Of a stretch of DNA of 64,000 nucleotides, positions 1 to 64,000 are shown piece by piece. Under the pieces are notes generated by a model that was not told the DNA's origin, made no database searches, and saw nothing but the letters and a program-made list of their open reading frames with translations. Each line of letters starts with the position of its first letter. Positions within the stretch are counted from its first letter, which is position 1. The position numbers were made by a program, and so were the translations under genes. The stretch comes from Xanthomonas sacchari (GTDB taxonomy: Bacteria; Pseudomonadota; Gammaproteobacteria; Xanthomonadales; Xanthomonadaceae), in NCBI RefSeq assembly GCF_024266585.1, contig NZ_CP100647.1:787001-851000 (forward strand), given 5' to 3'.

Positions 1-2217
<2,217 letters not shown>

Positions 2218-2231
2218 GCCGGCGTCCTGCG

Positions 2232-3335
2232 CTAGCGCCCCTTGGGCGGGCTGGCGACCGAACCGCGCGTCACCAGCCGGTGCGGGACCACGTGGTCGCT
2301 GGACACGCGCGCGTCGTCGCGCCTGTGGCGGATGCTGCGCAGCAGGATGTCGATGGCGGCATCGGCCATCGAGGCGATCGGTTGATGGATGGTGGTGAGC
2401 TCCGGCCAGACGGTCGTGGCGGCCGAGGTGTCGTCGAAGCCCACCACCGACAGGTCGCGGGGCACCTCCAGGCCGCGCCGGTGCGCGACCGAGATCGCCG
2501 CCGCGCCCATGTCGTCGTTGCTGGCGAAGATCGCGGTCGGCGGCCGCCGCTGCGACAGCAGCTTCTCGGCGGCGGCCAGGCCCGAGCGGTAGGTGTAGTC
2601 CCCTTGCTGGACCAGGCCGGGTTCGACCTTCAGCCCGGCCTCCTGCAGGGCGGTGGCGAAGCCTTCGTAGCGCCGCGCGCTGGCGCTGAGGTCCTGGCGG
2701 CCGCGGATGAAGCCGATGCGCCGGTGGCCGTGCCGGATCAGGTGGTCGGCCATCTCCTTGCCGGCGTGGAAGTCGTCGATGCGCACGCAGGAGATCGCGT
2801 CGCTGAGGCGGCCGGAGGCGATCGCGACCACCGGGATGCCGGCCTTGACCAGCTCGGTCACCGCCGCCTGCGATTCGCACAACGGCGGCGGCAGGATGAC
2901 GCCATCCACGCGTCCGCCCAGGGCGCGCGCGGCCTTGCGCTCGGCGTCGGCGTCCAGGTCCTCCCAATAGTGGATGACCAACTGGATGGCGGCGTTGGAG
3001 GCGACGCGCAGCAGGCCGACCAGCAGCTCGCGCAGGTAGGCACCGCTGGGATTGGTGTAGATCAGGGCGATGCGCGTGTGCTGCGCGGCGGCCAGCGAAC
3101 TGGCGGCCAGGTTGGGCGTGTAGCCCAGCTCGCGCACCGCGCGCATCACGCGCTCGCGGGTGGCATCGCGCACCTTGCCGTGGTTGATCGCGCGCGAGAC
3201 GGTCATCGGCGAGACCCCGGCCAGGGCCGCCACCTCGTCGATCGTCACCCCGCTGGTCTTGCGGCGCACCGCTTTCTTCGGCTTCTCCAAAACGCGTTCC
3301 CTTTGTTCTGCTTGACGCTGCCGCGCCGCGGGCAC
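2232..3335 (-). CDS. LacI-family transcriptional regulator
   Basis: The 367-residue protein has an N-terminal LacI helix-turn-helix (TIDEVAALAGVSPMTVSRAIN, around residues 31-51) followed by a periplasmic-binding-protein-like sugar sensor domain. The listed start is a GTG, with a basic leader of about 28 residues before the HTH, so the true start may be slightly downstream. It is transcribed away from the GH67 gene, with only 66 bases between the two starts, and converges on the GH3 gene. It probably represses the adjacent xylan-degradation genes in response to a sugar, as LacI regulators do in Xanthomonas xylan clusters. I did not find a convincing palindromic operator in the 66 bases. Confidence 0.93.
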   Translation of the reverse strand: MPAARQRQAEQRERVLEKPKKAVRRKTSGVTIDEVAALAGVSPMTVSRAINHGKVRDATRERVMRAVRELGYTPNLAASSLAAAQHTRIALIYTNPSGAYLRELLVGLLRVASNAAIQLVIHYWEDLDADAERKAARALGGRVDGVILPPPLCESQAAVTELVKAGIPVVAIASGRLSDAISCVRIDDFHAGKEMADHLIRHGHRRIGFIRGRQDLSASARRYEGFATALQEAGLKVEPGLVQQGDYTYRSGLAAAEKLLSQRRPPTAIFASNDDMGAAAISVAHRRGLEVPRDLSVVGFDDTSAATTVWPELTTIHQPIASMADAAIDILLRSIRHRRDDARVSSDHVVPHRLVTRGSVASPPKGR

Positions 3336-3401
3336 GCCGTCAGCTTACAAGGTTTGCTGGCGGTGCTTTTGCATCGTTCGGATGTCATTCGGTGTCACTG
3401 G

Positions 3402-5546
3402 ATGCTGGGCGCTGCGATGGCCTTGATGGCCTGCGCGGGCAGCACGTGCGCCGAGGATGGCGCCGCGCTGTGGATGCGCTACGTCCCCTCCCAAGGCGCC
3501 GTACGCGCGATGGACGGCCGCATGCGCCTGGACGAGGTGGTGGCGCCGGCGCGGACGCCGACGCAGCGTGTCGCGCGCGACGAACTGGTGCGTGGCCTGA
3601 GCGGCCTGCTGGGCCGCGCGCCGGCGACGCCGGCGGTGGCGAGCGGCGACCACGCGGTGGTGCTGGGCACGCCGCAGTCGTCGCCTTCGCTTGCGCCGTT
3701 CCGCGCGCAGATCGCGGCGCTGGGCGAGGAGGGTTACCTGCTCAAGCGCGTCCGCCTCGATGGGCGCGCGGTGTTGCTGGTGGCCGCACGCCGGGACATC
3801 GGCGTGCTGTACGGCGTGTTCCATCTGCTGCGACTGCTGCAGACCGGCGCGTCGCTGGACACGCTCGAGGTGCAGGAGTCGCCGCGGATCCGGCTGCGCG
3901 TGCTCGACCATTGGGACGACCTGGACGGCCATGTCGAGCGCGGCTATGCGGGCCGCTCGCTGTGGGACTGGCAGAGCCTGCCGGAGTGGCGCGACCCGCG
4001 CTACACCGACTACGCGCGCGCCAATGCCTCGCTGGGCATCAACGGTACCGTGCTGAACAACGTCAATGCCAACGCGCTGAGCCTGGCGCCGGATTATCTG
4101 GAAAAGGCGGCGGCGCTGGCCGACGTGTTCCGGCCCTACGGCATCCGCGTGTACCTGAGCGCACGCTTCAGCGCGCCCATCGAACTGGGTGGGTTGAAGA
4201 CCGCCGATCCGCGCGATCCGGCCGTGCAGCGCTGGTGGCGCGACAAGGCCGACGAGATCTATGCGCGCATTCCGGATTTCGGCGGCTTCCTGGTCAAGGC
4301 CAATTCGGAAGGCCAGCCCGGCCCGCAAGACTATGGCCGCTCGCATGCCGACGGCGCCAACCTGCTGGCCGATGCGCTGGCCCCGCACGGCGGCGTGGTG
4401 ATGTGGCGGGCGTTCGTCTATGCCCACGAGGTGCCGGCGGACCGCGCCACGCAGGCGTACACCGAGTTCGTCGGCCTCGACGGCGCGTTCCGCCCGAACG
4501 TGATCGTGCAGGTCAAGAACGGCCCCATCGACTTCCAGCCGCGCGAGCCCTTCCATCCGCTGTTCGGCGCGCTGCCGCGCACGCCGCTGATGCTGGAATT
4601 CCAGATCACCAAGGAATATCTCGGCTTCGCCACGCACCTGGTGTACCTGGGGCCGCTGTACGAGGAAGTCCTGCAGTCCGACACCCACGCCCGCGGCGCG
4701 GGCTCCACGGTGGCGGACGTGGTGGAGGGTTCATTGGAGGGCCATGCCCTGACCGGCATCGCCGGCGTCGCCAATATCGGCAACGACCGCACCTGGAGCG
4801 GTTCGCACTTCGACCAGGCCAACTGGTACGCCTTCGGCCGTCTGGCCTGGAATCCGCATCAATCCGCCCGTGGCATCGCGGCGGAATGGGCGGCGATGAC
4901 GTTCTCGCCGGCGCCGGAGGTGGTGCAGCCCATCGTCGCGATGATGATGGGCTCGCGCGAGGCCGCGGTGAACTACATGACCCCGCTGGGCCTGCACCAC
5001 CTGATGGCGCGCGGCCACCACTACGGCCCCGGCCCCTGGGTGGACGGCGGCCCGCGTGCGGACTGGACCTCGGTGTACTACCACCGTGCCGATCGCGATG
5101 GCATCGGCTTCGACCGCACCGCCCGCGGCAGCAATGCGGTGGGCCAGTACGCGCCCGCGGTGGCGGCCGTGTACGGCGACCTGGCGCGGGTGCCCGAGCC
5201 GTTGCTGTTGTGGTTCCACCACGTGCCGTGGGAGCACCGCATGGCCTCCGGGCGGCCGCTGTGGGACGAACTGGTCGGGCGCTATGCGCTGGGCGTGCGC
5301 CAGGTGCGGGCCATGCAGGCGACCTGGGACGGCCTGCGCGGCAAGGTGGATGCCGAGCGGCATGCGCAGGTGGCGGCCTTCCTGCGCATCCAGTTGCGCG
5401 AAGCGCAGTGGTGGCGCGATGCCAGCGTGGCGTACTTCCAGTCGGTGAGCGGGCGGCCGTTGCCTACAGGCGAAGCGCCGCCGCCGCATCCGCTGGCCTG
5501 GTATCAGGCGCTGCAGTTTCCTTCCGCACCCGGAGATGGACGATGA
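3402..5546 (+). CDS. agu67A: GH67 xylan alpha-1,2-glucuronidase
   Basis: The 714-residue protein removes (4-O-methyl)glucuronic acid from xylo-oligosaccharides. The chosen ATG gives a short signal peptide (MLGAAMALMACAGSTCA), pointing to the periplasm. GH67 catalytic blocks are visible: KANSEGQPGP, whose Glu is the acid in this family; KNGPIDFQ, whose Asp, together with the Glu of LMLEFQ, forms the base pair. The length matches bacterial GH67 enzymes. The reading frame continues far upstream through the LacI gene, but that is a high-GC artefact. The stop overlaps the ATG of the next gene by four bases (ATGA), so the two are probably translationally coupled. Confidence 0.95.
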   Translation: MLGAAMALMACAGSTCAEDGAALWMRYVPSQGAVRAMDGRMRLDEVVAPARTPTQRVARDELVRGLSGLLGRAPATPAVASGDHAVVLGTPQSSPSLAPFRAQIAALGEEGYLLKRVRLDGRAVLLVAARRDIGVLYGVFHLLRLLQTGASLDTLEVQESPRIRLRVLDHWDDLDGHVERGYAGRSLWDWQSLPEWRDPRYTDYARANASLGINGTVLNNVNANALSLAPDYLEKAAALADVFRPYGIRVYLSARFSAPIELGGLKTADPRDPAVQRWWRDKADEIYARIPDFGGFLVKANSEGQPGPQDYGRSHADGANLLADALAPHGGVVMWRAFVYAHEVPADRATQAYTEFVGLDGAFRPNVIVQVKNGPIDFQPREPFHPLFGALPRTPLMLEFQITKEYLGFATHLVYLGPLYEEVLQSDTHARGAGSTVADVVEGSLEGHALTGIAGVANIGNDRTWSGSHFDQANWYAFGRLAWNPHQSARGIAAEWAAMTFSPAPEVVQPIVAMMMGSREAAVNYMTPLGLHHLMARGHHYGPGPWVDGGPRADWTSVYYHRADRDGIGFDRTARGSNAVGQYAPAVAAVYGDLARVPEPLLLWFHHVPWEHRMASGRPLWDELVGRYALGVRQVRAMQATWDGLRGKVDAERHAQVAAFLRIQLREAQWWRDASVAYFQSVSGRPLPTGEAPPPHPLAWYQALQFPSAPGDGR

Positions 5547-7525
5547 AGCCGACAACGTGGAGAGGCCGGCTGCTGGCAGCGGCCCTGGGCTGCTGCGCCG
5601 CGCCCTGCATGGCGCAGCAAGCGGCGCCGCCGCTGTTGCATCCGCTGTTTCAGGACCACGCCGTGCTGCAGCGCGACCGGCCGATGCCGGTCTGGGGGAA
5701 CGCCGCGCCGGGTACCACGGTGTCGGTGACCTTCGCCCGGCAGTCGGTCAGCGTACGCGCCGATGCCGGCGGCCGCTGGCGTGCGACGCTCAAGCCGGTC
5801 GCCGCCGGTGGGCCTTACGACATGACAGTGCGCGCGGGACAGGATCGCCAGGTCGTGCGCGATGTGCTGATGGGCGATGTCTGGCTGTGTTCCGGGCAAT
5901 CGAACATGGAACTGCCGGTGTGGCGCGCGCTGGATGCGGGCCGCGAACTGGCCGCGGCCACCCAGCCGAGCATCCGCCTGTTCACCGTCCCCAAGGCCGC
6001 GGCGGTCACGCCGCAGGACGCGTTTCCGGCTGCCGTCGCGTGGCGACCTGCATCGCCCGAGACGGTACGGGAGTTTTCCGCCGCCTGCTTCTACTTCGCC
6101 CGCGAACTGCAGAAGACGGTCAAGGTGCCGATGGGGCTGATCCAGGCGGCCTGGGGCGGATCGCGGATCGAGGCCTGGACCAGCGCCGAGGCCCTGCGCG
6201 CGCAGGGCGGCATGGACGCCGCGCTCGACGTGCTGGCGCAGTCTGCCACCGATCCCGTCGCGGCGAGCGCGCGCTGGGGCCGGCACTGGCAGCAGTGGTG
6301 GAGCACGCGCGCCGGTGCCGAGCCGGGCGATACGCCGTGGCAGCCCGGCGCCGACGGCAAGGGGTGGCAGGACGCACCGGCCGCGCTCGGCGCATGGGAG
6401 CACTGGGGCGTGCCCGCGCTCGCCGACTACAACGGCATGGTCTGGTACCGCACGCAGGTCCGCCTGACCGCCGCACAGGCGGTGCAGGGCGCACGGCTGG
6501 TGCTGGGGCCGGTCGACGAGACGGACATGACCTGGGTGAACGGCGTGGCCGTGGGCAGCCAGAACGCGCCGAGCGATCCGCGCCGGTATGCGCTTCCACC
6601 CGGCCTGTTGAAGGCGGGGCTCAACACGGTGGTGGTCAACGTGCTGGATACCTACGGCGAGGGTGGACTGGCAGGCCCCGCGAGCGCCCAGGCCGTGCAG
6701 TTGGACGATGGCACGCGGATCGCCCTGGATTCGCCTTGGCAGTACCGGGTCGCGCCCGATCCACAGTCACCGCCGCTGGCGCCGTGGCACGCCGCCTCGG
6801 GCATGGCGACGCTGTACAACGGCATGATCGCGCCGCTCGGGGCGTACGGGCTGCGGGGAATGCTGTGGTACCAGGGCGAATCCAACACCGGCGACGGCGC
6901 CGCCTACGCGACGCGGCTGCGTGGCTTGCGCGACGACTGGCGCCGCCGCTTCGGCGCGGCGACGCCGCTGCTGGTGGTGCAGTTGGCCGGCTACGGTCGC
7001 CCGCCGCAGGCGCCGACGGAGAGCGGCTGGGCGCAGGTACGCGAGGCGCAGCGCCGCGTGGCCGCAGAAGACCCGCATAGCGGCCTCGCGGTGGCCATCG
7101 ACATCGGCGACGCCTACGACATCCATCCGCCGAACAAGCAGGAACTGGGGCGGCGCCTGGCCCAGGCGGCGCGCCATGTGGTCTACGGCGAACGCGCACT
7201 GGCCCCGTCCGGCCCGACCCCACGCACGGCATCGCGCGCGCAGCATGCGGTGCGGATCGCGTTCGACGACGTCGTCGGGACGCTGGCCACGACCGGTGCG
7301 AACGGCCCCATCGGCTTCGAACTCTGCGACGCGCAGGCGCAGCAGTGTCGTTATGCCGATGCCGCGCTGGACGGGCGCGACGTGCTCCTGCACAGCCCGC
7401 AGGCCGCAACCGCCGCCCGCGTCCGCTACTGCTGGGCCGACGGCCCGGTCTGCACGTTGCGCGACGGTTCCGGCGCGCCGGCGGGGCCGTTCGAACTCTC
7501 CCTCCCCGCTGCAGAGGTGCCCTGA
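5543..7525 (+). CDS. Sialate O-acetylesterase-like (SASA) carbohydrate acetylesterase
   Basis: The 660-residue secreted esterase has an N-terminal signal peptide (cleavage near CMAQQA). The SASA/DUF303 hydrolase blocks are present: GQSNME with the nucleophile Ser120, WGG after it, YQGESNTGDG, and a C-terminal DIGDAYDIHPP block carrying the Asp-x-x-His pair. A jelly-roll insert (LGPVDETDMTWVNG, around residues 315-345) interrupts the domain, as usual for this family. Its place between GH67 and GH43 suggests that it removes acetyl groups from acetylated xylan fragments rather than from sialic acid. Acetylesterases of this kind occur in other Xanthomonas xylan clusters. Starts overlap the preceding gene by 4 and the following one by 1 base. 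Confidence 0.9.
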   Translation: MKPTTWRGRLLAAALGCCAAPCMAQQAAPPLLHPLFQDHAVLQRDRPMPVWGNAAPGTTVSVTFARQSVSVRADAGGRWRATLKPVAAGGPYDMTVRAGQDRQVVRDVLMGDVWLCSGQSNMELPVWRALDAGRELAAATQPSIRLFTVPKAAAVTPQDAFPAAVAWRPASPETVREFSAACFYFARELQKTVKVPMGLIQAAWGGSRIEAWTSAEALRAQGGMDAALDVLAQSATDPVAASARWGRHWQQWWSTRAGAEPGDTPWQPGADGKGWQDAPAALGAWEHWGVPALADYNGMVWYRTQVRLTAAQAVQGARLVLGPVDETDMTWVNGVAVGSQNAPSDPRRYALPPGLLKAGLNTVVVNVLDTYGEGGLAGPASAQAVQLDDGTRIALDSPWQYRVAPDPQSPPLAPWHAASGMATLYNGMIAPLGAYGLRGMLWYQGESNTGDGAAYATRLRGLRDDWRRRFGAATPLLVVQLAGYGRPPQAPTESGWAQVREAQRRVAAEDPHSGLAVAIDIGDAYDIHPPNKQELGRRLAQAARHVVYGERALAPSGPTPRTASRAQHAVRIAFDDVVGTLATTGANGPIGFELCDAQAQQCRYADAALDGRDVLLHSPQAATAARVRYCWADGPVCTLRDGSGAPAGPFELSLPAAEVP

Positions 7526-9219
7526 TGCGTTCGCTGCTCGCCACTGCCCTCCTGTTGCTGTCCGCCGCGCTGCAGCCGCTGCGGGCCGCGCCGGCACCGC
7601 CGGTCTACTTCGACTGGTTCGAATACGCCGGGCGCGATGCGGCCTTCGAGGCGCCGTTGCCGGCCGGGCACTACCGCAACCCGATCCTGGCCGGCTTCCA
7701 CGCGGACCCGAGCATCGTCGGCGCGAACGGGCGGTTCTATCTGGTCAATTCCAGCTTCACCTATTTCCCGGGCATCCCGGTGTTCGAGAGCGTCGATCTG
7801 GTGCACTGGACGCAGATCGGCAACGTGATCGACCGCCCGACGCAACTGGACTTCGATGGCCTGAGCGTGTCGCGCGGCATCTTCGCGCCGGCCATCGCCT
7901 ACCACGACGGGATGTTCTACGTGGTCACCACCGCCGTGGACAGCGGCGGCAACTTCATCGCCACCGCGCGCGATCCCGCCGGCCCCTGGTCGGACCCGCA
8001 CTGGCTGCCAGGCATCGGTGGCATCGATCCGTCGCTGTTCTTCGATGAAGACGGCCGCGTCTACCTGCTCAACAACGATGAGCCGTCCGGCCCGGCGCGC
8101 TACCCAGGCCACCGCGCGATCTGGATGCAGCAGCTCGACCCGGCGACCTTCACCCCGGTGGGACCGCGCAAGGTGCTGATCGACGGCGGTGTGGAGCCGG
8201 CGAAGAATCCGATCTGGATCGAGGGGCCGCATCTGTATCGCCGCGATGGCTGGTACTACCTCTCCGATGCCGAAGGCGGGACCGGGCCGCAGCATTCGCA
8301 GGTGGTGCTGCGCAGCCGCGACGTGTGGGGGCCTTACCTGCCGTACGCGGGCAATCCGATCCTCACCCAGCGCGACCTGCCCGACGACCGGCCGCTGCCG
8401 ATCGCCAATGCCGGTCACGCAGACATGGTCGAAGGGCCGGACGGTTCCTGGTGGGCGGTATTCCTGGCCAGCCGCACCTACGACGTGCGCCACTACAACA
8501 CCGGGCGCGAGACCTACCTGCTGCCGGTGCAGTGGCGCGACGGCTGGCCGGTGATCCTGCCGGCCGGGCAGGCCATCCCGTATGCGGTCAAGGCGCCGTC
8601 GTGGATGCGGGGCGAGGCGTCGCAGGCCCCGTCCACCGGCAACTTCGTCGAGCGCGACGAGTTCGACGCGTCGACGCTCGGCCGCGGCTGGTTGCGCGTG
8701 CGCGTGCCCAAGCAGGACTGGGCGGACCTGCGCGCGCGGCCGGGGTACTTGGCCGTGCATCCGCTGCCGGAGAACCTGGACACCCTGCGCAACCCCGCGT
8801 TCCTGGGGCGCCGCCAGCAGCACCTGCGGTTCGAGGCCAGCACCGCACTGACGCGCCCGGCGGCGGGCGTGGCGGCAGGGCTTGCGGCGTTCCAGAACGA
8901 GACCTGGTGGTACTTCCTTGGCGTGCGCCGTGTGGGCCGCGATCGCGTGGTGGTCTTCCTCGAAGCGAGGGAGGGCAAGGGCGCGACCAAGACGCTGGCC
9001 AGCCGCGAACTGGACGTGTCCAGCGCGCTGCGCCTGAAGATATCGGGTGACGAAGGGACGTATGCCTTCGCGTTCGACACCGGCGCGGGGCAGGGCTGGC
9101 AGACCCTCGCCGACGACGTCGACGGGACCGTGTTGAGTACGGATCGGGCAGGCGGCTTCGTGGGCGCCCTGCTGGGTCCTTTCGCGCGCGACGAGCGTGC
9201 CTCGAGGAGCAAACAATGA
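7525..9219 (+). CDS. GH43 beta-xylosidase / alpha-arabinofuranosidase, secreted
   Basis: The 564-residue protein begins with a clear signal peptide (MRSLLATALLLLSAALQPLRAA). The five-bladed GH43 domain carries the three expected acids: Asp61 in HADPS (base), Asp168 in GGIDPSLF (pKa modulator) and Glu233 in WIEGPH (acid). A C-terminal concanavalin-like beta-sandwich starts near residue 375 (VERDEFD), typical of two-domain beta-xylosidases. It should cleave xylose or arabinose from short xylan fragments in the periplasm. The ATG overlaps the stop of the acetylesterase gene by one base, and its own stop overlaps the next start by four bases. Confidence 0.94.
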   Translation: MRSLLATALLLLSAALQPLRAAPAPPVYFDWFEYAGRDAAFEAPLPAGHYRNPILAGFHADPSIVGANGRFYLVNSSFTYFPGIPVFESVDLVHWTQIGNVIDRPTQLDFDGLSVSRGIFAPAIAYHDGMFYVVTTAVDSGGNFIATARDPAGPWSDPHWLPGIGGIDPSLFFDEDGRVYLLNNDEPSGPARYPGHRAIWMQQLDPATFTPVGPRKVLIDGGVEPAKNPIWIEGPHLYRRDGWYYLSDAEGGTGPQHSQVVLRSRDVWGPYLPYAGNPILTQRDLPDDRPLPIANAGHADMVEGPDGSWWAVFLASRTYDVRHYNTGRETYLLPVQWRDGWPVILPAGQAIPYAVKAPSWMRGEASQAPSTGNFVERDEFDASTLGRGWLRVRVPKQDWADLRARPGYLAVHPLPENLDTLRNPAFLGRRQQHLRFEASTALTRPAAGVAAGLAAFQNETWWYFLGVRRVGRDRVVVFLEAREGKGATKTLASRELDVSSALRLKISGDEGTYAFAFDTGAGQGWQTLADDVDGTVLSTDRAGGFVGALLGPFARDERASRSKQ

Positions 9220-11915
9220 TGACGCGCAGATCTTCCTTTCGCAGCGGCGTTCGCGGCCGCCTGTTCCGCACGCTGGCGCTGTGCGTCGCCACCACGCTGG
9301 CCGGCGTCGGCCATGCCGCGGATACCAAGCCGTGGCAAGACACCTCGGCCAGCTTCGAGGACCGGGCGGCGGCGCTGGTCGCGCAGATGACGCTGGAGGA
9401 AAAAGCGGCGCAGATGCAGAACGCCGCGCCGGCGATCGAACGCCTGGGCGTGCCGGCCTACGACTGGTGGAACGAGGCGCTGCACGGCGTGGCGCGGGCC
9501 GGGCAGGCCACGGTGTTTCCGCAGGCCATCGGGTTGGCCGCCACCTTCGACGTGCCGTTGATGGGGCAGGTGGCCACCACCATCAGCGACGAGGCGCGCG
9601 CCAAGCACCACCAGTTCCTCCGCGAGGGCGCGCATGGCCGCTACCAGGGGCTGACCTTCTGGTCGCCGAACATCAACATCTTCCGCGACCCGCGCTGGGG
9701 GCGCGGCCAGGAAACCTACGGCGAGGATCCCTACCTCACCGCGCGCATGGGCGTGGCCTTCGTGCAGGGATTGCAGGGCGACGATCCGGTGTACCGCAAG
9801 CTCGACGCTACCGCCAAACACTTCGCCGTGCACAGCGGCCCGGAAGCCGACCGCCACCACTTCGATGCGCGCCCGAGCAAGCGCGACCTCTACGACACCT
9901 ACCTGCCGGCGTTCGAGGCGCTGGTGAAGGAGGGCAAGGTGGATGCGGTGATGGGCGCCTACAACCGGGTGTACGGCGAGTCCGCCAGCGCCAGCCGGTT
10001 CCTGTTGCGCGATGTGCTGCGCCGCGACTGGGGCTTCAAGGGGTATGTGGTGTCGGACTGCTGGGCCATCGTCGACATCTGGAAGCACCACCACCTGGTG
10101 CCCAGCCGCGAGGCCGCCGCCGCGCTGGCGGTCAGGAACGGCACCGAACTGGAGTGCGGCCAGGAGTACGCCACGCTGCCGGCGGCAGTGCGCCAGGGCC
10201 TGATCGGCGAAGCGGAGATCGACGACGCGGTGACGCGCCTGTTCGCCGCGCGGATGCGGCTGGGCATGTTCGATCCGCCGGAACGCGTACGCTGGGCGCG
10301 GATCCCCGCCTCGGTGAACCAGGCGCCCGCGCACGATGCGCTGGCCCTGCAGGCGGCGCAGGAATCGCTGGTGCTGCTGAAGAACGATGGCGTGCTGCCG
10401 CTGTCGCGCGACCTCAAGCGCATCGCCGTGGTCGGCCCGACCGCCGGCGACACCATGGCCCTGCTCGGCAACTACTTCGGCACCCCGGCGGCGCCGGTGA
10501 CCATCCTGCAGGGCATCCGCGACGCGGCCAAGGGCATCGAGGTGCGCTATGCGCGCGGCGTGGATCTGGTCGAAGGGCGCGAGGATCCCGGCGCCACGCC
10601 GCTGATCGAGGCGGCGTATCTGCGGCCTTCGGCCGACTCCCCGGAACGCGGCCTGCGCGGCGAGTACTTCCGCACGCCGGATCTGTCGGGGACGCCGGCG
10701 CTGGTGCGCACCGACGCGCAGGTCGGCTTCCGCTGGGACCGCGGCTCGCCGACCGACAACCTGCTGGCCCGTGGCGAAGCGGGGCCGGGGCAGGGCATTC
10801 CCAACGATCACTTCAGCATCCGCTGGAGCGGCCAGCTGCTGCCGCCGGTCTCGGGTCGCTACCGGATCGAGGCGGCCGCCGATGATGGCTTCCGCCTCTA
10901 TGTCGACGGCAAGCTGGTGCTGGATCACTGGACCGACAGCGACCGCATGCGCGCCGACGGCGTGGACCTGGACCTGCAGGCCGGCCGCGCCTATGCGGTG
11001 ACGCTGGAGTACTACGACGCCGAGCGCGACGCCGGCGTGCGCCTGGGCTGGCGCATGCCCGGCGCGAAGCCGCCGTTTGAGGAGGCGCTGGATGCCGCGC
11101 GCAACGCGGAGGTGGTGGTGTTCGTCGGCGGACTGACCGGCGATGTCGAGGGCGAAGAGATGAAGGTCGACTACCCGGGCTTCGCCGGCGGCGACCGCAC
11201 CGACCTGCGCCTGCCCGCGCCGCAGCGTGCCTTGCTGGAAGCGCTGCACGCCACCGGCAAGCCGGTGGTGATGGTGCTGACCGGCGGCTCGGCGCTGGCG
11301 GTGGACTGGGCCCAGGCGCATCTGTCGGCGATCCTGATGAGCTGGTATCCGGGGCAGCGCGGCGGCACCGCGGTGGGCCAGGCGCTGTTCGGCGAGGTCA
11401 ACCCCGCCGGCCGCCTGCCGGTGACGTTCTACCGGGCGGACCAGGCGCTGCCCGCGTTCGACGACTACGCGATGGAAGGCCGCACCTACCGCTACTTCCG
11501 CGGCACGCCGCTGTACCCGTTCGGCCACGGGCTGTCGTATACCCGCTTCGACTACGGCAAGCTGCGCCTGGATGCGCCGCGCATCGCCGACGACGGACGC
11601 CTCAAGCTGCAGGTGGAGGTGGCCAACACCGGCAAGCGCGCCGGCGACGAAGTCGCGCAGCTGTACGTGCGGCGGCTGGCGGCCGCGCCCGGCGATGCGC
11701 AGCAGGCGCTGCGTGGGTTCCAGCGCGTTCGCCTGGCCCCTGGCGAGCGGCGGACCCTGAGCTTCGAGCTGGATGCGCAACAGGCGCTGCGTCAGTACGA
11801 CGACGCGCGCGACACCTATGTCGTGCCGGCGGGGGACTACGAAGTGCGCATCGGCGGCTCCAGCGCCGATGCCCGCGTGCGCGCCCGCTTCACCGTGGAG
11901 GCGGCCCGTGAGTGA
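9216..11915 (+). CDS. xyl3A: GH3 beta-xylosidase with inserted PA14 domain
   Basis: The 899-residue protein has a signal sequence ending near GHAAD. The GH3 TIM barrel comes first, with the nucleophile Asp281 in GYVVSDCW. The GH3 C domain is interrupted at about residues 478-620 by a PA14 domain (GLRGEYFRTPDL, DDGFRLYVDGKLVLDHW), which in related enzymes shapes the substrate pocket. A fibronectin-III-like domain closes the protein. The N-terminal DWWNEALHGVAR motif is typical of xylosidase-type GH3 members. It should hydrolyse xylo-oligosaccharides to xylose. It overlaps the next gene by eight bases. Confidence 0.93.
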   Translation: MMTRRSSFRSGVRGRLFRTLALCVATTLAGVGHAADTKPWQDTSASFEDRAAALVAQMTLEEKAAQMQNAAPAIERLGVPAYDWWNEALHGVARAGQATVFPQAIGLAATFDVPLMGQVATTISDEARAKHHQFLREGAHGRYQGLTFWSPNINIFRDPRWGRGQETYGEDPYLTARMGVAFVQGLQGDDPVYRKLDATAKHFAVHSGPEADRHHFDARPSKRDLYDTYLPAFEALVKEGKVDAVMGAYNRVYGESASASRFLLRDVLRRDWGFKGYVVSDCWAIVDIWKHHHLVPSREAAAALAVRNGTELECGQEYATLPAAVRQGLIGEAEIDDAVTRLFAARMRLGMFDPPERVRWARIPASVNQAPAHDALALQAAQESLVLLKNDGVLPLSRDLKRIAVVGPTAGDTMALLGNYFGTPAAPVTILQGIRDAAKGIEVRYARGVDLVEGREDPGATPLIEAAYLRPSADSPERGLRGEYFRTPDLSGTPALVRTDAQVGFRWDRGSPTDNLLARGEAGPGQGIPNDHFSIRWSGQLLPPVSGRYRIEAAADDGFRLYVDGKLVLDHWTDSDRMRADGVDLDLQAGRAYAVTLEYYDAERDAGVRLGWRMPGAKPPFEEALDAARNAEVVVFVGGLTGDVEGEEMKVDYPGFAGGDRTDLRLPAPQRALLEALHATGKPVVMVLTGGSALAVDWAQAHLSAILMSWYPGQRGGTAVGQALFGEVNPAGRLPVTFYRADQALPAFDDYAMEGRTYRYFRGTPLYPFGHGLSYTRFDYGKLRLDAPRIADDGRLKLQVEVANTGKRAGDEVAQLYVRRLAAAPGDAQQALRGFQRVRLAPGERRTLSFELDAQQALRQYDDARDTYVVPAGDYEVRIGGSSADARVRARFTVEAARE

Positions 11916-14406
11916 TTCCCCGCGCATGGAGGTCGCCGCGCACACGTTGTCGGTGCGGGAGAAGCTGGGCTACAGCCTGGGCGACCTGGCGGCGAACCTG
12001 ATCTTCCAGACGCTGATCACCTACCTGGCCTTCTTCTACACCGATGTGTACCGATTGCCGCCGGCCACGGCGGCGACGATCATCTTCGCGATCGGCCTGC
12101 TGGGCGCGTTCGTGTTCACCCCGCTGATCGGCATTGCCGCCGACCGCACGGCGACCCGCTGGGGCAAGTTCCGGCCCTGGATCCTGTGGACGGCGATCCC
12201 GTTCGGCGTGCTGTCGCTGCTGGCCTTCAGCACCCCGGACCTGGGCGCGCGCGGCAAGGTCGTCTATGCCGTGACCACCTATGGCCTGCTGATGCTGGTG
12301 TACGCGGCCAACAACCTGCCGTACTCCGCGCTCAGCGGCGTGCTCACCGGCAACATGGATCAGCGCAACAGCCTGTCGGCCTACCGCTTCGTGGCGGTGA
12401 TGATCGCGCAGTTCATCATCCAGGTGCTGCTGTTGCCGCTGGTGCTGATCCTGGGCGACGGCGACAACGTGCGCGGCTTCGAGCGCTTGATGACGGTGTT
12501 CGCTGTGGTAGGCACGCTGTTCTTCCTGATCACCTTCGCCACCACCCGCGAGCGCATCGTCCCGGCCAAGGAACAGTCTGCCGGCGTGCTGCAGGACCTG
12601 TCCGACTTGCTGCACAACCGGCCGTGGAAGGTGATGCTGGCGTTGACGGTGCTGGTCTTCGTCAACCTGGCGCTGAAGGGGGGCACCTACATCTACTATT
12701 TCCAGTATTACCTGAGCGAGGCCGCGCTGGCCGGCTTTCTCGATGCCTCCGGCTTCAACGGGTTCATCGGCGGAGTGAACGCGCTGCTCAGCGGATGGGG
12801 CCTGTCCGGCTTCACCTGGCCGCAGGACCCGGCGACCTCGGCATTCAGCCTGTTCAACGCCTGCGGCATCCTGTGCATGATCCTGGGCATCGGGGGCTCC
12901 CGGCGCCTGGCCGACCGCTTCGGCAAGCGCGATGCCTTCGGCGGCGCGCTGCTGCTGTCCACCGTGTTCCTGCTGGTGTTCTACGTCCTGCCGCCCACCG
13001 CGATCGGCGTGGCCTTCGGTGCCTTCATGCTGCACGGGTTCTGCTATGGCATCACCATCCCGCTGCTGTGGGCGATGATCGCCGACGTCGCCGACTATTC
13101 CGAGTGGACGAACCATCGCCGCGCCACCGCGATCATCTTCTCGGCGATGTTGTGCGGGCTGAAGATCGGGCTCAGCATCGGCGGCGCGCTGGTCGCCGGC
13201 ATCCTCGCGCACCACGGCTACCAGGCGGGCGCGGACCAGCAGCCGCAGGCCGTGGTGGACGGCATCCGCCTGACCGTCAGCGTCTACAGCGCCATCCCGT
13301 TCCTGCTCGCGGTGGCGTTGCTGTTCTTCTACCGGATCGACAAGCGCATGGAGCTGCGCATCGAACACGACCTGCAGGCGCGTCGCCAGGGAAGCGACCC
13401 GAGCGAGTTCAGCGACCTCGGCCACCTCGCGGCGCACGCCATCGCGCAACCGCTGGTCACGCACATCTACACGGCCGATCCGTCGGCGCACGTGTTCGAG
13501 GGACGCCTGTACATCTATCCCTCGCACGACATCGACAGCGGCGCACCGTTCGACGACGACGGCGGCCACTTCGGCATGGAGGACTACCACGTGCTGCGCA
13601 TGGACACGCCCGACGGCGCGGCCACCGATTGCGGCGTCGCCCTGCATGTGCGCGACGTGCCGTGGGCCAGCCGGCAGATGTGGGCGCCGGACGCGGCCAC
13701 CCGCGGCGGCCGCTATTACCTGTATTTCCCGGCCAAGGACGCGCAGGGCCTGTTCCGCATCGGCGTGGCGGTGGCCGATCGCCCGGAAGGCCCGTTCGCC
13801 GCCGAGCCAGAGCCGATCGCCGGCACCTACTCGATCGACCCGGCCGTCTTCGAGGACGACGACGGCGCGCACTACCTCTGCTTCGGCGGCATCTGGGGCG
13901 GCCAGTTGCAGAAGTACCGCGACGACCGCTTTGATGCGGCGCACGTCGAGCCCGAGGGCGATGCGCCGGCGCTGGGGCCGCGGATCGCCCGGCTGGACCC
14001 GGGCATGACCCGGCTGGCGGAGCGCACGCGGGAAATCGTGATCCTCGACGAGCACGGGCAACCGTTGCGCGCCGACGACCATGCGCGTCGCTTCTTCGAG
14101 GGACCGTGGCTGCACAAGGACCAGGGCCGCTACTACCTGTCGTACTCCACCGGCGATACGCACCTGCTGTGTTACGCCACGGGCGACAGCCCATATGGCC
14201 CGTTCACCTATCGCGGCGTGCTGCTGAAGCCGGTAGTGGGCTGGACCACGCACCACTCCATCTGCGCGTTCCAGGGGCGCTGGTACCTGTTCTACCACGA
14301 CGCCCTGCTGTCCGGCGGCGTCACCCACCTGCGCTCGGTCAAGTGCACGCCGCTGCACGTCCAGCCGGATGGGAGCATTGGTACTGTCGATCCCTATGGC
14401 GGCTGA
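11908..14406 (+). CDS. GPH-type MFS sugar symporter fused to a GH43 glycosidase domain
   Basis: One uninterrupted frame of 832 codons. Residues about 12-480 form a 12-helix glycoside-pentoside-hexuronide:cation symporter (REKLGYSLGDLAANL, GIAADRTATRWGKFRPW, YSEWTNHRRAT). A charged linker of about 35 residues follows, then a complete GH43 domain at about 515-832, with Asp524 (YTADPS), Asp644 (SIDPAVF) and Glu731 (FEGPWL) as the catalytic acids. The start is a GTG preceded by GGAG seven bases upstream; ATG 11926 is the alternative. There is no cleavable signal, so the GH43 part should face the cytoplasm if the symporter has the usual N-in/C-in topology. It probably imports xylo- or arabinoxylo-oligosaccharides and cleaves them on entry. 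Confidence 0.9.
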   Translation: MSDSPRMEVAAHTLSVREKLGYSLGDLAANLIFQTLITYLAFFYTDVYRLPPATAATIIFAIGLLGAFVFTPLIGIAADRTATRWGKFRPWILWTAIPFGVLSLLAFSTPDLGARGKVVYAVTTYGLLMLVYAANNLPYSALSGVLTGNMDQRNSLSAYRFVAVMIAQFIIQVLLLPLVLILGDGDNVRGFERLMTVFAVVGTLFFLITFATTRERIVPAKEQSAGVLQDLSDLLHNRPWKVMLALTVLVFVNLALKGGTYIYYFQYYLSEAALAGFLDASGFNGFIGGVNALLSGWGLSGFTWPQDPATSAFSLFNACGILCMILGIGGSRRLADRFGKRDAFGGALLLSTVFLLVFYVLPPTAIGVAFGAFMLHGFCYGITIPLLWAMIADVADYSEWTNHRRATAIIFSAMLCGLKIGLSIGGALVAGILAHHGYQAGADQQPQAVVDGIRLTVSVYSAIPFLLAVALLFFYRIDKRMELRIEHDLQARRQGSDPSEFSDLGHLAAHAIAQPLVTHIYTADPSAHVFEGRLYIYPSHDIDSGAPFDDDGGHFGMEDYHVLRMDTPDGAATDCGVALHVRDVPWASRQMWAPDAATRGGRYYLYFPAKDAQGLFRIGVAVADRPEGPFAAEPEPIAGTYSIDPAVFEDDDGAHYLCFGGIWGGQLQKYRDDRFDAAHVEPEGDAPALGPRIARLDPGMTRLAERTREIVILDEHGQPLRADDHARRFFEGPWLHKDQGRYYLSYSTGDTHLLCYATGDSPYGPFTYRGVLLKPVVGWTTHHSICAFQGRWYLFYHDALLSGGVTHLRSVKCTPLHVQPDGSIGTVDPYGG

Positions 14407-14484
14407 GAGGTCGTCGCAGTGACCGCCTGTTGGAGTCAGCCGTCATGCAGCCGGGAAGCGCGAAGCGATGCGCTTTCCGATGGC

Positions 14485-15072
14485 GCAGTGCGTCGGGACT
14501 GAAGTCCCTCCCACAGTACCCCCGGCGGGCGCGTCGTAAGCCCCTGTGGGAGCGACTTCAGTCGCGACGAGTGAAACCATCCAACGACCGATGGCGACAG
14601 CAGTCGGGACCGAAGTCCCTCCCACAGTGCACCTGGCGGTCTCGCCGCAAGCCCCTGTGGGAGTGACTTCAGTGGCGACGAGTGAAACCATCCAATGACC
14701 GATGGCAACAGCGGTCGGGACCGAAGTCTTTCCCACAGTGCCCCGTTGGGCGCGCCGTAAGCCCCTGTGGGAGCGACTTCAGTCGCGACGAGTGAAACCA
14801 TCTAACGACCGATTGCGACAGCAGTCGGCACTGAAGTCCCTCGCACAGTGCACCTGGCGGGCGCGCCGTAAGCCCCTGTGGGAGCGACTTCAGTCGCGAC
14901 GAGTGAAACCATCCAACGACCGATTGCTGCAGCGGTCGGGACTGAAGTCCCTCCCACAGTGCACCTGGCGGTCTCGCCGTAAACCCCTGTGGGAGCGACT
15001 TCAGTCGCGACGAGTGAAGCCATCCAATGACCGATTGCTGCAGCGGTCGGGACTGAGTCCCTCCCACAATTG
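14485..15072 (+). repeat. Tandem array of ~111 bp paired inverted-repeat (REP/BIME-like) units
   Basis: The motif CCCCTGTGGGAGCGACTTCA recurs at 14541, 14652 (one change), 14762, 14873 and 14984, a period of 110-111 bases. Each copy is followed by GTCGCGACGAGTGAAACCAT and then by an inverted half, GTCGGGACTGAAGTCCCTCC, which also occurs once more before the first full unit. Each half can fold by itself (GCGACT/AGTCGC and GGGACT/AGTCCC), and CTGTGGGAG can pair with CTCCCACAG. The array lies between two converging transcription units and may act in transcript termination or stabilisation. The halves resemble the REP at 38183. The whole 691-base gap after 14406 holds no convincing gene. Confidence 0.9.
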
Positions 15073-15097
15073 CGCCAGCCAGCCAGGCGCGGTGCCT

Positions 15098-16201
15098 TTA
15101 ATCCGACCGCGGCAACAGCTCCAAGCCCTGGATCTCGCGAATCCCCAACCCAGGCGCTTCGCCAATCCGGATCTGCGCCTCGTCGAACTGCACCCCGCCG
15201 ACCACCGGATCGAACGCCCCCAGCGACGGCCCGTCCAGGTCCACCTTGGTGATGACGTCCGCGCGGGCCACCGCCAGGTGCGCCGCCGCCGCCACGCCGA
15301 TGCTCGATTCGAGCATGCAGCCGATCATGCACGGCACCCCGTACACCGCGGCGATGTCGGCGATGCGCAGCGCGTTGGACAGGCCGCCGGCCTTGATCAG
15401 CTTGATGTTGACGATGTCCGCCGCGCGCCGCTGCAGCAGCGCGATCGCCTGCGCCGGCGAGAACACGCTCTCGTCGGCCATCACCGGGGTCTGCACGCGC
15501 TCGGTCACGTACTGCAGGCCGTCCACGTCGCCGGCCTTGACCGGCTGCTCCAGCAGTTCCAGCGTCACCCCGGCGCGCTCCAGCGCATGCATCGCCTGCA
15601 CCGCCTGCTTCGGCGTCCAGCCCTGGTTGGCGTCCAGGCGCAGCTGCGCGCGGCCGTCGACCGCGGCGTGGATCGCTTTGACCCGTGCGATGTCCTCGGC
15701 CAGATCGGTGCCGATCTTGATCTTCAGTGCCACGAAGCCGCGCGCCAGCGCCGACAGCGCGTCGGCCACCATCGTGTCCACGGCATTCACGCTGATGGTG
15801 AGGTCGGTGCTCAGGTGCGGCGTGCCGCCGCCGAGCAGGCGGTACAGCGGTGCGCCATGCTGCTGCGCCCACAGGTCGTGCACGGCGATCTCCATCGCCG
15901 CCTTGGCGCTGCTGTTGTGCTCCAGCGCGCCCTGGATCAGACCGCGCAGGCGCTGCAGGTCGGCGATGTCCTCGCCGATCAGGCGTGGCGCCAGGCAGCG
16001 TTCGATCGCCGCGATGATCGACCCGTGGGTGTCGCCGGTGATCGGCGGGGTGGCCGGGGCGCTGCCATGGCCGATCCGGCCATCGTCGGTGTGGACCAGG
16101 ACCACCACGTCCTCGATCGCCTGCACGGTGCGCAGTGCGGTCTTGAACGGGGTCTTCAGCGGCACGCGCAGCATGCCCAGGCGGATCTCGGTGATCTTCA
16201 T
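15098..16201 (-). CDS. ycjG: L-Ala-D/L-Glu (dipeptide) epimerase, enolase superfamily
   Basis: This 367-residue muconate-lactonizing-like enzyme epimerises L-Ala-D-Glu released from murein peptides to L-Ala-L-Glu so that the amino acids can be reused. Catalytic lysines are K162 (in ALKIKIG) and K267 (in NIKLIKAGG). Metal ligands are D190 (LDANQGW), E218 (LLEQP) and D243 (MADES), as in E. coli YcjG and Bacillus YkfB. It has no signal peptide, so it acts in the cytosol. Its ATG overlaps the stop of the upstream NlpC/P60 gene by four bases, a coupled pair comparable with ykfB/ykfC. Confidence 0.93.
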   Translation of the reverse strand: MKITEIRLGMLRVPLKTPFKTALRTVQAIEDVVVLVHTDDGRIGHGSAPATPPITGDTHGSIIAAIERCLAPRLIGEDIADLQRLRGLIQGALEHNSSAKAAMEIAVHDLWAQQHGAPLYRLLGGGTPHLSTDLTISVNAVDTMVADALSALARGFVALKIKIGTDLAEDIARVKAIHAAVDGRAQLRLDANQGWTPKQAVQAMHALERAGVTLELLEQPVKAGDVDGLQYVTERVQTPVMADESVFSPAQAIALLQRRAADIVNIKLIKAGGLSNALRIADIAAVYGVPCMIGCMLESSIGVAAAAHLAVARADVITKVDLDGPSLGAFDPVVGGVQFDEAQIRIGEAPGLGIREIQGLELLPRSD

Positions 16202-17592
16202 TCGGTGGTCGGTGCGCGCAGGCGCTGGATGCGGGTGATGCGGTCGATGAACGGCGTGCCGTCGCCGAGCAGCAGCGGTTCCAGCGGGGTCACCGAGACG
16301 CCGTTGAGGCGCACGCGCTGCAGCTGGCCGCTGGCGTCGCGGTAACTGGCGCCGGCCACGTCGTGGATCACCCAGGTCTGGCCGTCTTCGTGGCCGATCA
16401 CCAGCATCACGTGGCCGGGGATGTAGACCAGGTCGCCGACGCGCAGCCGCGCCAGCGCCTGCCGGCGCTGCGGCAGCGGGTCGGTGGCGGTGTAGGGCAC
16501 CGAGGCCAGCGCCGGACTGCGCGCCTGGTCGCCGGTGTTGCGCGGCAGGTCGATGCCGAGGCTGCGATGGAGGTCGAGCACGAAGCCGCTGCAGTCGCGT
16601 GCGTCGTAACTGTTGCCCCAGCCGTAGCGCTCGCCGAGGAACTTGAACGCCTGCCGCAGCAGGGACTGCGGCGTGGCCGGCAGCGGCGCCTCAGCGACGT
16701 CGGCGCTGCGTGGCACCAGCGCGGGCACCAACTGCAGCCGCCCGTCGCGGTCGCGCAGCGGCAACTGCACCACGTAGGCGGCCAGCGGCGACTGGCCGTT
16801 GACCGCCCGCAGCGGCGGCCAGTCGCGCAGCAGCGGCAGGGCGCTGCCCATGTCCAGCGCCACCTGCGAGGCCGCCGGCAGCTCCGGGGTGAACACGGTG
16901 GATGCGCGCGCGCCGGTGACCAGCAGCCGCGGCGTGCGCTGCGCGTACGCCAGCACGCTGGCGCGGTCGGCCTCGGCGATGCGGTCGCGGGCGATCCAGG
17001 CGGCGTAGTTGTTCGCCAGCACGAACAGCCACTGCCCATCGGCGCTGGCGTGCAGGATCGCCACCGCGCTGCCTGGATACAGCGCCGATTCCTGGAAGCG
17101 GTCGATGTCGCGATCGTCGCGGTCGCTGAACACGCGCTCGGCGGTCGGGAAGCGCCGCAGGTCGGCGCGTTGCACCACCAGCGCATAGCGCGGCTGCACC
17201 TGCGCCGGCAGCGCGTCCAGCGCCAGCGCGCGTTGCAGCGCCTGCAATCGCGCGGGGTCGAGAACGGTGCCCTGCGCATCGTAGAGCGTGCGCGTCGGCG
17301 GCGCCGACAGCGCCAGGATATGCGTGCGGACCTGCGCGCCGGGCAGCTGCGCCGGCAGTGCGGCGAGGTCGTGCATCGACGGATCCTCGCGCAACAGCCG
17401 GGCGTTGAACGCGTCGCGCTGCGCCGCCTGCAGCAGCGGTGGCGACGTGGCCGGTAGCCGTGCGATCCAGTGCGCGGCCTGCAACTGCGCCGGCTGTGCC
17501 TGCAGCGGCAGCGCATCGGCGGCACGTGCCGTCGCGATGGCCCCGCTCGCCGCCGCGGCGAGCAACAGGCACAGGCCGCGCATCGTGATCAT
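16198..17592 (-). CDS. NlpC/P60 murein peptide endopeptidase with SH3-like domains
   Basis: The 464-residue exported protein has an N-terminal signal peptide (MRGLCLLLAAAASGAIATARA; ATG at 17592 or 17583). The middle carries SH3_6/SH3_7-like segments (ALYPGSAVAILHASADGQWL). The C-terminal NlpC/P60 domain has the nucleophile Cys in YDARDCSGFV (about residue 333) and the His in PGHVMLVIGHEDG. The architecture matches YkfC-like gamma-D-Glu-L-diamino acid endopeptidases, which release L-Ala-D-Glu, the substrate of the co-transcribed epimerase. Confidence 0.92.
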   Translation of the reverse strand: MITMRGLCLLLAAAASGAIATARAADALPLQAQPAQLQAAHWIARLPATSPPLLQAAQRDAFNARLLREDPSMHDLAALPAQLPGAQVRTHILALSAPPTRTLYDAQGTVLDPARLQALQRALALDALPAQVQPRYALVVQRADLRRFPTAERVFSDRDDRDIDRFQESALYPGSAVAILHASADGQWLFVLANNYAAWIARDRIAEADRASVLAYAQRTPRLLVTGARASTVFTPELPAASQVALDMGSALPLLRDWPPLRAVNGQSPLAAYVVQLPLRDRDGRLQLVPALVPRSADVAEAPLPATPQSLLRQAFKFLGERYGWGNSYDARDCSGFVLDLHRSLGIDLPRNTGDQARSPALASVPYTATDPLPQRRQALARLRVGDLVYIPGHVMLVIGHEDGQTWVIHDVAGASYRDASGQLQRVRLNGVSVTPLEPLLLGDGTPFIDRITRIQRLRAPTTE

Positions 17593-17929
17593 GGAATCCC
17601 GCTGTCTGGAAAGAAGGCCGGCGCGTGCTGCGCGCCGACGCCAGGATCTTCGAGTCCCGGTTTTTCTCTGTCAAGGCGCTGCGTTGACAGGTTTTCCGAG
17701 CGCGTGTTACATCCGAACGCGCAGGGCGCGCGTGGCGATGGCGCTGGGGGACGTGCGCGTACCGCACGGCAGCGCCGCGTCCGCTCGGCAAGATGCAGGA
17801 TCCCGCAACACGATGGCCGCGTGCCGCACACGCGGCATCGCCGTGTGCGTGGACGCCAGGGACAGGCGCGCGGCCATGGCCGCGCCCGCGGCGTTCGCGC
17901 CATCCACCCGCGCCAAGCAGGAGAGCCGC
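17593..17929. promoter_or_regulatory. Divergent promoter region between murein-peptidase operon and TonB receptor
   Basis: This 337-base gap separates two divergent genes. TGTCAA at 17669-17674 and TTGACA at 17684-17689 form an inverted pair nine bases apart, so a consensus-like -35 hexamer is present for each direction. On the + strand TTACAT follows at 17 bases (17707-17712) as a weak -10; on the - strand GAAGAT occupies the equivalent place. The pair is also a possible operator. I see no coding sequence here. Confidence 0.4.
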
Positions 17930-20722
17930 GTGCCCATTCGAATCGTTCGTCGTCCCGTTTCCTTGCGGCCCGTGCGCGTGGCGCTGGCGTCGTTGACGGC
18001 GCTGGCTGTGGCCTTGCCGGCGTTGGCGCAGGAACAGGCGGCGACGCCGCGCGATCTCGACGCCGTGCTGGTCACTGGCTCGCGCATCGCCCGCGCGCAG
18101 GTGGAAGGCCCGGCGCCGGTCACCGTCATCACCGCCGAGGACATCCGCAAGCAGGGCTTCGGCACGGTGTGGGAATCGCTGGGCACGCTGACCCAGTTCA
18201 GCGGCAGCACCTTCAACGAGAGCGACCAGACCGGCAGTTCGCCCAACGGCCAGTACCTCAATCTGCGCGGGCTGGGGCCGGGCTACCAACTGATCCTGCT
18301 CAACGGCAAGCGCATGGCCGACTACCCGCAGTCCTACGGCGCCAACGGCACCGCGGTCAGCCTGGGCAGCATTCCGGCCGCGGCGGTGGAGCGCATCGAG
18401 GTGATGAGCGGCGGCGCCTCGGCCATCTACGGCTCCGACGCGGTCGCCGGCGTGGTCAACATCATCACCAAGCGCGATTTCCAGGGCGACAGCCTGCGCG
18501 TGCGCGCCGGCACCACCACCCGCGGCGGCGGCGACACCGGCCAACTGCAGTGGACCGGCGGGCGCCGCGGCGATGGCTGGAGTTTCACCTACGCGTTCGA
18601 GCGGCTGGACCGCGAACCCATCGTCGCCCGCCAGCGCGATTTCATGGATTCCTACGACGACCATCCGGCCAACAAGGCCGACCCCAGCTCGCCCAACGTG
18701 TCCATTTCCGGCGTGTACCTGCGCCGCGGCAGCACCTATCTGTGGCCGCAGGCGGGCACGTTGTCGACCTCGCCGCAGGCGCTGGCGGCGGCCTGCGTCG
18801 CGACCAATCCCGCGTTCCGTCCGTACCGCACCAGCGACAGCCTGCCCGCGCCCAACCGCTGCGGCGCGTTCGACTACTACGCCGGGCGCTCGGTGCAGAA
18901 CGGCTACGGCAAGACCTCGGCCTATCTGGCCGGCGATGCCGAGCTCGGCCACGACGTGGTCGCCTACGCGCAACTGCTGGCCAATCGCGCGCAGGACAAG
19001 AGTTCCAGCCAGACCCACTACTACATCGGCGAAGGCGCGTTCACCACCTACGATCCGGACCTGGGGCTGGTCACCGCGCAGCGCATCTTCCTTCCGGACG
19101 AGGTCGGCGGCATCAAGACCATCGACTACGACGAGCGCAGCTGGAACCTTAACACCGGCGTGCGCGGCAAGGCGCTGGGTGGACGCTTCGACTGGGATGC
19201 CAGCGTGTCGCTGTCGCGCTACGACATCACCACGCGGCGCCCGCGCTTCCTCACCAACGCGGTGCGCGATTACTACTTCGGGCCTGTGCTGGGCTATCGG
19301 CCGGACGGCACCGAGATCCGCCGCGTGCGCCCGGACCGCCTGTTCGCGCCCGGCAGCCCGGCGCTGTACCAGCAGCTCACCACCGAGGTGGTCAGCCGCG
19401 GCGAATCGGCTACCGACCAGGCCCAGTTCGTGGTCAGCGGCGACCTGTTCGCGGTCCCGGCGGGCATGGTGCAGATCGCCACCGTGCTGGAAGCGGCGCG
19501 GCAGACCTACGACCTGCAGCCCGATCCGCGCACCACCGTCGACTACACCGGCAGCGAGCGCATCTACAACCTCACCCAGACCCCCGGCGGCGGACCGCGC
19601 AAGCGCTACGCCGCCGGCCTGGAACTGCGCGTGCCGATCGCCAGCCGGCTCAGCGCGACCCTGGCCGCGCGCTACGACGCCTACGACGACATCACCGCGG
19701 TCGATGGCGCGGCGACGTGGCAGGCCGGGCTGGAATGGCGTCCGTTCGACAGCCTGCTGCTGCGCGGCAGCCATGCCACCAGCTTCCGCGCGCCGGACCT
19801 GCTGTGGATCTACGCCGGCACCAGCGCCAACAACCCCACCGTGGTCGACGAATACCTGTGCCGCCGCGACGGCCTGGATCCGCTGTCGGCGGCCTGCGCG
19901 AGCGCGCACGAGTACCAGACCTTCTCCACCCAGGCCTCCAATCCGCTGCTGCGCGAGGAGACCGGCAAGTCGACCACGCTCGGCGCGGTGTGGGACGTGC
20001 TGCCGGCGCTGTCGCTGAGCCTGGATTACTACCGCATCGAACTCAAGGGCCGGGTCGAAGCCATTTCCAGCGAAACCCTGCTGGAGAACAACGCCAACTG
20101 CCTGCTCGGCCGCGACCGCGCCGGCGCCGCGGTGGACACCGCCTCGGCGGCCTGCCGCTTCTACCAGGACGCGGTCACGCGCAGTCCCGGCACCGACCTG
20201 ACCAGCGAAGGCCAGATCACCGCGTTCAGGACCTTCCCGATCAACCAGTCGCTGATGCGCACCGACGGCGTCGACGCCAGCCTGCGCTACGACCTCGACC
20301 TCGGCGCCTGGGGCACGCTCGGCCTGCAGGGTGGCCTGACCCGGGTGCTGCGGATGGAGGTGGCGCAGTTCGCCGGCGCGCGGCCGGTGGACGTGATGAA
20401 CGACGTCGACTACCTGGCGTTCCGCACGCGCAGCAACTGGCGCGCGAACTGGAGCCGCGGCGACTGGTCGGCCAGCGTGTACGGCTATCGCTATGGTTCG
20501 CGGCCCGACTACGCCGAACGCGGCCGGGTCGCGCCCTACCTGGTGTGGAACGCCGACATCGCCAAGCAGATCACCGACAAGGCCAGCGTCGGCCTGAGCG
20601 TGCTCAACGTGTTCGATGCGCTGCACCCGCGCGACGACACCTACACCGCCTGGCCGTACTTCCCGCGGGTGTACAGCGCGATCGGCCGGCAGTGGTACGT
20701 CAACTTCAACTACCGCTTCTGA
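17930..20722 (+). CDS. TonB-dependent outer-membrane receptor
   Basis: The 930-residue receptor starts with GTG 17930, which is preceded by AGGAG and gives a signal peptide ending at ALPALAQEQ. The plug domain follows (LDAVLVTGSRIAR, VTVITAEDIRKQG, LNLRGLGPGYQLILLNGKRM, SGGASAIYGSDAVAGVVNIIT), and then a beta-barrel that ends in aromatic NFNYRF, as outer-membrane proteins do. It imports a substrate across the outer membrane using TonB energy. Neighbours on both sides handle peptidoglycan peptides, so muropeptide uptake is a reasonable guess, but the substrate is not shown by sequence alone. Confidence 0.93.
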   Translation: MPIRIVRRPVSLRPVRVALASLTALAVALPALAQEQAATPRDLDAVLVTGSRIARAQVEGPAPVTVITAEDIRKQGFGTVWESLGTLTQFSGSTFNESDQTGSSPNGQYLNLRGLGPGYQLILLNGKRMADYPQSYGANGTAVSLGSIPAAAVERIEVMSGGASAIYGSDAVAGVVNIITKRDFQGDSLRVRAGTTTRGGGDTGQLQWTGGRRGDGWSFTYAFERLDREPIVARQRDFMDSYDDHPANKADPSSPNVSISGVYLRRGSTYLWPQAGTLSTSPQALAAACVATNPAFRPYRTSDSLPAPNRCGAFDYYAGRSVQNGYGKTSAYLAGDAELGHDVVAYAQLLANRAQDKSSSQTHYYIGEGAFTTYDPDLGLVTAQRIFLPDEVGGIKTIDYDERSWNLNTGVRGKALGGRFDWDASVSLSRYDITTRRPRFLTNAVRDYYFGPVLGYRPDGTEIRRVRPDRLFAPGSPALYQQLTTEVVSRGESATDQAQFVVSGDLFAVPAGMVQIATVLEAARQTYDLQPDPRTTVDYTGSERIYNLTQTPGGGPRKRYAAGLELRVPIASRLSATLAARYDAYDDITAVDGAATWQAGLEWRPFDSLLLRGSHATSFRAPDLLWIYAGTSANNPTVVDEYLCRRDGLDPLSAACASAHEYQTFSTQASNPLLREETGKSTTLGAVWDVLPALSLSLDYYRIELKGRVEAISSETLLENNANCLLGRDRAGAAVDTASAACRFYQDAVTRSPGTDLTSEGQITAFRTFPINQSLMRTDGVDASLRYDLDLGAWGTLGLQGGLTRVLRMEVAQFAGARPVDVMNDVDYLAFRTRSNWRANWSRGDWSASVYGYRYGSRPDYAERGRVAPYLVWNADIAKQITDKASVGLSVLNVFDALHPRDDTYTAWPYFPRVYSAIGRQWYVNFNYRF

Positions 20723-20807
20723 GCGCGCCGGTAAGCATCGACGCGCGCTTGCACGCCGCCGCCGCGCCGATTGCGTACGCTTGCGCGACCCCGATCAGGA
20801 AGTGTCC

Positions 20808-21608
20808 ATGACCCGCGTCCCCGTGCCGTCCCTGTCCGCCGCGCGCCGCCTGCTGCTGCTGGGCACGCTGGCGTTGCTCGGGGCCTGCGCGCACGCACCG
20901 CCGCGCAATCCGCTGGCCACCTGGGTGCCGTCGCCGAACTACGACGCACGCCGGCCGATCCTGATCGTCATCCACTACACCGACCAGCACTCGGTGCAGC
21001 AGAGCCTGGACACGCTGCGCTCGCACAACAGCAAGGGCAAGGTCAGCGCGCACTACCTGATCGGCCGCGACGGCACGCGCTACCAGCTGGTCGCCGACCA
21101 GGACCGCGCCTGGCATGGCGGCGCCGGGCGCTGGGGCACCATCACCGACATCAACTCCGCCTCGATCGGCATCGAGCTGGACAACGACGGCAAGACCCCG
21201 TTCGCGCAGGAACAGATCGCCAGCCTGCTGGTGCTGCTCGAGGACCTGTGCACGCGGCTGCGCATCCCGCGCACCCAGGTGGTCGGGCACGAGGACTTCG
21301 CGCCCTCGCGCAAGGTCGACCCGGGCCCGCTGTTCCCGTGGAAGCAACTGGCCGAGGCCGGCTTCGGCCGCTGGCCGGTCGCCGACACGCCGCCGGCCCC
21401 GCCCGGCTTCGATCCGTGGCAGGCGCTGGCGCTGATCGGCTACCCGGTCGACGACCGCGCCGCGACCCTGCGCGCCTTCCACCACCACTACCGCGGCAAC
21501 GAGGCCACCGCCTTCGATGCCGAAGACCTGCGCATCCTGTACGCGCTGACCCAGCCGCTGCTGGCGCGCCCGCAGCCGGCGCCGGCAATGGAGCCGGACG
21601 CGCCCTGA
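20808..21608 (+). CDS. amiD: N-acetylmuramoyl-L-alanine amidase, AmiD-like lipoprotein
   Basis: The 266-residue Amidase_2/PGRP-fold enzyme cleaves the bond between MurNAc and L-Ala. The lipobox LLGAC places the lipidated Cys at residue 27, so it should be an outer-membrane lipoprotein, like E. coli AmiD. Zn-binding and catalytic blocks are visible: ILIVIHYTDQ (His), SAHYLIGRDG, WHGGAG and VVGHEDFAPSRKVDPGPLFPW. A helical C-terminal peptidoglycan-binding-like region follows (WQALALIGYPVDD). It lies 85 bases after the TonB receptor on the same strand and fits a murein peptide scavenging pathway. Confidence 0.93.
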   Translation: MTRVPVPSLSAARRLLLLGTLALLGACAHAPPRNPLATWVPSPNYDARRPILIVIHYTDQHSVQQSLDTLRSHNSKGKVSAHYLIGRDGTRYQLVADQDRAWHGGAGRWGTITDINSASIGIELDNDGKTPFAQEQIASLLVLLEDLCTRLRIPRTQVVGHEDFAPSRKVDPGPLFPWKQLAEAGFGRWPVADTPPAPPGFDPWQALALIGYPVDDRAATLRAFHHHYRGNEATAFDAEDLRILYALTQPLLARPQPAPAMEPDAP

Positions 21609-21723
21609 GCCGGTGCAGTGCGGCGTCGGCACTGCCGTGCCGGCGGCGTGCACGCCTGTCACCTGGCGCCACCGCGGTTCTTGGTAGCATCGCGCGCCAA
21701 TGGACTCCAAAGGACGCAGTGCG

Positions 21724-22647
21724 ATGAGGCGAGGAACCACGGCCCTCTGGGCGGCAACCTTCCTGCTGTTGGGCGGATGCAAGGACAAGGCCGCCGATGC
21801 GCCGGCCGCGGCGCAAACTCCGGCTATGGCGACCGCGCCCGCAGCCCCCGCCGACGCGAGCACGGCGGCACAGCCCGCCGCCGCCGAAGTGCCGGCACCG
21901 GGCCAGGTGCTGGCCGACATCTACGGCGCCAAGGGCGACGGCTCGGCGTCCTACGCCATCGACAACGGCGCGGTGGCCAGCTTCTGGTACGGCGACCGCT
22001 TCGACCTCGGCGGCAAGCAGTACTACACCGGGTTCGCCAACGCCACCGGCGGCAAGTACGACAAGCCCAGGGACACGGCCGGCGACCAGGACCTGCCCGA
22101 CCCGGCGGCCGGCGTCAGCATCAGCCAGGCCACCTACGTGCTCGAAAGCGCCGGCGGCAAGCCCAGCTGGACCCTGTTCCACGCGCAGCGCTGGGCCGGC
22201 GACTTCGGTGCCGACGGCAAGGCCGACACGCTGGACGAACAGCGCAAGCCGCAGAGCACCACCACCAAGGACGGCCACCTGCTGCTGGCGCTGCCGACCA
22301 CCCGCTTCGCCGACGGCATCACCAGTACCGGCTTCGCGGTGTTCACCTTCGACCCGAACAAGAACGACCTGGGCGACTACAAGGGCTGGGTCTACCTGGG
22401 CACGGTCGCCGCCGGCGAGGACAACAGCGCCGCCTGCGACGACCAGGGCACGATGAAGTGCGCCACCAGCACCGGCACGCTGAGCTTCGTGCCGCCCGCC
22501 AGCGGCAACGTGCCGTCGCTGCGGATCGCCCTGCAGGGCACGGTGGTGGAGGGGCCGGGCAAGGTGCGCACGCTGGGCCCGGCCGACGCCGTCACCTACA
22601 CCTACGACCCCGCCAAGCAGCAGTACACCCCGCCGCTGGACCGCTGA
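21724..22647 (+). CDS. Lipoprotein of unknown function (paralogue of the next gene)
   Basis: The 307-residue protein has a lipobox (FLLLGGC) and a long Ala/Pro-rich linker to about residue 65. A folded domain follows with GDGSASYAIDNGAVASFWYG, a QYYTGF motif, a TLFHAQRW motif and FTFDPNKNDLGDY. ATG 21724 is preferred over ATG 21700 because AAAGGA lies just upstream of it. I do not recognise the family. The same domain order recurs in the gene at 23033, without a lipoprotein signal. It sits between an amidase lipoprotein and a type IV effector locus, so a role in the periplasm or as an immunity protein is possible but unproven. Confidence 0.8.
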   Translation: MRRGTTALWAATFLLLGGCKDKAADAPAAAQTPAMATAPAAPADASTAAQPAAAEVPAPGQVLADIYGAKGDGSASYAIDNGAVASFWYGDRFDLGGKQYYTGFANATGGKYDKPRDTAGDQDLPDPAAGVSISQATYVLESAGGKPSWTLFHAQRWAGDFGADGKADTLDEQRKPQSTTTKDGHLLLALPTTRFADGITSTGFAVFTFDPNKNDLGDYKGWVYLGTVAAGEDNSAACDDQGTMKCATSTGTLSFVPPASGNVPSLRIALQGTVVEGPGKVRTLGPADAVTYTYDPAKQQYTPPLDR

Positions 22648-23032
22648 GCGGACCGCGCGGGGGGCACGGCGCGGCGGCGCGCACGGCCGCGGTGGTGTCG
22701 GGCGTTGAACCTGGTTTAAGATGCGCCCCACGGGGCCTGATGATCAGGCGAGTCATTCGCGAGCGGCATGGGATGCTGCACTCGCCCGAAATGCCGGCGT
22801 GGATTGCCGGCGTGCGGTTCGCCATGCGCGACCGCCATCACCGCCCCTGCTCGGGGCCGGCGTGCACGTCACCTTGTTCCGTCCGAAACCGCGCCTGCGG
22901 GGAGCGTCCGCTCCGTGCCGGGTGCCGCGTCCGCGACGTGCGCCGCGCGCGTCGCGCGGGCGGCGGTCGGGCGCATCGGAACGCGCAGGTGGGTTCTTCC
23001 GGCTTCTTCTCCGACTACAGGATGTTCTGGAC
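22648..23032. other. Intergenic gap without supported gene
   Basis: These 385 bases lie between two paralogous genes. The frame of the downstream gene stays open through most of it, but the encoded peptide is Arg/Ala/Pro-rich without recognisable structure or ribosome site, so I read it as non-coding leader and promoter DNA. Confidence 0.5.
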
Positions 23033-23818
23033 ATGTCCAACGACAACAAGCGCGCCGCCGCTCCCGAAGCGCCACCCGATGCCGGCAGCGTGCTGTACCT
23101 GATCTACGGCCGGGACGGCGATGGCGCCGTGTCCTACGAGATCGACAACGGCGCGGTGGTGAATTTCTGGGGCGGCCAGCATTTCGAACTGGACGGCAAG
23201 CACTACTACACCGGTTTCAGCTACGCCACGCCGGGCCGGTACGGCATCGACGATGCGGAAACCTTCCCGCACCCGGGCGAAGGCGTCTCGCTCGGCGCCG
23301 CCACCTTCCTGCTGACCATGCCGGGCGGCGAGCGGCCATGGATGGTGCTGCACGCGCAGCGCTACGTCGGCAGCTTCGGCGCCTACGCGCGGGCCGATGC
23401 CGTCGATCCCACCCGCGCGCCGCAGCAGCATGCGCTCGGCGACGGCCGGTTGCTGCTGGCCGTGCCCACCGCCCGCTTCGGCAACGGCATCACCGAAGCC
23501 GGCTTCGCGCTGTTCGTGTTCGACCCGAACCGGCACGACCTCGGCGATTACCGCAGCTGGGTGTATTGCGGCACGGTGGCGGCCGGCGAGGACAACGAGG
23601 CGGCCAGCGACCCGGACGGGGTGGTGCCGCATGTGTCCAGCAGCGGCACGCTGGAATTCCAGGCGGTGCCCGGCCAGCGCATGCCGGCGCTGCGGGTGGC
23701 GCTGCACGGCACCGCGATCGCCGGTCCCGGCCGCGCGCGCCTGCTCGATGCCGGCGACGTGCTGCAGTACGCCTACGACCCGGACAGCGCGCAGTACCAG
23801 CCGGTCCCCAACGCATGA
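23033..23818 (+). CDS. Unknown protein, non-lipidated paralogue of the upstream lipoprotein
   Basis: The 261-residue product parallels the lipoprotein at 21724 block by block: GDGAVSYEIDNGAVVNFWGG, KHYYTGFSYAT, MVLHAQRYVGSFG, RLLLAVPTARFGNGITEAGF, FVFDPNRHDLGDY, WVYCGTVAAGEDN and LQYAYDPDSAQYQP. It has no signal peptide or lipobox from the ATG used here (AGGA 11 bases upstream). The pair probably arose by tandem duplication, with one copy exported and one cytosolic. Function is unknown. Confidence 0.78.
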   Translation: MSNDNKRAAAPEAPPDAGSVLYLIYGRDGDGAVSYEIDNGAVVNFWGGQHFELDGKHYYTGFSYATPGRYGIDDAETFPHPGEGVSLGAATFLLTMPGGERPWMVLHAQRYVGSFGAYARADAVDPTRAPQQHALGDGRLLLAVPTARFGNGITEAGFALFVFDPNRHDLGDYRSWVYCGTVAAGEDNEAASDPDGVVPHVSSSGTLEFQAVPGQRMPALRVALHGTAIAGPGRARLLDAGDVLQYAYDPDSAQYQPVPNA

Positions 23819-23974
23819 CCCCCGTGGCGCGCGGCGGCGCGCCGCTGGACGCAGCACCGGATGTTCCGCAGTACGCAATCGTTCTGTTGACCGCGCACTA
23901 ACAAGCTCATGGACGAGCTCGGTTGACCCAGGCGGCCGCGATGGCCGTACCTCAACCTCAAGGAGTTACACGAG

Positions 23975-25879
23975 ATGGCACGTGATACCACCAAGGCAGA
24001 GAATCTCGACATCATCGAGCGGGAAGCCAGGCAGCGGCAGATTCCGGTCGACGATTTCCTGCGCTTCGCCTACATCGAAACCGGCGGCCGCTTCGACGAG
24101 CAGGCCAGCCGTGGTCCCAACAGCGCCAAGGGGCTGTTCCAGTTCACCCCCGGCGCCGCCAGCGCCTACGGCATCCGCGGCCGCGAACTCGACGCGGTGG
24201 CCAACACCGATGCCGCCGCGCACATGTACCAGGACAACCGCAACAGCCTGACCCGCCAGCACGAGCGCGATGGCCGCGGCTACCTGTCCGGCAAGGCGCA
24301 GCCCGACGGCCTGGACATGTACATGGCGCACCAGCAGGGCGCCGGCGGCTACCGCTCCATCCAGGCCGCCATCGCCACCGGCCACTTCGCGCTGAAGGGC
24401 ACTCGCGCCAACATTCTCAACAACGTCCCCGGCGAAAAGGACGCGCAGGGCGCGCGCCAGTTCCAGGCCTACACCGGCACCTTGCTGGCCGACTTCAAGA
24501 CGCTGTCCGACCACGACATGGCCAAGGCCTTCGTGAAGTACTGGGACGCCAAGTACGACCACATCGCGATCCCGGAAAAGGGCATCAAGCCGCGCGCCGA
24601 GGGCCAGGCCGCGCCGGCGCGCGCGCCGACGCACGCAGGCGGCAGGCAGGGCGGCCACGACGGCATCGCGCTGACCGCCGCCTACGAGCTGGGCGTCAAG
24701 CACGACGACGTGAAGTACGCGATCAACGTCAAGAGCAGCAAGTACTACCACCCTGGCGTGGACGGCAAGCACCTGGCGCAGGGCTACATCGACTGCTCCG
24801 GCTGGGTGACCGAGCTGCAGAACGCGACGATGAACGAGATCAACGGCAAGGCCGGTCGCGACGTGTTCACCCAGAAGGACATGTTGGCGCAGGGCATGGT
24901 CGGCTCCGGCGAGATCGTCAAGAAGGCCTTCGACAGCTCGGGCGTGCTGCTGCAGGGCAAGGACGTGTTCAAGCCCGGCGCGCTGAAGGAAGGCATGGTC
25001 ATCGGCGTGGATTCGGGCAAGACCGCGCACGAGCACTGGAAGGGCATCGACCACATCATGATGGTCGTGCGCGATCCCAAGAGCGGCGAGCTGCTGGTCA
25101 GCCAGTCCACCGGCAGCAAGGGCGTCAACACCATGCCGCTGGACGACTACCTGGCCACGCACCAGAACGCCAAGCTGTTCGCCTCCGATCCGCTGGCCAA
25201 GGCCCGCGACCTGCTGCAGGACCGCCAGCAGACCCAGGCGCAGAGCCAGGGCACGCAGGAGCCGCGCACGGCGCTGAAGCCGGGCGAGCAGGGCGCCGAC
25301 GTCAAGGCGATGCAGCAACGGCTGATCGAACTGGGCGTCAAGGACGACCAGGGCAAGCTGCTCAGCGGCACCGGCTACTACGGCGAGCGCACCCAGCAGG
25401 TGGTCGCCAACCTGCAGCGCGAGAAGGGCCTGGCGCCGACCGGCATCGCCGACAAGGCCACGCTCGAGGCGATCGCCAGGCAGCCGGCGCCGGCCAAGGC
25501 CGACGCGGCGGCGCCGGCCGACAACCCGCTGTACAAGCAGGCCCTGGACCACCTGCAGAAGCAGGGGCCCAATGGCGGCTTCAATAGCGCCGAGGAGATG
25601 CAGCGCGCTGCTGGCCAAATCGCGTTCGAGGCCAAGGTGAGCGGCATGCAGCGCATCGACGATCTGGTGCTCAGCGGCGACCGTCGCGGCCTGATCGCGG
25701 TGCAGCGCAATCCCGACAATCCGCACGACGTCAATCGTGCCTACGTGGACCGGCAGCAGGCCGCGTCGGTGCCGCTGGAGCGCAGCCAGCAGCAACTGGC
25801 CGCCGAAACCCAGCGGCAGGCGCAGGAACAACCGCAGCAGCCGGACCCGCTGCGCGAAAGGACCCAGCCGCCGCGCTGA
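23975..25879 (+). CDS. XVIPCD-containing type IV secretion effector, murein-degrading (X-Tfe)
   Basis: The 634-residue protein has four parts. Residues 20-110 resemble a lytic transglycosylase: FAYIETGG with Glu35 as likely catalytic acid, then KGLFQFTPGAASAYG. Residues 225-400 resemble an NlpC/P60 peptidase, with Cys274 in YIDCSGW and His360 in IDHIMMV. Residues 434-505 are a PG_binding_1 module. Residues 515-620 form the XVIPCD domain (FEAKVSGMQRIDDLV, VQRNPDNPHDVNRAYVDRQQA), ending in a Gln-rich tail. XVIPCD directs toxins into the antibacterial T4SS of Xanthomonadales. There is no Sec signal. AAGGAG precedes the ATG. An LprI-like lipoprotein and a second effector follow directly. Confidence 0.88.
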   Translation: MARDTTKAENLDIIEREARQRQIPVDDFLRFAYIETGGRFDEQASRGPNSAKGLFQFTPGAASAYGIRGRELDAVANTDAAAHMYQDNRNSLTRQHERDGRGYLSGKAQPDGLDMYMAHQQGAGGYRSIQAAIATGHFALKGTRANILNNVPGEKDAQGARQFQAYTGTLLADFKTLSDHDMAKAFVKYWDAKYDHIAIPEKGIKPRAEGQAAPARAPTHAGGRQGGHDGIALTAAYELGVKHDDVKYAINVKSSKYYHPGVDGKHLAQGYIDCSGWVTELQNATMNEINGKAGRDVFTQKDMLAQGMVGSGEIVKKAFDSSGVLLQGKDVFKPGALKEGMVIGVDSGKTAHEHWKGIDHIMMVVRDPKSGELLVSQSTGSKGVNTMPLDDYLATHQNAKLFASDPLAKARDLLQDRQQTQAQSQGTQEPRTALKPGEQGADVKAMQQRLIELGVKDDQGKLLSGTGYYGERTQQVVANLQREKGLAPTGIADKATLEAIARQPAPAKADAAAPADNPLYKQALDHLQKQGPNGGFNSAEEMQRAAGQIAFEAKVSGMQRIDDLVLSGDRRGLIAVQRNPDNPHDVNRAYVDRQQAASVPLERSQQQLAAETQRQAQEQPQQPDPLRERTQPPR

Positions 25880-26097
25880 TCGGTGTTTCCGGCAACGGCC
25901 GCCGTCTTGCATGTCGCGCGGCGGTGGTCGTGCGTGGCGATGGCGGCGGCCATTGCCACGTATGCGCCGACGCGACATTGCCCAACGCCGGCCAAACACG
26001 ATCACCCGCCATCGCGGCGTGCGATGGACAGCGAACGCAACGATCGCTTAGAACCTCGCTTTTCCGCTCGCGCAAACGACAAGGACGCAACCCGACC

Positions 26098-26643
26098 ATG
26101 GCCATCGCCAAGGCTTTCCAAGGCTCTTCCCTGCTGCTGTTGTGCGTGGCCACTGCCGCCTGCAGCGCGCCGTCTTCCACGCCCAGCCAGTCCCAGGCAC
26201 CGGCCACTCCGGCTGCGGCCGCTGCCGCCTCGCACGATGCCGGCACCCAGGCCGATGCGGGCGCCGCCACGCCGGCCGCCACGCCGGCCGCCGCGCCAGC
26301 GACGCCCAGCCCTTCCCCCGCTTCAGGAGATTCCCCCGTGCTGCGACCGTCCTACGACACCTGCATCACCGCCGCCGGCGGCGCCACCCCGGCGATGCTG
26401 GACTGCATTTCCGACGAACACGCCTACCAGGACCAGCGCCTCAACACCGCCTACAAGGCGGCGATGGCCAAGCTCGGCGAGAGCGAGCAGCACGCGCTGC
26501 GCGAGCGGCAGCGGCAGTGGATCGCCGAGCGCGACGAGAAGTGCGTCGCCGATCCGGACGGCGGCCAGGCCGAGCGTGTGGATGCGGCCGAATGCCGGCT
26601 GGAAATGACCGCACGCCGCGCCGACGAACTCGAAGCGCACTGA
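26098..26643 (+). CDS. LprI/DUF1311-like lipoprotein, probable immunity protein (X-Tfi)
   Basis: The 181-residue lipoprotein has a lipobox with Cys22 (ATAAC), a 60-residue Ala/Pro/Thr linker long enough to reach the murein, and a C-terminal DUF1311 domain at about 85-178. The domain shows paired cysteines (DTCIT, LDCIS, EKCVA, AECRL) and the LNTAYKAAM and RQRQWIAERD blocks. LprI-type domains inhibit lysozymes, and lipoproteins of this type are the usual partners of XVIPCD effectors. Its position between the two effectors supports protection of the producing cell, but which effector it blocks cannot be told from sequence. Confidence 0.85.
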   Translation: MAIAKAFQGSSLLLLCVATAACSAPSSTPSQSQAPATPAAAAAASHDAGTQADAGAATPAATPAAAPATPSPSPASGDSPVLRPSYDTCITAAGGATPAMLDCISDEHAYQDQRLNTAYKAAMAKLGESEQHALRERQRQWIAERDEKCVADPDGGQAERVDAAECRLEMTARRADELEAH

Positions 26644-26711
26644 TTGCACCTGTGCAGTGAACCCCGACGCACGGCGCCTTCCACGCCGCGCGTCCAGCCA
26701 AGGAGATTGCG

Positions 26712-28076
26712 ATGAGCGACAAGGATTGGGAACTGGGCCAGACCTCCAAACACTACGAGACCGGCGGCCGCGGCGCGTCGACCGTGTCCTCCGGCGTCGA
26801 CGACCCGGGCGGCGTGTCCTACGGCTCGTACCAGATGACCTCGCAGACCACCACCCGTGAGGGCAAGGTCATCAACGGCGGCACCGTCGCCGCGTTCGTC
26901 CGGGACAGCAAGTACAGCGACGACTTCGCCGGCCTCAAGCCGGGCTCGGACGCGTTCAGCGCCAAGTGGAAGGAGCTGGCCAGGACCGACCCCGGCTTCG
27001 GCCAGGAACAGCACGACTACATCAAGCGCACCCACTTCGACAAACTGGTCGACCGGCTCAAGGACAAGGGCCTGGACCTGTCCGACCGCGGCCCGGCGGT
27101 GCAGGATGCGATGTGGAGCACCGCGGTCCAGTACGGCCCCGGCAGCGACAGGAAGCCGGGCGGTTCCGGCGTGTTCCTGCGCGCGATGGAAGAGAAGTTC
27201 GGCAAGCAGGCCGACCTGTCGAAGATTTCCGACAAGGAGATCGTCAGCGCGGTGCAGGACTACAAGGCCGAGCACGTCAAGGAGCTGTTCCCGCGCGTGC
27301 ACCAGCAGAAGACCCTGGATTCGCTGCAGCACCGCGCCGAGAACGAGAAGGCCGACCTGCTCAAGCTGGCCGACCTCGGCAAGACCGTCGCCAAGCCGGA
27401 CGAGTCGCGCGACGCGCACACGGCACCGAAGCCGCACGACGGCCATCGCGCGCCGGCCGCGCACGGCGGCGTGCTGGCGCGCAATGCGCAGGGCGAGGCG
27501 GTGCAGGGCCTGCAGGAGAAGCTGGCCACGCTCGGCTACCTGGACGCCAAGGATGCGATCGGCACCTACGGCCCCAAGACCGAAGCGGCGGTGGAGAAGT
27601 ACCAGCGCGACCAGCACCTGAAGGGCGTGGACGGCAAGGCCGGCCCGGAGACGCTGGCCGCGATCGAGCGCAGCGTGCAGCGGCAGCAGGGCGTGGAGCA
27701 GCTGCGGCGCGACAACCCGCTGTTCGACCAGGCGGTCGCGCAGCTGGAAAAGCAGGGGCGCCACGGTGGCTACGGCGACCGCGAGGCCATGCAGCGCGCG
27801 GCCGGGCAGTTGGCGTTCGAGGCCAAGGTCAGCGGCATGTCGCGCATCGACGACCTGGTCGCCAGCACCGATGGCCGCGGCATAATCGCGGTGCAGCGCA
27901 ATCCGGAGAACGCGCACGACGTGCATCGCGCCTATGTCGATCGCCAGCAGGCGGCGACCGTGCCGCTGGAGCAGAGCCAGCAGCAACTGGCGGCCGAGAC
28001 CCAGCGTCAGGCCCAGGAACGGCAGGTGCAGGACCCGCAGCGCACTCAAACCCAGGCGCAGCTGCCCGGGCGCTGA
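26712..28076 (+). CDS. Second XVIPCD type IV effector with lysozyme-like N-terminal region
   Basis: The 454-residue protein has an N-terminal region of about 200 residues containing GGRGASTVSSGVDDPGGVSYG and YQMTS. This pattern recurs in phage- and VgrG-associated predicted muramidases, but I cannot assign a GH family. A PG_binding_1 module follows at about 256-320 (VQGLQEKLATLGYLDAKDAIG), then an XVIPCD domain at about 333-430 that is close to that of the upstream effector, and a Gln-rich tail. A strong AAGGAG lies eight bases before the ATG. There is no Sec signal. It is probably injected by the T4SS into rival bacteria to attack their wall. Confidence 0.86.
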   Translation: MSDKDWELGQTSKHYETGGRGASTVSSGVDDPGGVSYGSYQMTSQTTTREGKVINGGTVAAFVRDSKYSDDFAGLKPGSDAFSAKWKELARTDPGFGQEQHDYIKRTHFDKLVDRLKDKGLDLSDRGPAVQDAMWSTAVQYGPGSDRKPGGSGVFLRAMEEKFGKQADLSKISDKEIVSAVQDYKAEHVKELFPRVHQQKTLDSLQHRAENEKADLLKLADLGKTVAKPDESRDAHTAPKPHDGHRAPAAHGGVLARNAQGEAVQGLQEKLATLGYLDAKDAIGTYGPKTEAAVEKYQRDQHLKGVDGKAGPETLAAIERSVQRQQGVEQLRRDNPLFDQAVAQLEKQGRHGGYGDREAMQRAAGQLAFEAKVSGMSRIDDLVASTDGRGIIAVQRNPENAHDVHRAYVDRQQAATVPLEQSQQQLAAETQRQAQERQVQDPQRTQTQAQLPGR

Positions 28077-28185
28077 CGCGCGCCGCGCAGGGCGGCCATC
28101 GGCGCGCGCCGGTGGCCACCGTGCGGCGCGCTCCGCAGATCGCGCAGCACAGGCGGGGCGGTGGTGCAGGACAGCGGCAGCGGCC

Positions 28186-28965
28186 ATGGCCTATGCTGCG
28201 CAGATGCCGCATGCCCACCGCTCCCGCTGCCGCTGTCCGTCGCGCCCCTGGCGCCGGCACGGCACGCTGCGGGCGCTGGGCCTGGCGTTCGTGTTCGCCG
28301 TCGCGCCCGCCACGTTCGCTGGGGAACCGACCACCTCGCCGGCCACCACGCCGGCGCAGGCGGGACTGGTCGACGTGCATGCGCTGGCGCCGGACATCGC
28401 GATGGACATCCGTTACGCCGGCCACGACAACTTCACCGGACGTCCGGTGCCGGGCTACGACGCGCCCAAGTGCTATCTGCTGGCGCCGGCTGCTAAGGCC
28501 TTGGCGCAGGTGCAGCGCGACCTGCAGGCCAAGGGCTACCGCCTGCAGGTGTTCGACTGCTACCGTCCGCAGCGTTCGGTCCGCGCCTTCGTCGCCTGGG
28601 CGCGCGATCCGCAGGATCAGCTGGCCAAGGCGCGCTATTACCCGAACCTGGACAAAGGCGTGCTGCTCGGCGACTACATCGCCGAACGCTCCGGCCACAG
28701 CCGCGGCGCCACTGTCGACCTGGGCGTGCTGGACTGCCGCCAGGGCCCCTGCCGTGCGCTGGACATGGGCACCGGCTTCGACTTCTTCGACCCCAGCGCG
28801 CACACCGACACCCCGGTCATCGACGCCACCCAGCGCGCGCACCGCCAGCAACTGCTGAAGGCGATGGCCGCGCGCGGCTTCGTCAACTACCCGATGGAGT
28901 GGTGGCACTACACCTTCCAGCCCGAGCCCAGCCCCGACGTCGCCTTCGACGTGCCGGTGCGCTAG
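28186..28965 (+). CDS. D-alanyl-D-alanine dipeptidase (M15D, VanX/DdpX-like), exported
   Basis: The 259-residue zinc dipeptidase has the M15 signature SGHSRGATVDLG (His and Asp ligands) and the C-terminal EWWHYTF (base Glu and third zinc His). The N-terminus is Arg-rich followed by a hydrophobic core (LRALGLAFVFAVAPATFA), so it is probably exported. Start is uncertain between ATG 28186 and ATG 28204; neither has a strong ribosome site. It cleaves D-Ala-D-Ala, probably for reuse of wall-derived dipeptide. The export signal argues against it being a third T4SS effector despite its position 109 bases behind one. Confidence 0.9.
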   Translation: MAYAAQMPHAHRSRCRCPSRPWRRHGTLRALGLAFVFAVAPATFAGEPTTSPATTPAQAGLVDVHALAPDIAMDIRYAGHDNFTGRPVPGYDAPKCYLLAPAAKALAQVQRDLQAKGYRLQVFDCYRPQRSVRAFVAWARDPQDQLAKARYYPNLDKGVLLGDYIAERSGHSRGATVDLGVLDCRQGPCRALDMGTGFDFFDPSAHTDTPVIDATQRAHRQQLLKAMAARGFVNYPMEWWHYTFQPEPSPDVAFDVPVR

Positions 28966-28994
28966 CGGTTTGCGATCACCGCCACGGAACCCGC

Positions 28995-29192
28995 ATGACC
29001 GGTACCCACCAATTCGTCGACCTGCCATGTCCTTACTGCGGCGAATGGATCGATGTCGCGCTGGATCCGTCGGTGGACGTGCAGCAGTACGTGGAGGACT
29101 GCCAGGTGTGCTGCAAGCCGATGCTGATGACGGTGCGCTGGGACGAGGACGGCGCGCCGGTGGTGAGCGCGATCGCCGAAAACGCCAGTTGA
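28995..29192 (+). CDS. CPXCG-motif cysteine-rich small protein
   Basis: The 65-residue protein has two cysteine pairs, LPCPYCGEW and DCQVCCKP, consistent with a small zinc ribbon. It matches a conserved proteobacterial small-protein family named for its CPxCG motif, whose biochemical role is not known to me. It is independent of the flanking genes as far as the sequence shows. Confidence 0.85.
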   Translation: MTGTHQFVDLPCPYCGEWIDVALDPSVDVQQYVEDCQVCCKPMLMTVRWDEDGAPVVSAIAENAS

Positions 29193-29296
29193 TCCGCGCG
29201 CCGGCGCGGCGCGGTCGGATGCCGCTGCGCGCGCCGCGCCGTACGCCGATGCGCGACACCCTCTAGACTTGCGGCCTTGCCGACCGAGGACACCCG

Positions 29297-29686
29297 ATGA
29301 ACCTGCCGCTGCACTTCGGCCTGCTGGGCTCGCTGGAAGCCGGGCTGATCGCATTGGCGGTCGGTTTCCTGGTGTATGCGCTGTGGCAGTGGCTGGGCCG
29401 GCGGCTGGGCTGGACGGAGGGCCAGCAACTGGGCGGCGCGTGCCTGATCGCGGTGGCGGCGTCGGCCGGCATCGACTGCTGGAACCTGTTCTACACCAGC
29501 ATCGTGCGCCTGGAGTCGCCGCTGTACGCACGCATCGCGCTGGCCAGCATCCACGATCCGGACGAACTGGGCTCCCGGGTGGTGCTGGAAGTGGCCGGCG
29601 CGCTGTGCGGCGTGGCCCTGGCCTGGGTCGTATTCAGGGGGCGTTCAAGCGGAAACGCCGGCGACGGCGGTCACGAAACACGCTGA
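29297..29686 (+). CDS. Small membrane protein of unknown function
   Basis: The 129-residue protein has three likely membrane segments: about 15-32 (AGLIALAVGFLVYALWQWL), about 46-65 (GGACLIAVAASAGIDCW) and about 97-113 (LEVAGALCGVALAWVVF). No motif identifies a function. Codon use is like its neighbours. Confidence 0.72.
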   Translation: MNLPLHFGLLGSLEAGLIALAVGFLVYALWQWLGRRLGWTEGQQLGGACLIAVAASAGIDCWNLFYTSIVRLESPLYARIALASIHDPDELGSRVVLEVAGALCGVALAWVVFRGRSSGNAGDGGHETR

Positions 29687-29689
29687 AAC

Positions 29690-29719
29690 AGACGTTTTCT
29701 TTCTGCAATCCAAACGTCT
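29690..29719. promoter_or_regulatory. Inverted repeat AGACGTTT/AAACGTCT in AT-richer gap
   Basis: AGACGTTT (29690-29697) and AAACGTCT (29712-29719) are perfect inverted copies with a 14-base gap. They lie four bases after the stop of the small membrane gene and about 200 bases before the EF-hand gene. They could be a hairpin terminator without a T-run or an operator for the downstream gene. No other copy was noticed. Confidence 0.35.
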
Positions 29720-29912
29720 CGAATGGACGCCTTACCGCGCCCTCACCGATCCCTAACCAGCGCGGTAGCGTGCTGCGCCGACGCGGTGGTTAACGATCCG
29801 TTTTGCGGCTTTTTTCGACAGGGAATGGATTCAGTCTGAGACCGGCACGGTAGCGCCGTGTTCCGGAATCGACCGGACATGCCACACCGAGAGAGCCAAG
29901 GAGAATCCACCC

Positions 29913-30290
29913 ATGAACATTCGCAACCGCACCCCGCTGATCGGTACCGCCGCCCTGCTCGCCGCCGCGCTGGCCCTGCCGGCGTTCGCCCAGGACGCGC
30001 AGGCCGACGCCGCCGCTCAGGCGCAGACGCAGTCGTCCACCAGCGCCACCGGCCAGAGCGGACAGGCTGGCGCGGCCTCGGGCGGCGGCCAGACCTGGGC
30101 CGATGTGGACGCCGACAAGGACGGCGCCATCAGCAAGCAGGAGGCGCAGGTCAACGCCGGCCTCAGCCAGATCTTCGCCCAGGCCGATGCCGACCATAAC
30201 GGCAAGCTGACCCCGGACGAGTACAAGGCCTACGTCGCCAAGCAGCAGGGCGGCGCGGCGACCGGCAGCGACAGCAACGGCGACCAGTAA
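29913..30290 (+). CDS. Exported EF-hand calcium-binding protein
   Basis: The 125-residue protein has a signal peptide cut near LPAFAQDA, a low-complexity Ala/Gln/Ser/Thr/Gly stretch, and then two EF-hand loops: DVDADKDGAISKQE and DADADHNGKLTPDE (core DADHNGKLTPDE). It should bind calcium in the periplasm. A ribosome site AAGGAG lies 11 bases upstream. It probably acts as a calcium sensor or buffer, but no partner is evident. Confidence 0.88.
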   Translation: MNIRNRTPLIGTAALLAAALALPAFAQDAQADAAAQAQTQSSTSATGQSGQAGAASGGGQTWADVDADKDGAISKQEAQVNAGLSQIFAQADADHNGKLTPDEYKAYVAKQQGGAATGSDSNGDQ

Positions 30291-30492
30291 CGGGAGCGGT
30301 TCCGGCATCGGCGGCCGCGCGGCGGCGAGGCCGCGTGCCGCCTCGCCGGGACCGAATCCCATGCGCACCCGCCGCGGCGCGGGTGCGGGCAGACGCTTCA
30401 CCACGACGGCGGCCTTTGGCTGCCGTCGTGCGTTCCGAGGTGGCGACGCCACGTGTCGTCAGCCCGCAGGGGCCCGCTGCTATGCTTGGCCG

Positions 30493-31251
30493 ATGCCAAC
30501 ACCCACTGCGCTGCGCCCCTCTCCCATCGCCCTGGTCGGCTTCGACGGCGACGACACGCTCTGGAAGAGCGAGGACTACTACCGCGATGCCGAGGCCGCG
30601 TTCGAAGCCATCCTCGGCCAGTACCTGGACCTGCACGACGCCCGCACCCTGCAGCATCTGCTGGCGGTCGAACGCCGCAACCTGGCGGTGTTCGGCTACG
30701 GCGTGAAGGGCATGACCCTGTCGATGATCGAGGCGGCGATCGAGCTGACCGAGGCGCGCATTTCCGCGCGCGACATCGGGCGCATCGTCGAGATCGGGCG
30801 CAGCACGCTGCAGCATCCGGTGGAAGTGATCGCCGGCGTGCGCGAGGCGGTGGCGGCGATCGCCGCCGAGTTCGAGGTCGTGCTGATCACCAAGGGCGAC
30901 CTGTTCCACCAGGAAGCCAAGATCGAACTGTCGGGCCTGGGCGATCTGTTCCCGCGCATTGAGGTGGTCTCGGAAAAGGATCCGAAGACCTACGCCAGGG
31001 TGCTGTCCGAGTTCGGCATCGGCGCCGAGCGCTTCGTGATGATCGGCAACTCGCTGCGCTCCGACGTGGAGCCGGTGATCGCGCTCGGCGGCTGGGGCAT
31101 CCACACCCCGTACACCACCACCTGGGCGCACGAGGCCGAGCATGGGCTGTCGGCCGACGAACCGCGCCTGCGCGAAGTGGCCGCGGCGGCGGACTGGCCG
31201 CAGGCGGTGGCGGATCTCAACCGGCATGCGGCGCGCCTGCAGCACGGCTGA
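30493..31251 (+). CDS. HAD-superfamily hydrolase
   Basis: The 252-residue phosphatase has the HAD motifs: VGFDGDDTLW (motif I, with Gly where Leu is common), VLITKGD (motif II Thr), the Lys of EKDPKTYARVL (motif III), and MIGNSLRSDVEPV (motif IV). The cap lies between motifs I and II. The substrate is unknown. Confidence 0.9.
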   Translation: MPTPTALRPSPIALVGFDGDDTLWKSEDYYRDAEAAFEAILGQYLDLHDARTLQHLLAVERRNLAVFGYGVKGMTLSMIEAAIELTEARISARDIGRIVEIGRSTLQHPVEVIAGVREAVAAIAAEFEVVLITKGDLFHQEAKIELSGLGDLFPRIEVVSEKDPKTYARVLSEFGIGAERFVMIGNSLRSDVEPVIALGGWGIHTPYTTTWAHEAEHGLSADEPRLREVAAAADWPQAVADLNRHAARLQHG

Positions 31252-31343
31252 GCGACTGCCGCGCCCGGCAGCGGTGCGCATCCACCGGCAGGTCTGCTCC
31301 CACGCGCGCTGACAGCGCCCGTCGCCTCCGGCAGAATCGCCCC

Positions 31344-31931
31344 ATGCGCCTGCATCCGTTTTCTGCCGGTCTGTTTCTGTCCGCCGCGCTGTGCGCTGCC
31401 GGCCCGGCTGGCGCGCAGGGCGCCGTGACGCCCGCACGTGCACCTGCCGCCGAGGCGGTGGACGCGGCACCGGTCGAGGACCCTGGCACCGACGATGCCT
31501 GGATCGATCGTCAGTTGCTCGACATCGACCGCTACGCCGCGCGCTACCCCGACAGCTTCCTCGACGAGGTCGTGCGCTACGCGCAGATGCCGCGCGGCTA
31601 TGCCGAAGTCCTGTTGCGCGAGCGGCACTGGCCGCCGCGCGACGTGTATGTCGCCGCATTCCTGGCCAAGGCGGCGGGGCGGTCCTACCGCGACGTGGTG
31701 CGTGCGCGCACGGCCGCCGGCGTGTCGGCCGGCTGGGCGACGGTGGCGAAGGAACTGGATGCGCCGCCCGGCTCGCTGGCCTACCGTGCGCTGCGCCACT
31801 CCATCGTCGCCAGCTACGACCACTGGGACCGGCCGATCGTGCTGGACGCCCTGCTGCGCCGGCAACTGGGCGACCGCGCCGCACGCGACCGGGCCGCGGC
31901 CCAACCGCAGGACGGCGCAGTAGGCACCTAG
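31344..31931 (+). CDS. Exported protein of unknown function
   Basis: The 195-residue protein has a signal peptide (MRLHPFSAGLFLSAALCAAGPAGAQ) and a mainly helical mature part with WIDRQLLDIDRYAARYPDSF and VAAFLAKAAGRSYRDVV. I recognise no family. A hairpin of the Xanthomonas CTCTCCC/GGGAGAG type begins at the base after its stop. Confidence 0.75.
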   Translation: MRLHPFSAGLFLSAALCAAGPAGAQGAVTPARAPAAEAVDAAPVEDPGTDDAWIDRQLLDIDRYAARYPDSFLDEVVRYAQMPRGYAEVLLRERHWPPRDVYVAAFLAKAAGRSYRDVVRARTAAGVSAGWATVAKELDAPPGSLAYRALRHSIVASYDHWDRPIVLDALLRRQLGDRAARDRAAAQPQDGAVGT

Positions 31932-31954
31932 CCCCTCTCCCCCCGGGAGAGGGG
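31932..31954 (+). terminator. CCCCTCTCCC/GGGAGAGGGG hairpin (repeat family member)
   Basis: Ten-base perfect arms (31932-31941 and 31945-31954) with a three-base loop lie directly after a stop codon and are followed by TTGGGGTGAGGG rather than a T-run. Relatives occur at 46110, 46806 and 58552. It may act as a transcript-end hairpin. Confidence 0.6.
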
Positions 31955-32179
31955 TTGGGGTGAGGGTCGGGGCGCGCAGCGCACTCGCAATCCTCATTCC
32001 CAATTGCCTTTCGCCCGCTCGACAAACTGCGCCGACACAAACACCGGCGGCCTGGCACTCCCCACCGCACCGGCACGCGCTGCCGCCATTCCCACGCACT
32101 GGCCGCGCCGCCGCCGCGGCGCGAGAATAGGCGTTCTGCCGGTCCTGCCGCCGGCGCCACCGCCGCTCCGGACCGCCCG

Positions 32180-33541
32180 ATGACCAACGCCTTCGTTTCG
32201 CCCGACGCTATCCGCAGCCTGTTCGCGCAGGCCATGTCCGACATGTACCGCACCGAGGTGCCGCTGTACGGCACGCTGATGGAACTGGTGGCGCAGGTCA
32301 ACGCGCAGACCCTGGCCGCGGACCCGGCGTTGGACGCGCAACTGCAGCGCAACGACGAACGCGCGCGGCTGGACCAGGAGCGGCATGGCGCGATCCGCGT
32401 CGGTACCGCCGAGGAACTGGCGACCCTGCGCCGCCTGTTCGCGGTGATGGGCATGGCGCCGGTGGGCTATTACGACCTGTCGGTGGCCGGCGTGCCGGTG
32501 CACTCCACCGCGTTCCGCCCGCTGGATGCGGCGGCGCTGGCGCGCAATCCGTTCCGCGTGTTCACCTCGCTGCTGCGGCTGGAGCTGATCGAGGACCCGG
32601 CGCTGCGCGAGCAGGCCGCGCAGATCCTCGCCAAGCGCCGCATCTTCACCGACGGCGCGCTCGCACTGATCGCGCAATGCGAACGCGACGGCGGTCTGGG
32701 CGACGCCGATGCGCAGCGCTTCGTCTCCGAGGCGTTGGAGACCTTCCGCTGGCACAGCGACGCCACCGTGAGCCTGCCGACCTACCGCGCGCTGAGCGCG
32801 GCGCACAAGCTGATCGCCGACGTGGTCAGCTTCCATGGCCCGCACATCAACCACCTGACTCCGCGCACCCTGGACATCGACGCGGCGCAGGCGGAGATGC
32901 TGCGCCGTGGGATCGACGCCAAGGCGGTGATCGAAGGCCCGCCGCGCCGCGCCTGCCCGATCCTGTTGCGCCAGACCAGCTTCAAGGCGCTGGAAGAAAC
33001 CGTGCGCTTCCCGGCGGGCGCGGATGGCGCCGAGGCCGGCACCCACACCGCGCGGTTCGGCGAGATCGAACAGCGCGGCCTGGCCCTGACCCCGAAGGGC
33101 CGCGCGCTGTACGACGCGCTGCTGGAGCGCGCGCGCGCCGCCGAGGGCAGCGCCGGCGCCGACTACGGCACCCGCCTGCAAGCTGTGTTCGCCGATTTCC
33201 CCGACGACTACGCCACCCTGCGCCGCGAGGGCCTGGGCTATTTCCGCTACGCGCTGACCGACGCCGGCCGCGCCGCCGGCGCCGCCGCCCTGGCCGGCAA
33301 GCCGGCCGAAGCGCTGATCGCCGACGGCCTGGCCAGTGCCGACCCGATCGTCTACGAGGATTTCCTCCCGGTCAGCGCCGCGGGCATCTTCCAGTCCAAC
33401 CTCGGCGGCGGCGAACAGCGCGCCTACGCCGCCCATGCCAACCGCGCCGCGTTCGAGCAGGCGCTGGGCGCGACGGTGCACGACGAATTCGCCATCTACG
33501 CCGGCATCGAACGCGATTCGCTGCAGGCGCTGGCGGGGTGA
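32180..33541 (+). CDS. hglS: 2-oxoadipate dioxygenase/decarboxylase (YdcJ/HglS, DUF1338)
   Basis: The 453-residue DUF1338 protein has a vicinal-oxygen-chelate fold. It converts 2-oxoadipate to D-2-hydroxyglutarate in D-lysine catabolism of Pseudomonas; here only the family is visible. Blocks include RHGAIRVGT (metal His), VPVHSTAFRP, SFHGPHINHLTPRTLDID, and the C-terminal VYEDFLPVSAAGIFQSNL with the metal Glu. Length is typical. No other lysine-catabolic gene is adjacent. Confidence 0.9.
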   Translation: MTNAFVSPDAIRSLFAQAMSDMYRTEVPLYGTLMELVAQVNAQTLAADPALDAQLQRNDERARLDQERHGAIRVGTAEELATLRRLFAVMGMAPVGYYDLSVAGVPVHSTAFRPLDAAALARNPFRVFTSLLRLELIEDPALREQAAQILAKRRIFTDGALALIAQCERDGGLGDADAQRFVSEALETFRWHSDATVSLPTYRALSAAHKLIADVVSFHGPHINHLTPRTLDIDAAQAEMLRRGIDAKAVIEGPPRRACPILLRQTSFKALEETVRFPAGADGAEAGTHTARFGEIEQRGLALTPKGRALYDALLERARAAEGSAGADYGTRLQAVFADFPDDYATLRREGLGYFRYALTDAGRAAGAAALAGKPAEALIADGLASADPIVYEDFLPVSAAGIFQSNLGGGEQRAYAAHANRAAFEQALGATVHDEFAIYAGIERDSLQALAG

Positions 33542-33888
33542 CGTAACGTTGGGCGAGTTCGCCTATGGTCGACAAGTGCGAGGCAGATGTTCCAGTGGTG
33601 CGTGTTCGCCGCCGTCTCACGATTCACGCATCTCGGGCCCTAAGCGCCTCCACTTTTCCTATGGCCGTGCATATGTCGTGAATCCCTTTCACGTTCCAGC
33701 GTGCTTGTGGACATCACGATCAGCGCTGTTTGTACTGGCACGGTCACCCGCCCAGTTCAGGGGCCGCTATTGACGGTATTGCCGATTGGTATCAGTATTT
33801 GTGGTGAAAACCGGCCGTTTGCAGGTGACATATAAGCGGGGCTTGCCCCCCACCTGCATCCGGCCATCTTTTTGCCAAGGAGATGGGC
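33542..33888. other. AT-richer gap before the NYN nuclease gene
   Basis: These 347 bases have visibly lower GC than the flanks and contain no frame I can support. They probably carry the promoter of the next gene and mark the left edge of a small islet of different base composition. Confidence 0.45.
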
Positions 33889-34554
33889 ATGCATCAGAGG
33901 CGCTTCGCCGTCCTGCTGGATGCAGGATTCGTTAAAAGGAAGTTGAAATCGAGTGGCGACGTTTCTGCCAACCGCATCCAGCAACTCGTGGAGGCGATTC
34001 GCAAACATGAAAGCCTTCAAGATTGCCTTCTGCATCGGGTCTACTACTACGATGCCGCGCCACTTGGTCGGGCCGTAGAGCAACCTGTAACCGGCGAAGT
34101 CATTGAGTACGACAAAACGCCTGTTTTCCAAGCCAACGTTGCCTTGGTGAGGGACGTGGCGAAGCTTCCCCATTTTGCTTTGCGTCAGGGCGAATGCAGC
34201 CATGACGGGTGGATGGCCAAGTTCAAATCCCTGAAAAACGCAGGCAACTATGACGTCGCGTCTGACACGCTGAAACTTAAAAGTTTGGACCTGAAGCCCG
34301 TCATCAAGCAGAAGGGCGTGGATATGCGAATTGGCATGGATATCGCTGCTTTGACGCTAAAAAAGCATGTGGAAGTCATCGTACTCGTCACAGCCGATAG
34401 CGACTTCGTTCCTGCAATGAAGTTCGCTCGCCGAGAAGGCGCGCAGCTCTATCTTTTCAGCCTTGGCCATGGGACGAAGGAAGATGTGGTCGAGAACGCG
34501 GATCTCATGGTCGTGTCGACGGCGAAGTCCTTGATGGATGCACTGACGACGTGA
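33889..34554 (+). CDS. NYN-domain (PIN-like) ribonuclease, LabA/DUF88 family
   Basis: The 221-residue protein has the acidic active site of NYN nucleases: Asp11 in FAVLLDAGF, Asp residues in KGVDMRIGMDIAAL, and VLVTADSDFVPAM. A Mg-dependent endoribonuclease activity is expected. AAGGAG overlaps the earlier ATG 33883, so ATG 33889 is taken as the start. The gene is less GC-rich and uses more A/T-ending codons than its neighbours, which suggests recent acquisition. NYN nucleases of this kind are often found alone among accessory genes and sometimes with defence systems; no partner gene is visible here. Confidence 0.9.
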   Translation: MHQRRFAVLLDAGFVKRKLKSSGDVSANRIQQLVEAIRKHESLQDCLLHRVYYYDAAPLGRAVEQPVTGEVIEYDKTPVFQANVALVRDVAKLPHFALRQGECSHDGWMAKFKSLKNAGNYDVASDTLKLKSLDLKPVIKQKGVDMRIGMDIAALTLKKHVEVIVLVTADSDFVPAMKFARREGAQLYLFSLGHGTKEDVVENADLMVVSTAKSLMDALTT

Positions 34555-34618
34555 CTGGAGCATCGGCATCGGATGTGGCTAGACGTGCGCAGGGCGGGCT
34601 GCGCATGCAGCGCTGCCG

Positions 34619-35989
34619 CTACCCCGCGTAGCGCGCCTTGAGCATGGCGTAGGCCGAGCGCAGCGCCAGCGCTTCGCCACCCGCCGGGCGGCCGGGACGG
34701 TCGCTGTCGTTCCAGGCGTACACGTCCAGGTGCGCCCACGCCTGCCGCGCCGGCACGAAGCGCTCCAGGTACAGCGCCGCGGTCACCGCCCCAGCCATGC
34801 GCGAGCCGGCGTTGGCCAGGTCGGCGACCGAACTGGTGAGGTAGCGCAGGTAAGGGCGCCACAGCGGCATGCGCCAGACCGGGTCGCGGGTGCGCTCGCC
34901 GGCGGCGATCCAGGCCTGCGCCAGGGTGTCGTCGTTGCTGAACAACGCCGGCAGGTCCGGGCCCAGGGCGATGCGCGCGGCGCCGGTCAGGGTGGCGAAA
35001 TCCAGGATCGCGTCGGGGCGCTGCTCGCCGGCGTAGGCCAGCGCATCGCACAGCACCAGGCGGCCTTCGGCGTCGGTGTTGTCGATCTCCACGCTGGTGC
35101 CCTGGCGGGTGGCGATGACCTCGCCGGGGCGGAACGCGTTCGGGCCGACCGCATTCTCCACCGCCGGCAGCAGCACGGTCAGCCGCAGCGGCAGGCGCTG
35201 CGCCATCACCAGCCCGGCCAGCGCCAGCGCGTGCGCGGCACCGCCCATGTCCTTCTTCATGTGGCGCATGCCGTCGGCCGGCTTCAGGTCCAGGCCGCCG
35301 GTGTCGAAGCACACGCCCTTGCCGACCAGGGCCACATGCGGATGCGCCTCCTCGCCCCAGCGCAGCACCAGCAGCCGCGGCGCACGGTGCGAGGCGCGGC
35401 CGACCGCGTGGATCGCCGGGAAGTTCTGCGCCAGCAGCGCGTCGCCGACGATGCTCTCGAACTGCGCGCCGTGGTCCTGCGCGATCGCCCGCGCGGCCTC
35501 TTCCAGTTGCTCCGGCCCCATGTGCTCGGTCGGCGTGTTGACCCAGTCGCGCACGCGCACGCAGGCCGCGATCAGGTCGCGCACTTCGGCCTGCGGCGTG
35601 GCCAGCAACTGCGCCGGCAGCCGCGGCGGTTGCTTGTAGCGGGCGAAGCGGTAGCTGCCCAGGCCCCAGCCCAGGTGCAGCGCCGCCAGCGCGTCGGCGT
35701 CCAGCGCCGTCTCCAGCCGCCAGGTACTGCCGGCCGGCAGCGCGAACGGCGCATGCGCGTAGGCATACGCATCGCCGCGATCGCCGACGCCCAGGACCGC
35801 CGCGGCCACGCCGTCGGCGCCCGGCAGCAGCAGCACGCTGCCCGGTGCGGCCACGAACTGCTGGGCGTCCATCCACGCCGCCCACGCCGGCGAGTGCGCC
35901 GCGCGCCAGTCGGCCAGGTGCTCGCGGTCGAGCACGTACAGCGGCAACGCGTGGGTGGAGGCGTCGGTGAAGCCGGTCGGCAGGGACAT
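34619..35989 (-). CDS. Leucyl aminopeptidase family protein (M17)
   Basis: The 456-residue cytosolic metallopeptidase has the M17 blocks VALVGKGVCFDTGGLDLKP (metal Lys and Asp) and the signature NTDAEGRLVL, followed by ILDFATLTGAARIALG. It removes N-terminal residues from peptides. AAGGA precedes the ATG at 35989. A HAD gene lies 49 bases upstream on the same strand. Confidence 0.94.
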   Translation of the reverse strand: MSLPTGFTDASTHALPLYVLDREHLADWRAAHSPAWAAWMDAQQFVAAPGSVLLLPGADGVAAAVLGVGDRGDAYAYAHAPFALPAGSTWRLETALDADALAALHLGWGLGSYRFARYKQPPRLPAQLLATPQAEVRDLIAACVRVRDWVNTPTEHMGPEQLEEAARAIAQDHGAQFESIVGDALLAQNFPAIHAVGRASHRAPRLLVLRWGEEAHPHVALVGKGVCFDTGGLDLKPADGMRHMKKDMGGAAHALALAGLVMAQRLPLRLTVLLPAVENAVGPNAFRPGEVIATRQGTSVEIDNTDAEGRLVLCDALAYAGEQRPDAILDFATLTGAARIALGPDLPALFSNDDTLAQAWIAAGERTRDPVWRMPLWRPYLRYLTSSVADLANAGSRMAGAVTAALYLERFVPARQAWAHLDVYAWNDSDRPGRPAGGEALALRSAYAMLKARYAG

Positions 35990-36038
35990 CAGCGGATCCT
36001 TGGAAGAGGGAGAAGGCCGGCGGGCGAGGGGGCGCGGA

Positions 36039-36755
36039 TCAGGCGCGCGCCGCCGCGGCCGGCTGGGTCGCGTCCAGCCAGTCGGCCAGGCCGGTGAGGG
36101 TGTCGAAGTGCAGGTCGGGCGGGGTCGGCGGATGCCAGGCCTGCGCGTCGCGGTTGATCCAGCAGCCGCGCAGGCCGGCCTGCATCGCGCCGACCACGTC
36201 GATCTCGATGTGGTCGCCCACGTGCAGCACCTGCGCGCAGGGCAGACCCAGGCGCGCGCAGGCGGCACGGAAGATGCCCGGGTCCGGCTTGGCCGCGCCG
36301 TGTTCGCGGGCGCTGAGCTGGAAAACGAAATGCCGGTCCAGGCCGATCGTGGCCAGGTCGGCGTTGCCGTTGCTCAGCGCCACCACCGGCACGCGCGCGG
36401 CGATGCGCTCCAGCGCGGCGATGCTGTCCGGATAGCACTGCACCTGGTTGCGCGCGGCATGGAATACCGCATACGCCGGCTCCAGCAACGCCGGGTCGGC
36501 GCCGCTCTCGTGCAGCGCGCGGCGCAGGGTCAGCCGGCGCAGTTCGCTGAGGTCGTGATGCAGGTGCGGATGCGCGGCGAACACTTCTTCGCGCAGCTGC
36601 CGCATCGCCGCGACCGGGAAGCGCGCGGCGGTGGCCGGGCTGTGTTGCAGCAGCCAGTCGTGCAGCACCTGCTCGATGCGCGCGCCGATCGGCGCGAACG
36701 GCCACAAGGTGTCGTCCAGATCCAGCGTGATCGCGCGGACGGGGAAGGAAGGCAT
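36039..36755 (-). CDS. HAD-IA family hydrolase (YjjG-like)
   Basis: The 238-residue phosphatase has motif I ITLDLDDTLWPF, a helical cap, motif II VVALSNGNADL, motif III Lys in HGAAKPDPGIF, and motif IV VLHVGDHIEIDVVGAMQAG. This layout matches house-cleaning nucleotidases and haloacid phosphatases. A GTG at 36764 is an alternative start; neither start has a clear ribosome site. Confidence 0.9.
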   Translation of the reverse strand: MPSFPVRAITLDLDDTLWPFAPIGARIEQVLHDWLLQHSPATAARFPVAAMRQLREEVFAAHPHLHHDLSELRRLTLRRALHESGADPALLEPAYAVFHAARNQVQCYPDSIAALERIAARVPVVALSNGNADLATIGLDRHFVFQLSAREHGAAKPDPGIFRAACARLGLPCAQVLHVGDHIEIDVVGAMQAGLRGCWINRDAQAWHPPTPPDLHFDTLTGLADWLDATQPAAAARA

Positions 36756-36855
36756 GGAAGTCACCAGCGCATTTTACGCCAAGCGCCGATGCCGCCGCGG
36801 GCCAGGCCCGGTAGACGCGCCTCCAATCCCGACTCCCCAATCCCCAATCCCCGCC

Positions 36856-37968
36856 TCACTCCAGCAACCGCGCCCAGCGCTGCATGCCCTCCACCCGCGC
36901 CAGCACCATCTTGATGCACACCAGCAGCGGCACCGCCAGCAGCAGGCCGATCATGCCCCACAGCCAGCCGAACAGCATCAGCGCCAGGATCAGCATCAGC
37001 GGCGAGATCGCCATGCGCCGGCCGAGCACGATCGGCGTCACCACCTGGCCTTCCAGGGTGTGCAGCCCCAGGTACAGGATCGCCGGCAGCGCCGCGCTCA
37101 GCGGGTCGCGGAAGGCGACGAAGCCCATCAGCAGCATCAGCACCGCGCCGATCAACGGCCCCACGTACGGCGCGAAGTTCAGCAGCGCCACCACCGTGCC
37201 CCACAGCAGCGCTTCCTGCGGCGCGATCTTCAGCAGGATCAGGATGCCGGCGAAGACCAGGCCGACCAGCGTATTGATCACGGTGATGGTCAGGACGTAG
37301 CGCGAGACCTCGCGTTCGATCGAGCGCAGGATCTCGGTGGTGAATTTCTGTTGCTGGCGGCTGGGCAGCAACGCGATCGCATGACGCTGCAGGTTCTCGC
37401 CGAACACCATGAAGAAGAACGTCAGCAGCACCACCGCCAGCGCCGAGGCGGCCAGCCGCGGGGTCCGCACCAGCGCCTTGTACGGGTCGTCCATCTGCGT
37501 GCGGATCACCTGTACGCGGCGCCCGCTCTCGCCGCCGGCGGCACGGGCGAAGTTCTCCGCGGCCTGGTTGGCCTGCTGCATCGGCTTGGTCAGGTCGCGC
37601 ACCTGGGTGGCGAGATGGCGCAGCTGCGCCGGCGCCTGCTGCGCCCACTCGGCGGCGGGTCCGGCCAGTTGCACGGTCAGCGTCGTCGCCACCGCCATGC
37701 CCGACAGCAGCACCAGCAGCGCGGCCAAGAAGCGCGGCAGGTACAGCCGTTGCAGCATGCGCAGGATCGGGTTGCCGACCAGGGCGAAGAAGGCCGAGAG
37801 CAGGATCGGCAAGATCACGTCCTGCGCGGCCCACAGCGTGTAGCAGACCGCCAACGTCGCCAGCACCACCAGCGAGACCGGTCCGCGCGGGCGCGGTGCC
37901 GGCGGTGGCGGCAGGGGGCCATGCGGCGCGTCGTCGGCGACGGCCGCGGGATCGGGAACTGTGCTCAT
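36856..37968 (-). CDS. AI-2E family (PerM-like) transporter
   Basis: The 370-residue inner-membrane protein has a Pro-rich N-terminus followed by about eight membrane helices in the family pattern: pairs near residues 30-65, one near 65-85, a large soluble segment at about 95-175, then LAASALAVVLLTFFFMVFGENL and the conserved LNFAPYVGPLIGAV and GRRMAISPLMLILALMLFGWLWG blocks. The family exports varied small molecules; the substrate is unknown here. Confidence 0.92.
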   Translation of the reverse strand: MSTVPDPAAVADDAPHGPLPPPPAPRPRGPVSLVVLATLAVCYTLWAAQDVILPILLSAFFALVGNPILRMLQRLYLPRFLAALLVLLSGMAVATTLTVQLAGPAAEWAQQAPAQLRHLATQVRDLTKPMQQANQAAENFARAAGGESGRRVQVIRTQMDDPYKALVRTPRLAASALAVVLLTFFFMVFGENLQRHAIALLPSRQQQKFTTEILRSIEREVSRYVLTITVINTLVGLVFAGILILLKIAPQEALLWGTVVALLNFAPYVGPLIGAVLMLLMGFVAFRDPLSAALPAILYLGLHTLEGQVVTPIVLGRRMAISPLMLILALMLFGWLWGMIGLLLAVPLLVCIKMVLARVEGMQRWARLLE

Positions 37969-38275
37969 CGAACCTGCGATACGGTGGCCGCGCCGCGCGC
38001 CGCGCGCCGCAGTGCACGCGCCGAGCGGCGTCGGAAAGGAAGCGAAGTGTAGGCCGATCGTGGCCGGGGCGGTATCAAGGCCGCGTGGCCGCCGCGTGCG
38101 CGTGGCGTGGCGCCGGCGGTCGCATGGCACTGCGTGCAATCCGGCGGCGCCGTAATGGAACCGGGTGCGCGGAGCCCATCGTAGGAGCGGCTTCAGCCGC
38201 GACGGGCTTTACCGGCTACGCCCGTCGCGGCTGAAGCCGCTCCTCCGGGTGCTTTGGGTGCTGGTTGGAGGCGCC
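37969..38275. other. Gap holding a REP palindrome, no gene
   Basis: This 307-base gap lies upstream of the AI-2E transporter gene and downstream of the YqjK-like gene, both on the minus strand. It contains the palindrome at 38183-38244 and presumably the transporter promoter; I see no coding sequence. Confidence 0.55.
38183..38244. repeat. REP pair: two inverted copies of the GTAGGAGCGGCTTCAGCCGCGACGGG element
   Basis: AGGAGCGGCTTCAGCCGCGACGGG at 38183-38206 and its exact reverse complement at 38221-38244 are separated by 14 bases, giving a 24-base-arm cruciform. Each half also folds by itself (GCGGCT/AGCCGC). The element is a common Xanthomonas/Stenotrophomonas REP type; a degenerate single copy lies near 56472-56498. 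Confidence 0.88.
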
Positions 38276-38749
38276 CTAGCGCTCGGACAGGTCGGTCGCC
38301 GCTTCCGCGGCGGCCGGGTGCCCGGGGCGCGAGGCCATCGGCGGCCAGGGCTGGGGGCCGGCGGTGGGCGTCGCGGTGGGCTGCGGCGTGGGCGCAGTCG
38401 TGGCGTCCACGGCCGCGTCCTGTGCGCTGTCCGCGGCCTGCTCGGCATTGTCGGAGGCGCGCTCGGCGTCGTTGGACGCGCTCTTGGCCGTGGTGGCGGT
38501 GATCAGGCTGGACACCGCGCTGAGCATCTGCAACCAGCGCGCGCCGCCGAGCTTGCCGACCACCGCCACCGGCTCGGCGCGCCCGACCAGGAAGCCGGTG
38601 CCCAGGCCGACCACAACGATCCGCCACGGCGTCCAGCCTTCGCGCCAGACCTGCTGCAGGGTCGCCCAATGCGTGCGCGCCTGCTCCTGGCGTCCTTCCA
38701 ACAGCGATTCGGCGCGGGCGATGCGGTGCTGCAGTTGTCGTAGGGTCAT
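38276..38749 (-). CDS. Small membrane-associated protein, third gene of YqjD/YqjE-like operon
   Basis: The 157-residue protein has an N-terminal helix rich in Arg/Gln (LRQLQHRIARAESLLEGRQEQ), a likely membrane segment at about 43-55, and a long low-complexity tail with Ala/Asp/Pro/Thr. The tail could be disordered. Its ATG overlaps the stop of the holin-family gene by four bases. The position and N-terminal helix resemble YqjK of enterobacteria, but the tail is unlike it. Function unknown. Confidence 0.72.
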   Translation of the reverse strand: MTLRQLQHRIARAESLLEGRQEQARTHWATLQQVWREGWTPWRIVVVGLGTGFLVGRAEPVAVVGKLGGARWLQMLSAVSSLITATTAKSASNDAERASDNAEQAADSAQDAAVDATTAPTPQPTATPTAGPQPWPPMASRPGHPAAAEAATDLSER

Positions 38750-39222
38750 GATGTGCCCTCGCGCTTGGCGACGGCCTCGTCGCCGTCCTCGTCGTCGCCG
38801 CCGATGCCCAGCTTGGCCAGTTGGCGGCGGGTGGCGTCGAGCTTGCTCATGTCGAAGTAGCGCAGCGCCTGCCAGGCGCCGAGTGCGGTGACCACCAGGC
38901 TGAACGCCGCGGTCGCCGAGATCGACGCCAGCCACGACCAGCCCATGCGCTGCAGCAGGGCGATCATCGCGCCCATCAGCAGCATCCACGCCGAGGCGCC
39001 GAACGCCACCGACACGGTCAGCCACACCAGTGCCCGCGCCAGCGCGGCGCGGGCCAGCGCCAGGTCCGCGGCCACCAGCTTGCGCAGCGCGCGGCCGGTG
39101 TCCAGGGTGGCGTTGAGTCCTTCGCGGCCGGCCGTGCCGAGCGCGCGGAAGGACTCCTCCAGCGACGGTGCGGCCGCGGCGTCCGCCGCGGCGCCGTCGG
39201 CGCGGGCCTGCTCCTCGCTCAC
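38746..39222 (-). CDS. Phage_holin_3_6 family (YqjE-like) membrane protein
   Basis: The 158-residue protein has two hydrophobic helices at about 65-90 (LVWLTVSVAFGASAWMLLMGAMIALL) and 97-118 (WLASISATAAFSLVVTALGAW), and charged ends. This matches the DUF1469/YqjE family, which is chromosomal and not a phage lysis gene. It is co-transcribed with the YqjD-like gene seven bases upstream and the gene that overlaps its stop. Confidence 0.85.
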   Translation of the reverse strand: MSEEQARADGAAADAAAAPSLEESFRALGTAGREGLNATLDTGRALRKLVAADLALARAALARALVWLTVSVAFGASAWMLLMGAMIALLQRMGWSWLASISATAAFSLVVTALGAWQALRYFDMSKLDATRRQLAKLGIGGDDEDGDEAVAKREGTS

Positions 39223-39229
39223 GCGCGGC

Positions 39230-39601
39230 TTACTTGTCGCCGCCGCTGCGCGCCAGCTTGGCGATGATCCAGCCGGTGGCGAAGGCCACGCCGAACGAGG
39301 CCAGCGGACGCTCGCGGATCAGTTCGGCGGCGCTGTCGATCAGGTCGCGGCCCTTGTCCAGCAGCACGTCCACCTGCTCCTTGGCCGCGGCGCCGCCGAA
39401 CTCGGCCGCCGCCAGCCCGGACAGGGCGCTGTCGGACAGCTCGGCCTTGACGTTGGCCTTGCCCAGCTTCAGTTCCTCGCCGGCGGCGCCGGCAGCGCCC
39501 TTGATCGCCTCGCCGGCATAGCTGGCCGCGGACTTCAGGTGCGCGCCGGCTTCGCTGAGGTTGTCCTTGAGGTTCTCGGTATTGGTCGGGCTGGCATTCA
39601 T
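39230..39601 (-). CDS. DUF883/YqjD-ElaB-like membrane-anchored protein
   Basis: The 123-residue protein has a long amphipathic helical region and a single C-terminal membrane segment (PLASFGVAFATGWIIAKLA), as in YqjD and ElaB, which can bind ribosomes at the membrane in stationary phase. AAAGGAG lies eight bases before ATG 39601, so the upstream ATG at 39607 is probably not used. It is the first gene of a three-gene minus-strand operon. Confidence 0.83.
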   Translation of the reverse strand: MNASPTNTENLKDNLSEAGAHLKSAASYAGEAIKGAAGAAGEELKLGKANVKAELSDSALSGLAAAEFGGAAAKEQVDVLLDKGRDLIDSAAELIRERPLASFGVAFATGWIIAKLARSGGDK

Positions 39602-39775
39602 GGGCATGTCTCCTTTGGGGTTTGGGGGCCTGCCGTCCGCCGTGGCGGACGCTGCGCAGAACGGGGCGACACCAATACCATCGGCGGGGTGTACGGGGTG
39701 TTAGCTCGTGGCCGCGGACGATGCGCCATAGTGTCGGCGCTCGCCGGCGATCGGCCAAGTCCCGGAGGAATCGCG

Positions 39776-40003
39776 ATGCATGCCTACGGCAACCGCGGCG
39801 GCCATGCTGGAGTGGTGGCCTACGACAGCGGCCCGGACTGGATCGTGCTGCGCTTCGCCGACGGCGCCACCTACCGCTACGACCGCCACCATCCGGGCTT
39901 GCTGCAGGTGCTGGAGATGCAGCGCCTGGCCGCGGCCGGGCGCGGCCTTACCACCTATCTCAACCAGCACGTGCGCGACGACTACGCCGCGCGCCTGGCC
40001 TGA
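39776..40003 (+). CDS. KTSC-domain small protein
   Basis: The 75-residue protein fits the KTSC family, with the layout YDSGPDWIVLRFADGATYRYD and a C-terminal GRGLTTYLNQHVRDDYA block; the KTSC stretch itself is changed. Such domains occur alone or fused to lysyl-tRNA synthetase-like proteins. The ribosome site CGGAGGAA is strong. Function is unknown. Confidence 0.82.
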   Translation: MHAYGNRGGHAGVVAYDSGPDWIVLRFADGATYRYDRHHPGLLQVLEMQRLAAAGRGLTTYLNQHVRDDYAARLA

Positions 40004-40013
40004 GCGCCCGGGC

Positions 40014-41447
40014 TCACTGCATGACCAGGTCGGCCTGCGCGCCGCCGCGCACCACGCGCAACACCAGCTGCGCCGGCTTGCGCGCGAAGTTGGCGCGGTA
40101 GCTGGCCAGGTCGGCGAACTCGCCGACCGAGGCGGCCACCACGATGTCGCCGCCGGCCAGGCCGTTGCGGGCCGCGCGGCTGCCGCGCGCCACGTTGCTG
40201 ATCAGCACGCCGGAGATGCCGGACTGGCGCAGCGATTCGGGCAGGTCGGTGAAGGTGGCGCCGCTCAGCCGCGGGTCCAGCGACTCGCCGCTGATCGCGC
40301 GCGGCTGTTCCTTGAGCGTGGTCTTGAGCTGCAGCGGCTTGCCGTCGCGGCGCACGTCCAGGGTCACGGTGCTGCCTACCGGCTGCAGGCCCTCGTAGTT
40401 GTGCAGCGCCTCGGCGCTGTCCAGGCGCTCGCCGTTGGCGCCGGTGATCACGTCGCCCGGCTGCAGCCCGGCGGCCGCGGCCGCCGACCCGTCCAGCACC
40501 CGCGTCACCAGCGCCCCGCGCGGCGCCGACAGGCCCAGGCCCTGCGCCATCTGCGTGGTCAGGTTCTGCGTCTCGATGCCGAAGGTGCCGCGGATCATCA
40601 CCCCGTTGTTCTTGATCAACTGGTCGACCACCGCGCGCGCCAGGTTCGACGGGATCGCCAGGCCCAGGCCGATGTTGCCGGCCATGCTGCCCTGCGGGTT
40701 GAAGCTGGCGGTGTTGATGCCGACCAGTTCGCCGCGCAGGTCCACCAGCGCGCCGCCGGAGTTGCCCGGGTTGATCGAGGCGTCGGTCTGGATGAAGTTC
40801 TGGTAGCCCAGGCCGCGGATGCCGTTGCGGCCCATCGCCGAGACGATGCCGGAGGTGACGGTCTGGGTGAAGCCGAACGGGTTGCCGATGGCGGCGACGA
40901 AATCGCCCACGCGCAGCTTGTCGCTGTCGCCCAGGCGGATCTCGGTGAGGCTGTCGGCCTTGATCCGGATCAGCGCGATGTCGGTGTCCGCGTCCGAGCC
41001 CATGAACTCGGCCTTGAAGCTGCGCCCGTCGGCCAGGGTCACCTGCACGTCGTCGGCGTTTTCCACCACGTGGTGGTTGGTCAGCACGTAGCCGTTCTTG
41101 GCGTCGATGATCACGCCCGAGCCCAGCGACTCGTTGATCCGTTCCTGCGGGATGTCCGGGAACAGCCGGCGCAGGATCGGGTCGTTGAAGAACGGATTGC
41201 GCACCCGCACCACCTGCTTGGTGTTGATGCTCACCACCGCCGGCATCACCTTCTGCAGCATCGGCGCCAGCGACGGCAGCGGCTCGCCGGCCACCGACGA
41301 CGGCAGGCGCGCGGCGCCGGACAGGGGCGGTGCCGCCGCCGGCGCGGCCTCGGCCCGGTTGTCCAGTTGCGCATTGATCGCGGTGGCGGCGAAACCGCCG
41401 AAGGCAGCGGCGGCGGTCAGGGTCAGCAGCGTGGGCAGCGGTCGCAT
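40014..41447 (-). CDS. degP: Do-family periplasmic serine protease (DegP/DegQ/MucD-like)
   Basis: The 477-residue protein has an N-terminal signal or anchor segment (LPTLLTLTAAAAFGGFAATAINA), a trypsin-like domain with the triad His126 (TNHHVV), Asp156 (DTDIALI) and Ser230 (NPGNSGGAL), and two PDZ domains at about 285-375 and 390-470. It degrades or refolds damaged envelope proteins in the periplasm. Its tail is 10 bases from the convergent KTSC gene. Confidence 0.94.
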   Translation of the reverse strand: MRPLPTLLTLTAAAAFGGFAATAINAQLDNRAEAAPAAAPPLSGAARLPSSVAGEPLPSLAPMLQKVMPAVVSINTKQVVRVRNPFFNDPILRRLFPDIPQERINESLGSGVIIDAKNGYVLTNHHVVENADDVQVTLADGRSFKAEFMGSDADTDIALIRIKADSLTEIRLGDSDKLRVGDFVAAIGNPFGFTQTVTSGIVSAMGRNGIRGLGYQNFIQTDASINPGNSGGALVDLRGELVGINTASFNPQGSMAGNIGLGLAIPSNLARAVVDQLIKNNGVMIRGTFGIETQNLTTQMAQGLGLSAPRGALVTRVLDGSAAAAAGLQPGDVITGANGERLDSAEALHNYEGLQPVGSTVTLDVRRDGKPLQLKTTLKEQPRAISGESLDPRLSGATFTDLPESLRQSGISGVLISNVARGSRAARNGLAGGDIVVAASVGEFADLASYRANFARKPAQLVLRVVRGGAQADLVMQ

Positions 41448-41940
41448 GGGTGGTTTTCCGGGGGACGCGGGAGACGTGGGGCATGTGGGCGCGCGTGCGC
41501 GTAAATCAAGATGAACGCGCGCCGTTTAACCGCCAGTGAAAGCGGTCCGGCACCACCGTCGCAAGGCCGCGCAGGCGCCCCGCGTGCGCAGCGCGGCGAC
41601 CGCGTCCGAGCGCCGCGCGGCGGCGTTGACAGTCGGCCTGCCCGGGGTTAGCGTTCGTGCGTGCCGCAGCCACTACATGTAGCGGTAACGCATCTGGGCG
41701 GCACTAGAACTGGGGTTTTCTTCACCAGGATTTCACATCCACTGGCGCGCTGGGCGGTGCATGACGGGACGGTGACAGGGAAGGTCGCGGATTCGGGGAA
41801 TATCGAACGGTCGAGGGCAGGCGCCGCGCGCGCTGCCGCGGCCGTCTCTGCCGTGCAGCGCAAGTGCGGTACACACAAGACACACGGCGGATGACCACCC
41901 ATCCGCCCCATCGGGACAGGTTCGAGGAGAACACAGCAGA
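41448..41940. other. Divergent promoter gap between Do-like protease and nrdJa
   Basis: The 493 bases hold promoters for both directions. The notable content is the pair of NrdR-box-like sites listed separately. No cobalamin riboswitch consensus was found, and no frame looks coding. Confidence 0.6.
41670..41716 (+). promoter_or_regulatory. Two NrdR-box-like sites 31 bases apart
   Basis: CCACTACATGTAGCGG (41670-41685) and GCACTAGAACTGGGGT (41701-41716) resemble the NrdR box acaCwAtATaTwGtgt, at 11 and 10 of 16 positions by my count. The first matches every strongly conserved position and contains the perfect palindrome CTACATGTAG. Their starts are 31 bases apart, about three helical turns, the spacing used by tandem NrdR boxes. 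The second site is weaker. They probably let NrdR repress nrdJ. Confidence 0.6.
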
Positions 41941-44900
41941 ATGAGCACGGTGCGCCTGGAAGTCGTCCAGACCGGATCCAAGCACGACCCCATCCCGATG
42001 CAGCCGGCGTCGCAGGACATCTGGGACAAGAAGTATCGGCTCAAGACCAAGCAGGGCGAACCGCTGGATGCCGACATCGACGGCACCTACCTGCGCGTGG
42101 CCCGCGCGCTGGCCGACGCCGAGGCCGGCGAGGAGCAGCGCGCCTACTGGTTCGAGCGTTTCGCCTGGGCGCTGCGCCGCGGCGCGATCCCGGCCGGGCG
42201 CATCACTTCCAATGCCGGCGCGCAGGAACACAAGCCGGCCACCAGCACGATCAACTGCACCGTCTCGGGCACCATCACCGACTCGATGGACGGCATCCTG
42301 GAGAAGGTCCACGAGGCCGGGCTGACCCTCAAGGCCGGCTGCGGCATCGGCTACGAGTTCAGCACGCTGCGCCCGCGCGGCGCGTTCGTGGCCGGCGCCG
42401 GCGCCTACACCTCCGGGCCGATGTCGTTCATGGATATCTTCGACAAGATGTGCTTCACCGTGTCCTCGGCCGGCGGCCGCCGCGGCGCGCAGATGGGCAC
42501 CTTCGACGTGTCCCACCCGGACGTGAAGGACTTCATCCGCGCCAAGCGCGAGGACGGGCGCCTGCGCCAGTTCAACCTGTCGCTGCTGATCACCGACGGC
42601 TTCATGCAGGCGGTGGAGCAGGACGCAGACTGGCCGCTGGTGTTCCCGGTGAACCGCAAGGAAGAGGCCGACATCGACCTGGCCGACGCCAGCGCCGTGG
42701 TCTGGCGCGACTGGCCCACGCACACCGACTACATCGTGCGCGACGATGGCCTGGTCGCGTGCAAGGTGTACGGGCACATCCGCGCCCGCCACCTGTGGGA
42801 CATGATCATGGTCTCCACCTACGACTACGCCGAGCCGGGCTTCATCCTGATCGACCGCGTCAACGAAATGAACAACAACTGGTGGTGCGAGACCATCCGC
42901 GCGACCAATCCTTGCGTGACCGCCGATACCTGGGTGCAGACCGCGGAGGGGCCGCGTCAGGTCGCCGATCTGCTGGGAACGCAGTTCCTGGCGCGGGTCG
43001 ATGGCGGCGACCATGCCACCGGTGCGGAGGGTTTCTTCAAGACCGCGCACAAGCAGGTGGTGCGACTGCAGACGGAGGAAGGTTACGCGCTGCGCCTGAC
43101 CGGGGACCACCGCGTACGGCGCGTGGTGCGCCAGACCCGTTGGTCGCTGGACACCCAATGGTGCCAGGCGGACCAACTGGTCGCAGGCGACCGGGTGCTG
43201 CTCAACAACCACCGTGCCGGTGCGGAGTGGGGCGGCGCGCGCAGCTATGAGGAAGGTGTCCTCCTCGGCATGCTGGTGGGCGACGGCACGCTCAAGCAGG
43301 AAGCCGCCGTGTTGTCGGTCTGGTCGCAGGCCGCCGCGGTCAATGCGGCGCCGCAGGCACCGGTGGCGCTGATGGACGAAGCCCTGCGCTGCGCGCGCAG
43401 CCTGCCGCACCGCGCCGACTTCGCGGGCTGGAGCGAGGTGCGCGACCGTGGCGAGTACCGCCTGAAGTCGGCCGCATTGCGCGATCTGGCGCTGGAGCTG
43501 GGCCTGCGTCCGGGCGACAAGGCGATCACGCCGGCCGTCGAGAAGACCTCCAGCGATTTTCATCGCGGCTTCCTGCGTGGCCTGTTCGACACCGATGGGT
43601 CGGTGCAGGGCAGCCAGGAGAAGGGCGTCAGCGTGCGCCTGGCACAGTCCGACCTGGCGCGGCTGGAGGCAGCGCAGCGCATGCTGTTGCGGCTGGGCAT
43701 CGCCTCGCAGATCTACCGCGACCGGCGTCCCGCCGGCACGGCGTTGCTCCCCGATGGGCACGGCGGCACGCGTGCCTACCCCACCAAGGCGCAGCACGAA
43801 CTGGTGGTCAGCGGCGACAACCTCGATGCCTTCGCCCAGCGGGTGGGCTTTGCCGACACCGCCAAGGCCAACCGCCTCAAGGCGCTGCTGTCCGGCTACC
43901 GTCGCCAGTTGAACCGCGAGCGTTTCGTGGCGACCGTGCAGTCGGTGGCCGCCGATGGCATCGAAGACGTCTACGACGTGCAGGTCCCTGGCATCAACAC
44001 CTTCGACGGCAACGGTCTGCACGCCCACAATTGCGGCGAGCAACCGCTGCCGCCGTACGGCGCCTGCCTGCTCGGCTCGATCAACCTCACCACCTTCGTG
44101 CGCGACCCGTTCACCGAGCGCGCCCGCTTCGATTGGGAGGAATACAAGGAAGTGGTGCGGGTGTTCACCCGCATGCTCGACAACGTGGTCGAGGTCAACG
44201 GCCTGCCGCTGCAGCAGCAGCGCGACGAGATCCTGCGCAAGCGCCGCCACGGCATGGGCTTCCTCGGCCTGGGCTCGACCATGACCATGCTGCGGATGAA
44301 GTACGGCAGCGCCGCGTCCTGCGAGTTCACCGAAGCCATCGCCCGCGAGATGGCCGTGGCCGGCTGGGAGACCGCGCTGTCGCTGGCCAAGGAGAAGGGC
44401 CCGGCGCCGATCATGCAGGAGACCTTCGAGGTCACCGCGGCGATGCTGCGGCAGCGCCCGGAAATGGCCCGCGACGGCTGGCGCGTCGGTGAGCGCATCG
44501 AGGGCCGGCTGCTGCACGCCAAGTACAGCCGCTACATGCAGCGCATCGCCGAAGTGGCGCCGGCGCTGGTCGAGGAACTGGCCGAAGTGGGCGCGCGCTT
44601 CACCCACCACAGCTCCATCGCCCCCACCGGCACCATCTCGCTGAGCCTGGCCAACAACGCCTCCAACGGCATCGAGCCCAGCTTCGCCCACCACTACAGC
44701 CGCAACGTGATCCGCGAGGGCAAGAAGAGCAAGGAGAAGGTAGACGTGTTCTCCTTCGAGCTGCTGGCCTACCGCCACCTGGTCAACCCCAAGGCGATGC
44801 CGTTCGCCGAGGACGCCGCCGCGCGCCTGCCGGACTACTTCATCGCCGCCGACGACATCCACCCCAAGGAACACGTGGACGTGCAGGCCGCCGCGCAGAA

Positions 44901-45213
44901 GTGGGTGGACAGCTCCATCTCCAAGACCGCCAACGTCCCCACCGACTATCCCTACGCGCAGTTCAAGGACATCTACCGCTACGCCCACCAGCAGGGGCTG
45001 AAGGGCTGCACCACGTTCCGCTTCAACCCGGCCGCCTTCCAGGGCGTGCTGGTCAAGGAAGCGGACCTGGAGAACACCACCTACCGCTTCGAGCTGGAGG
45101 ACGGCAGCGTGGTCGAGGCCAAGGGCAACGAACAGATCGAATACGACGGCGAGATGCACACCGCCGCCAACCTGTTCGATGCGCTGAAAGAAGGGTATTA
45201 CGGCAAGTTCTGA
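41941..45213 (+). CDS. nrdJa: Adenosylcobalamin-dependent ribonucleotide reductase large subunit, intein-containing
   Basis: The 1090-codon frame encodes a class II ribonucleotide reductase of 717 residues plus a 373-residue intein at residues 325-697. It reduces ribonucleotides for DNA synthesis with adenosylcobalamin as radical source. The substrate-site segment INCTVSGTITDSMDG and KAGCGIGYEFSTLRPRGAFV precede the insertion; GEQPLPPYGACLLGSINLT, APTGTISL and KGCTTFRFNP follow it. The intein splits the motif N-P-C-G-E just before Cys698, the thiyl-radical cysteine, so the enzyme should be inactive until spliced. Its partner subunit is at 46182. AGGAG lies upstream of the ATG. Confidence 0.95.
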   Translation: MSTVRLEVVQTGSKHDPIPMQPASQDIWDKKYRLKTKQGEPLDADIDGTYLRVARALADAEAGEEQRAYWFERFAWALRRGAIPAGRITSNAGAQEHKPATSTINCTVSGTITDSMDGILEKVHEAGLTLKAGCGIGYEFSTLRPRGAFVAGAGAYTSGPMSFMDIFDKMCFTVSSAGGRRGAQMGTFDVSHPDVKDFIRAKREDGRLRQFNLSLLITDGFMQAVEQDADWPLVFPVNRKEEADIDLADASAVVWRDWPTHTDYIVRDDGLVACKVYGHIRARHLWDMIMVSTYDYAEPGFILIDRVNEMNNNWWCETIRATNPCVTADTWVQTAEGPRQVADLLGTQFLARVDGGDHATGAEGFFKTAHKQVVRLQTEEGYALRLTGDHRVRRVVRQTRWSLDTQWCQADQLVAGDRVLLNNHRAGAEWGGARSYEEGVLLGMLVGDGTLKQEAAVLSVWSQAAAVNAAPQAPVALMDEALRCARSLPHRADFAGWSEVRDRGEYRLKSAALRDLALELGLRPGDKAITPAVEKTSSDFHRGFLRGLFDTDGSVQGSQEKGVSVRLAQSDLARLEAAQRMLLRLGIASQIYRDRRPAGTALLPDGHGGTRAYPTKAQHELVVSGDNLDAFAQRVGFADTAKANRLKALLSGYRRQLNRERFVATVQSVAADGIEDVYDVQVPGINTFDGNGLHAHNCGEQPLPPYGACLLGSINLTTFVRDPFTERARFDWEEYKEVVRVFTRMLDNVVEVNGLPLQQQRDEILRKRRHGMGFLGLGSTMTMLRMKYGSAASCEFTEAIAREMAVAGWETALSLAKEKGPAPIMQETFEVTAAMLRQRPEMARDGWRVGERIEGRLLHAKYSRYMQRIAEVAPALVEELAEVGARFTHHSSIAPTGTISLSLANNASNGIEPSFAHHYSRNVIREGKKSKEKVDVFSFELLAYRHLVNPKAMPFAEDAAARLPDYFIAADDIHPKEHVDVQAAAQKWVDSSISKTANVPTDYPYAQFKDIYRYAHQQGLKGCTTFRFNPAAFQGVLVKEADLENTTYRFELEDGSVVEAKGNEQIEYDGEMHTAANLFDALKEGYYGKF
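42913..44031 (+). mobile_element. Intein with LAGLIDADG homing endonuclease in nrdJa
   Basis: The inserted 373 residues begin with Cys325 (CVTADTWVQT, block A) and end with His-Asn (VYDVQVPGINTF, then HAHN, blocks F and G), followed by extein Cys698, so all splicing residues are intact. A block-B TGDH motif lies near residue 382. Two dodecapeptide motifs mark the endonuclease: LLGMLVGDG at 441-449 and LRGLFDTDG at 545-553, each with its catalytic Asp. The element is therefore probably both splicing- and homing-competent. Removing it restores N-P-C-G-E. Confidence 0.95.
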
Positions 45214-45404
45214 CGCCGTCCCGTCTCCCCTTTCGCGCCGGCGGAGGGGAGGGCGGCGGTGGGAGCCTCGGAGCGCGGCGCGCCGCCCTTCCCCAACGCT
45301 TCCCCACCGTCCGCCGGTTGTCGCTTTTACCGGCTCCCCGCTTCGCCGCAATCGGTATAGCATCGCCTGCGTTACATAAACACTGACACCCTGAGGAGGG
45401 TTTT

Positions 45405-46094
45405 ATGAGCAATGGAAATGGCGTCACGGCGACGCTGACGCAGGTCGCCGAGAACGTGAAAGAAACCGCCACCAACGTGGGCGAGACCATCGCCGCCACC
45501 GCCAGCGAGGCCGTGGCCAGCGTCAAGCAGACCGCCGAGAACGTGCAGAAGCGCGTGCAGGACCAGGTCGCCAAGACCCGCAAGGTGGTGAAGCAGGCCG
45601 AGAAGGCCGTCGCCAAGCGCGCCGAGAAGGCCGGCAGGGCGGTCAAGAAGACCGTCGCCAGCGCGCGCAAGAAGCTGGAAGCAGCCAAGGCCAGCGCCCA
45701 GGCCGAAGCGGCCTCGCTGACCAAGAGCGGCAAGAAGACCGCCAAGAAGGCAGCGGAGAAGAAGGCGCCGGCGAAGAAGGCCGCCGCCAAGAAGGCGGTG
45801 GCCAAGAAGGCGCCGGCAAAGAAAGTGACCGCCAAGAAGGCCGCGCCGAAGAAGGCGGTCAAGAAGGTCGCCGCCAAGAAAGCCGTGACCAAGAAGTCGG
45901 TGGTCGCCAAGAAGAGCGCGGTGAAGAAGGTGGTGGGCGCGCGCAAGGCCGTGGCCAAGAAGGCCGTGGGCAAGGCCGCCAAGGCGGTCAAGAAGAGCAC
46001 CGCCAAGGTCGCCAAGAAGAGCGCCGCGGTGAAGAAGACCGCCGTGCGCAAGGCCGCCGGCAAGAAGGCCGCGGCTACCCGCGCCAAGAAGTAA
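45405..46094 (+). CDS. Histone H1-like lysine/alanine-repeat protein (AlgP/HctB-like)
   Basis: The 229-residue protein has two parts. Residues 1-80 form a helical segment of heptad-like repeats rich in Val/Thr/Glu (TQVAENVKETATNVGETI). From about residue 100 it is nearly all Lys/Ala/Val in KKA-type repeats (KKAPAKKAAAKKAVAKKAP), like AlgP of Pseudomonas and eukaryotic H1 tails, so it should bind DNA. GAGGAGG precedes the ATG. It lies between the two nrdJ genes on the same strand and may belong to the same transcript. Confidence 0.88.
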   Translation: MSNGNGVTATLTQVAENVKETATNVGETIAATASEAVASVKQTAENVQKRVQDQVAKTRKVVKQAEKAVAKRAEKAGRAVKKTVASARKKLEAAKASAQAEAASLTKSGKKTAKKAAEKKAPAKKAAAKKAVAKKAPAKKVTAKKAAPKKAVKKVAAKKAVTKKSVVAKKSAVKKVVGARKAVAKKAVGKAAKAVKKSTAKVAKKSAAVKKTAVRKAAGKKAAATRAKK

Positions 46095-46109
46095 GCCGTC
46101 CCGTCGCAC

Positions 46110-46133
46110 CCTCTCTCCCGCGCGGGAGAGAGG
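46110..46133. repeat. CCTCTCTCCCGC/GCGGGAGAGAGG palindrome (repeat family member)
   Basis: A perfect 24-base palindrome with 12-base arms lies 15 bases after the histone-like gene stop and before nrdJb. It belongs to the CTCTCCC/GGGAGAG hairpin family also seen at 31932, 46806 and 58552. It may be a transcript-processing or termination hairpin between the two genes. Confidence 0.65.
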
Positions 46134-46181
46134 CCGGGCCCGTGCCCGTGTCCCGCTCCGCCTTCCAGGAACGCATGCCCC

Positions 46182-47018
46182 ATGGCCATCAAGATCGACC
46201 AGAAAATCAAGGGCTACACCGTCGTCACCCCCGAGGACAAGGCGCGCGACGCCGCCGCGGTGCCCGCCTCGTCGATCGACCGTGCCACCGCCGAGGCCGA
46301 AGCGCCGGCGGACAACATCATCCACATGCACGAGCGCATCGAGCGCCCGGACGTGCTGATCGGCAGCACCTACAAGATCAAGTCGCCGTTGGTGGAACAC
46401 GCCATGTACGTGACCCTCAACGACATCGTGCTCAACGCCGGCACCGAGCACGAACTGCGCCGCCCGTTCGAAATCTTCGTCAACTCCAAGTCCATGGAGC
46501 ACTTCCAGTGGATCGTGGCGCTGACCCGCATCATGTCCGCGGTGTTCCGCAAGGGCGGCGACGTCACCTTCCTGGTCGACGAGATGAAGGCCGTGTTCGA
46601 TCCCAAGGGCGGCTACTTCAAGGCCGGCGGCGTGTACATGCCGTCGCTGGTGGCCGAACTGGGCAGCATCGTCGAAGAGCACATGAAGTCGATCGGCCTG
46701 CTGCACGACCCGGAAATGAGCGACCACCAGCGCGCGCTGATCGCCGAGAAGCGCAAGCAGTACGAAGAGCGCTCAAAAAAAAACAGTGAAGTAAGCAAGG
46801 CAGTTCCTTCTCCTGCGGGAGAAGGTGCCCGAAGGGCGGATGAGGGTACGGCCTCCGGGGACTCCACCGCCGACCACGAAGAGGACATCGCCGTCACCGG
46901 CGACGGCGCGAGCTTCCCGCCGTCGGCCACGATGTGCCACAAGTGCAATACCAAGGCGCTGGTGATCATGGATGGGTGTGCTACTTGTTTGAATTGTGGG
47001 TATTCGAAGTGCGGTTGA
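46182..47018 (+). CDS. nrdJb: Adenosylcobalamin-dependent ribonucleotide reductase small subunit (NrdJb)
   Basis: The 278-residue protein carries the C-terminal part of class II reductase on a separate chain. Residues 1-200 are the TSCPD-type NrdJb core (RPFEIFVNSKSMEHFQWIVALTRIMSAVF). The C-terminus has the redox/zinc cysteine cluster MCHKCNTKALVIMDG, CATCLNCGYSKCG. Between them lies an unusual stretch: an A9 run at 46775-46783, and a repeat-derived linker reading PSPAGEGARRADEGT at about 209-223. Either slipped frame at A9 stops within five codons. The frame shown is right, because it alone reaches the conserved cysteines. Confidence 0.93.
   Translation: MAIKIDQKIKGYTVVTPEDKARDAAAVPASSIDRATAEAEAPADNIIHMHERIERPDVLIGSTYKIKSPLVEHAMYVTLNDIVLNAGTEHELRRPFEIFVNSKSMEHFQWIVALTRIMSAVFRKGGDVTFLVDEMKAVFDPKGGYFKAGGVYMPSLVAELGSIVEEHMKSIGLLHDPEMSDHQRALIAEKRKQYEERSKKNSEVSKAVPSPAGEGARRADEGTASGDSTADHEEDIAVTGDGASFPPSATMCHKCNTKALVIMDGCATCLNCGYSKCG
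46806..46845 (+). repeat. Hairpin repeat inserted in frame in nrdJb
   Basis: CCTTCTCC (46806-46813) and GGAGAAGG (46818-46825) form a hairpin with loop TGCG, followed by the typical tail GTGCCCGAAGGGCGGATGAG. It is the same family as the intergenic copies at 31932, 46110 and 58552, but here it lies inside a gene and encodes part of a linker. Confidence 0.8.
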
Positions 47019-47024
47019 AAATCT

Positions 47025-48791
47025 ATGCCCTCACATCTTACTTCAATTAAATTTTCAAACTACAAAACTTTTCGTGACTACACGATTTCCTTGGGCGGGT
47101 TCAACATCCTGGTTGGGCCAAATAACGCAGGGAAATCTACAGTGATAGGCGCGTTGCGTATACTGGGAGAGGGGCTGCGCCGTGCACATTCTAGGAAAGC
47201 TGAGTATCTTGATTCGCCAGTATATAGAGGATATGGGTATCGTGTTGATTTGGAGGGTCTATCCATATCCACCGAGAATATATTTACAGACTACGATGAT
47301 GCGGAGCCCGCAATAGTTGAGTTTGTAATATCGCCGGGAGGGACTATGAGACTCATATTCCCGGAGTCCGATACTTGTATTTTTGTGGTTGACAATGGGG
47401 GTAAAATACCTCAAACGCCTAGCGAATTCAAAAGATGCTTCGATTTCTCATTGAGTTTTGTTCCTGTTCTTGGTCCAGTTGAGCACGATGAGCAATTATT
47501 CCGGGAAGAAGCGGCTCGTAGGGCTTTACAAACGCACAGAGCGTCGCGAAATTTTAGGAATATCTGGTTTCACTACCCGGAAAAGTTTTTTGAATTTTCT
47601 GAGCTTATTAAGCAAACGTGGCCCGATACAACTATAAGGAAACCCGAGCTCACGCATGGCGAAAGTGGTGCGCGGCTTCACATGTTTTATGAGGAGAAAA
47701 GATTTTCTAGGGAGATTTTCTGGTCGGGTTTTGGGTTTCAGGCTTGGTGTCAGATGATTACCTTCATCACCAAGGCAGGTGACGGCTCTTTTCTTGTGAT
47801 TGATGAGCCAGATGTATATCTTCATTCTGATATACAGCGGCAGCTGATCCAGGTGTTGCGAGATAGGAAAGGTGATTCGCTTATTGCCACTCACTCAACT
47901 GAGATGCTTAGTGAGGCTGAGTCTGGTGAAATTATAATAATAGATAGAAAGGTGAAGCGATCAAGGAAGATATCTCGCCCTTTAGATCTTGCTGGGGTTT
48001 TTACAGCGCTTGGGTCAGGTTTGAATCCGATACTCACTCAGCTCTCTAAAACTCGGCGTGTGCTATTTGTGGAAGGGGGTGATTTTGACTTGTTGGGTGC
48101 TTTTGCAAGAAGGCTAGGGAAAAATTCTTTGGCTAACCAGTCTGGTTTTGCTATTGTTCCTGCATATGGGTTCAATCCTGCGCGCGTGAAGGATTTCTCA
48201 GAAGGGATGGAGCAGTCTCTAGGTTTTGAGGTTAAGAAGGCGGTGATATTTGACCGTGATTATAGAATTTTTTCGGAAGTTGAAAAAATTAAAGACGGGG
48301 TTTTAAAGTTCTGCTCTCTCTGTTACGTCCACAAAAGGAAAGAGATAGAAAATTATTTGCTTGTGCCTGATGCGATTTCACGTTGTATCCATGCCAAGCT
48401 AAAAGATAGAGAGCGGCGCGGAGCTACAGCGAGAAAATTCGATGAGGACGTTGCAGGAATTTTAAATATTGTAATTGAAAATATGAAGCCTGAAATATTT
48501 GGGCAGTTTAGTTCAAGAGTTATTGATCAGCTTCGAGAAAGTAATAAATCTTATGATTCTTCTACTCTTCATGCTCAGGCGCATGCCTTGTTTGAAGAGC
48601 GATGGAAAGAATTTGACTCTAGATTGGCAATGGCTCCGGGGAAAAAGGTTCTTGCCAAGTTAAATGAAATAATTCAGAGAAAGTATTCTGTTGCCCTGTC
48701 TCCAAAAGCAATAATTTCGTCTATGCAAATAGGGGAGGTGCCAGAGGATATTTTTGATCTGATGGTTTCGCTGGAAGATTTCTGTCGATGA
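47025..48791 (+). CDS. OLD-like ATP-dependent nuclease (AAA ATPase plus TOPRIM)
   Basis: The 588-residue protein has an ABC/SMC-type ATPase: Walker A GPNNAGKST at 31-39, Walker B FLVIDEPDVYL and the H-loop LIATHSTEM. A TOPRIM-like nuclease region follows (VLFVEGGDFDLLG with the acidic Glu, and AVIFDRDYRIF with the DxD-like pair). This is the layout of OLD/GajA nucleases, many of which protect against phages. The gene is strikingly AT-rich compared with everything around it, with AT-ending codons, and begins only six bases after the nrdJb stop. No UvrD-like GajB partner is adjacent. There is no strong ribosome site. Foreign origin is very likely. Confidence 0.87.
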   Translation: MPSHLTSIKFSNYKTFRDYTISLGGFNILVGPNNAGKSTVIGALRILGEGLRRAHSRKAEYLDSPVYRGYGYRVDLEGLSISTENIFTDYDDAEPAIVEFVISPGGTMRLIFPESDTCIFVVDNGGKIPQTPSEFKRCFDFSLSFVPVLGPVEHDEQLFREEAARRALQTHRASRNFRNIWFHYPEKFFEFSELIKQTWPDTTIRKPELTHGESGARLHMFYEEKRFSREIFWSGFGFQAWCQMITFITKAGDGSFLVIDEPDVYLHSDIQRQLIQVLRDRKGDSLIATHSTEMLSEAESGEIIIIDRKVKRSRKISRPLDLAGVFTALGSGLNPILTQLSKTRRVLFVEGGDFDLLGAFARRLGKNSLANQSGFAIVPAYGFNPARVKDFSEGMEQSLGFEVKKAVIFDRDYRIFSEVEKIKDGVLKFCSLCYVHKRKEIENYLLVPDAISRCIHAKLKDRERRGATARKFDEDVAGILNIVIENMKPEIFGQFSSRVIDQLRESNKSYDSSTLHAQAHALFEERWKEFDSRLAMAPGKKVLAKLNEIIQRKYSVALSPKAIISSMQIGEVPEDIFDLMVSLEDFCR

Positions 48792-48897
48792 GGGATGATT
48801 TTCAATTTTAATTTCGATATATTTTCGCGCGTTCCATTGCGTGCATATATAGCCTGCTACGAAGCAATTCTTAATTGGATGGAGCGAGACAGGGAGC

Positions 48898-49560
48898 GTG
48901 AATGCGGGACGTGGGGAGCCATCATGCGGATGGGGCGAGCTGTTGCTGGTGGTGGCGGTGGCGTTCGGGTTGCCGATCTACTCCGGCACGATGGCAGTGT
49001 TGGCGCCGTCGGTCGAGCCGTCGTTTTCCGACGCGAGTCTGTGGTGGATGGTGTGCTACGAACTGCTGCTGCTGGCGGTGTTGCTGCCGGTGCTGTGGTT
49101 CCGCGGCTGGACGCCGCAGGCCCTGGGGCTGCAGTGGCAGGTGCGCGATCTCCGCGCGGGGCTGGGATTGCTGGCGGCCTGCATGCTGGCGACCTACACG
49201 TGGCGTCTGCTGAGTGCGGGGGCGGCGGCCGACGCGCCTGCGATCGACGGGATGGTCGCCGGGCGGCTGTCGATCGCGGCGGTGCTGGCGGTCTCGCTGC
49301 TCAATCCGGTCTTCGAGGAAGTGTTCGTCTGCGGTTACGTCATCCGCGCGCTCGAGCGGCGGCACAGCCAGGCGTTCGCGGTCAATGTCAGCGTGGCGAT
49401 CCGCGGGGCGTATCACCTGTACCTGGGGGCCACCGGTGCCATCTGCATCCTGCTGGTGGGGCTGATCCTGGGCTGGTGGGTAGCCAGGACCAGGCGGCTG
49501 TGGCCGGCGATCGTGGCGCATGGCGCGCTGGATCTGTTGGGGCTGGCGGTCTACGTCTGA
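48898..49560 (+). CDS. CPBP-family intramembrane metalloprotease
   Basis: The 220-residue membrane protein has the CPBP (Abi) motifs: NPVFEEVFVCGYV with the Glu-Glu pair, IRGAYHLYLG with Arg and His, and IVAHGALDLLG with the last His. Several hydrophobic helices surround them. It starts with GTG after GGGAG. Members process prenylated or other membrane proteins and some work in bacteriocin immunity. Base composition returns to the genome norm here. Confidence 0.85.
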   Translation: MNAGRGEPSCGWGELLLVVAVAFGLPIYSGTMAVLAPSVEPSFSDASLWWMVCYELLLLAVLLPVLWFRGWTPQALGLQWQVRDLRAGLGLLAACMLATYTWRLLSAGAAADAPAIDGMVAGRLSIAAVLAVSLLNPVFEEVFVCGYVIRALERRHSQAFAVNVSVAIRGAYHLYLGATGAICILLVGLILGWWVARTRRLWPAIVAHGALDLLGLAVYV

Positions 49561-49939
49561 CGTGCTCGCCGCACCCGCGCCGGCCGGCACGCCTTGCCTC
49601 GATGGCGCGCCTCCGAGGCCGCTCAACCGGAGCGGCTGCCCCCGCTGGCGAGCGGCGGCCGGCGTTCCGCGCCTGGCTTGCCCGCCGTTGGGGGGCAGCC
49701 CCTGCGCCAGTCAATGCGCGGTGGCGATGTCCGACGCGGGGCAGCCGCCGTAGACACCTCAGCTATCTGAACGACGGGTGCTTTCGCTGTTGTGTGACAC
49801 GCCGTACAGTCGGGTGGCATGAACGTGTCGCTCGCTGGGCAACAGGACAGATGTCCTGGGATCCAGCGACATGTGCGCGGGCCCGCGCCGCGGTAGGGGG
49901 AGGCTGCGGTCGCCGCAACGCTTTCGGGGGAGACGCTGG
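49561..49939. other. Gap upstream of the GAF-EAL gene, no supported gene
   Basis: This 379-base stretch includes an AT-richer part around 49760-49860. Frames across it are short or lack plausible starts. It probably holds the promoter of the GAF-EAL gene. Confidence 0.5.
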
Positions 49940-51178
49940 ATGCCGTGGACCGGGGAAGGAGTGGGATCTCATCCGTTGTTCGAGCTGCTGTCCGGCGAGA
50001 TCAGCGATCGCGAACTGCGCCGCTGCCTGCGCGTGGTGCGCCGGCACCTGGGCATGGACGTGGCGTTCCTGTCGCGCTTCCGCGAGACCGATCGCGTGCT
50101 CGACCACGTGGACGCGCCGCCCGGTTGCCCGATCCACGAAGGCCAGATCCTGCCGTTGGCCGACGGCTACTGCATGGGCGTGGTCCGAGGCGATCTGCCA
50201 CAGCTCATTCCGGATACCTCGCTGGAGCCGGCCGCGCAATGCATCCCGGCGACCTTCTCGATCCCGATCGGCGCGCACATGAGCGTGCCGATCCAGGTCA
50301 GTGGCCGGGTGTACGGCACGCTGTGCTGTTTCAGCTTCCTGCCCAGGCACGACCTGGGCCCGCGCGACATCGGCATGCTGCGCGCATTCGCCGAGATTCT
50401 TGCGCTGCGCCTGCAAGAGGTGGAGGCGCACAAGCTGGAGCGGCAGGCGATGATCGACGAGATCGACGGCGCAATGGCCGCGGGCGCGCCGCGCATCGTG
50501 TTCCAGCCGTTGTTCGCGCTGGACGGCATGCGCCTGCACGGATTCGAGTGCCTGTCGCGTTTCGACATCGCCCCGCAGCGCGGCCCCGACCAGTGGTTCC
50601 AGCAGGCCGAGCTGGCCGGCGTCGGCATCCGCCTGGAGCTGCACGTGGTGGCCAAGACGCTGGCCTATCTGCGGCGGTTTCCGCCGACCTACCGGCTCAA
50701 TCTCAATCTGTCGCCGGAGCTGCTGACGTCCGAGGCGCTGGCGGTGCTGCTGGGGGAGGACATCGACGTGGCGCGCCTGACCCTGGAGATCACCGAGCAC
50801 GCCATCGTGCGCGACTACCAGGAACTGGCCGATGCGCTGGCGCCGCTGCGCGCGCGCGGCGCGCGCCTGGCGGTGGACGACGCCGGCGCCGGCTACGCCA
50901 GCATGCGCCACATCCTGCGGCTGCAGCCGGATGTGATCAAGCTCGACATGAGCATCACCCACTGCATCGACAGCGACCGCACGTGCCGCGCGCTGGCCAA
51001 GGGGCTGACCAACTTCGCGCACGAGATCGGCTCGCATGTCGTGGCCGAGGGCGTGGAGACGGCCGAGGAACTGGACACCCTGCGCGCGCTCGGCGTCGAT
51101 TTCGTGCAGGGCTATTTCCTGTCGCGGCCGCTGCCGGAGCAGGACGCGCTGGCCTTGGTGCAGGCCGAAGGGGCGTAA
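49940..51178 (+). CDS. GAF-EAL cyclic-di-GMP phosphodiesterase
   Basis: The 412-residue protein has a GAF sensor domain at about 15-165 and an EAL domain at about 175-405. The EAL signature is changed to ECLSR (in FECLSRFD), but the catalytic acids remain: Asn in NLNLS, Glu in LEITEH, the Asp pair in VDDAGAGYAS, Lys in VIKLD, Glu in VAEGVET and Gln in FVQGYFLSRP. It may therefore still degrade cyclic-di-GMP. GGGGGAG lies seven bases before ATG 49940; an upstream in-frame ATG has no such site. No membrane segment, so it is cytosolic. Confidence 0.9.
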   Translation: MPWTGEGVGSHPLFELLSGEISDRELRRCLRVVRRHLGMDVAFLSRFRETDRVLDHVDAPPGCPIHEGQILPLADGYCMGVVRGDLPQLIPDTSLEPAAQCIPATFSIPIGAHMSVPIQVSGRVYGTLCCFSFLPRHDLGPRDIGMLRAFAEILALRLQEVEAHKLERQAMIDEIDGAMAAGAPRIVFQPLFALDGMRLHGFECLSRFDIAPQRGPDQWFQQAELAGVGIRLELHVVAKTLAYLRRFPPTYRLNLNLSPELLTSEALAVLLGEDIDVARLTLEITEHAIVRDYQELADALAPLRARGARLAVDDAGAGYASMRHILRLQPDVIKLDMSITHCIDSDRTCRALAKGLTNFAHEIGSHVVAEGVETAEELDTLRALGVDFVQGYFLSRPLPEQDALALVQAEGA

Positions 51179-51220
51179 GCGAGCGTAGCGCGCCGGCGCG
51201 TCACTGGCTTGCGGCGGCGT

Positions 51221-51925
51221 TTACCAGGGCACCACGCGGCCCAGGTAGTCCAGGTAGTGCAGGCCGCCGCGGCCGTGGGCGGCGTCGATGGTGTCGAGCA
51301 GGCGCGGGATGCTGTCGTCGATGGACAGGCGCGCGTCCGGTCCGCCCAGGTCAGTGCGCACCCAGCCGGGCGCCATCAGTAGCAGGGTGCGCGCGCTGTC
51401 GCGCTGGCGGGCGGCGAAGCTGCGCATCAGCATGTTCAGCGCCGCCTTGCTGCTGCGGTAGATCTCGTGCTGGCCGTTCGTGTTGTTGGCGATGCTGCCT
51501 TGCCCGGACGACATCACGCCGATGCTGCCGGTGTCGCGCACCAGGTCGCGCAAGGTCTCGATGGTGCGCATGGGGCTCAGCGTGTTGGTGACCATGACCC
51601 GGACGAATTCGTCGGTGGCGACATCGGCGACGGTCTCGCGGTCGTCGTTCTTGACGCCGGCGTTGACGAACAGAAGATCCACGACCTCGCCCTGCAGGCG
51701 CGCGCGCAGCGCGGCCAGCTGCGCCGGGACGGTGATGTCGACGCATTCGATGCGCAGCGCCTGCGGATGCGCCGCGGCAAGGCGGTGCAGTGCACTGGGC
51801 GCGCCGGCGCGCTCGGTGGCGATGACGCGCCAGCCGCGTCTCAGGTAGCCTTCGGCCATCGCCAGGCCCAGGCCGCGCGAGGCGCCGATCAGCAGGACGG
51901 TATTTTGTGCAGGGGCGTGGATCAT
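51221..51925 (-). CDS. Short-chain dehydrogenase/reductase
   Basis: The 234-residue Rossmann protein has the cofactor loop GASRGLGLAM, the LFVNAG block, Ser at SSGQGS and the active Tyr-x-x-x-Lys in IYRSSKAAL. It resembles CsgA-type SDRs. It is divergent from the LysR gene, 156 bases apart, and may be its target. Substrate unknown. Confidence 0.92.
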   Translation of the reverse strand: MIHAPAQNTVLLIGASRGLGLAMAEGYLRRGWRVIATERAGAPSALHRLAAAHPQALRIECVDITVPAQLAALRARLQGEVVDLLFVNAGVKNDDRETVADVATDEFVRVMVTNTLSPMRTIETLRDLVRDTGSIGVMSSGQGSIANNTNGQHEIYRSSKAALNMLMRSFAARQRDSARTLLLMAPGWVRTDLGGPDARLSIDDSIPRLLDTIDAAHGRGGLHYLDYLGRVVPW

Positions 51926-52081
51926 GGCGGGTCTCCTCGTGGCCGGCGCGGCCTCGGCACGCGGGGTCCGCTGGCGGTCTGCGCACTCTAGGCGCGCGGG
52001 TCGCCCAGCGGAACGCGCGTCGGATGCATTGACGCCTTGCGTGGGACGCCTGTGTCCATTCGCCACCGTGGGAAAGCGCGT

Positions 52082-53002
52082 ATGCCGGAACCGGATCTGA
52101 ATCTGTTGATCGCCCTCGACGCGCTGCTGGCGGAAGCCAGCGTCGCCGGCGCCGCGCGGCGGCTCGGGCTGAGCGCGTCGGCGATGAGCCGGACGCTGAC
52201 CCGGCTGCGCGAGGCGACCGGCGATGCGCTGCTGGTCCGCGCCGGCGGTGCGATGGTGGCGACACCGCATGCGCTGCAACTGCGCGAGCGCGCCCGCGAC
52301 GCGGTGGAGGCCGCACGCGCGGTGCTGCGCCCGGCGCCGGCCGCGCTGGATCCGGGGACGTTGCAGCGCACCTTCACCGTGCGCGCCAACGATGCCTTCG
52401 TGGAGGCGTTCGCGGCGATGCTGGTCGCCGCGGTGGCCGCGTCGGCGCCGCAGGTGCGCCTGCGGTTCGTCGCCAAGGCGCAGAAGACCGCCGGGCCGCT
52501 GCGCGAGGGCTTGGCCGATCTGGAGATCGGGGTGCTGAGCGAAATGGGGCCGGAACTGCGCGTGCAGGGCCTGTTCCGCGATCGCTTCGTCGGCGCGGTG
52601 CGCGGCGGCCATCCGCTGGCGCGCGAGGCGCAGGTGAGTGCGCAGCGTTACGTGGCGTTCGGCCACGTGGTGGCCTCGCGGCGCGGGCGGGCGCAGGGAC
52701 CGGTGGACGACGCGCTGCAGCAGATGGGCCTGGTTCGCCATGTCGCGACCGTGGTGCCCAGCTTTTCCGCCGCGTTGGCGGTCGCGCGCGGCTCGGACCT
52801 GATCGCACTGGTGCCGGCCTCGTTCATGGCGGGGCAGCCCGACACGCTGCGCGAGCCCGCACACGTGTTCGCGCTGCCGGTACTCACCGAGGCCATCACC
52901 GTGTCGATGTTGTGGCATCCGCGGCTGGAGCACGACGTGGCGCACCGCTGGCTTCGTGCCCTGGTGCTGGCCGAGTTCCGCAGCCGGATGCCGCTGCGCT
53001 GA
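52082..53002 (+). CDS. LysR-family transcriptional regulator
   Basis: The 306-residue regulator has the winged HTH at about 3-60 (LNLLIALDALLAEASVAGAARRLGLS, ASAMSRTLTRLRE) and the substrate-binding domain thereafter. ATG 52082 follows GGGAAAG and aligns with the usual LysR start; the in-frame upstream extension is not supported. It probably controls the divergent SDR gene. Confidence 0.93.
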   Translation: MPEPDLNLLIALDALLAEASVAGAARRLGLSASAMSRTLTRLREATGDALLVRAGGAMVATPHALQLRERARDAVEAARAVLRPAPAALDPGTLQRTFTVRANDAFVEAFAAMLVAAVAASAPQVRLRFVAKAQKTAGPLREGLADLEIGVLSEMGPELRVQGLFRDRFVGAVRGGHPLAREAQVSAQRYVAFGHVVASRRGRAQGPVDDALQQMGLVRHVATVVPSFSAALAVARGSDLIALVPASFMAGQPDTLREPAHVFALPVLTEAITVSMLWHPRLEHDVAHRWLRALVLAEFRSRMPLR

Positions 53003-53132
53003 TCGGTAGGGGCGGTGGCGGGCGTAGCCAACCCGGGCGAATGCGGGGACGTGCCACGGTCCGTGCGACGGCGTGCGTGGCGCTCGCGCCAGTCAGGCCG
53101 GCCGCGCCTGTCGCGCAGCCCGCCGGGACGCT

Positions 53133-53852
53133 TCAGTCCGCGTCGTCGCGTCCCGCGGCGTAGCGCACGCCCTGGCGCAGCTGCGCCAGGAAGTTCGCAT
53201 CGGCGTACACCGCCGCGTCGTGGCCCAGGCCGGTGTACCAGGCGCGGCCGCCGTCGAAGGCATGGCGCCAGGCGATGGGATGGTCGGCGCCCATGCTGCC
53301 GCCGGCGTACAGGCGTTCGTCCACGGTGGCGACGACCTGCACCTGGCCGCGCGGGTTGTGGCGGAAGTTGTAGAGCTCGTCGCGGATCGGCCACGCCGCG
53401 CCGTACGGGCGACCGTCGCGTTCGGGTTGCACCCGGGTGGACTGCAGGCCGGGCGGATGGCTCTGGAACCAGGCGCCGACCAGGCGTCCGTACCACGGCC
53501 ATTGGTAGCCGGTGTCGGCCGCGGCATGCACGCCGAGGAAGCCGCCGCCGTTGCGCACGAAGCCTTCGAACGCGCGCTGCTGGTCGGCATCGAGGATCTC
53601 GCCGGTGGTGCTGGCGAAGGCCACCACGCGATAGCGCGCCAGGTTGTCGGCGGTGAACACGCCGGCGTCCTCGCTGTGGTCCACGGCCAGCCCCTCGGCC
53701 TCGCCGAGCTGGCGCAAGGTCGCCACCGCGGTGGGGATGGAGTCGTGGCGGTAGCCGGCGGTCTTGCTGAAGACCAGCATGCGCTCGGGCAGCGGCGCGG
53801 CGGCGGCGATGCCGGCGAGCATGCCGGCGAGCGAGAGCAGAAGGCGGGTCAT
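53133..53852 (-). CDS. ThuA-like domain protein, exported
   Basis: The 239-residue protein has a signal peptide (LLLSLAGMLAGIAAAAP) and a ThuA class-I amidotransferase-like fold: MLVFSKTAGYRHDSI, VAFASTTGEILDADQQRAFEGF, GGGFLGVHAAADTGY, WYGRLVGAWFQSHP and RAWYTGLGHDAAVY. ThuA domains occur in proteins acting on sugars; the precise substrate is unknown. Confidence 0.9.
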   Translation of the reverse strand: MTRLLLSLAGMLAGIAAAAPLPERMLVFSKTAGYRHDSIPTAVATLRQLGEAEGLAVDHSEDAGVFTADNLARYRVVAFASTTGEILDADQQRAFEGFVRNGGGFLGVHAAADTGYQWPWYGRLVGAWFQSHPPGLQSTRVQPERDGRPYGAAWPIRDELYNFRHNPRGQVQVVATVDERLYAGGSMGADHPIAWRHAFDGGRAWYTGLGHDAAVYADANFLAQLRQGVRYAAGRDDAD

Positions 53853-53991
53853 GCGCGGATTGTCGCGCGGAACGCGCGCGCGGGCGTGACGCGGCGCAGC
53901 GCGCTGCATCCGCCAGCGCATGTGGCGGGACTGGTCTGCCAGCGAGGCGATGCCGCACACTTGCCGGTTCTGATCGAAGCAGGAACAGGCG

Positions 53992-54726
53992 ATGACACGG
54001 CGAGACGGATGGAGCGCGATGCTGGTGTGGCTGGTGACGTTCGGTGCGGCGGCGGCCGGCCCGACGCCCGGCGAGTACGCCACCAAGGAAGGCTGGGGCA
54101 GCATGCGGGTCACCGAGCAGGGCGGGGCGCGCCAGTTCGACCTGTTGTCGGTCGGCGCCAACGGCCACACCTGTTCGCTGTCGGGCACGCTGCAGGGCGA
54201 CAAGGCGGAGCTGAACGACGCCGGCGACGTGCCGTGCAGGCTCGCGTTCAAGCCAGTGCAAGGCGGGTTCAACGTGGCCGCGCTGACCGAGGAGAGCTGC
54301 CGCGACTACTGCGGCATGCGCGCCAGTTTCGAGGGCGACTACCTGCGGCTGCCGGCCGGCTGCACCGCCGCGGCCAGCAACCGGCGGCGCGAGGCGTATC
54401 TGCAGGACTATCGCGGCAAGCGCTATGCGCAGGCGTTGGCCGGCATGCAGGCGTTCGAAGGCGAGTGCGGCGGTTTCCTCAACTGGCTGGACCGGGATCG
54501 CTTCGCCAACGACCGCGCCATCACCTTGCTGCGCCTGGGCCGGCCGCAGGAGTGCCTGGCGGTGCTGGACGGCACCATGGCCGGCCGCAGCCGCGACGAG
54601 GCCTCGTTCCAGGCGCAACTGGACACGCAGAGCGCCATGCTGCCGCCCAGCGACTGGGACGCCTACCTGCCCATCGCCAAGTCCACCTGGTTCAACCGCA
54701 AGCTGTGCGAGGCGGTCAGGCACTGA
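53992..54726 (+). CDS. Exported protein of unknown function
   Basis: The 244-residue protein has a signal peptide ending near GAAAAGPTPGEY, an N-terminal beta-rich half with paired cysteines (HTCSLSG, VPCRLAF, SCRDYCGM), and a helical C-terminal half (YLQDYRGKRYAQALAGMQAFE, WFNRKLCEAVRH). The cysteines suggest disulfides in the periplasm. No family recognised. Confidence 0.75.
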   Translation: MTRRDGWSAMLVWLVTFGAAAAGPTPGEYATKEGWGSMRVTEQGGARQFDLLSVGANGHTCSLSGTLQGDKAELNDAGDVPCRLAFKPVQGGFNVAALTEESCRDYCGMRASFEGDYLRLPAGCTAAASNRRREAYLQDYRGKRYAQALAGMQAFEGECGGFLNWLDRDRFANDRAITLLRLGRPQECLAVLDGTMAGRSRDEASFQAQLDTQSAMLPPSDWDAYLPIAKSTWFNRKLCEAVRH

Positions 54727-55065
54727 GTGGGCGTCGCCACGGGGGCGGCATGCACGCGTTGCCCCTTGTGCCGCCGCGCGATAGGTGAAGCGCGACGCGA
54801 TGCGATGGTCTTTGACGAACCAGCGACCGGCATGAGGCGCGCAACGGGTGCCGCCGCGCTGGCGCCCACCGGGCGATCCGTCGGTGGCCGTGACGCGCGT
54901 GGCGTCGCCTGCCTGCGCCGCGATGCCCAGACCTGGCCGGCGCTGGGCGCGATGGAGTGACGCAAGCAGGACGCGGTGGTGCGCTTGGCGGAGCCGCTGG
55001 CGCCGGACACCACGCACTGATGCGCCGTCGGGCCTTGCCGGTGCGCGCCGGCGCGTGCCGCCGTC
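54727..55065. other. Gap without supported gene
   Basis: The 339 bases lie between converging genes. Short frames on both strands show no motif, ribosome site or plausible composition. Nothing else was noticed. Confidence 0.5.
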
Positions 55066-55899
55066 CTAGGCCGCAGCGGCATCCGTCGGCGCGACCGGCA
55101 GCGCAGAGGCCACGATGCCGTGCAACTGCGCGGCCAGCGCCTTGCGGTCGCTGCCCGGCGCCACCGCGATCGGTGCGTGGAAGGTCACCCTGACCACGGC
55201 ACCGGACAGGCGCAGGAAGTGCGCGACGTGCGCGCCGGCCTGCATCTCGCCGTAGAAGGCATACGCGTCGCGATCGCCGCCCTGCGCCAGCGGCTGTCCG
55301 TCGACGCTGCGCACCTCCAGCGTGAACGGTTGCAGGGTCCAGTGCCGCGCGCCCGGCTCGGTGCCGAGGAACAGCGAGAACAGGCTGGACTTGAACGGCG
55401 CCACCCGTGCGCCGGAGGACGTGGTGCCTTCGGCGAACAGCACCACGTCATGTTCCGGACGCAGTTGCGCGGCCACGGCGGCGGCCACTGCCGCGGCGTC
55501 CTGGCGGCGCCGGCTGATGAACACGGTCTGCGCCAGCGCGCCGATGTGGCGCATGCCGGGCCAGCGCTCCATGTCGTTCTTGGCGATGAAGCGTGCGCGC
55601 AGCAGGCTGCCCAGCACCACGATGTCGAAGTGGGAGATGTGGTTGCCGACGAACAGCGTCCCGCCGGTGTCGCGTGGCGTGCCCACGACCTCGAGGCGGA
55701 TGCCCAGGGCGCGCCGCAGGCAGCCGAACCACAGCCGCGGCAGTACGAACGCGCCGCGGCCGCGGGTGAAGCGCATCAGCAGCCACTGCGGCGGGATCAG
55801 CAGCACGCTGGCGACCAGGCAGATGGCGACGCGGACCATGGTGCGCAGGCGGCCGACGAGGGGAGTTGCGGCGGGGCGGGACGAAGCGGCGGCGGGCAT
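55066..55899 (-). CDS. 1-acylglycerol-3-phosphate acyltransferase (PlsC family)
   Basis: The 277-residue membrane enzyme has an N-terminal hydrophobic helix (AICLVASVLLIPPQWLLM) and the acyltransferase motifs: GNHISHFDIVVL (His-x4-Asp), FISRRRQDA and VVLFAEGTTSSGARVAPFKSSLF (EGT). It acylates lysophosphatidate or a related lipid at the inner membrane. Length is typical. Confidence 0.91.
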   Translation of the reverse strand: MPAAASSRPAATPLVGRLRTMVRVAICLVASVLLIPPQWLLMRFTRGRGAFVLPRLWFGCLRRALGIRLEVVGTPRDTGGTLFVGNHISHFDIVVLGSLLRARFIAKNDMERWPGMRHIGALAQTVFISRRRQDAAAVAAAVAAQLRPEHDVVLFAEGTTSSGARVAPFKSSLFSLFLGTEPGARHWTLQPFTLEVRSVDGQPLAQGGDRDAYAFYGEMQAGAHVAHFLRLSGAVVRVTFHAPIAVAPGSDRKALAAQLHGIVASALPVAPTDAAAA

Positions 55900-56206
55900 G
55901 GGCGGGGGCGAGCGAGGAGACAGTGGGCACGCGCGGCGCGCGCGGGGCGATGGTAGCCGAGACCTGCCTGCCTCGGCAGCGATGCAAGCGGCCGTCCGCG
56001 ACTCCCGTTGGCGGCGCTGCCATTGCTCGCAGCGCAACCGGCTCTGTTGCAGATGCGCTGGGCATGCGCCGACAGGTCGCATCGCGGCGCCCGAAGATCA
56101 GGCGTATGCCGATTGGTCTTGGTTGCGGTCAGCACAAACATGGCATCGCACGCCGGCATCGCGCTGGCAGGTGCAGGTCCGTCCATTAACCCAAGGAGTC
56201 CATGCC
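55900..56206. other. Gap with promoter of a small gene
   Basis: These 307 bases lie between the divergent PlsC-like and 75-residue protein genes. They carry the AAGGAG ribosome site of the latter near the right edge. I see no other feature. Confidence 0.45.
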
Positions 56207-56434
56207 ATGTCGTATCCCGTCTGGAAGAAGGTCCGTGCCGAACACCTCGACGATCCGACCAACTGGGAGCGGACGTACACCCGCTACCTGCACAACCCTG
56301 CGGCCGAAACCCAATTCAAGGTCGACATCGTCGCCGCGGCCGCGACGGAAACGAACGATAACAACCCGCAGCACTACCGGCTGTCCTACGGCCCCAGCTC
56401 CAATACGCAACCCAGCGACGCGCGTGCGATCTGA
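56207..56434 (+). CDS. Small protein of unknown function
   Basis: The 75-residue protein is rich in Asn, Thr, Asp and Tyr (WKKVRAEHLDDPTNWERTY), with no signal peptide or cysteine. AAGGAG lies eight bases before ATG 56207, which supports translation; ATG 56202 is out of frame with it. Composition is normal for a real gene rather than an Arg/Ala shadow. No family recognised. Confidence 0.65.
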   Translation: MSYPVWKKVRAEHLDDPTNWERTYTRYLHNPAAETQFKVDIVAAAATETNDNNPQHYRLSYGPSSNTQPSDARAI

Positions 56435-56471
56435 CACGCGCTGCGTGAGCCGCGAGGAGGCGTTGCCGATA

Positions 56472-56498
56472 ACGCCCGTCGTGGCTGAAACCGCTCGT
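56472..56498 (-). repeat. Degenerate single REP element
   Basis: ACGCCCGTCGTGGCTGAAAC plus CGCTCGT resembles one half of the palindrome at 38221-38244 with a few substitutions. It follows the small gene ending at 56434 and has no inverted partner nearby. Confidence 0.6.
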
Positions 56499-56587
56499 CT
56501 CAGGCAAGACGCGCCCTTGTCGCAGCGTGGCAACAGCGAGCGAAGCGAGGCGACCTGAAGCAGTGCCGGTGGGAGCGCTTTGCAGGG

Positions 56588-57019
56588 TCAGGGCGCGCCG
56601 TTGGCCTGCGTGCAGTCCGTCCTCTGCGCGGCGGTGAACGAGGTCAGCGTCCATGCACGCGCGGACGGTTCCTCGACGGCGTAGACCCACGATTGCCGCA
56701 GGCCGTCGAGGCAACTGGCGATGGCGATGCTGTCGCCTGTCGTGCCCTGGTCGGGCAGCGGCAGCGCTTCGGGCGCCTGGGTCGGAACGCCGTGCAGCGC
56801 CCGTGCGTAGGTCAGGACCAGGGGGCCGAGCCGCTGCAGGTTCTGGGCCTGGGCGGGGCCGGCTTGCGACGGCCGGTGCTGCGCCAGCCAGTCGCGCACC
56901 TGCCGCCATTCGGGCGTGCCTGCGGCGTATTCGCTGGTGCTGGACACGTGCAAGCGCTCCGGCACGTCCGGCGCGGCGTGCGCGGCCAGCGGCAGCAGGG
57001 CGAGCAGCAGCGGTCGCAT
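56588..57019 (-). CDS. Exported protein of unknown function
   Basis: The 143-residue protein has a short signal peptide (MRPLLLALLPLAAHAAPD). The mature part contains TPEWRQVRDWLAQHRP and a C-terminal block with paired cysteines (IASCLDGLRQSWVYAVEEPS, DCTQ). An in-frame GTG or ATG upstream to 57130 would add an Arg-rich leader, which seems unlikely. No function is evident. Confidence 0.72.
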   Translation of the reverse strand: MRPLLLALLPLAAHAAPDVPERLHVSSTSEYAAGTPEWRQVRDWLAQHRPSQAGPAQAQNLQRLGPLVLTYARALHGVPTQAPEALPLPDQGTTGDSIAIASCLDGLRQSWVYAVEEPSARAWTLTSFTAAQRTDCTQANGAP

Positions 57020-57174
57020 GACCCGTGGTGCCTGGTGGGCACGCGTCTGCCGGTTTCCGACAGCATTCCCCTCGCGCCTGCGCATCCGCCCGCTCCCTGC
57101 TGGTTGCCGAAGGCGCGACGATAGCACCATCAGCGGCTGCGCCTTGGAGTATCGCCTGCCTAGCTTGCGTGCGC

Positions 57175-57381
57175 TCAGCGCTTGCCGGGGCGATCGGCCA
57201 ATGAGGCCTGCAAGGCGGTGGCCAATGCGGCGTCGCCGCTGACCAGCGCGCTCCAGCGCAATTCCAGGCCTTTGCGCCGGCCCTTTTCGGTGAGCTTCAG
57301 GCCGTCCGGGTCCACGGTCAGGGTGTAGCGCGTGCCGTCGATGTCCAGTTCGCGGCGCAAGGGCTTGTCGAGCGGGGTCAT
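57175..57381 (-). CDS. Small conserved-looking protein of unknown function
   Basis: The 68-residue protein looks like a compact beta-sheet domain (RRELDIDGTRYTLTVDPDGLKL, KGLELRWSALVSGD) followed by a short helix. It has no signal peptide. It is divergent from xthA, 74 bases apart. No function assigned. Confidence 0.7.
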   Translation of the reverse strand: MTPLDKPLRRELDIDGTRYTLTVDPDGLKLTEKGRRKGLELRWSALVSGDAALATALQASLADRPGKR

Positions 57382-57455
57382 GCGCCGGCTCCGGTCTTCA
57401 CGATGCGGCGAGGGTAGCGGGGCGAAGGTGACGGCAGGTTCTGCAGGTGCGCCGG

Positions 57456-58583
57456 ATGAAGACGCTCAAGATCGCCACCTACAACGTCAACGGCATCCGC
57501 AGCCGCTTGCCGCATCTGCTGCAATGGCTGCAGCGCGAGGCGCCGGATATCGTAGGGCTGCAGGAGCTCAAAAGCGTGGACGCCGGCTTCCCGCTGGCCG
57601 CGCTGCATGCCGCCGGCTACGGCGCGGTGTGGATGGGCCAGTCCGGCTGGAACGGCGTGGCGCTGCTGGCCAAGGGCTGCGATCCGGTCGAGAGCCGGCG
57701 CGGCCTGCCCGGCGATCCGCGCGACACCCAGAGCCGCTACATCGAGGCGATGGCGCACGGCGTGCTGGTCGGCTGCCTGTACCTGCCCAACGGCAATCCG
57801 CGGCCAGGGCCGAAGTTCGACTACAAGCTGGACTGGTTCGCACGGCTGCAGCGGCATGCGCAGCAGTTGGTGGCGTTGCCGCATCCGGTGGCCCTGATCG
57901 GCGACTTCAACGTGGTGCCCACCGATGCGGACATCTACACCCCGGCCTCGTGGCGGCGCGATGCGCTGCTGCAGCCGGAGAGCCGCCAGGCCTATGCCGG
58001 ACTGCTGGCGCAGGGCTGGACCGACAGCCTGCGCCAGGTGCACGGCGCGCGCCGCGTGTACACGTTCTGGGACTATTTCCGCCAGCACTGGCAGCGCGAT
58101 GCCGGGCTGCGCATCGACCACCTGCTGCTGAATCCGCCGCTGGCCGCGCGCCTGCACGACGCCGGCGTGGACCGCTGGGTGCGCGACCTGCCGCATGCCA
58201 GCGACCATGCGCCGACCTGGGTCGCGCTGCGTGCGTCGCCGGCCAGCGCTGCGGCTGCGGCGTCGGCCAAGCCGCGGCGCGGTGACGCTGCTGGGAGCAA
58301 GACCCAGGGCGGCAAGGCGAACAAGACCCCACGCACATCCGCCTCTGGCGCGACGTCGCTGGCGAAGAAGACCGCCGCGCGGATCAAGGGCAAGACCACG
58401 GCCAGGACCGCGGCGAAATCGACGACGTCAGCGCAGGCCGCGAAGAAGACACGTGCGGCAAAGGCGACAACCGCGAAGACGCCGAAAGCCCGCAAACCGC
58501 GCGATGCGGCCGCGGTGCCGCCGAGGCCCGCGCGCGCCCGCCGGAAACCATCCCTTCTCCCACCGGGAGAAGGGGGCGCGTAG
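57456..58583 (+). CDS. xthA: Exodeoxyribonuclease III with lysine-rich C-terminal tail
   Basis: The 375-residue protein has a catalytic core at 1-257 with the expected residues: TYNVNGIRSR, LQELK (metal Glu), GDFNVVPTDAD (Asp/Asn), RIDHLLLN and ASDHAP (Asp/His). It repairs abasic sites and removes 3' blocks. The remaining ~118 residues are rich in Lys, Ala, Thr and Arg (KKTAARIKGKTTARTAAKST), like a histone H1 tail, about 100 residues more than E. coli ExoIII. The last codons lie within a CTTCTCCC/GGGAGAAG hairpin repeat. ATG 57456 is preferred over GTG 57447. Confidence 0.92.
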   Translation: MKTLKIATYNVNGIRSRLPHLLQWLQREAPDIVGLQELKSVDAGFPLAALHAAGYGAVWMGQSGWNGVALLAKGCDPVESRRGLPGDPRDTQSRYIEAMAHGVLVGCLYLPNGNPRPGPKFDYKLDWFARLQRHAQQLVALPHPVALIGDFNVVPTDADIYTPASWRRDALLQPESRQAYAGLLAQGWTDSLRQVHGARRVYTFWDYFRQHWQRDAGLRIDHLLLNPPLAARLHDAGVDRWVRDLPHASDHAPTWVALRASPASAAAAASAKPRRGDAAGSKTQGGKANKTPRTSASGATSLAKKTAARIKGKTTARTAAKSTTSAQAAKKTRAAKATTAKTPKARKPRDAAAVPPRPARARRKPSLLPPGEGGA

Positions 58584-58605
58584 CGCCGGATGAGGGTACG
58601 GCGAA
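58552..58605 (+). repeat. CCCTTCTCCC/GGGAGAAGGG hairpin overlapping the xthA stop
   Basis: Arms 58552-58561 and 58565-58574 pair perfectly around ACC. The tail GGCGCGTAGCGCCGGATGAG follows, containing the xthA stop TAG at 58581-58583. The repeat supplies the last codons (SLLPPGEGGA), so the element has been captured at the gene end. It could also serve as the transcript-end hairpin. Confidence 0.8.
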
Positions 58606-58670
58606 GCGGGGAGGCGCCGATTCCGTGGCGGCTGCCGCGCGGCGTGGCCGACGCGGCAGCACGTCTTCCC

Positions 58671-59489
58671 TTACTTCAGCATCTCGGTAAAGGCGCGATC
58701 GGCCTCGATCACGGCGGGCAGCGCGGCGAACAGCGCGTCCAGGTCCACATCGTCCATCAGCGGGCCGGTCACCGCCTGTCGCGCCTGCGCGTTGGCGCCG
58801 CCGTGGCGCTCCAGCGCGTCGGCGACCAGGGCGGCCTGGGCGACCACCTTCGGCATCGGCTCGTCTTCCGCGGCCTGCAGCGGCCGCGCCTGGAAGGCGA
58901 TGGCGGTCTGGATCACCTGCGGCAGGTGCCAGCGCCGCGCCAGCTCGGCGCCCACTTCCGGGTAGCCGAAGCCCAGTTGCACGGTCTCGTCGGCGGCGCG
59001 GCCGCTGGAGGAGGCGTCCGGGTGCAACTGCGCGGCATAGTCGGGCGCGCCGGTCTGGATCAGCAGTTCGCCGATGTTGTGCATCATGCCGCAGGTGAAA
59101 GCGGTCTCCGCGTCCAGGCCCTTCTGCCGCGCCAGCAGCCGGCACACGCCGGCCACTTCGAAGCTGTGCAGCCAGAACGCGCGCAGGTCGAAATGCGCCG
59201 GCGCATGGAACGCGCCGGTCACCGAGGACGCCAGCACCAGGGTGCGCAAGGTGTTGAAGCCCAGGCGCAACGCCGCGTCTTCCACCGTGGTGGAATCGCG
59301 CGCGCCGCGGAAGCGCGCCGAATTGGCCAGCCGCAGCACCTTGGCCGCGATCACCGGGTCCCGCTCGATGTTGCGCGCCACCGCGTCCAGGCTGGTGCCC
59401 GGCGCATCGAACTGCAGGATCAGGTCCTGCGCCACCTGGGGAATGGTCGGCAGGGTGTGCAACTGGTCGAACAGCGCCTCTAGCTTCAT
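58671..59489 (-). CDS. HDOD-domain signalling protein
   Basis: The 272-residue protein has an HDOD domain at about 12-205: LPTIPQVAQDLIL, IERDPVIAAKVLRLANSARF, TVEDAALRLGFNTLRTLVLA and the GMMHNIGELLI block, where HD residues are degenerate. HDOD proteins bind regulators rather than hydrolyse nucleotides. Commonly linked to motility and cyclic-di-GMP networks in Xanthomonas; role not shown here. Confidence 0.91.
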   Translation of the reverse strand: MKLEALFDQLHTLPTIPQVAQDLILQFDAPGTSLDAVARNIERDPVIAAKVLRLANSARFRGARDSTTVEDAALRLGFNTLRTLVLASSVTGAFHAPAHFDLRAFWLHSFEVAGVCRLLARQKGLDAETAFTCGMMHNIGELLIQTGAPDYAAQLHPDASSSGRAADETVQLGFGYPEVGAELARRWHLPQVIQTAIAFQARPLQAAEDEPMPKVVAQAALVADALERHGGANAQARQAVTGPLMDDVDLDALFAALPAVIEADRAFTEMLK

Positions 59490-59646
59490 GGGGACCCTCG
59501 AGCGGAACGGGAGGCGGGCAGGGCCGACAGCCGGCCGCGCCCGCGGTGGTGGCGGACTGGGCGCATCCTACCGATTCGCGATGGCCGGCGTGCGGATCGC
59601 CCGCCTCGCGGCCACGGCCGCGCCCTGCTGCGGCGGGGCGCGCGGC

Positions 59647-60120
59647 TCAGCCGGCGGCGCGCACGCGCAGGGTCAGGCCCTTGAGGAAGTTGCGCAGCAA
59701 CTGGTCGCCGCACAGGCGGAAATTCTTGTGCTCCGGCTGCCGGAACAGCGCCGACAGCTCCGGCTTGGACACCGGGAAGCCGGCGGCGTCGAAGATCTGG
59801 TGCATGTCCACGTCCTTGAGCTGGAACGCCACGCGCAGCTTCTTCAGCACCACGTTGTTGGTGATGCGCGCTTCCACCGGGCGCGGCGGCAGGCTGTCGT
59901 CGCGGCCGCGGTAGTGGAACACCAGCCCGTCCAGCACGTGCGCCAGCACCGCGTCGCTGCACTCGACGAAACCGTCCTCGTCCTCTTTCTTCAGCCAGGC
60001 GGGGATCTGCGTCTTGTCGATCGCGAATGCCGGATCGGCGAGGTGGGCCAGATCGACGATCTTCTGGTCGCTCAGGTCGAGCATGTAGCGGATGGAGCGC
60101 AGGATGTCGTTGTTGAGCAT
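59647..60120 (-). CDS. DUF1456 (YehS-like) protein
   Basis: The 157-residue protein consists of two copies of the DUF1456 unit: MLNNDILRSIRYMLDLSDQKIVDL and ITNNVVLKKLRVAFQLKDVDM, each followed by a helical segment with KTQIPAWLKKEDE or KPELSALFRQPEHKN. YehS-like proteins have no proven function. Length is as expected. Confidence 0.92.
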   Translation of the reverse strand: MLNNDILRSIRYMLDLSDQKIVDLAHLADPAFAIDKTQIPAWLKKEDEDGFVECSDAVLAHVLDGLVFHYRGRDDSLPPRPVEARITNNVVLKKLRVAFQLKDVDMHQIFDAAGFPVSKPELSALFRQPEHKNFRLCGDQLLRNFLKGLTLRVRAAG

Positions 60121-60303
60121 GATCGGTGCGGGAGTGCCGGGAGGCCCGGGGAGGGGCGCTAGTCTAGGCGCTGGCCCGCACCGGCGCGTAGACCACGCCG
60201 GCGCAGGCCATGGCTGCGGTTCACCGACGCTGTGCACGCGGCATGGCGCCATGTCGCGCCGCGGCGCGGTTGCATCCGCCGGCGCATGCGCCATCATCGG
60301 CGC

Positions 60304-61146
60304 ATGGACCATCCGATTCCCAAGCCGAGCGCAGTGTCCGCGCTCAATCCGCGCCAGGAGCAACTGGTGGCGCTGGTGCGCCAGCAGGGCTATGCCGAAG
60401 TGGAAGGGCTGGCGGCGCGTTTCGAGGTGACGCCGCAGACCATCCGCCGCGACCTGACCCTGCTGTGCGAGGCCGGCGTGCTGCGCCGCTACCACGGCGG
60501 GGTGAGCCTGCCGTCGAGCGTGGAGAACCTGGCCTACGCGGCGCGCAAGTCGCTGCAGGCGCGGGAGAAACGGCGCATCGCCACGCTGCTGGCGCAGCAC
60601 ATTCCCGACGACGCCTCGCTGTTCATCAACATCGGCACCACCAACGAGGACGTGGCGCGCGCGCTGATGGGCCACAGCGGCCTGCGCGTGATCACCAACA
60701 ATCTCAACGTCGCGGTGATGATGAGCGCAAATCCCAGCTTCGAAGTGATGGTGGCCGGCGGGCGCGTGCGCGGCCGCGACCAGGGCGTCACCGGCGAGGC
60801 GACCATCGAGCTGATCCGCCAGTTCAAGGTGGACTTCGGCGTGATCGGCATTTCCGGCATCGACCCCGACGGCACCCTGCTGGATTTCGATTTCCACGAG
60901 GTGCGGGTGGCGCAGGCGATCATCGAGCACTCGCGGCAGGTGTTCCTGGCCGCCGACCACAGCAAGCTCGGCCGCAACGCGATGGTCCGGCTGGGGCCGA
61001 TCGGACGGGTGCAGGCCTGGTTCACCGACCGCGCGCCGCCGCCCGACCTGGCGGCGGTGCTGGACGCGGCCGGCACCCGCGTGTTCGTCGCCGAGGGCGA
61101 TGCCGCCGATCCGGCCGCGCCGGAGCTGGACGGGCCGGCCGACTGA
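60304..61146 (+). CDS. glpR: DeoR/GlpR-family transcriptional regulator
   Basis: The 280-residue regulator has a DeoR winged helix at about 13-68 (RQEQLVALVRQQGYAEVEGLA, VTPQTIRRDLTLL) and a sugar-phosphate-sensing domain with FINIGTTNEDVARAL, ITNNLNVA and VAGGRVRGRDQGVTG. It lies just before glpD and glpF on the same strand, so it probably represses them and is relieved by glycerol-3-phosphate. ATG 60304 is the likely start. Confidence 0.92.
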   Translation: MDHPIPKPSAVSALNPRQEQLVALVRQQGYAEVEGLAARFEVTPQTIRRDLTLLCEAGVLRRYHGGVSLPSSVENLAYAARKSLQAREKRRIATLLAQHIPDDASLFINIGTTNEDVARALMGHSGLRVITNNLNVAVMMSANPSFEVMVAGGRVRGRDQGVTGEATIELIRQFKVDFGVIGISGIDPDGTLLDFDFHEVRVAQAIIEHSRQVFLAADHSKLGRNAMVRLGPIGRVQAWFTDRAPPPDLAAVLDAAGTRVFVAEGDAADPAAPELDGPAD

Positions 61147-61358
61147 GCCGTGCCGGCCCGGCTCCGATGCCTGGGCAGCGAGCCGGCGCTTGTGTTCGAA
61201 TTGTTTCGTTAATGTTGCGTGATAAGGTGGGCTCGCCACCTCGCGGCGGTGCCCTGTACTCGCCAGGCTGCCTCTGGCCTAAGGACTGCGGGCGTTTCAC
61301 GTCGTTTCCCCAGTCGCTGTCGACGCTACGCTGCAGTGCAGCGTGCTATGTTTGAAAA

Positions 61359-61374
61359 TGTTCGTTTACGATCT
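61359..61374 (+). promoter_or_regulatory. Candidate GlpR operator upstream of glpD
   Basis: ATGTTCGTTTACGATC, preceded by AA, contains AATGTTCG, an exact match to the WATKYTCG half of the E. coli GlpR operator. The second half (TACGATC) is imperfect. A weaker TGTGTTCGAATTGTTTCG occurs at 61191-61208. Both lie in the glpR-glpD gap. Confidence 0.45.
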
Positions 61375-61439
61375 TTTAGTCCCCAGTCCTGGGCCCGGCC
61401 GGTTGCCGGGTCCGGGACACGACACTTCCGGAGTCGGCT

Positions 61440-62954
61440 ATGCGTGAGACCTACGATGTGCTGGTGGTCGGTGGCGGCATCAACGGCGTGGGCATCGCCC
61501 GCGACGCGGTGGGCCGCGGCCTGTCGGTGTGCCTGTGCGAGCGCGACGACCTGGCCGCGCATACCTCCAGTGCCAGCACCAAGCTGATCCACGGCGGCCT
61601 GCGCTACCTGGAGCAGTACGAATTCGCCCTGGTCGGCAAGGCGCTGGCCGAGCGCGAGGTGTTGCTGCGGCTGGCCCCGCACATCATCTGGCCGCTGCGC
61701 TTCCTGCTGCCGCACCAGCCGCACCTGCGCCCGGCGTGGATGATCCGCACCGGCCTGTTCCTGTACGACCACCTCGGCCGCGGCCGCCGTACCCTGCCGG
61801 GTTCGCGGCGCCTGGCGCTGCGCACGCATCCGGTGGGCGCGCCGCTGCGCGAGGAGTTCCGCACCGGCTTCGTCTATTCCGATGCCTGGGTGCAGGACGC
61901 GCGGCTGGTGGTGCTCAACGCGATGGACGCCGCGCAGCGCGGCGCGCGCATCCTCACCCGCACCCGCTGCATCGGTGCGCGCCGTGTCGATGGCCTGTGG
62001 CAGGTGCAGCTGCAGCACGCCGACGGCCGCCGCGAGGAACTGCGCGCGCGGTCGCTGGTCAATGCCGCCGGGCCGTGGGCGGTGCAGTTCCTGGACGAGG
62101 TGGCGCACGTCGGCCACGACCACGCGCTGCGCCTGGTCAAGGGCAGCCACATCGTGGTGCCGCGGCTGTTCGAGCACGACCACGCCTACATCTTCCAGCA
62201 GCCGGACCGGCGCATCGTCTTCGCCATCCCCTACGAGCAGGACTACACCCTGATCGGCACCACCGACGTCGACTACCGCGCCGACCCGGCCGCGCCGCGC
62301 ATCGACGGCGAGGAGACGCGCTATCTGTGCGAGGCGGCCAACCGTTACTTCCGCAAGCAGATCGCGCCGGACGACGTGGTGTGGAGCTACAGCGGCGTGC
62401 GCCCGCTGCTCGACGACGAGGAGGACAACGCCGCCGAGGTCACCCGCGACTATCTGCTGGAGCTGGATGCGCGCGACGGCGCCGCCCTGCTCAACGTGTT
62501 CGGCGGCAAGCTCACCACCTACCGCAAGCTGGCCGAGGAGGCCGTGAACCGGCTCACCGCGCATGCCGGGCGCAAGGCGCCGGCCTGGACCGCGCATGGC
62601 GCGCCGCTGCCCGGCGGCGAGCGCAGCGACATCGCCGCGCTGGCGCGCGAACTGCGCGCGACGCGGCCGTGGCTGGCCGAGGCCACCGCGCAGCGGCTGG
62701 CGCGCAACTACGGCACCCGCGCGCAGACGCTGCTGGGCGATGCGGCCGCGCTGCAGGACCTGGGCCAGCACTTCGGCGCCGACCTGTACCAGGCCGAGGT
62801 CGACTACCTGCGCCAGCACGAGTGGGTGGTGGAGGCCGAGGACCTGCTGTGGCGCCGCAGCAAGCTCGGCCTGCGCGTGGACGCCGCCGGCCGCGAGCGC
62901 CTGGTCGCCTACCTGCAGCAGGCGCCGGCCACCCTGGCCGCGGCACCGGCATGA
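61440..62954 (+). CDS. glpD: Glycerol-3-phosphate dehydrogenase, FAD-dependent (aerobic)
   Basis: The 504-residue enzyme oxidises glycerol-3-phosphate to dihydroxyacetone phosphate and passes electrons to quinone at the inner membrane. It has the FAD motif VLVVGGGINGVGIARD and the family signature TKLIHGGLRYLEQYEF, and later GTTDVDY and VFGGKLTTYRKLAE. Length matches GlpD. It lies 293 bases after glpR and 163 before glpF. Confidence 0.96.
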   Translation: MRETYDVLVVGGGINGVGIARDAVGRGLSVCLCERDDLAAHTSSASTKLIHGGLRYLEQYEFALVGKALAEREVLLRLAPHIIWPLRFLLPHQPHLRPAWMIRTGLFLYDHLGRGRRTLPGSRRLALRTHPVGAPLREEFRTGFVYSDAWVQDARLVVLNAMDAAQRGARILTRTRCIGARRVDGLWQVQLQHADGRREELRARSLVNAAGPWAVQFLDEVAHVGHDHALRLVKGSHIVVPRLFEHDHAYIFQQPDRRIVFAIPYEQDYTLIGTTDVDYRADPAAPRIDGEETRYLCEAANRYFRKQIAPDDVVWSYSGVRPLLDDEEDNAAEVTRDYLLELDARDGAALLNVFGGKLTTYRKLAEEAVNRLTAHAGRKAPAWTAHGAPLPGGERSDIAALARELRATRPWLAEATAQRLARNYGTRAQTLLGDAAALQDLGQHFGADLYQAEVDYLRQHEWVVEAEDLLWRRSKLGLRVDAAGRERLVAYLQQAPATLAAAPA

Positions 62955-63117
62955 GCAAAACGCCGCCGCCGGCCCGGTTCGGGCGGCGGCGGCGCGTGCA
63001 CAATCGCGCTGCGCCCGGCCCTCGCCGCGGCGCAGGAACAACCTGGACGCAACCGTGGAGGGTGGCAGGCATGGGTGGATCGACAGCGGCAACGACGGCG
63101 GGCCGGGAGGCACGGGC

Positions 63118-63939
63118 ATGAGCCGGCAACTGGTGGGCGAACTGATTTCCGAGGCGATCGCGATGCTGATCATCATCGCTTTCGGCTGCTCGGTGGCGTG
63201 CATGTACGTGCTCTACGACCCCAGCCCCTACCAGCACGCCTATTGGGGCGTGTGCATCGCCTGGGGCCTGGCGGTGACCATCGCCATCTACGTCACCGGC
63301 TCGGTGTCCGGTACCCACGCCAACCCGGCGGTGACCCTGGCGCTGGCGCTGTACCGCGGTTTTCCTTGGCCCAAGGTGCTGCCGTACTGGGTCGCCCAGG
63401 TGATCGGCGCGTTCCTCGGCGCCTGGATCGTCTACCTGCTGTTCGCGCCGGTGATCGACCACTACAACCAGGCCCAGCAGCTCACCCGCGCCGGCGGCGG
63501 CGCGGCCGGGGTGTTCTTCACCGCGCCGGGCCTGGCGATCACCCCGATGCACGCGCTGCGCGATCAGGTGATCCTGACCGCGTTCCTGATCTTCGGCATC
63601 TTCGCCATCACCGAGCGCTACAACGAGGCCGCGCCCACCGCCAACTCCGGTGCGCTGATCATCGGCCTGCTGGTGGCCACCATCGGCGCGTCGATGGGCT
63701 ACCTGGAAGCCTGGGCGATCAATCCCGCCCGCGACTTCGGCCCGCGCCTGTTCGCCTACGTCGCCGGCTGGGGGCCCTCGGCGCTGCCGTCGGCCGACCA
63801 CTACTGGTGGATCCCGATCGTCGGCCCGCTGATCGGCGGCGTGATCGGCGGCGCCGCCTACCAGTGGCTGATCTATCCGTTCCTGCCGGCGCGGGTGAAG
63901 GCGCTGGAGGAAGAGCAGGCCGCCGCGCGCCGCGCCTAG
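63118..63939 (+). CDS. glpF: Glycerol facilitator (aquaglyceroporin, MIP family)
   Basis: The 273-residue channel has six membrane helices and the two half-helices with the Asn-Pro-Ala signatures: THANPAVTLALALY and AINPARDFGPR. The Asp after the second NPAR matches glycerol-conducting members. GGGAGG lies eight bases before ATG 63118. It lets glycerol into the cell for glpD-linked catabolism; the kinase gene is not in the window. Confidence 0.95.
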   Translation: MSRQLVGELISEAIAMLIIIAFGCSVACMYVLYDPSPYQHAYWGVCIAWGLAVTIAIYVTGSVSGTHANPAVTLALALYRGFPWPKVLPYWVAQVIGAFLGAWIVYLLFAPVIDHYNQAQQLTRAGGGAAGVFFTAPGLAITPMHALRDQVILTAFLIFGIFAITERYNEAAPTANSGALIIGLLVATIGASMGYLEAWAINPARDFGPRLFAYVAGWGPSALPSADHYWWIPIVGPLIGGVIGGAAYQWLIYPFLPARVKALEEEQAAARRA

Positions 63940-64000
63940 CGCCGGCCGCCTGCGCGTCCCCGCGCGCGGCGTGCGCGCGTTCCCATTCCCCGTTGGCGCC

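What the first reader, a model, noticed from the sequence alone, without database searches (positions are those of the whole stretch)
11908..14406. Sugar symporter and GH43 glycosidase fused in one polypeptide
A complete GPH symporter runs without interruption into a complete GH43 domain with all three catalytic acids (Asp524, Asp644, Glu731). If the symporter has its usual topology, the hydrolase faces the cytoplasm and could cleave xylo-oligosaccharides as they enter. This would complement the exported GH43 two genes upstream.
Basis: partly seen in the sequence, partly recalled or inferred. Interest (0 to 1): 0.75.

Follow-up and report, generated by a model that had tools for sequence, protein, structure and literature searches.

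The report
Sugar importer fused to xylan-sugar-cutting enzyme
In one branch of plant- and soil-associated bacteria, a membrane protein thought to import xylan sugars and the enzyme thought to cut them, normally two neighbouring genes, have become a single protein, a natural setting in which to test whether uptake and digestion can be physically joined.

Summary
In detail: window 11908-14406 is one uninterrupted 832-residue frame, a 12-helix GPH-family (MFS) transporter running into a complete GH43 subfamily-1-type exo-xylosidase with the triad D524/D644/E731. It is not a base-calling accident: the junction is intact in 28 genomes (7 in the window's genus including the window, 21 Stenotrophomonas). 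In the 80 named relatives read, 72 have two adjacent genes, 7 are fused and 1 is cut off. A tree of both parts gives one origin of the xanthomonad fusion. The junction is a net 76-nt loss (181 to 105 nt) that removed the transporter stop and the GH43 start. The operon most simply then moved into the window's clade. The GH43 part has no visible start signal of its own yet stays under purifying selection, so the fused chain is most likely what is made. The hydrolase is predicted cytoplasmic. Whether tethering gives channelling is untested. Compaction of the operon offers a neutral explanation. 'Symporter' is unproven: the MelB Asp pair is missing. New variant of a known gene pair.

The parts
11897..11901 (+). 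GGAGG, Shine-Dalgarno-like, 6 nt before GTG 11908
   Evidence: read; GTGGAGG before the overlapping GTG in 12 of the 13 fused relatives printed
11908..14406 (+). fused gene, 832 aa: GPH-family transporter + GH43_1-type xylosidase
11908..13389 (+). GPH/MFS transporter part, residues 1-494, 12 membrane helices
13390..13440 (+). linker and junction, residues 495-511, low confidence in the model; longer by 18 nt than in most fused relatives
13441..14403 (+). GH43 five-bladed propeller, residues 512-832; D524, D644, E731, H782
9216..11915 (+). GH3 xylosidase-like gene (Xyl3A-like), overlaps fused gene by 8 nt
7525..9219 (+). GH43 + GH43_C2 gene with signal-like N-terminus, overlaps GH3 gene by 4 nt
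   Evidence: signal peptide by eye
5543..7525 (+). SASA-type carbohydrate esterase gene
3399..5546 (+). GH67 alpha-glucuronidase gene
2232..3335 (-). regulator, LacI-type by look of the sequence only; syntenic with the operon in relatives
40..2217 (+). further gene, GH3-type by look of the sequence only; also next to the regulator in L214, L215

Best explanation
This gene makes one membrane-anchored polypeptide: an inner-membrane GPH-family importer for xylo-oligosaccharides whose cytoplasmic C-terminus, through a short flexible linker, carries a Ca-dependent exo-xylosidase that releases xylose. It works in the last step of an operon in which GH67, esterase, GH43 and GH3 enzymes trim xylan fragments before import. 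It arose once among the xanthomonads sampled, in a Stenotrophomonas lineage, by a net 76-nt deletion between the adjacent transporter and GH43 genes, and reached the window's Xanthomonas clade with the whole operon. Shown here: fusion, its distribution and single origin, conservation, predicted fold. Inferred: substrate, cytoplasmic side, import-then-cleave order, place of the other enzymes, horizontal transfer.
For: Single frame with both complete domains. 28 genomes with the intact frame (7 of 20 in the window's genus; 21 of 91 Stenotrophomonas, plus G729, whose match is cut in two by a contig end). Junction 105 nt in 30 of the 33 fused xanthomonad loci measured and 123 nt in the other 3 and in the window, against 181 nt in the 11 nearest split Stenotrophomonas loci (some of these loci are the same genome fetched twice). 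One fused clade, support 99/95, in a 50-row transporter+GH43 tree, with the seven rows of the window's genus inside the Stenotrophomonas ones. No start codon between ATG 481 and the GH43 domain in the window, and no GGAG/GAGG/AGGA before that ATG. pN/pS 0.163 transporter, 0.157 GH43, 0.60 linker. Model pLDDT 90.1, 12 membrane helices. Nearest solved enzyme is a xylose-releasing exo-oligoxylanase. Separate homologues start with MSDE- or MPED-like residues without a visible signal peptide.
Against: No biochemical datum on any fused member. Substrate rests on the GH43 part and the operon. Helix-II Asp pair of MelB absent, so cation coupling is open. pTM 0.64 and a low-confidence linker: no fixed arrangement of the two domains is predicted. 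The quick GH43-only tree needs 4 state changes where the transporter tree needs 2, although its supported branches force only 2. Cleavage after translation is not excluded.
Confidence: 0.8

Rival explanations
1. The fusion is a neutral by-product of operon compaction. Deletions closed the gaps in this operon; the last one happened to join two frames, and both domains simply keep their old, independent jobs. (It concerns why the fusion exists and can be true together with the best explanation.)
For: Measured from the upstream stop to the first aligned residue of the next gene, GH3-to-transporter is -14 to 25 nt in 11 fused loci (10 genomes) against 58-66 nt in 8 split loci; GH43-to-GH3 is -4 in 8 of 11 fused loci. 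In the window all four other junctions overlap. Selection on both domains is close to that in split relatives (0.163/0.157 against 0.142/0.172). Single origin.
Against: GH43-to-GH3 is also closed in 2 of the 8 split loci (L184, L067) and slightly open in 3 fused ones (2, 8 and 20 nt), so compaction and fusion are not strictly tied. The fused state persists in 28 genomes and is found in two genera; a second, unrelated fusion exists in one Chitinophagales MAG. Neither proves an advantage.
Confidence: 0.5
2. The fusion is an adaptation: holding the hydrolase at the inner mouth of the importer pulls import forward and limits loss or build-up of oligosaccharides.
For: Consecutive pathway steps in one chain; short linker of nearly constant length although its sequence drifts; domains predicted intact with the hydrolase on the cytoplasmic side.
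Against: Rare: 18 of 147 xanthomonad genomes with a match are read through as one frame; in the Bacteroidota searches no listed match besides the seed MAG is read through (45 of 294 and 28 of 395 genomes match, seed included). No predicted fixed docking.
Confidence: 0.25
3. A separate GH43 protein is also made, from an internal start or by proteolysis at the linker.
For: The linker is predicted with low confidence, as a flexible stretch would be.
Against: No ATG/GTG/TTG in the 40 codons before ADPSAHVF in the window; across the fused relatives the candidates lack the Shine-Dalgarno-like pieces scanned for, except two with AGGA (L091, L163). ATG 481 of the window has none either.
Confidence: 0.1
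4. Frame artefact of assembly or sequencing.
For: None found.
Against: Same junction in 28 genomes.
Confidence: 0.01

Closest known systems
Adjacent gph-GH43_1 gene pair of Xanthomonas and others (enzyme of X. citri: XacGH43_1, Xac4258, PDB 6xn0)
   Same: same two proteins in the same order in the named Xanthomonas loci, about 70-76% identity; the X. citri enzyme is characterised as a Ca-activated xylose-releasing exo-oligoxylanase (PMC7809346, passages seen)
   Different: two proteins with a stop and a new start between them; here one chain. The X. citri locus itself was not looked at
E. coli K-12 yagG-yagH
   Same: GPH-family transporter gene 11 nt before a putative xylosidase/arabinosidase gene; YagG 34% identical
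   Different: YagH is only distantly alike (26% over part); YagG has both helix-II Asp; not fused. B. subtilis xynP-xynB is a similar pair (recalled, not tested)
LacS of Streptococcus thermophilus
   Same: GPH carrier with a hydrophilic C-terminal domain on the cytoplasmic surface (PMC10703360, passages seen)
   Different: its domain is a regulatory PTS IIA, not a glycosidase
XylT + Xyl43 of a marine Vibrio (strain EA2)
   Same: MFS importer and GH43 enzyme in one locus for xylo-oligosaccharides, hydrolysis inside the cell (PMC12125979, passages seen)
   Different: separate proteins, beta-1,3-xylan, major uptake there by an ABC system

Membership tests
GPH transporter family | profile match over curated cut-off | tested here: met
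   TIGR00792 329 against 231.35; PF13347 267.9 against 27
GPH transporter family | 12-helix MFS fold | tested here: met
MelB-type cation-coupled GPH symporters | Asp55/Asp59 cation pair in helix II | tested here: not met
   Position 71 (Asp59 place) is T or N in 144 of 146 rows and D in 2; positions 66 and 67 (Asp55 place, depending on the gap) are G, A or S in 146 of 146; alignments to MelB and YagG. The Asp numbering of MelB and its role are recalled.
GPH transporter family | sugar uptake activity | not testable with these tools
   no assay
GH43, subfamily 1 type | catalytic base, pKa modulator and acid; Ca-site His | tested here: met
   D524, D644, E731, H782 in 28 of 28 fused rows
GH43, subfamily 1 type | five-bladed propeller close to a characterised GH43_1 | tested here: met
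GH43, subfamily 1 type | xylose release from xylo-oligosaccharides | not testable with these tools
   inferred from 6xn0
LacS-like GPH carriers | C-terminal PTS IIA domain | tested here: not met
   Pfam finds only MFS and GH43 families in the protein at E <= 0.001

The most novel reading that the evidence does not exclude
A natural import-and-cleave machine: a secondary sugar transporter with its own glycosidase on the cytoplasmic face, so that the substrate is hydrolysed as it leaves the carrier and hydrolysis helps to drive net uptake, possibly replacing part of the cation coupling whose usual Asp pair this subfamily lacks.
Probability: 0.2. Interest if true: 0.75.

Novelty: new variant of a known kind. 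Interest (0 to 1): 0.47.

Why it matters
A fusion of a secondary sugar transporter to a glycoside hydrolase did not appear in the listings of my ten full-text searches (of these 7, 11, 22, 23 and 72 aimed at it), which cover only open-licence PMC papers. Because fused and separate versions exist in close relatives, the effect of tethering an enzyme to its importer can be tested with natural matched pairs. It also shows how a longer chain can arise by one small deletion in a compacted operon and turn up in a second genus.

Tried and rejected
Rejected: sequencing artefact (28 genomes). Rejected as unlikely: internal start. Rejected: that the fusion is general for the family; apparent near-full-length matches in Xanthomonas and Bacteroidota turned out on reading to hold a stop and a new start. 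Plasmids: 25 records match, 1 over at least 80% of the query, and there two separate features are annotated. No listed PDB chain spans both parts, which is no evidence of absence. The plain Foldseek PDB search could not be run.

Weak points: the quick trees of each domain have many weak forks, and the GH43-only tree alone does not show one fused clade. The Bacteroidota searches were centred on the fused MAG, so it must not be counted as a find there. In one search I did not read each of the 129 genomes that are not read through. Gaps run to the first aligned residue, not to a proven start codon. The name of the window's species is not established. Its genus holds Xanthomonas sp. GPE 39 and X. 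bonasiae (same coordinates), and I suspect the X. translucens group (recall only).

Full report

How common it is. Six fused ones are Stenotrophomonas and one is a Chitinophagales MAG (L055). In the window's genus (20 genomes), 7 are fused, 11 have the two parts in separate frames (in G015 on two contigs) and 2 (G005, G019) keep only short pieces of the GH43 part. In Stenotrophomonas (91 genomes), 37 have a match at E <= 1e-120: 21 fused, 1 (G729) cut in two by a contig end and consistent with a fusion, 15 separate. In a family sample of 395 genomes, 147 match and 18 are read through as one frame; the rest show a stop inside the match, or separate or partial matches, and were not all read one by one. 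In the MAG's own family, 45 of 294 match, and in its phylum 28 of 395; in the listed matches only the MAG itself is read through. In the class sample, 4 of 369 match and only the window is read through.

How it arose. From the conserved ExxIE motif after the last membrane helix to ADPSA, 30 of 33 fused xanthomonad loci measure 105 nt and 3 (L087, L090, L091) measure 123 nt, as does the window: an 18-nt insert. The 11 nearest separate-gene Stenotrophomonas loci measure 181 nt. The net loss of 76 nt brings the shifted GH43 frame into register and removes the last transporter codons, the stop, the GH43 start and its first codons. A careful 50-row tree of both parts (28 fused, 22 separate) gives one fused clade (99/95; 98% of 200 bootstrap trees), with the seven rows of the window's genus inside the Stenotrophomonas ones. 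The quick transporter tree agrees; the quick GH43 tree is poorly resolved and needs two changes more. In the loci compared, the regulator, GH67, GH43, GH3, transporter and GH43_1 genes are shared in order by the window, Stenotrophomonas and Pseudoxanthomonas, with the esterase missing in S. rhizophila (L006, L181). In the members of the window's genus without the fusion that were looked at (L179, L180, L059, L060), the pair has none of the GH67, GH3 or first GH43 genes beside it in the fetched stretches; L059 shows a distant regulator match (35%). In six such genomes (L208-L213) the enolase-NlpC flank (window 15098-17592) is present without the cassette; the only cassette-like match there is a 31-32% GH3 some 2-8 kb away. 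Horizontal arrival of the whole cassette is the simplest reading.

Is the fused chain made? The window has no ATG, GTG or TTG in the 40 codons before ADPSAHVF; the nearest, ATG 481 just after the last membrane helix, has no GGAG, GAGG or AGGA at the right distance. Other fused genomes have a few candidates, and only two are preceded by AGGA. Yet the GH43 part is as constrained (pN/pS 0.157) as the transporter (0.163) and close to the separate homologues (0.172 and 0.142, 11 rows), while the linker is relaxed (0.60, over only 12 codons). An enzyme that has no visible start of its own but stays conserved is most simply made as part of the fusion.

How it most likely works. The operon carries GH67, an esterase, a GH43 and a GH3, the last three with signal-like N-termini by eye. 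These would trim xylan fragments outside the inner membrane. The fused protein would import short xylo-oligosaccharides and release xylose inside. Transport substrate, direction and coupling are inferred. The cation pair of MelB (Asp55/Asp59, recalled) is replaced: position 71 is T or N in 144 of 146 rows (D in 2) and positions 66-67 are G, A or S in all 146, whereas YagG has both Asp. 'Symporter' is therefore an open claim for the whole subfamily, fused or not.

Adaptive or neutral. In the fused lineage neighbouring gaps are mostly closed too: from the GH3 stop to the first aligned transporter residue, -14 to 25 nt in 11 fused loci against 58-66 nt in 8 separate ones; GH43-to-GH3, -4 to 20 nt against 50-107 nt in 6 of 8 separate ones and near zero in the other 2. 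In the window all four other operon junctions overlap, by 4, 1, 4 and 8 nt. This favours fusion as the end point of compaction. Nothing here shows an advantage of tethering, and nothing excludes it.

Novelty. The pair of genes and both protein families are known. One polypeptide of a GPH transporter and a GH43 enzyme did not appear in the listings of ten paper searches, which hold only open-licence PMC texts. I file it as a new variant of a known kind.

Noticed in passing
window 14477-15068: 5.4 copies of a 111-bp tandem repeat right after the fused gene, with palindrome-like pieces (GGGACTGAAGTCCC, GCGACTTCAGTCGC), resembling REP-type repeats (the resemblance is recalled).
   Followed up: partly
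transporter residues 66-71, window 12103-12120: The helix-II Asp pair that binds the cation in MelB is missing in nearly all of the subfamily, fused and separate.
   Followed up: partly
L055 8025-10439: Transporter-GH43 fusion with a different linker in a Chitinophagales MAG, away from the xanthomonad fused clade in the tree.
   Followed up: partly
L190 9178-9441; G005 C1 2268889-2269068: Two genomes of the window's genus keep only short pieces alike to the end of the GH43 domain.
   Followed up: no
window 13390-13440: An 18-nt (6-residue) insert in the linker is shared by the window, L087, L090 and L091 among the fused loci measured.
   Followed up: partly
window 3399-11915: All four junctions between GH67, esterase, GH43, GH3 and the fused gene overlap (4, 1, 4 and 8 nt), tighter than in most split relatives compared.
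   Followed up: partly
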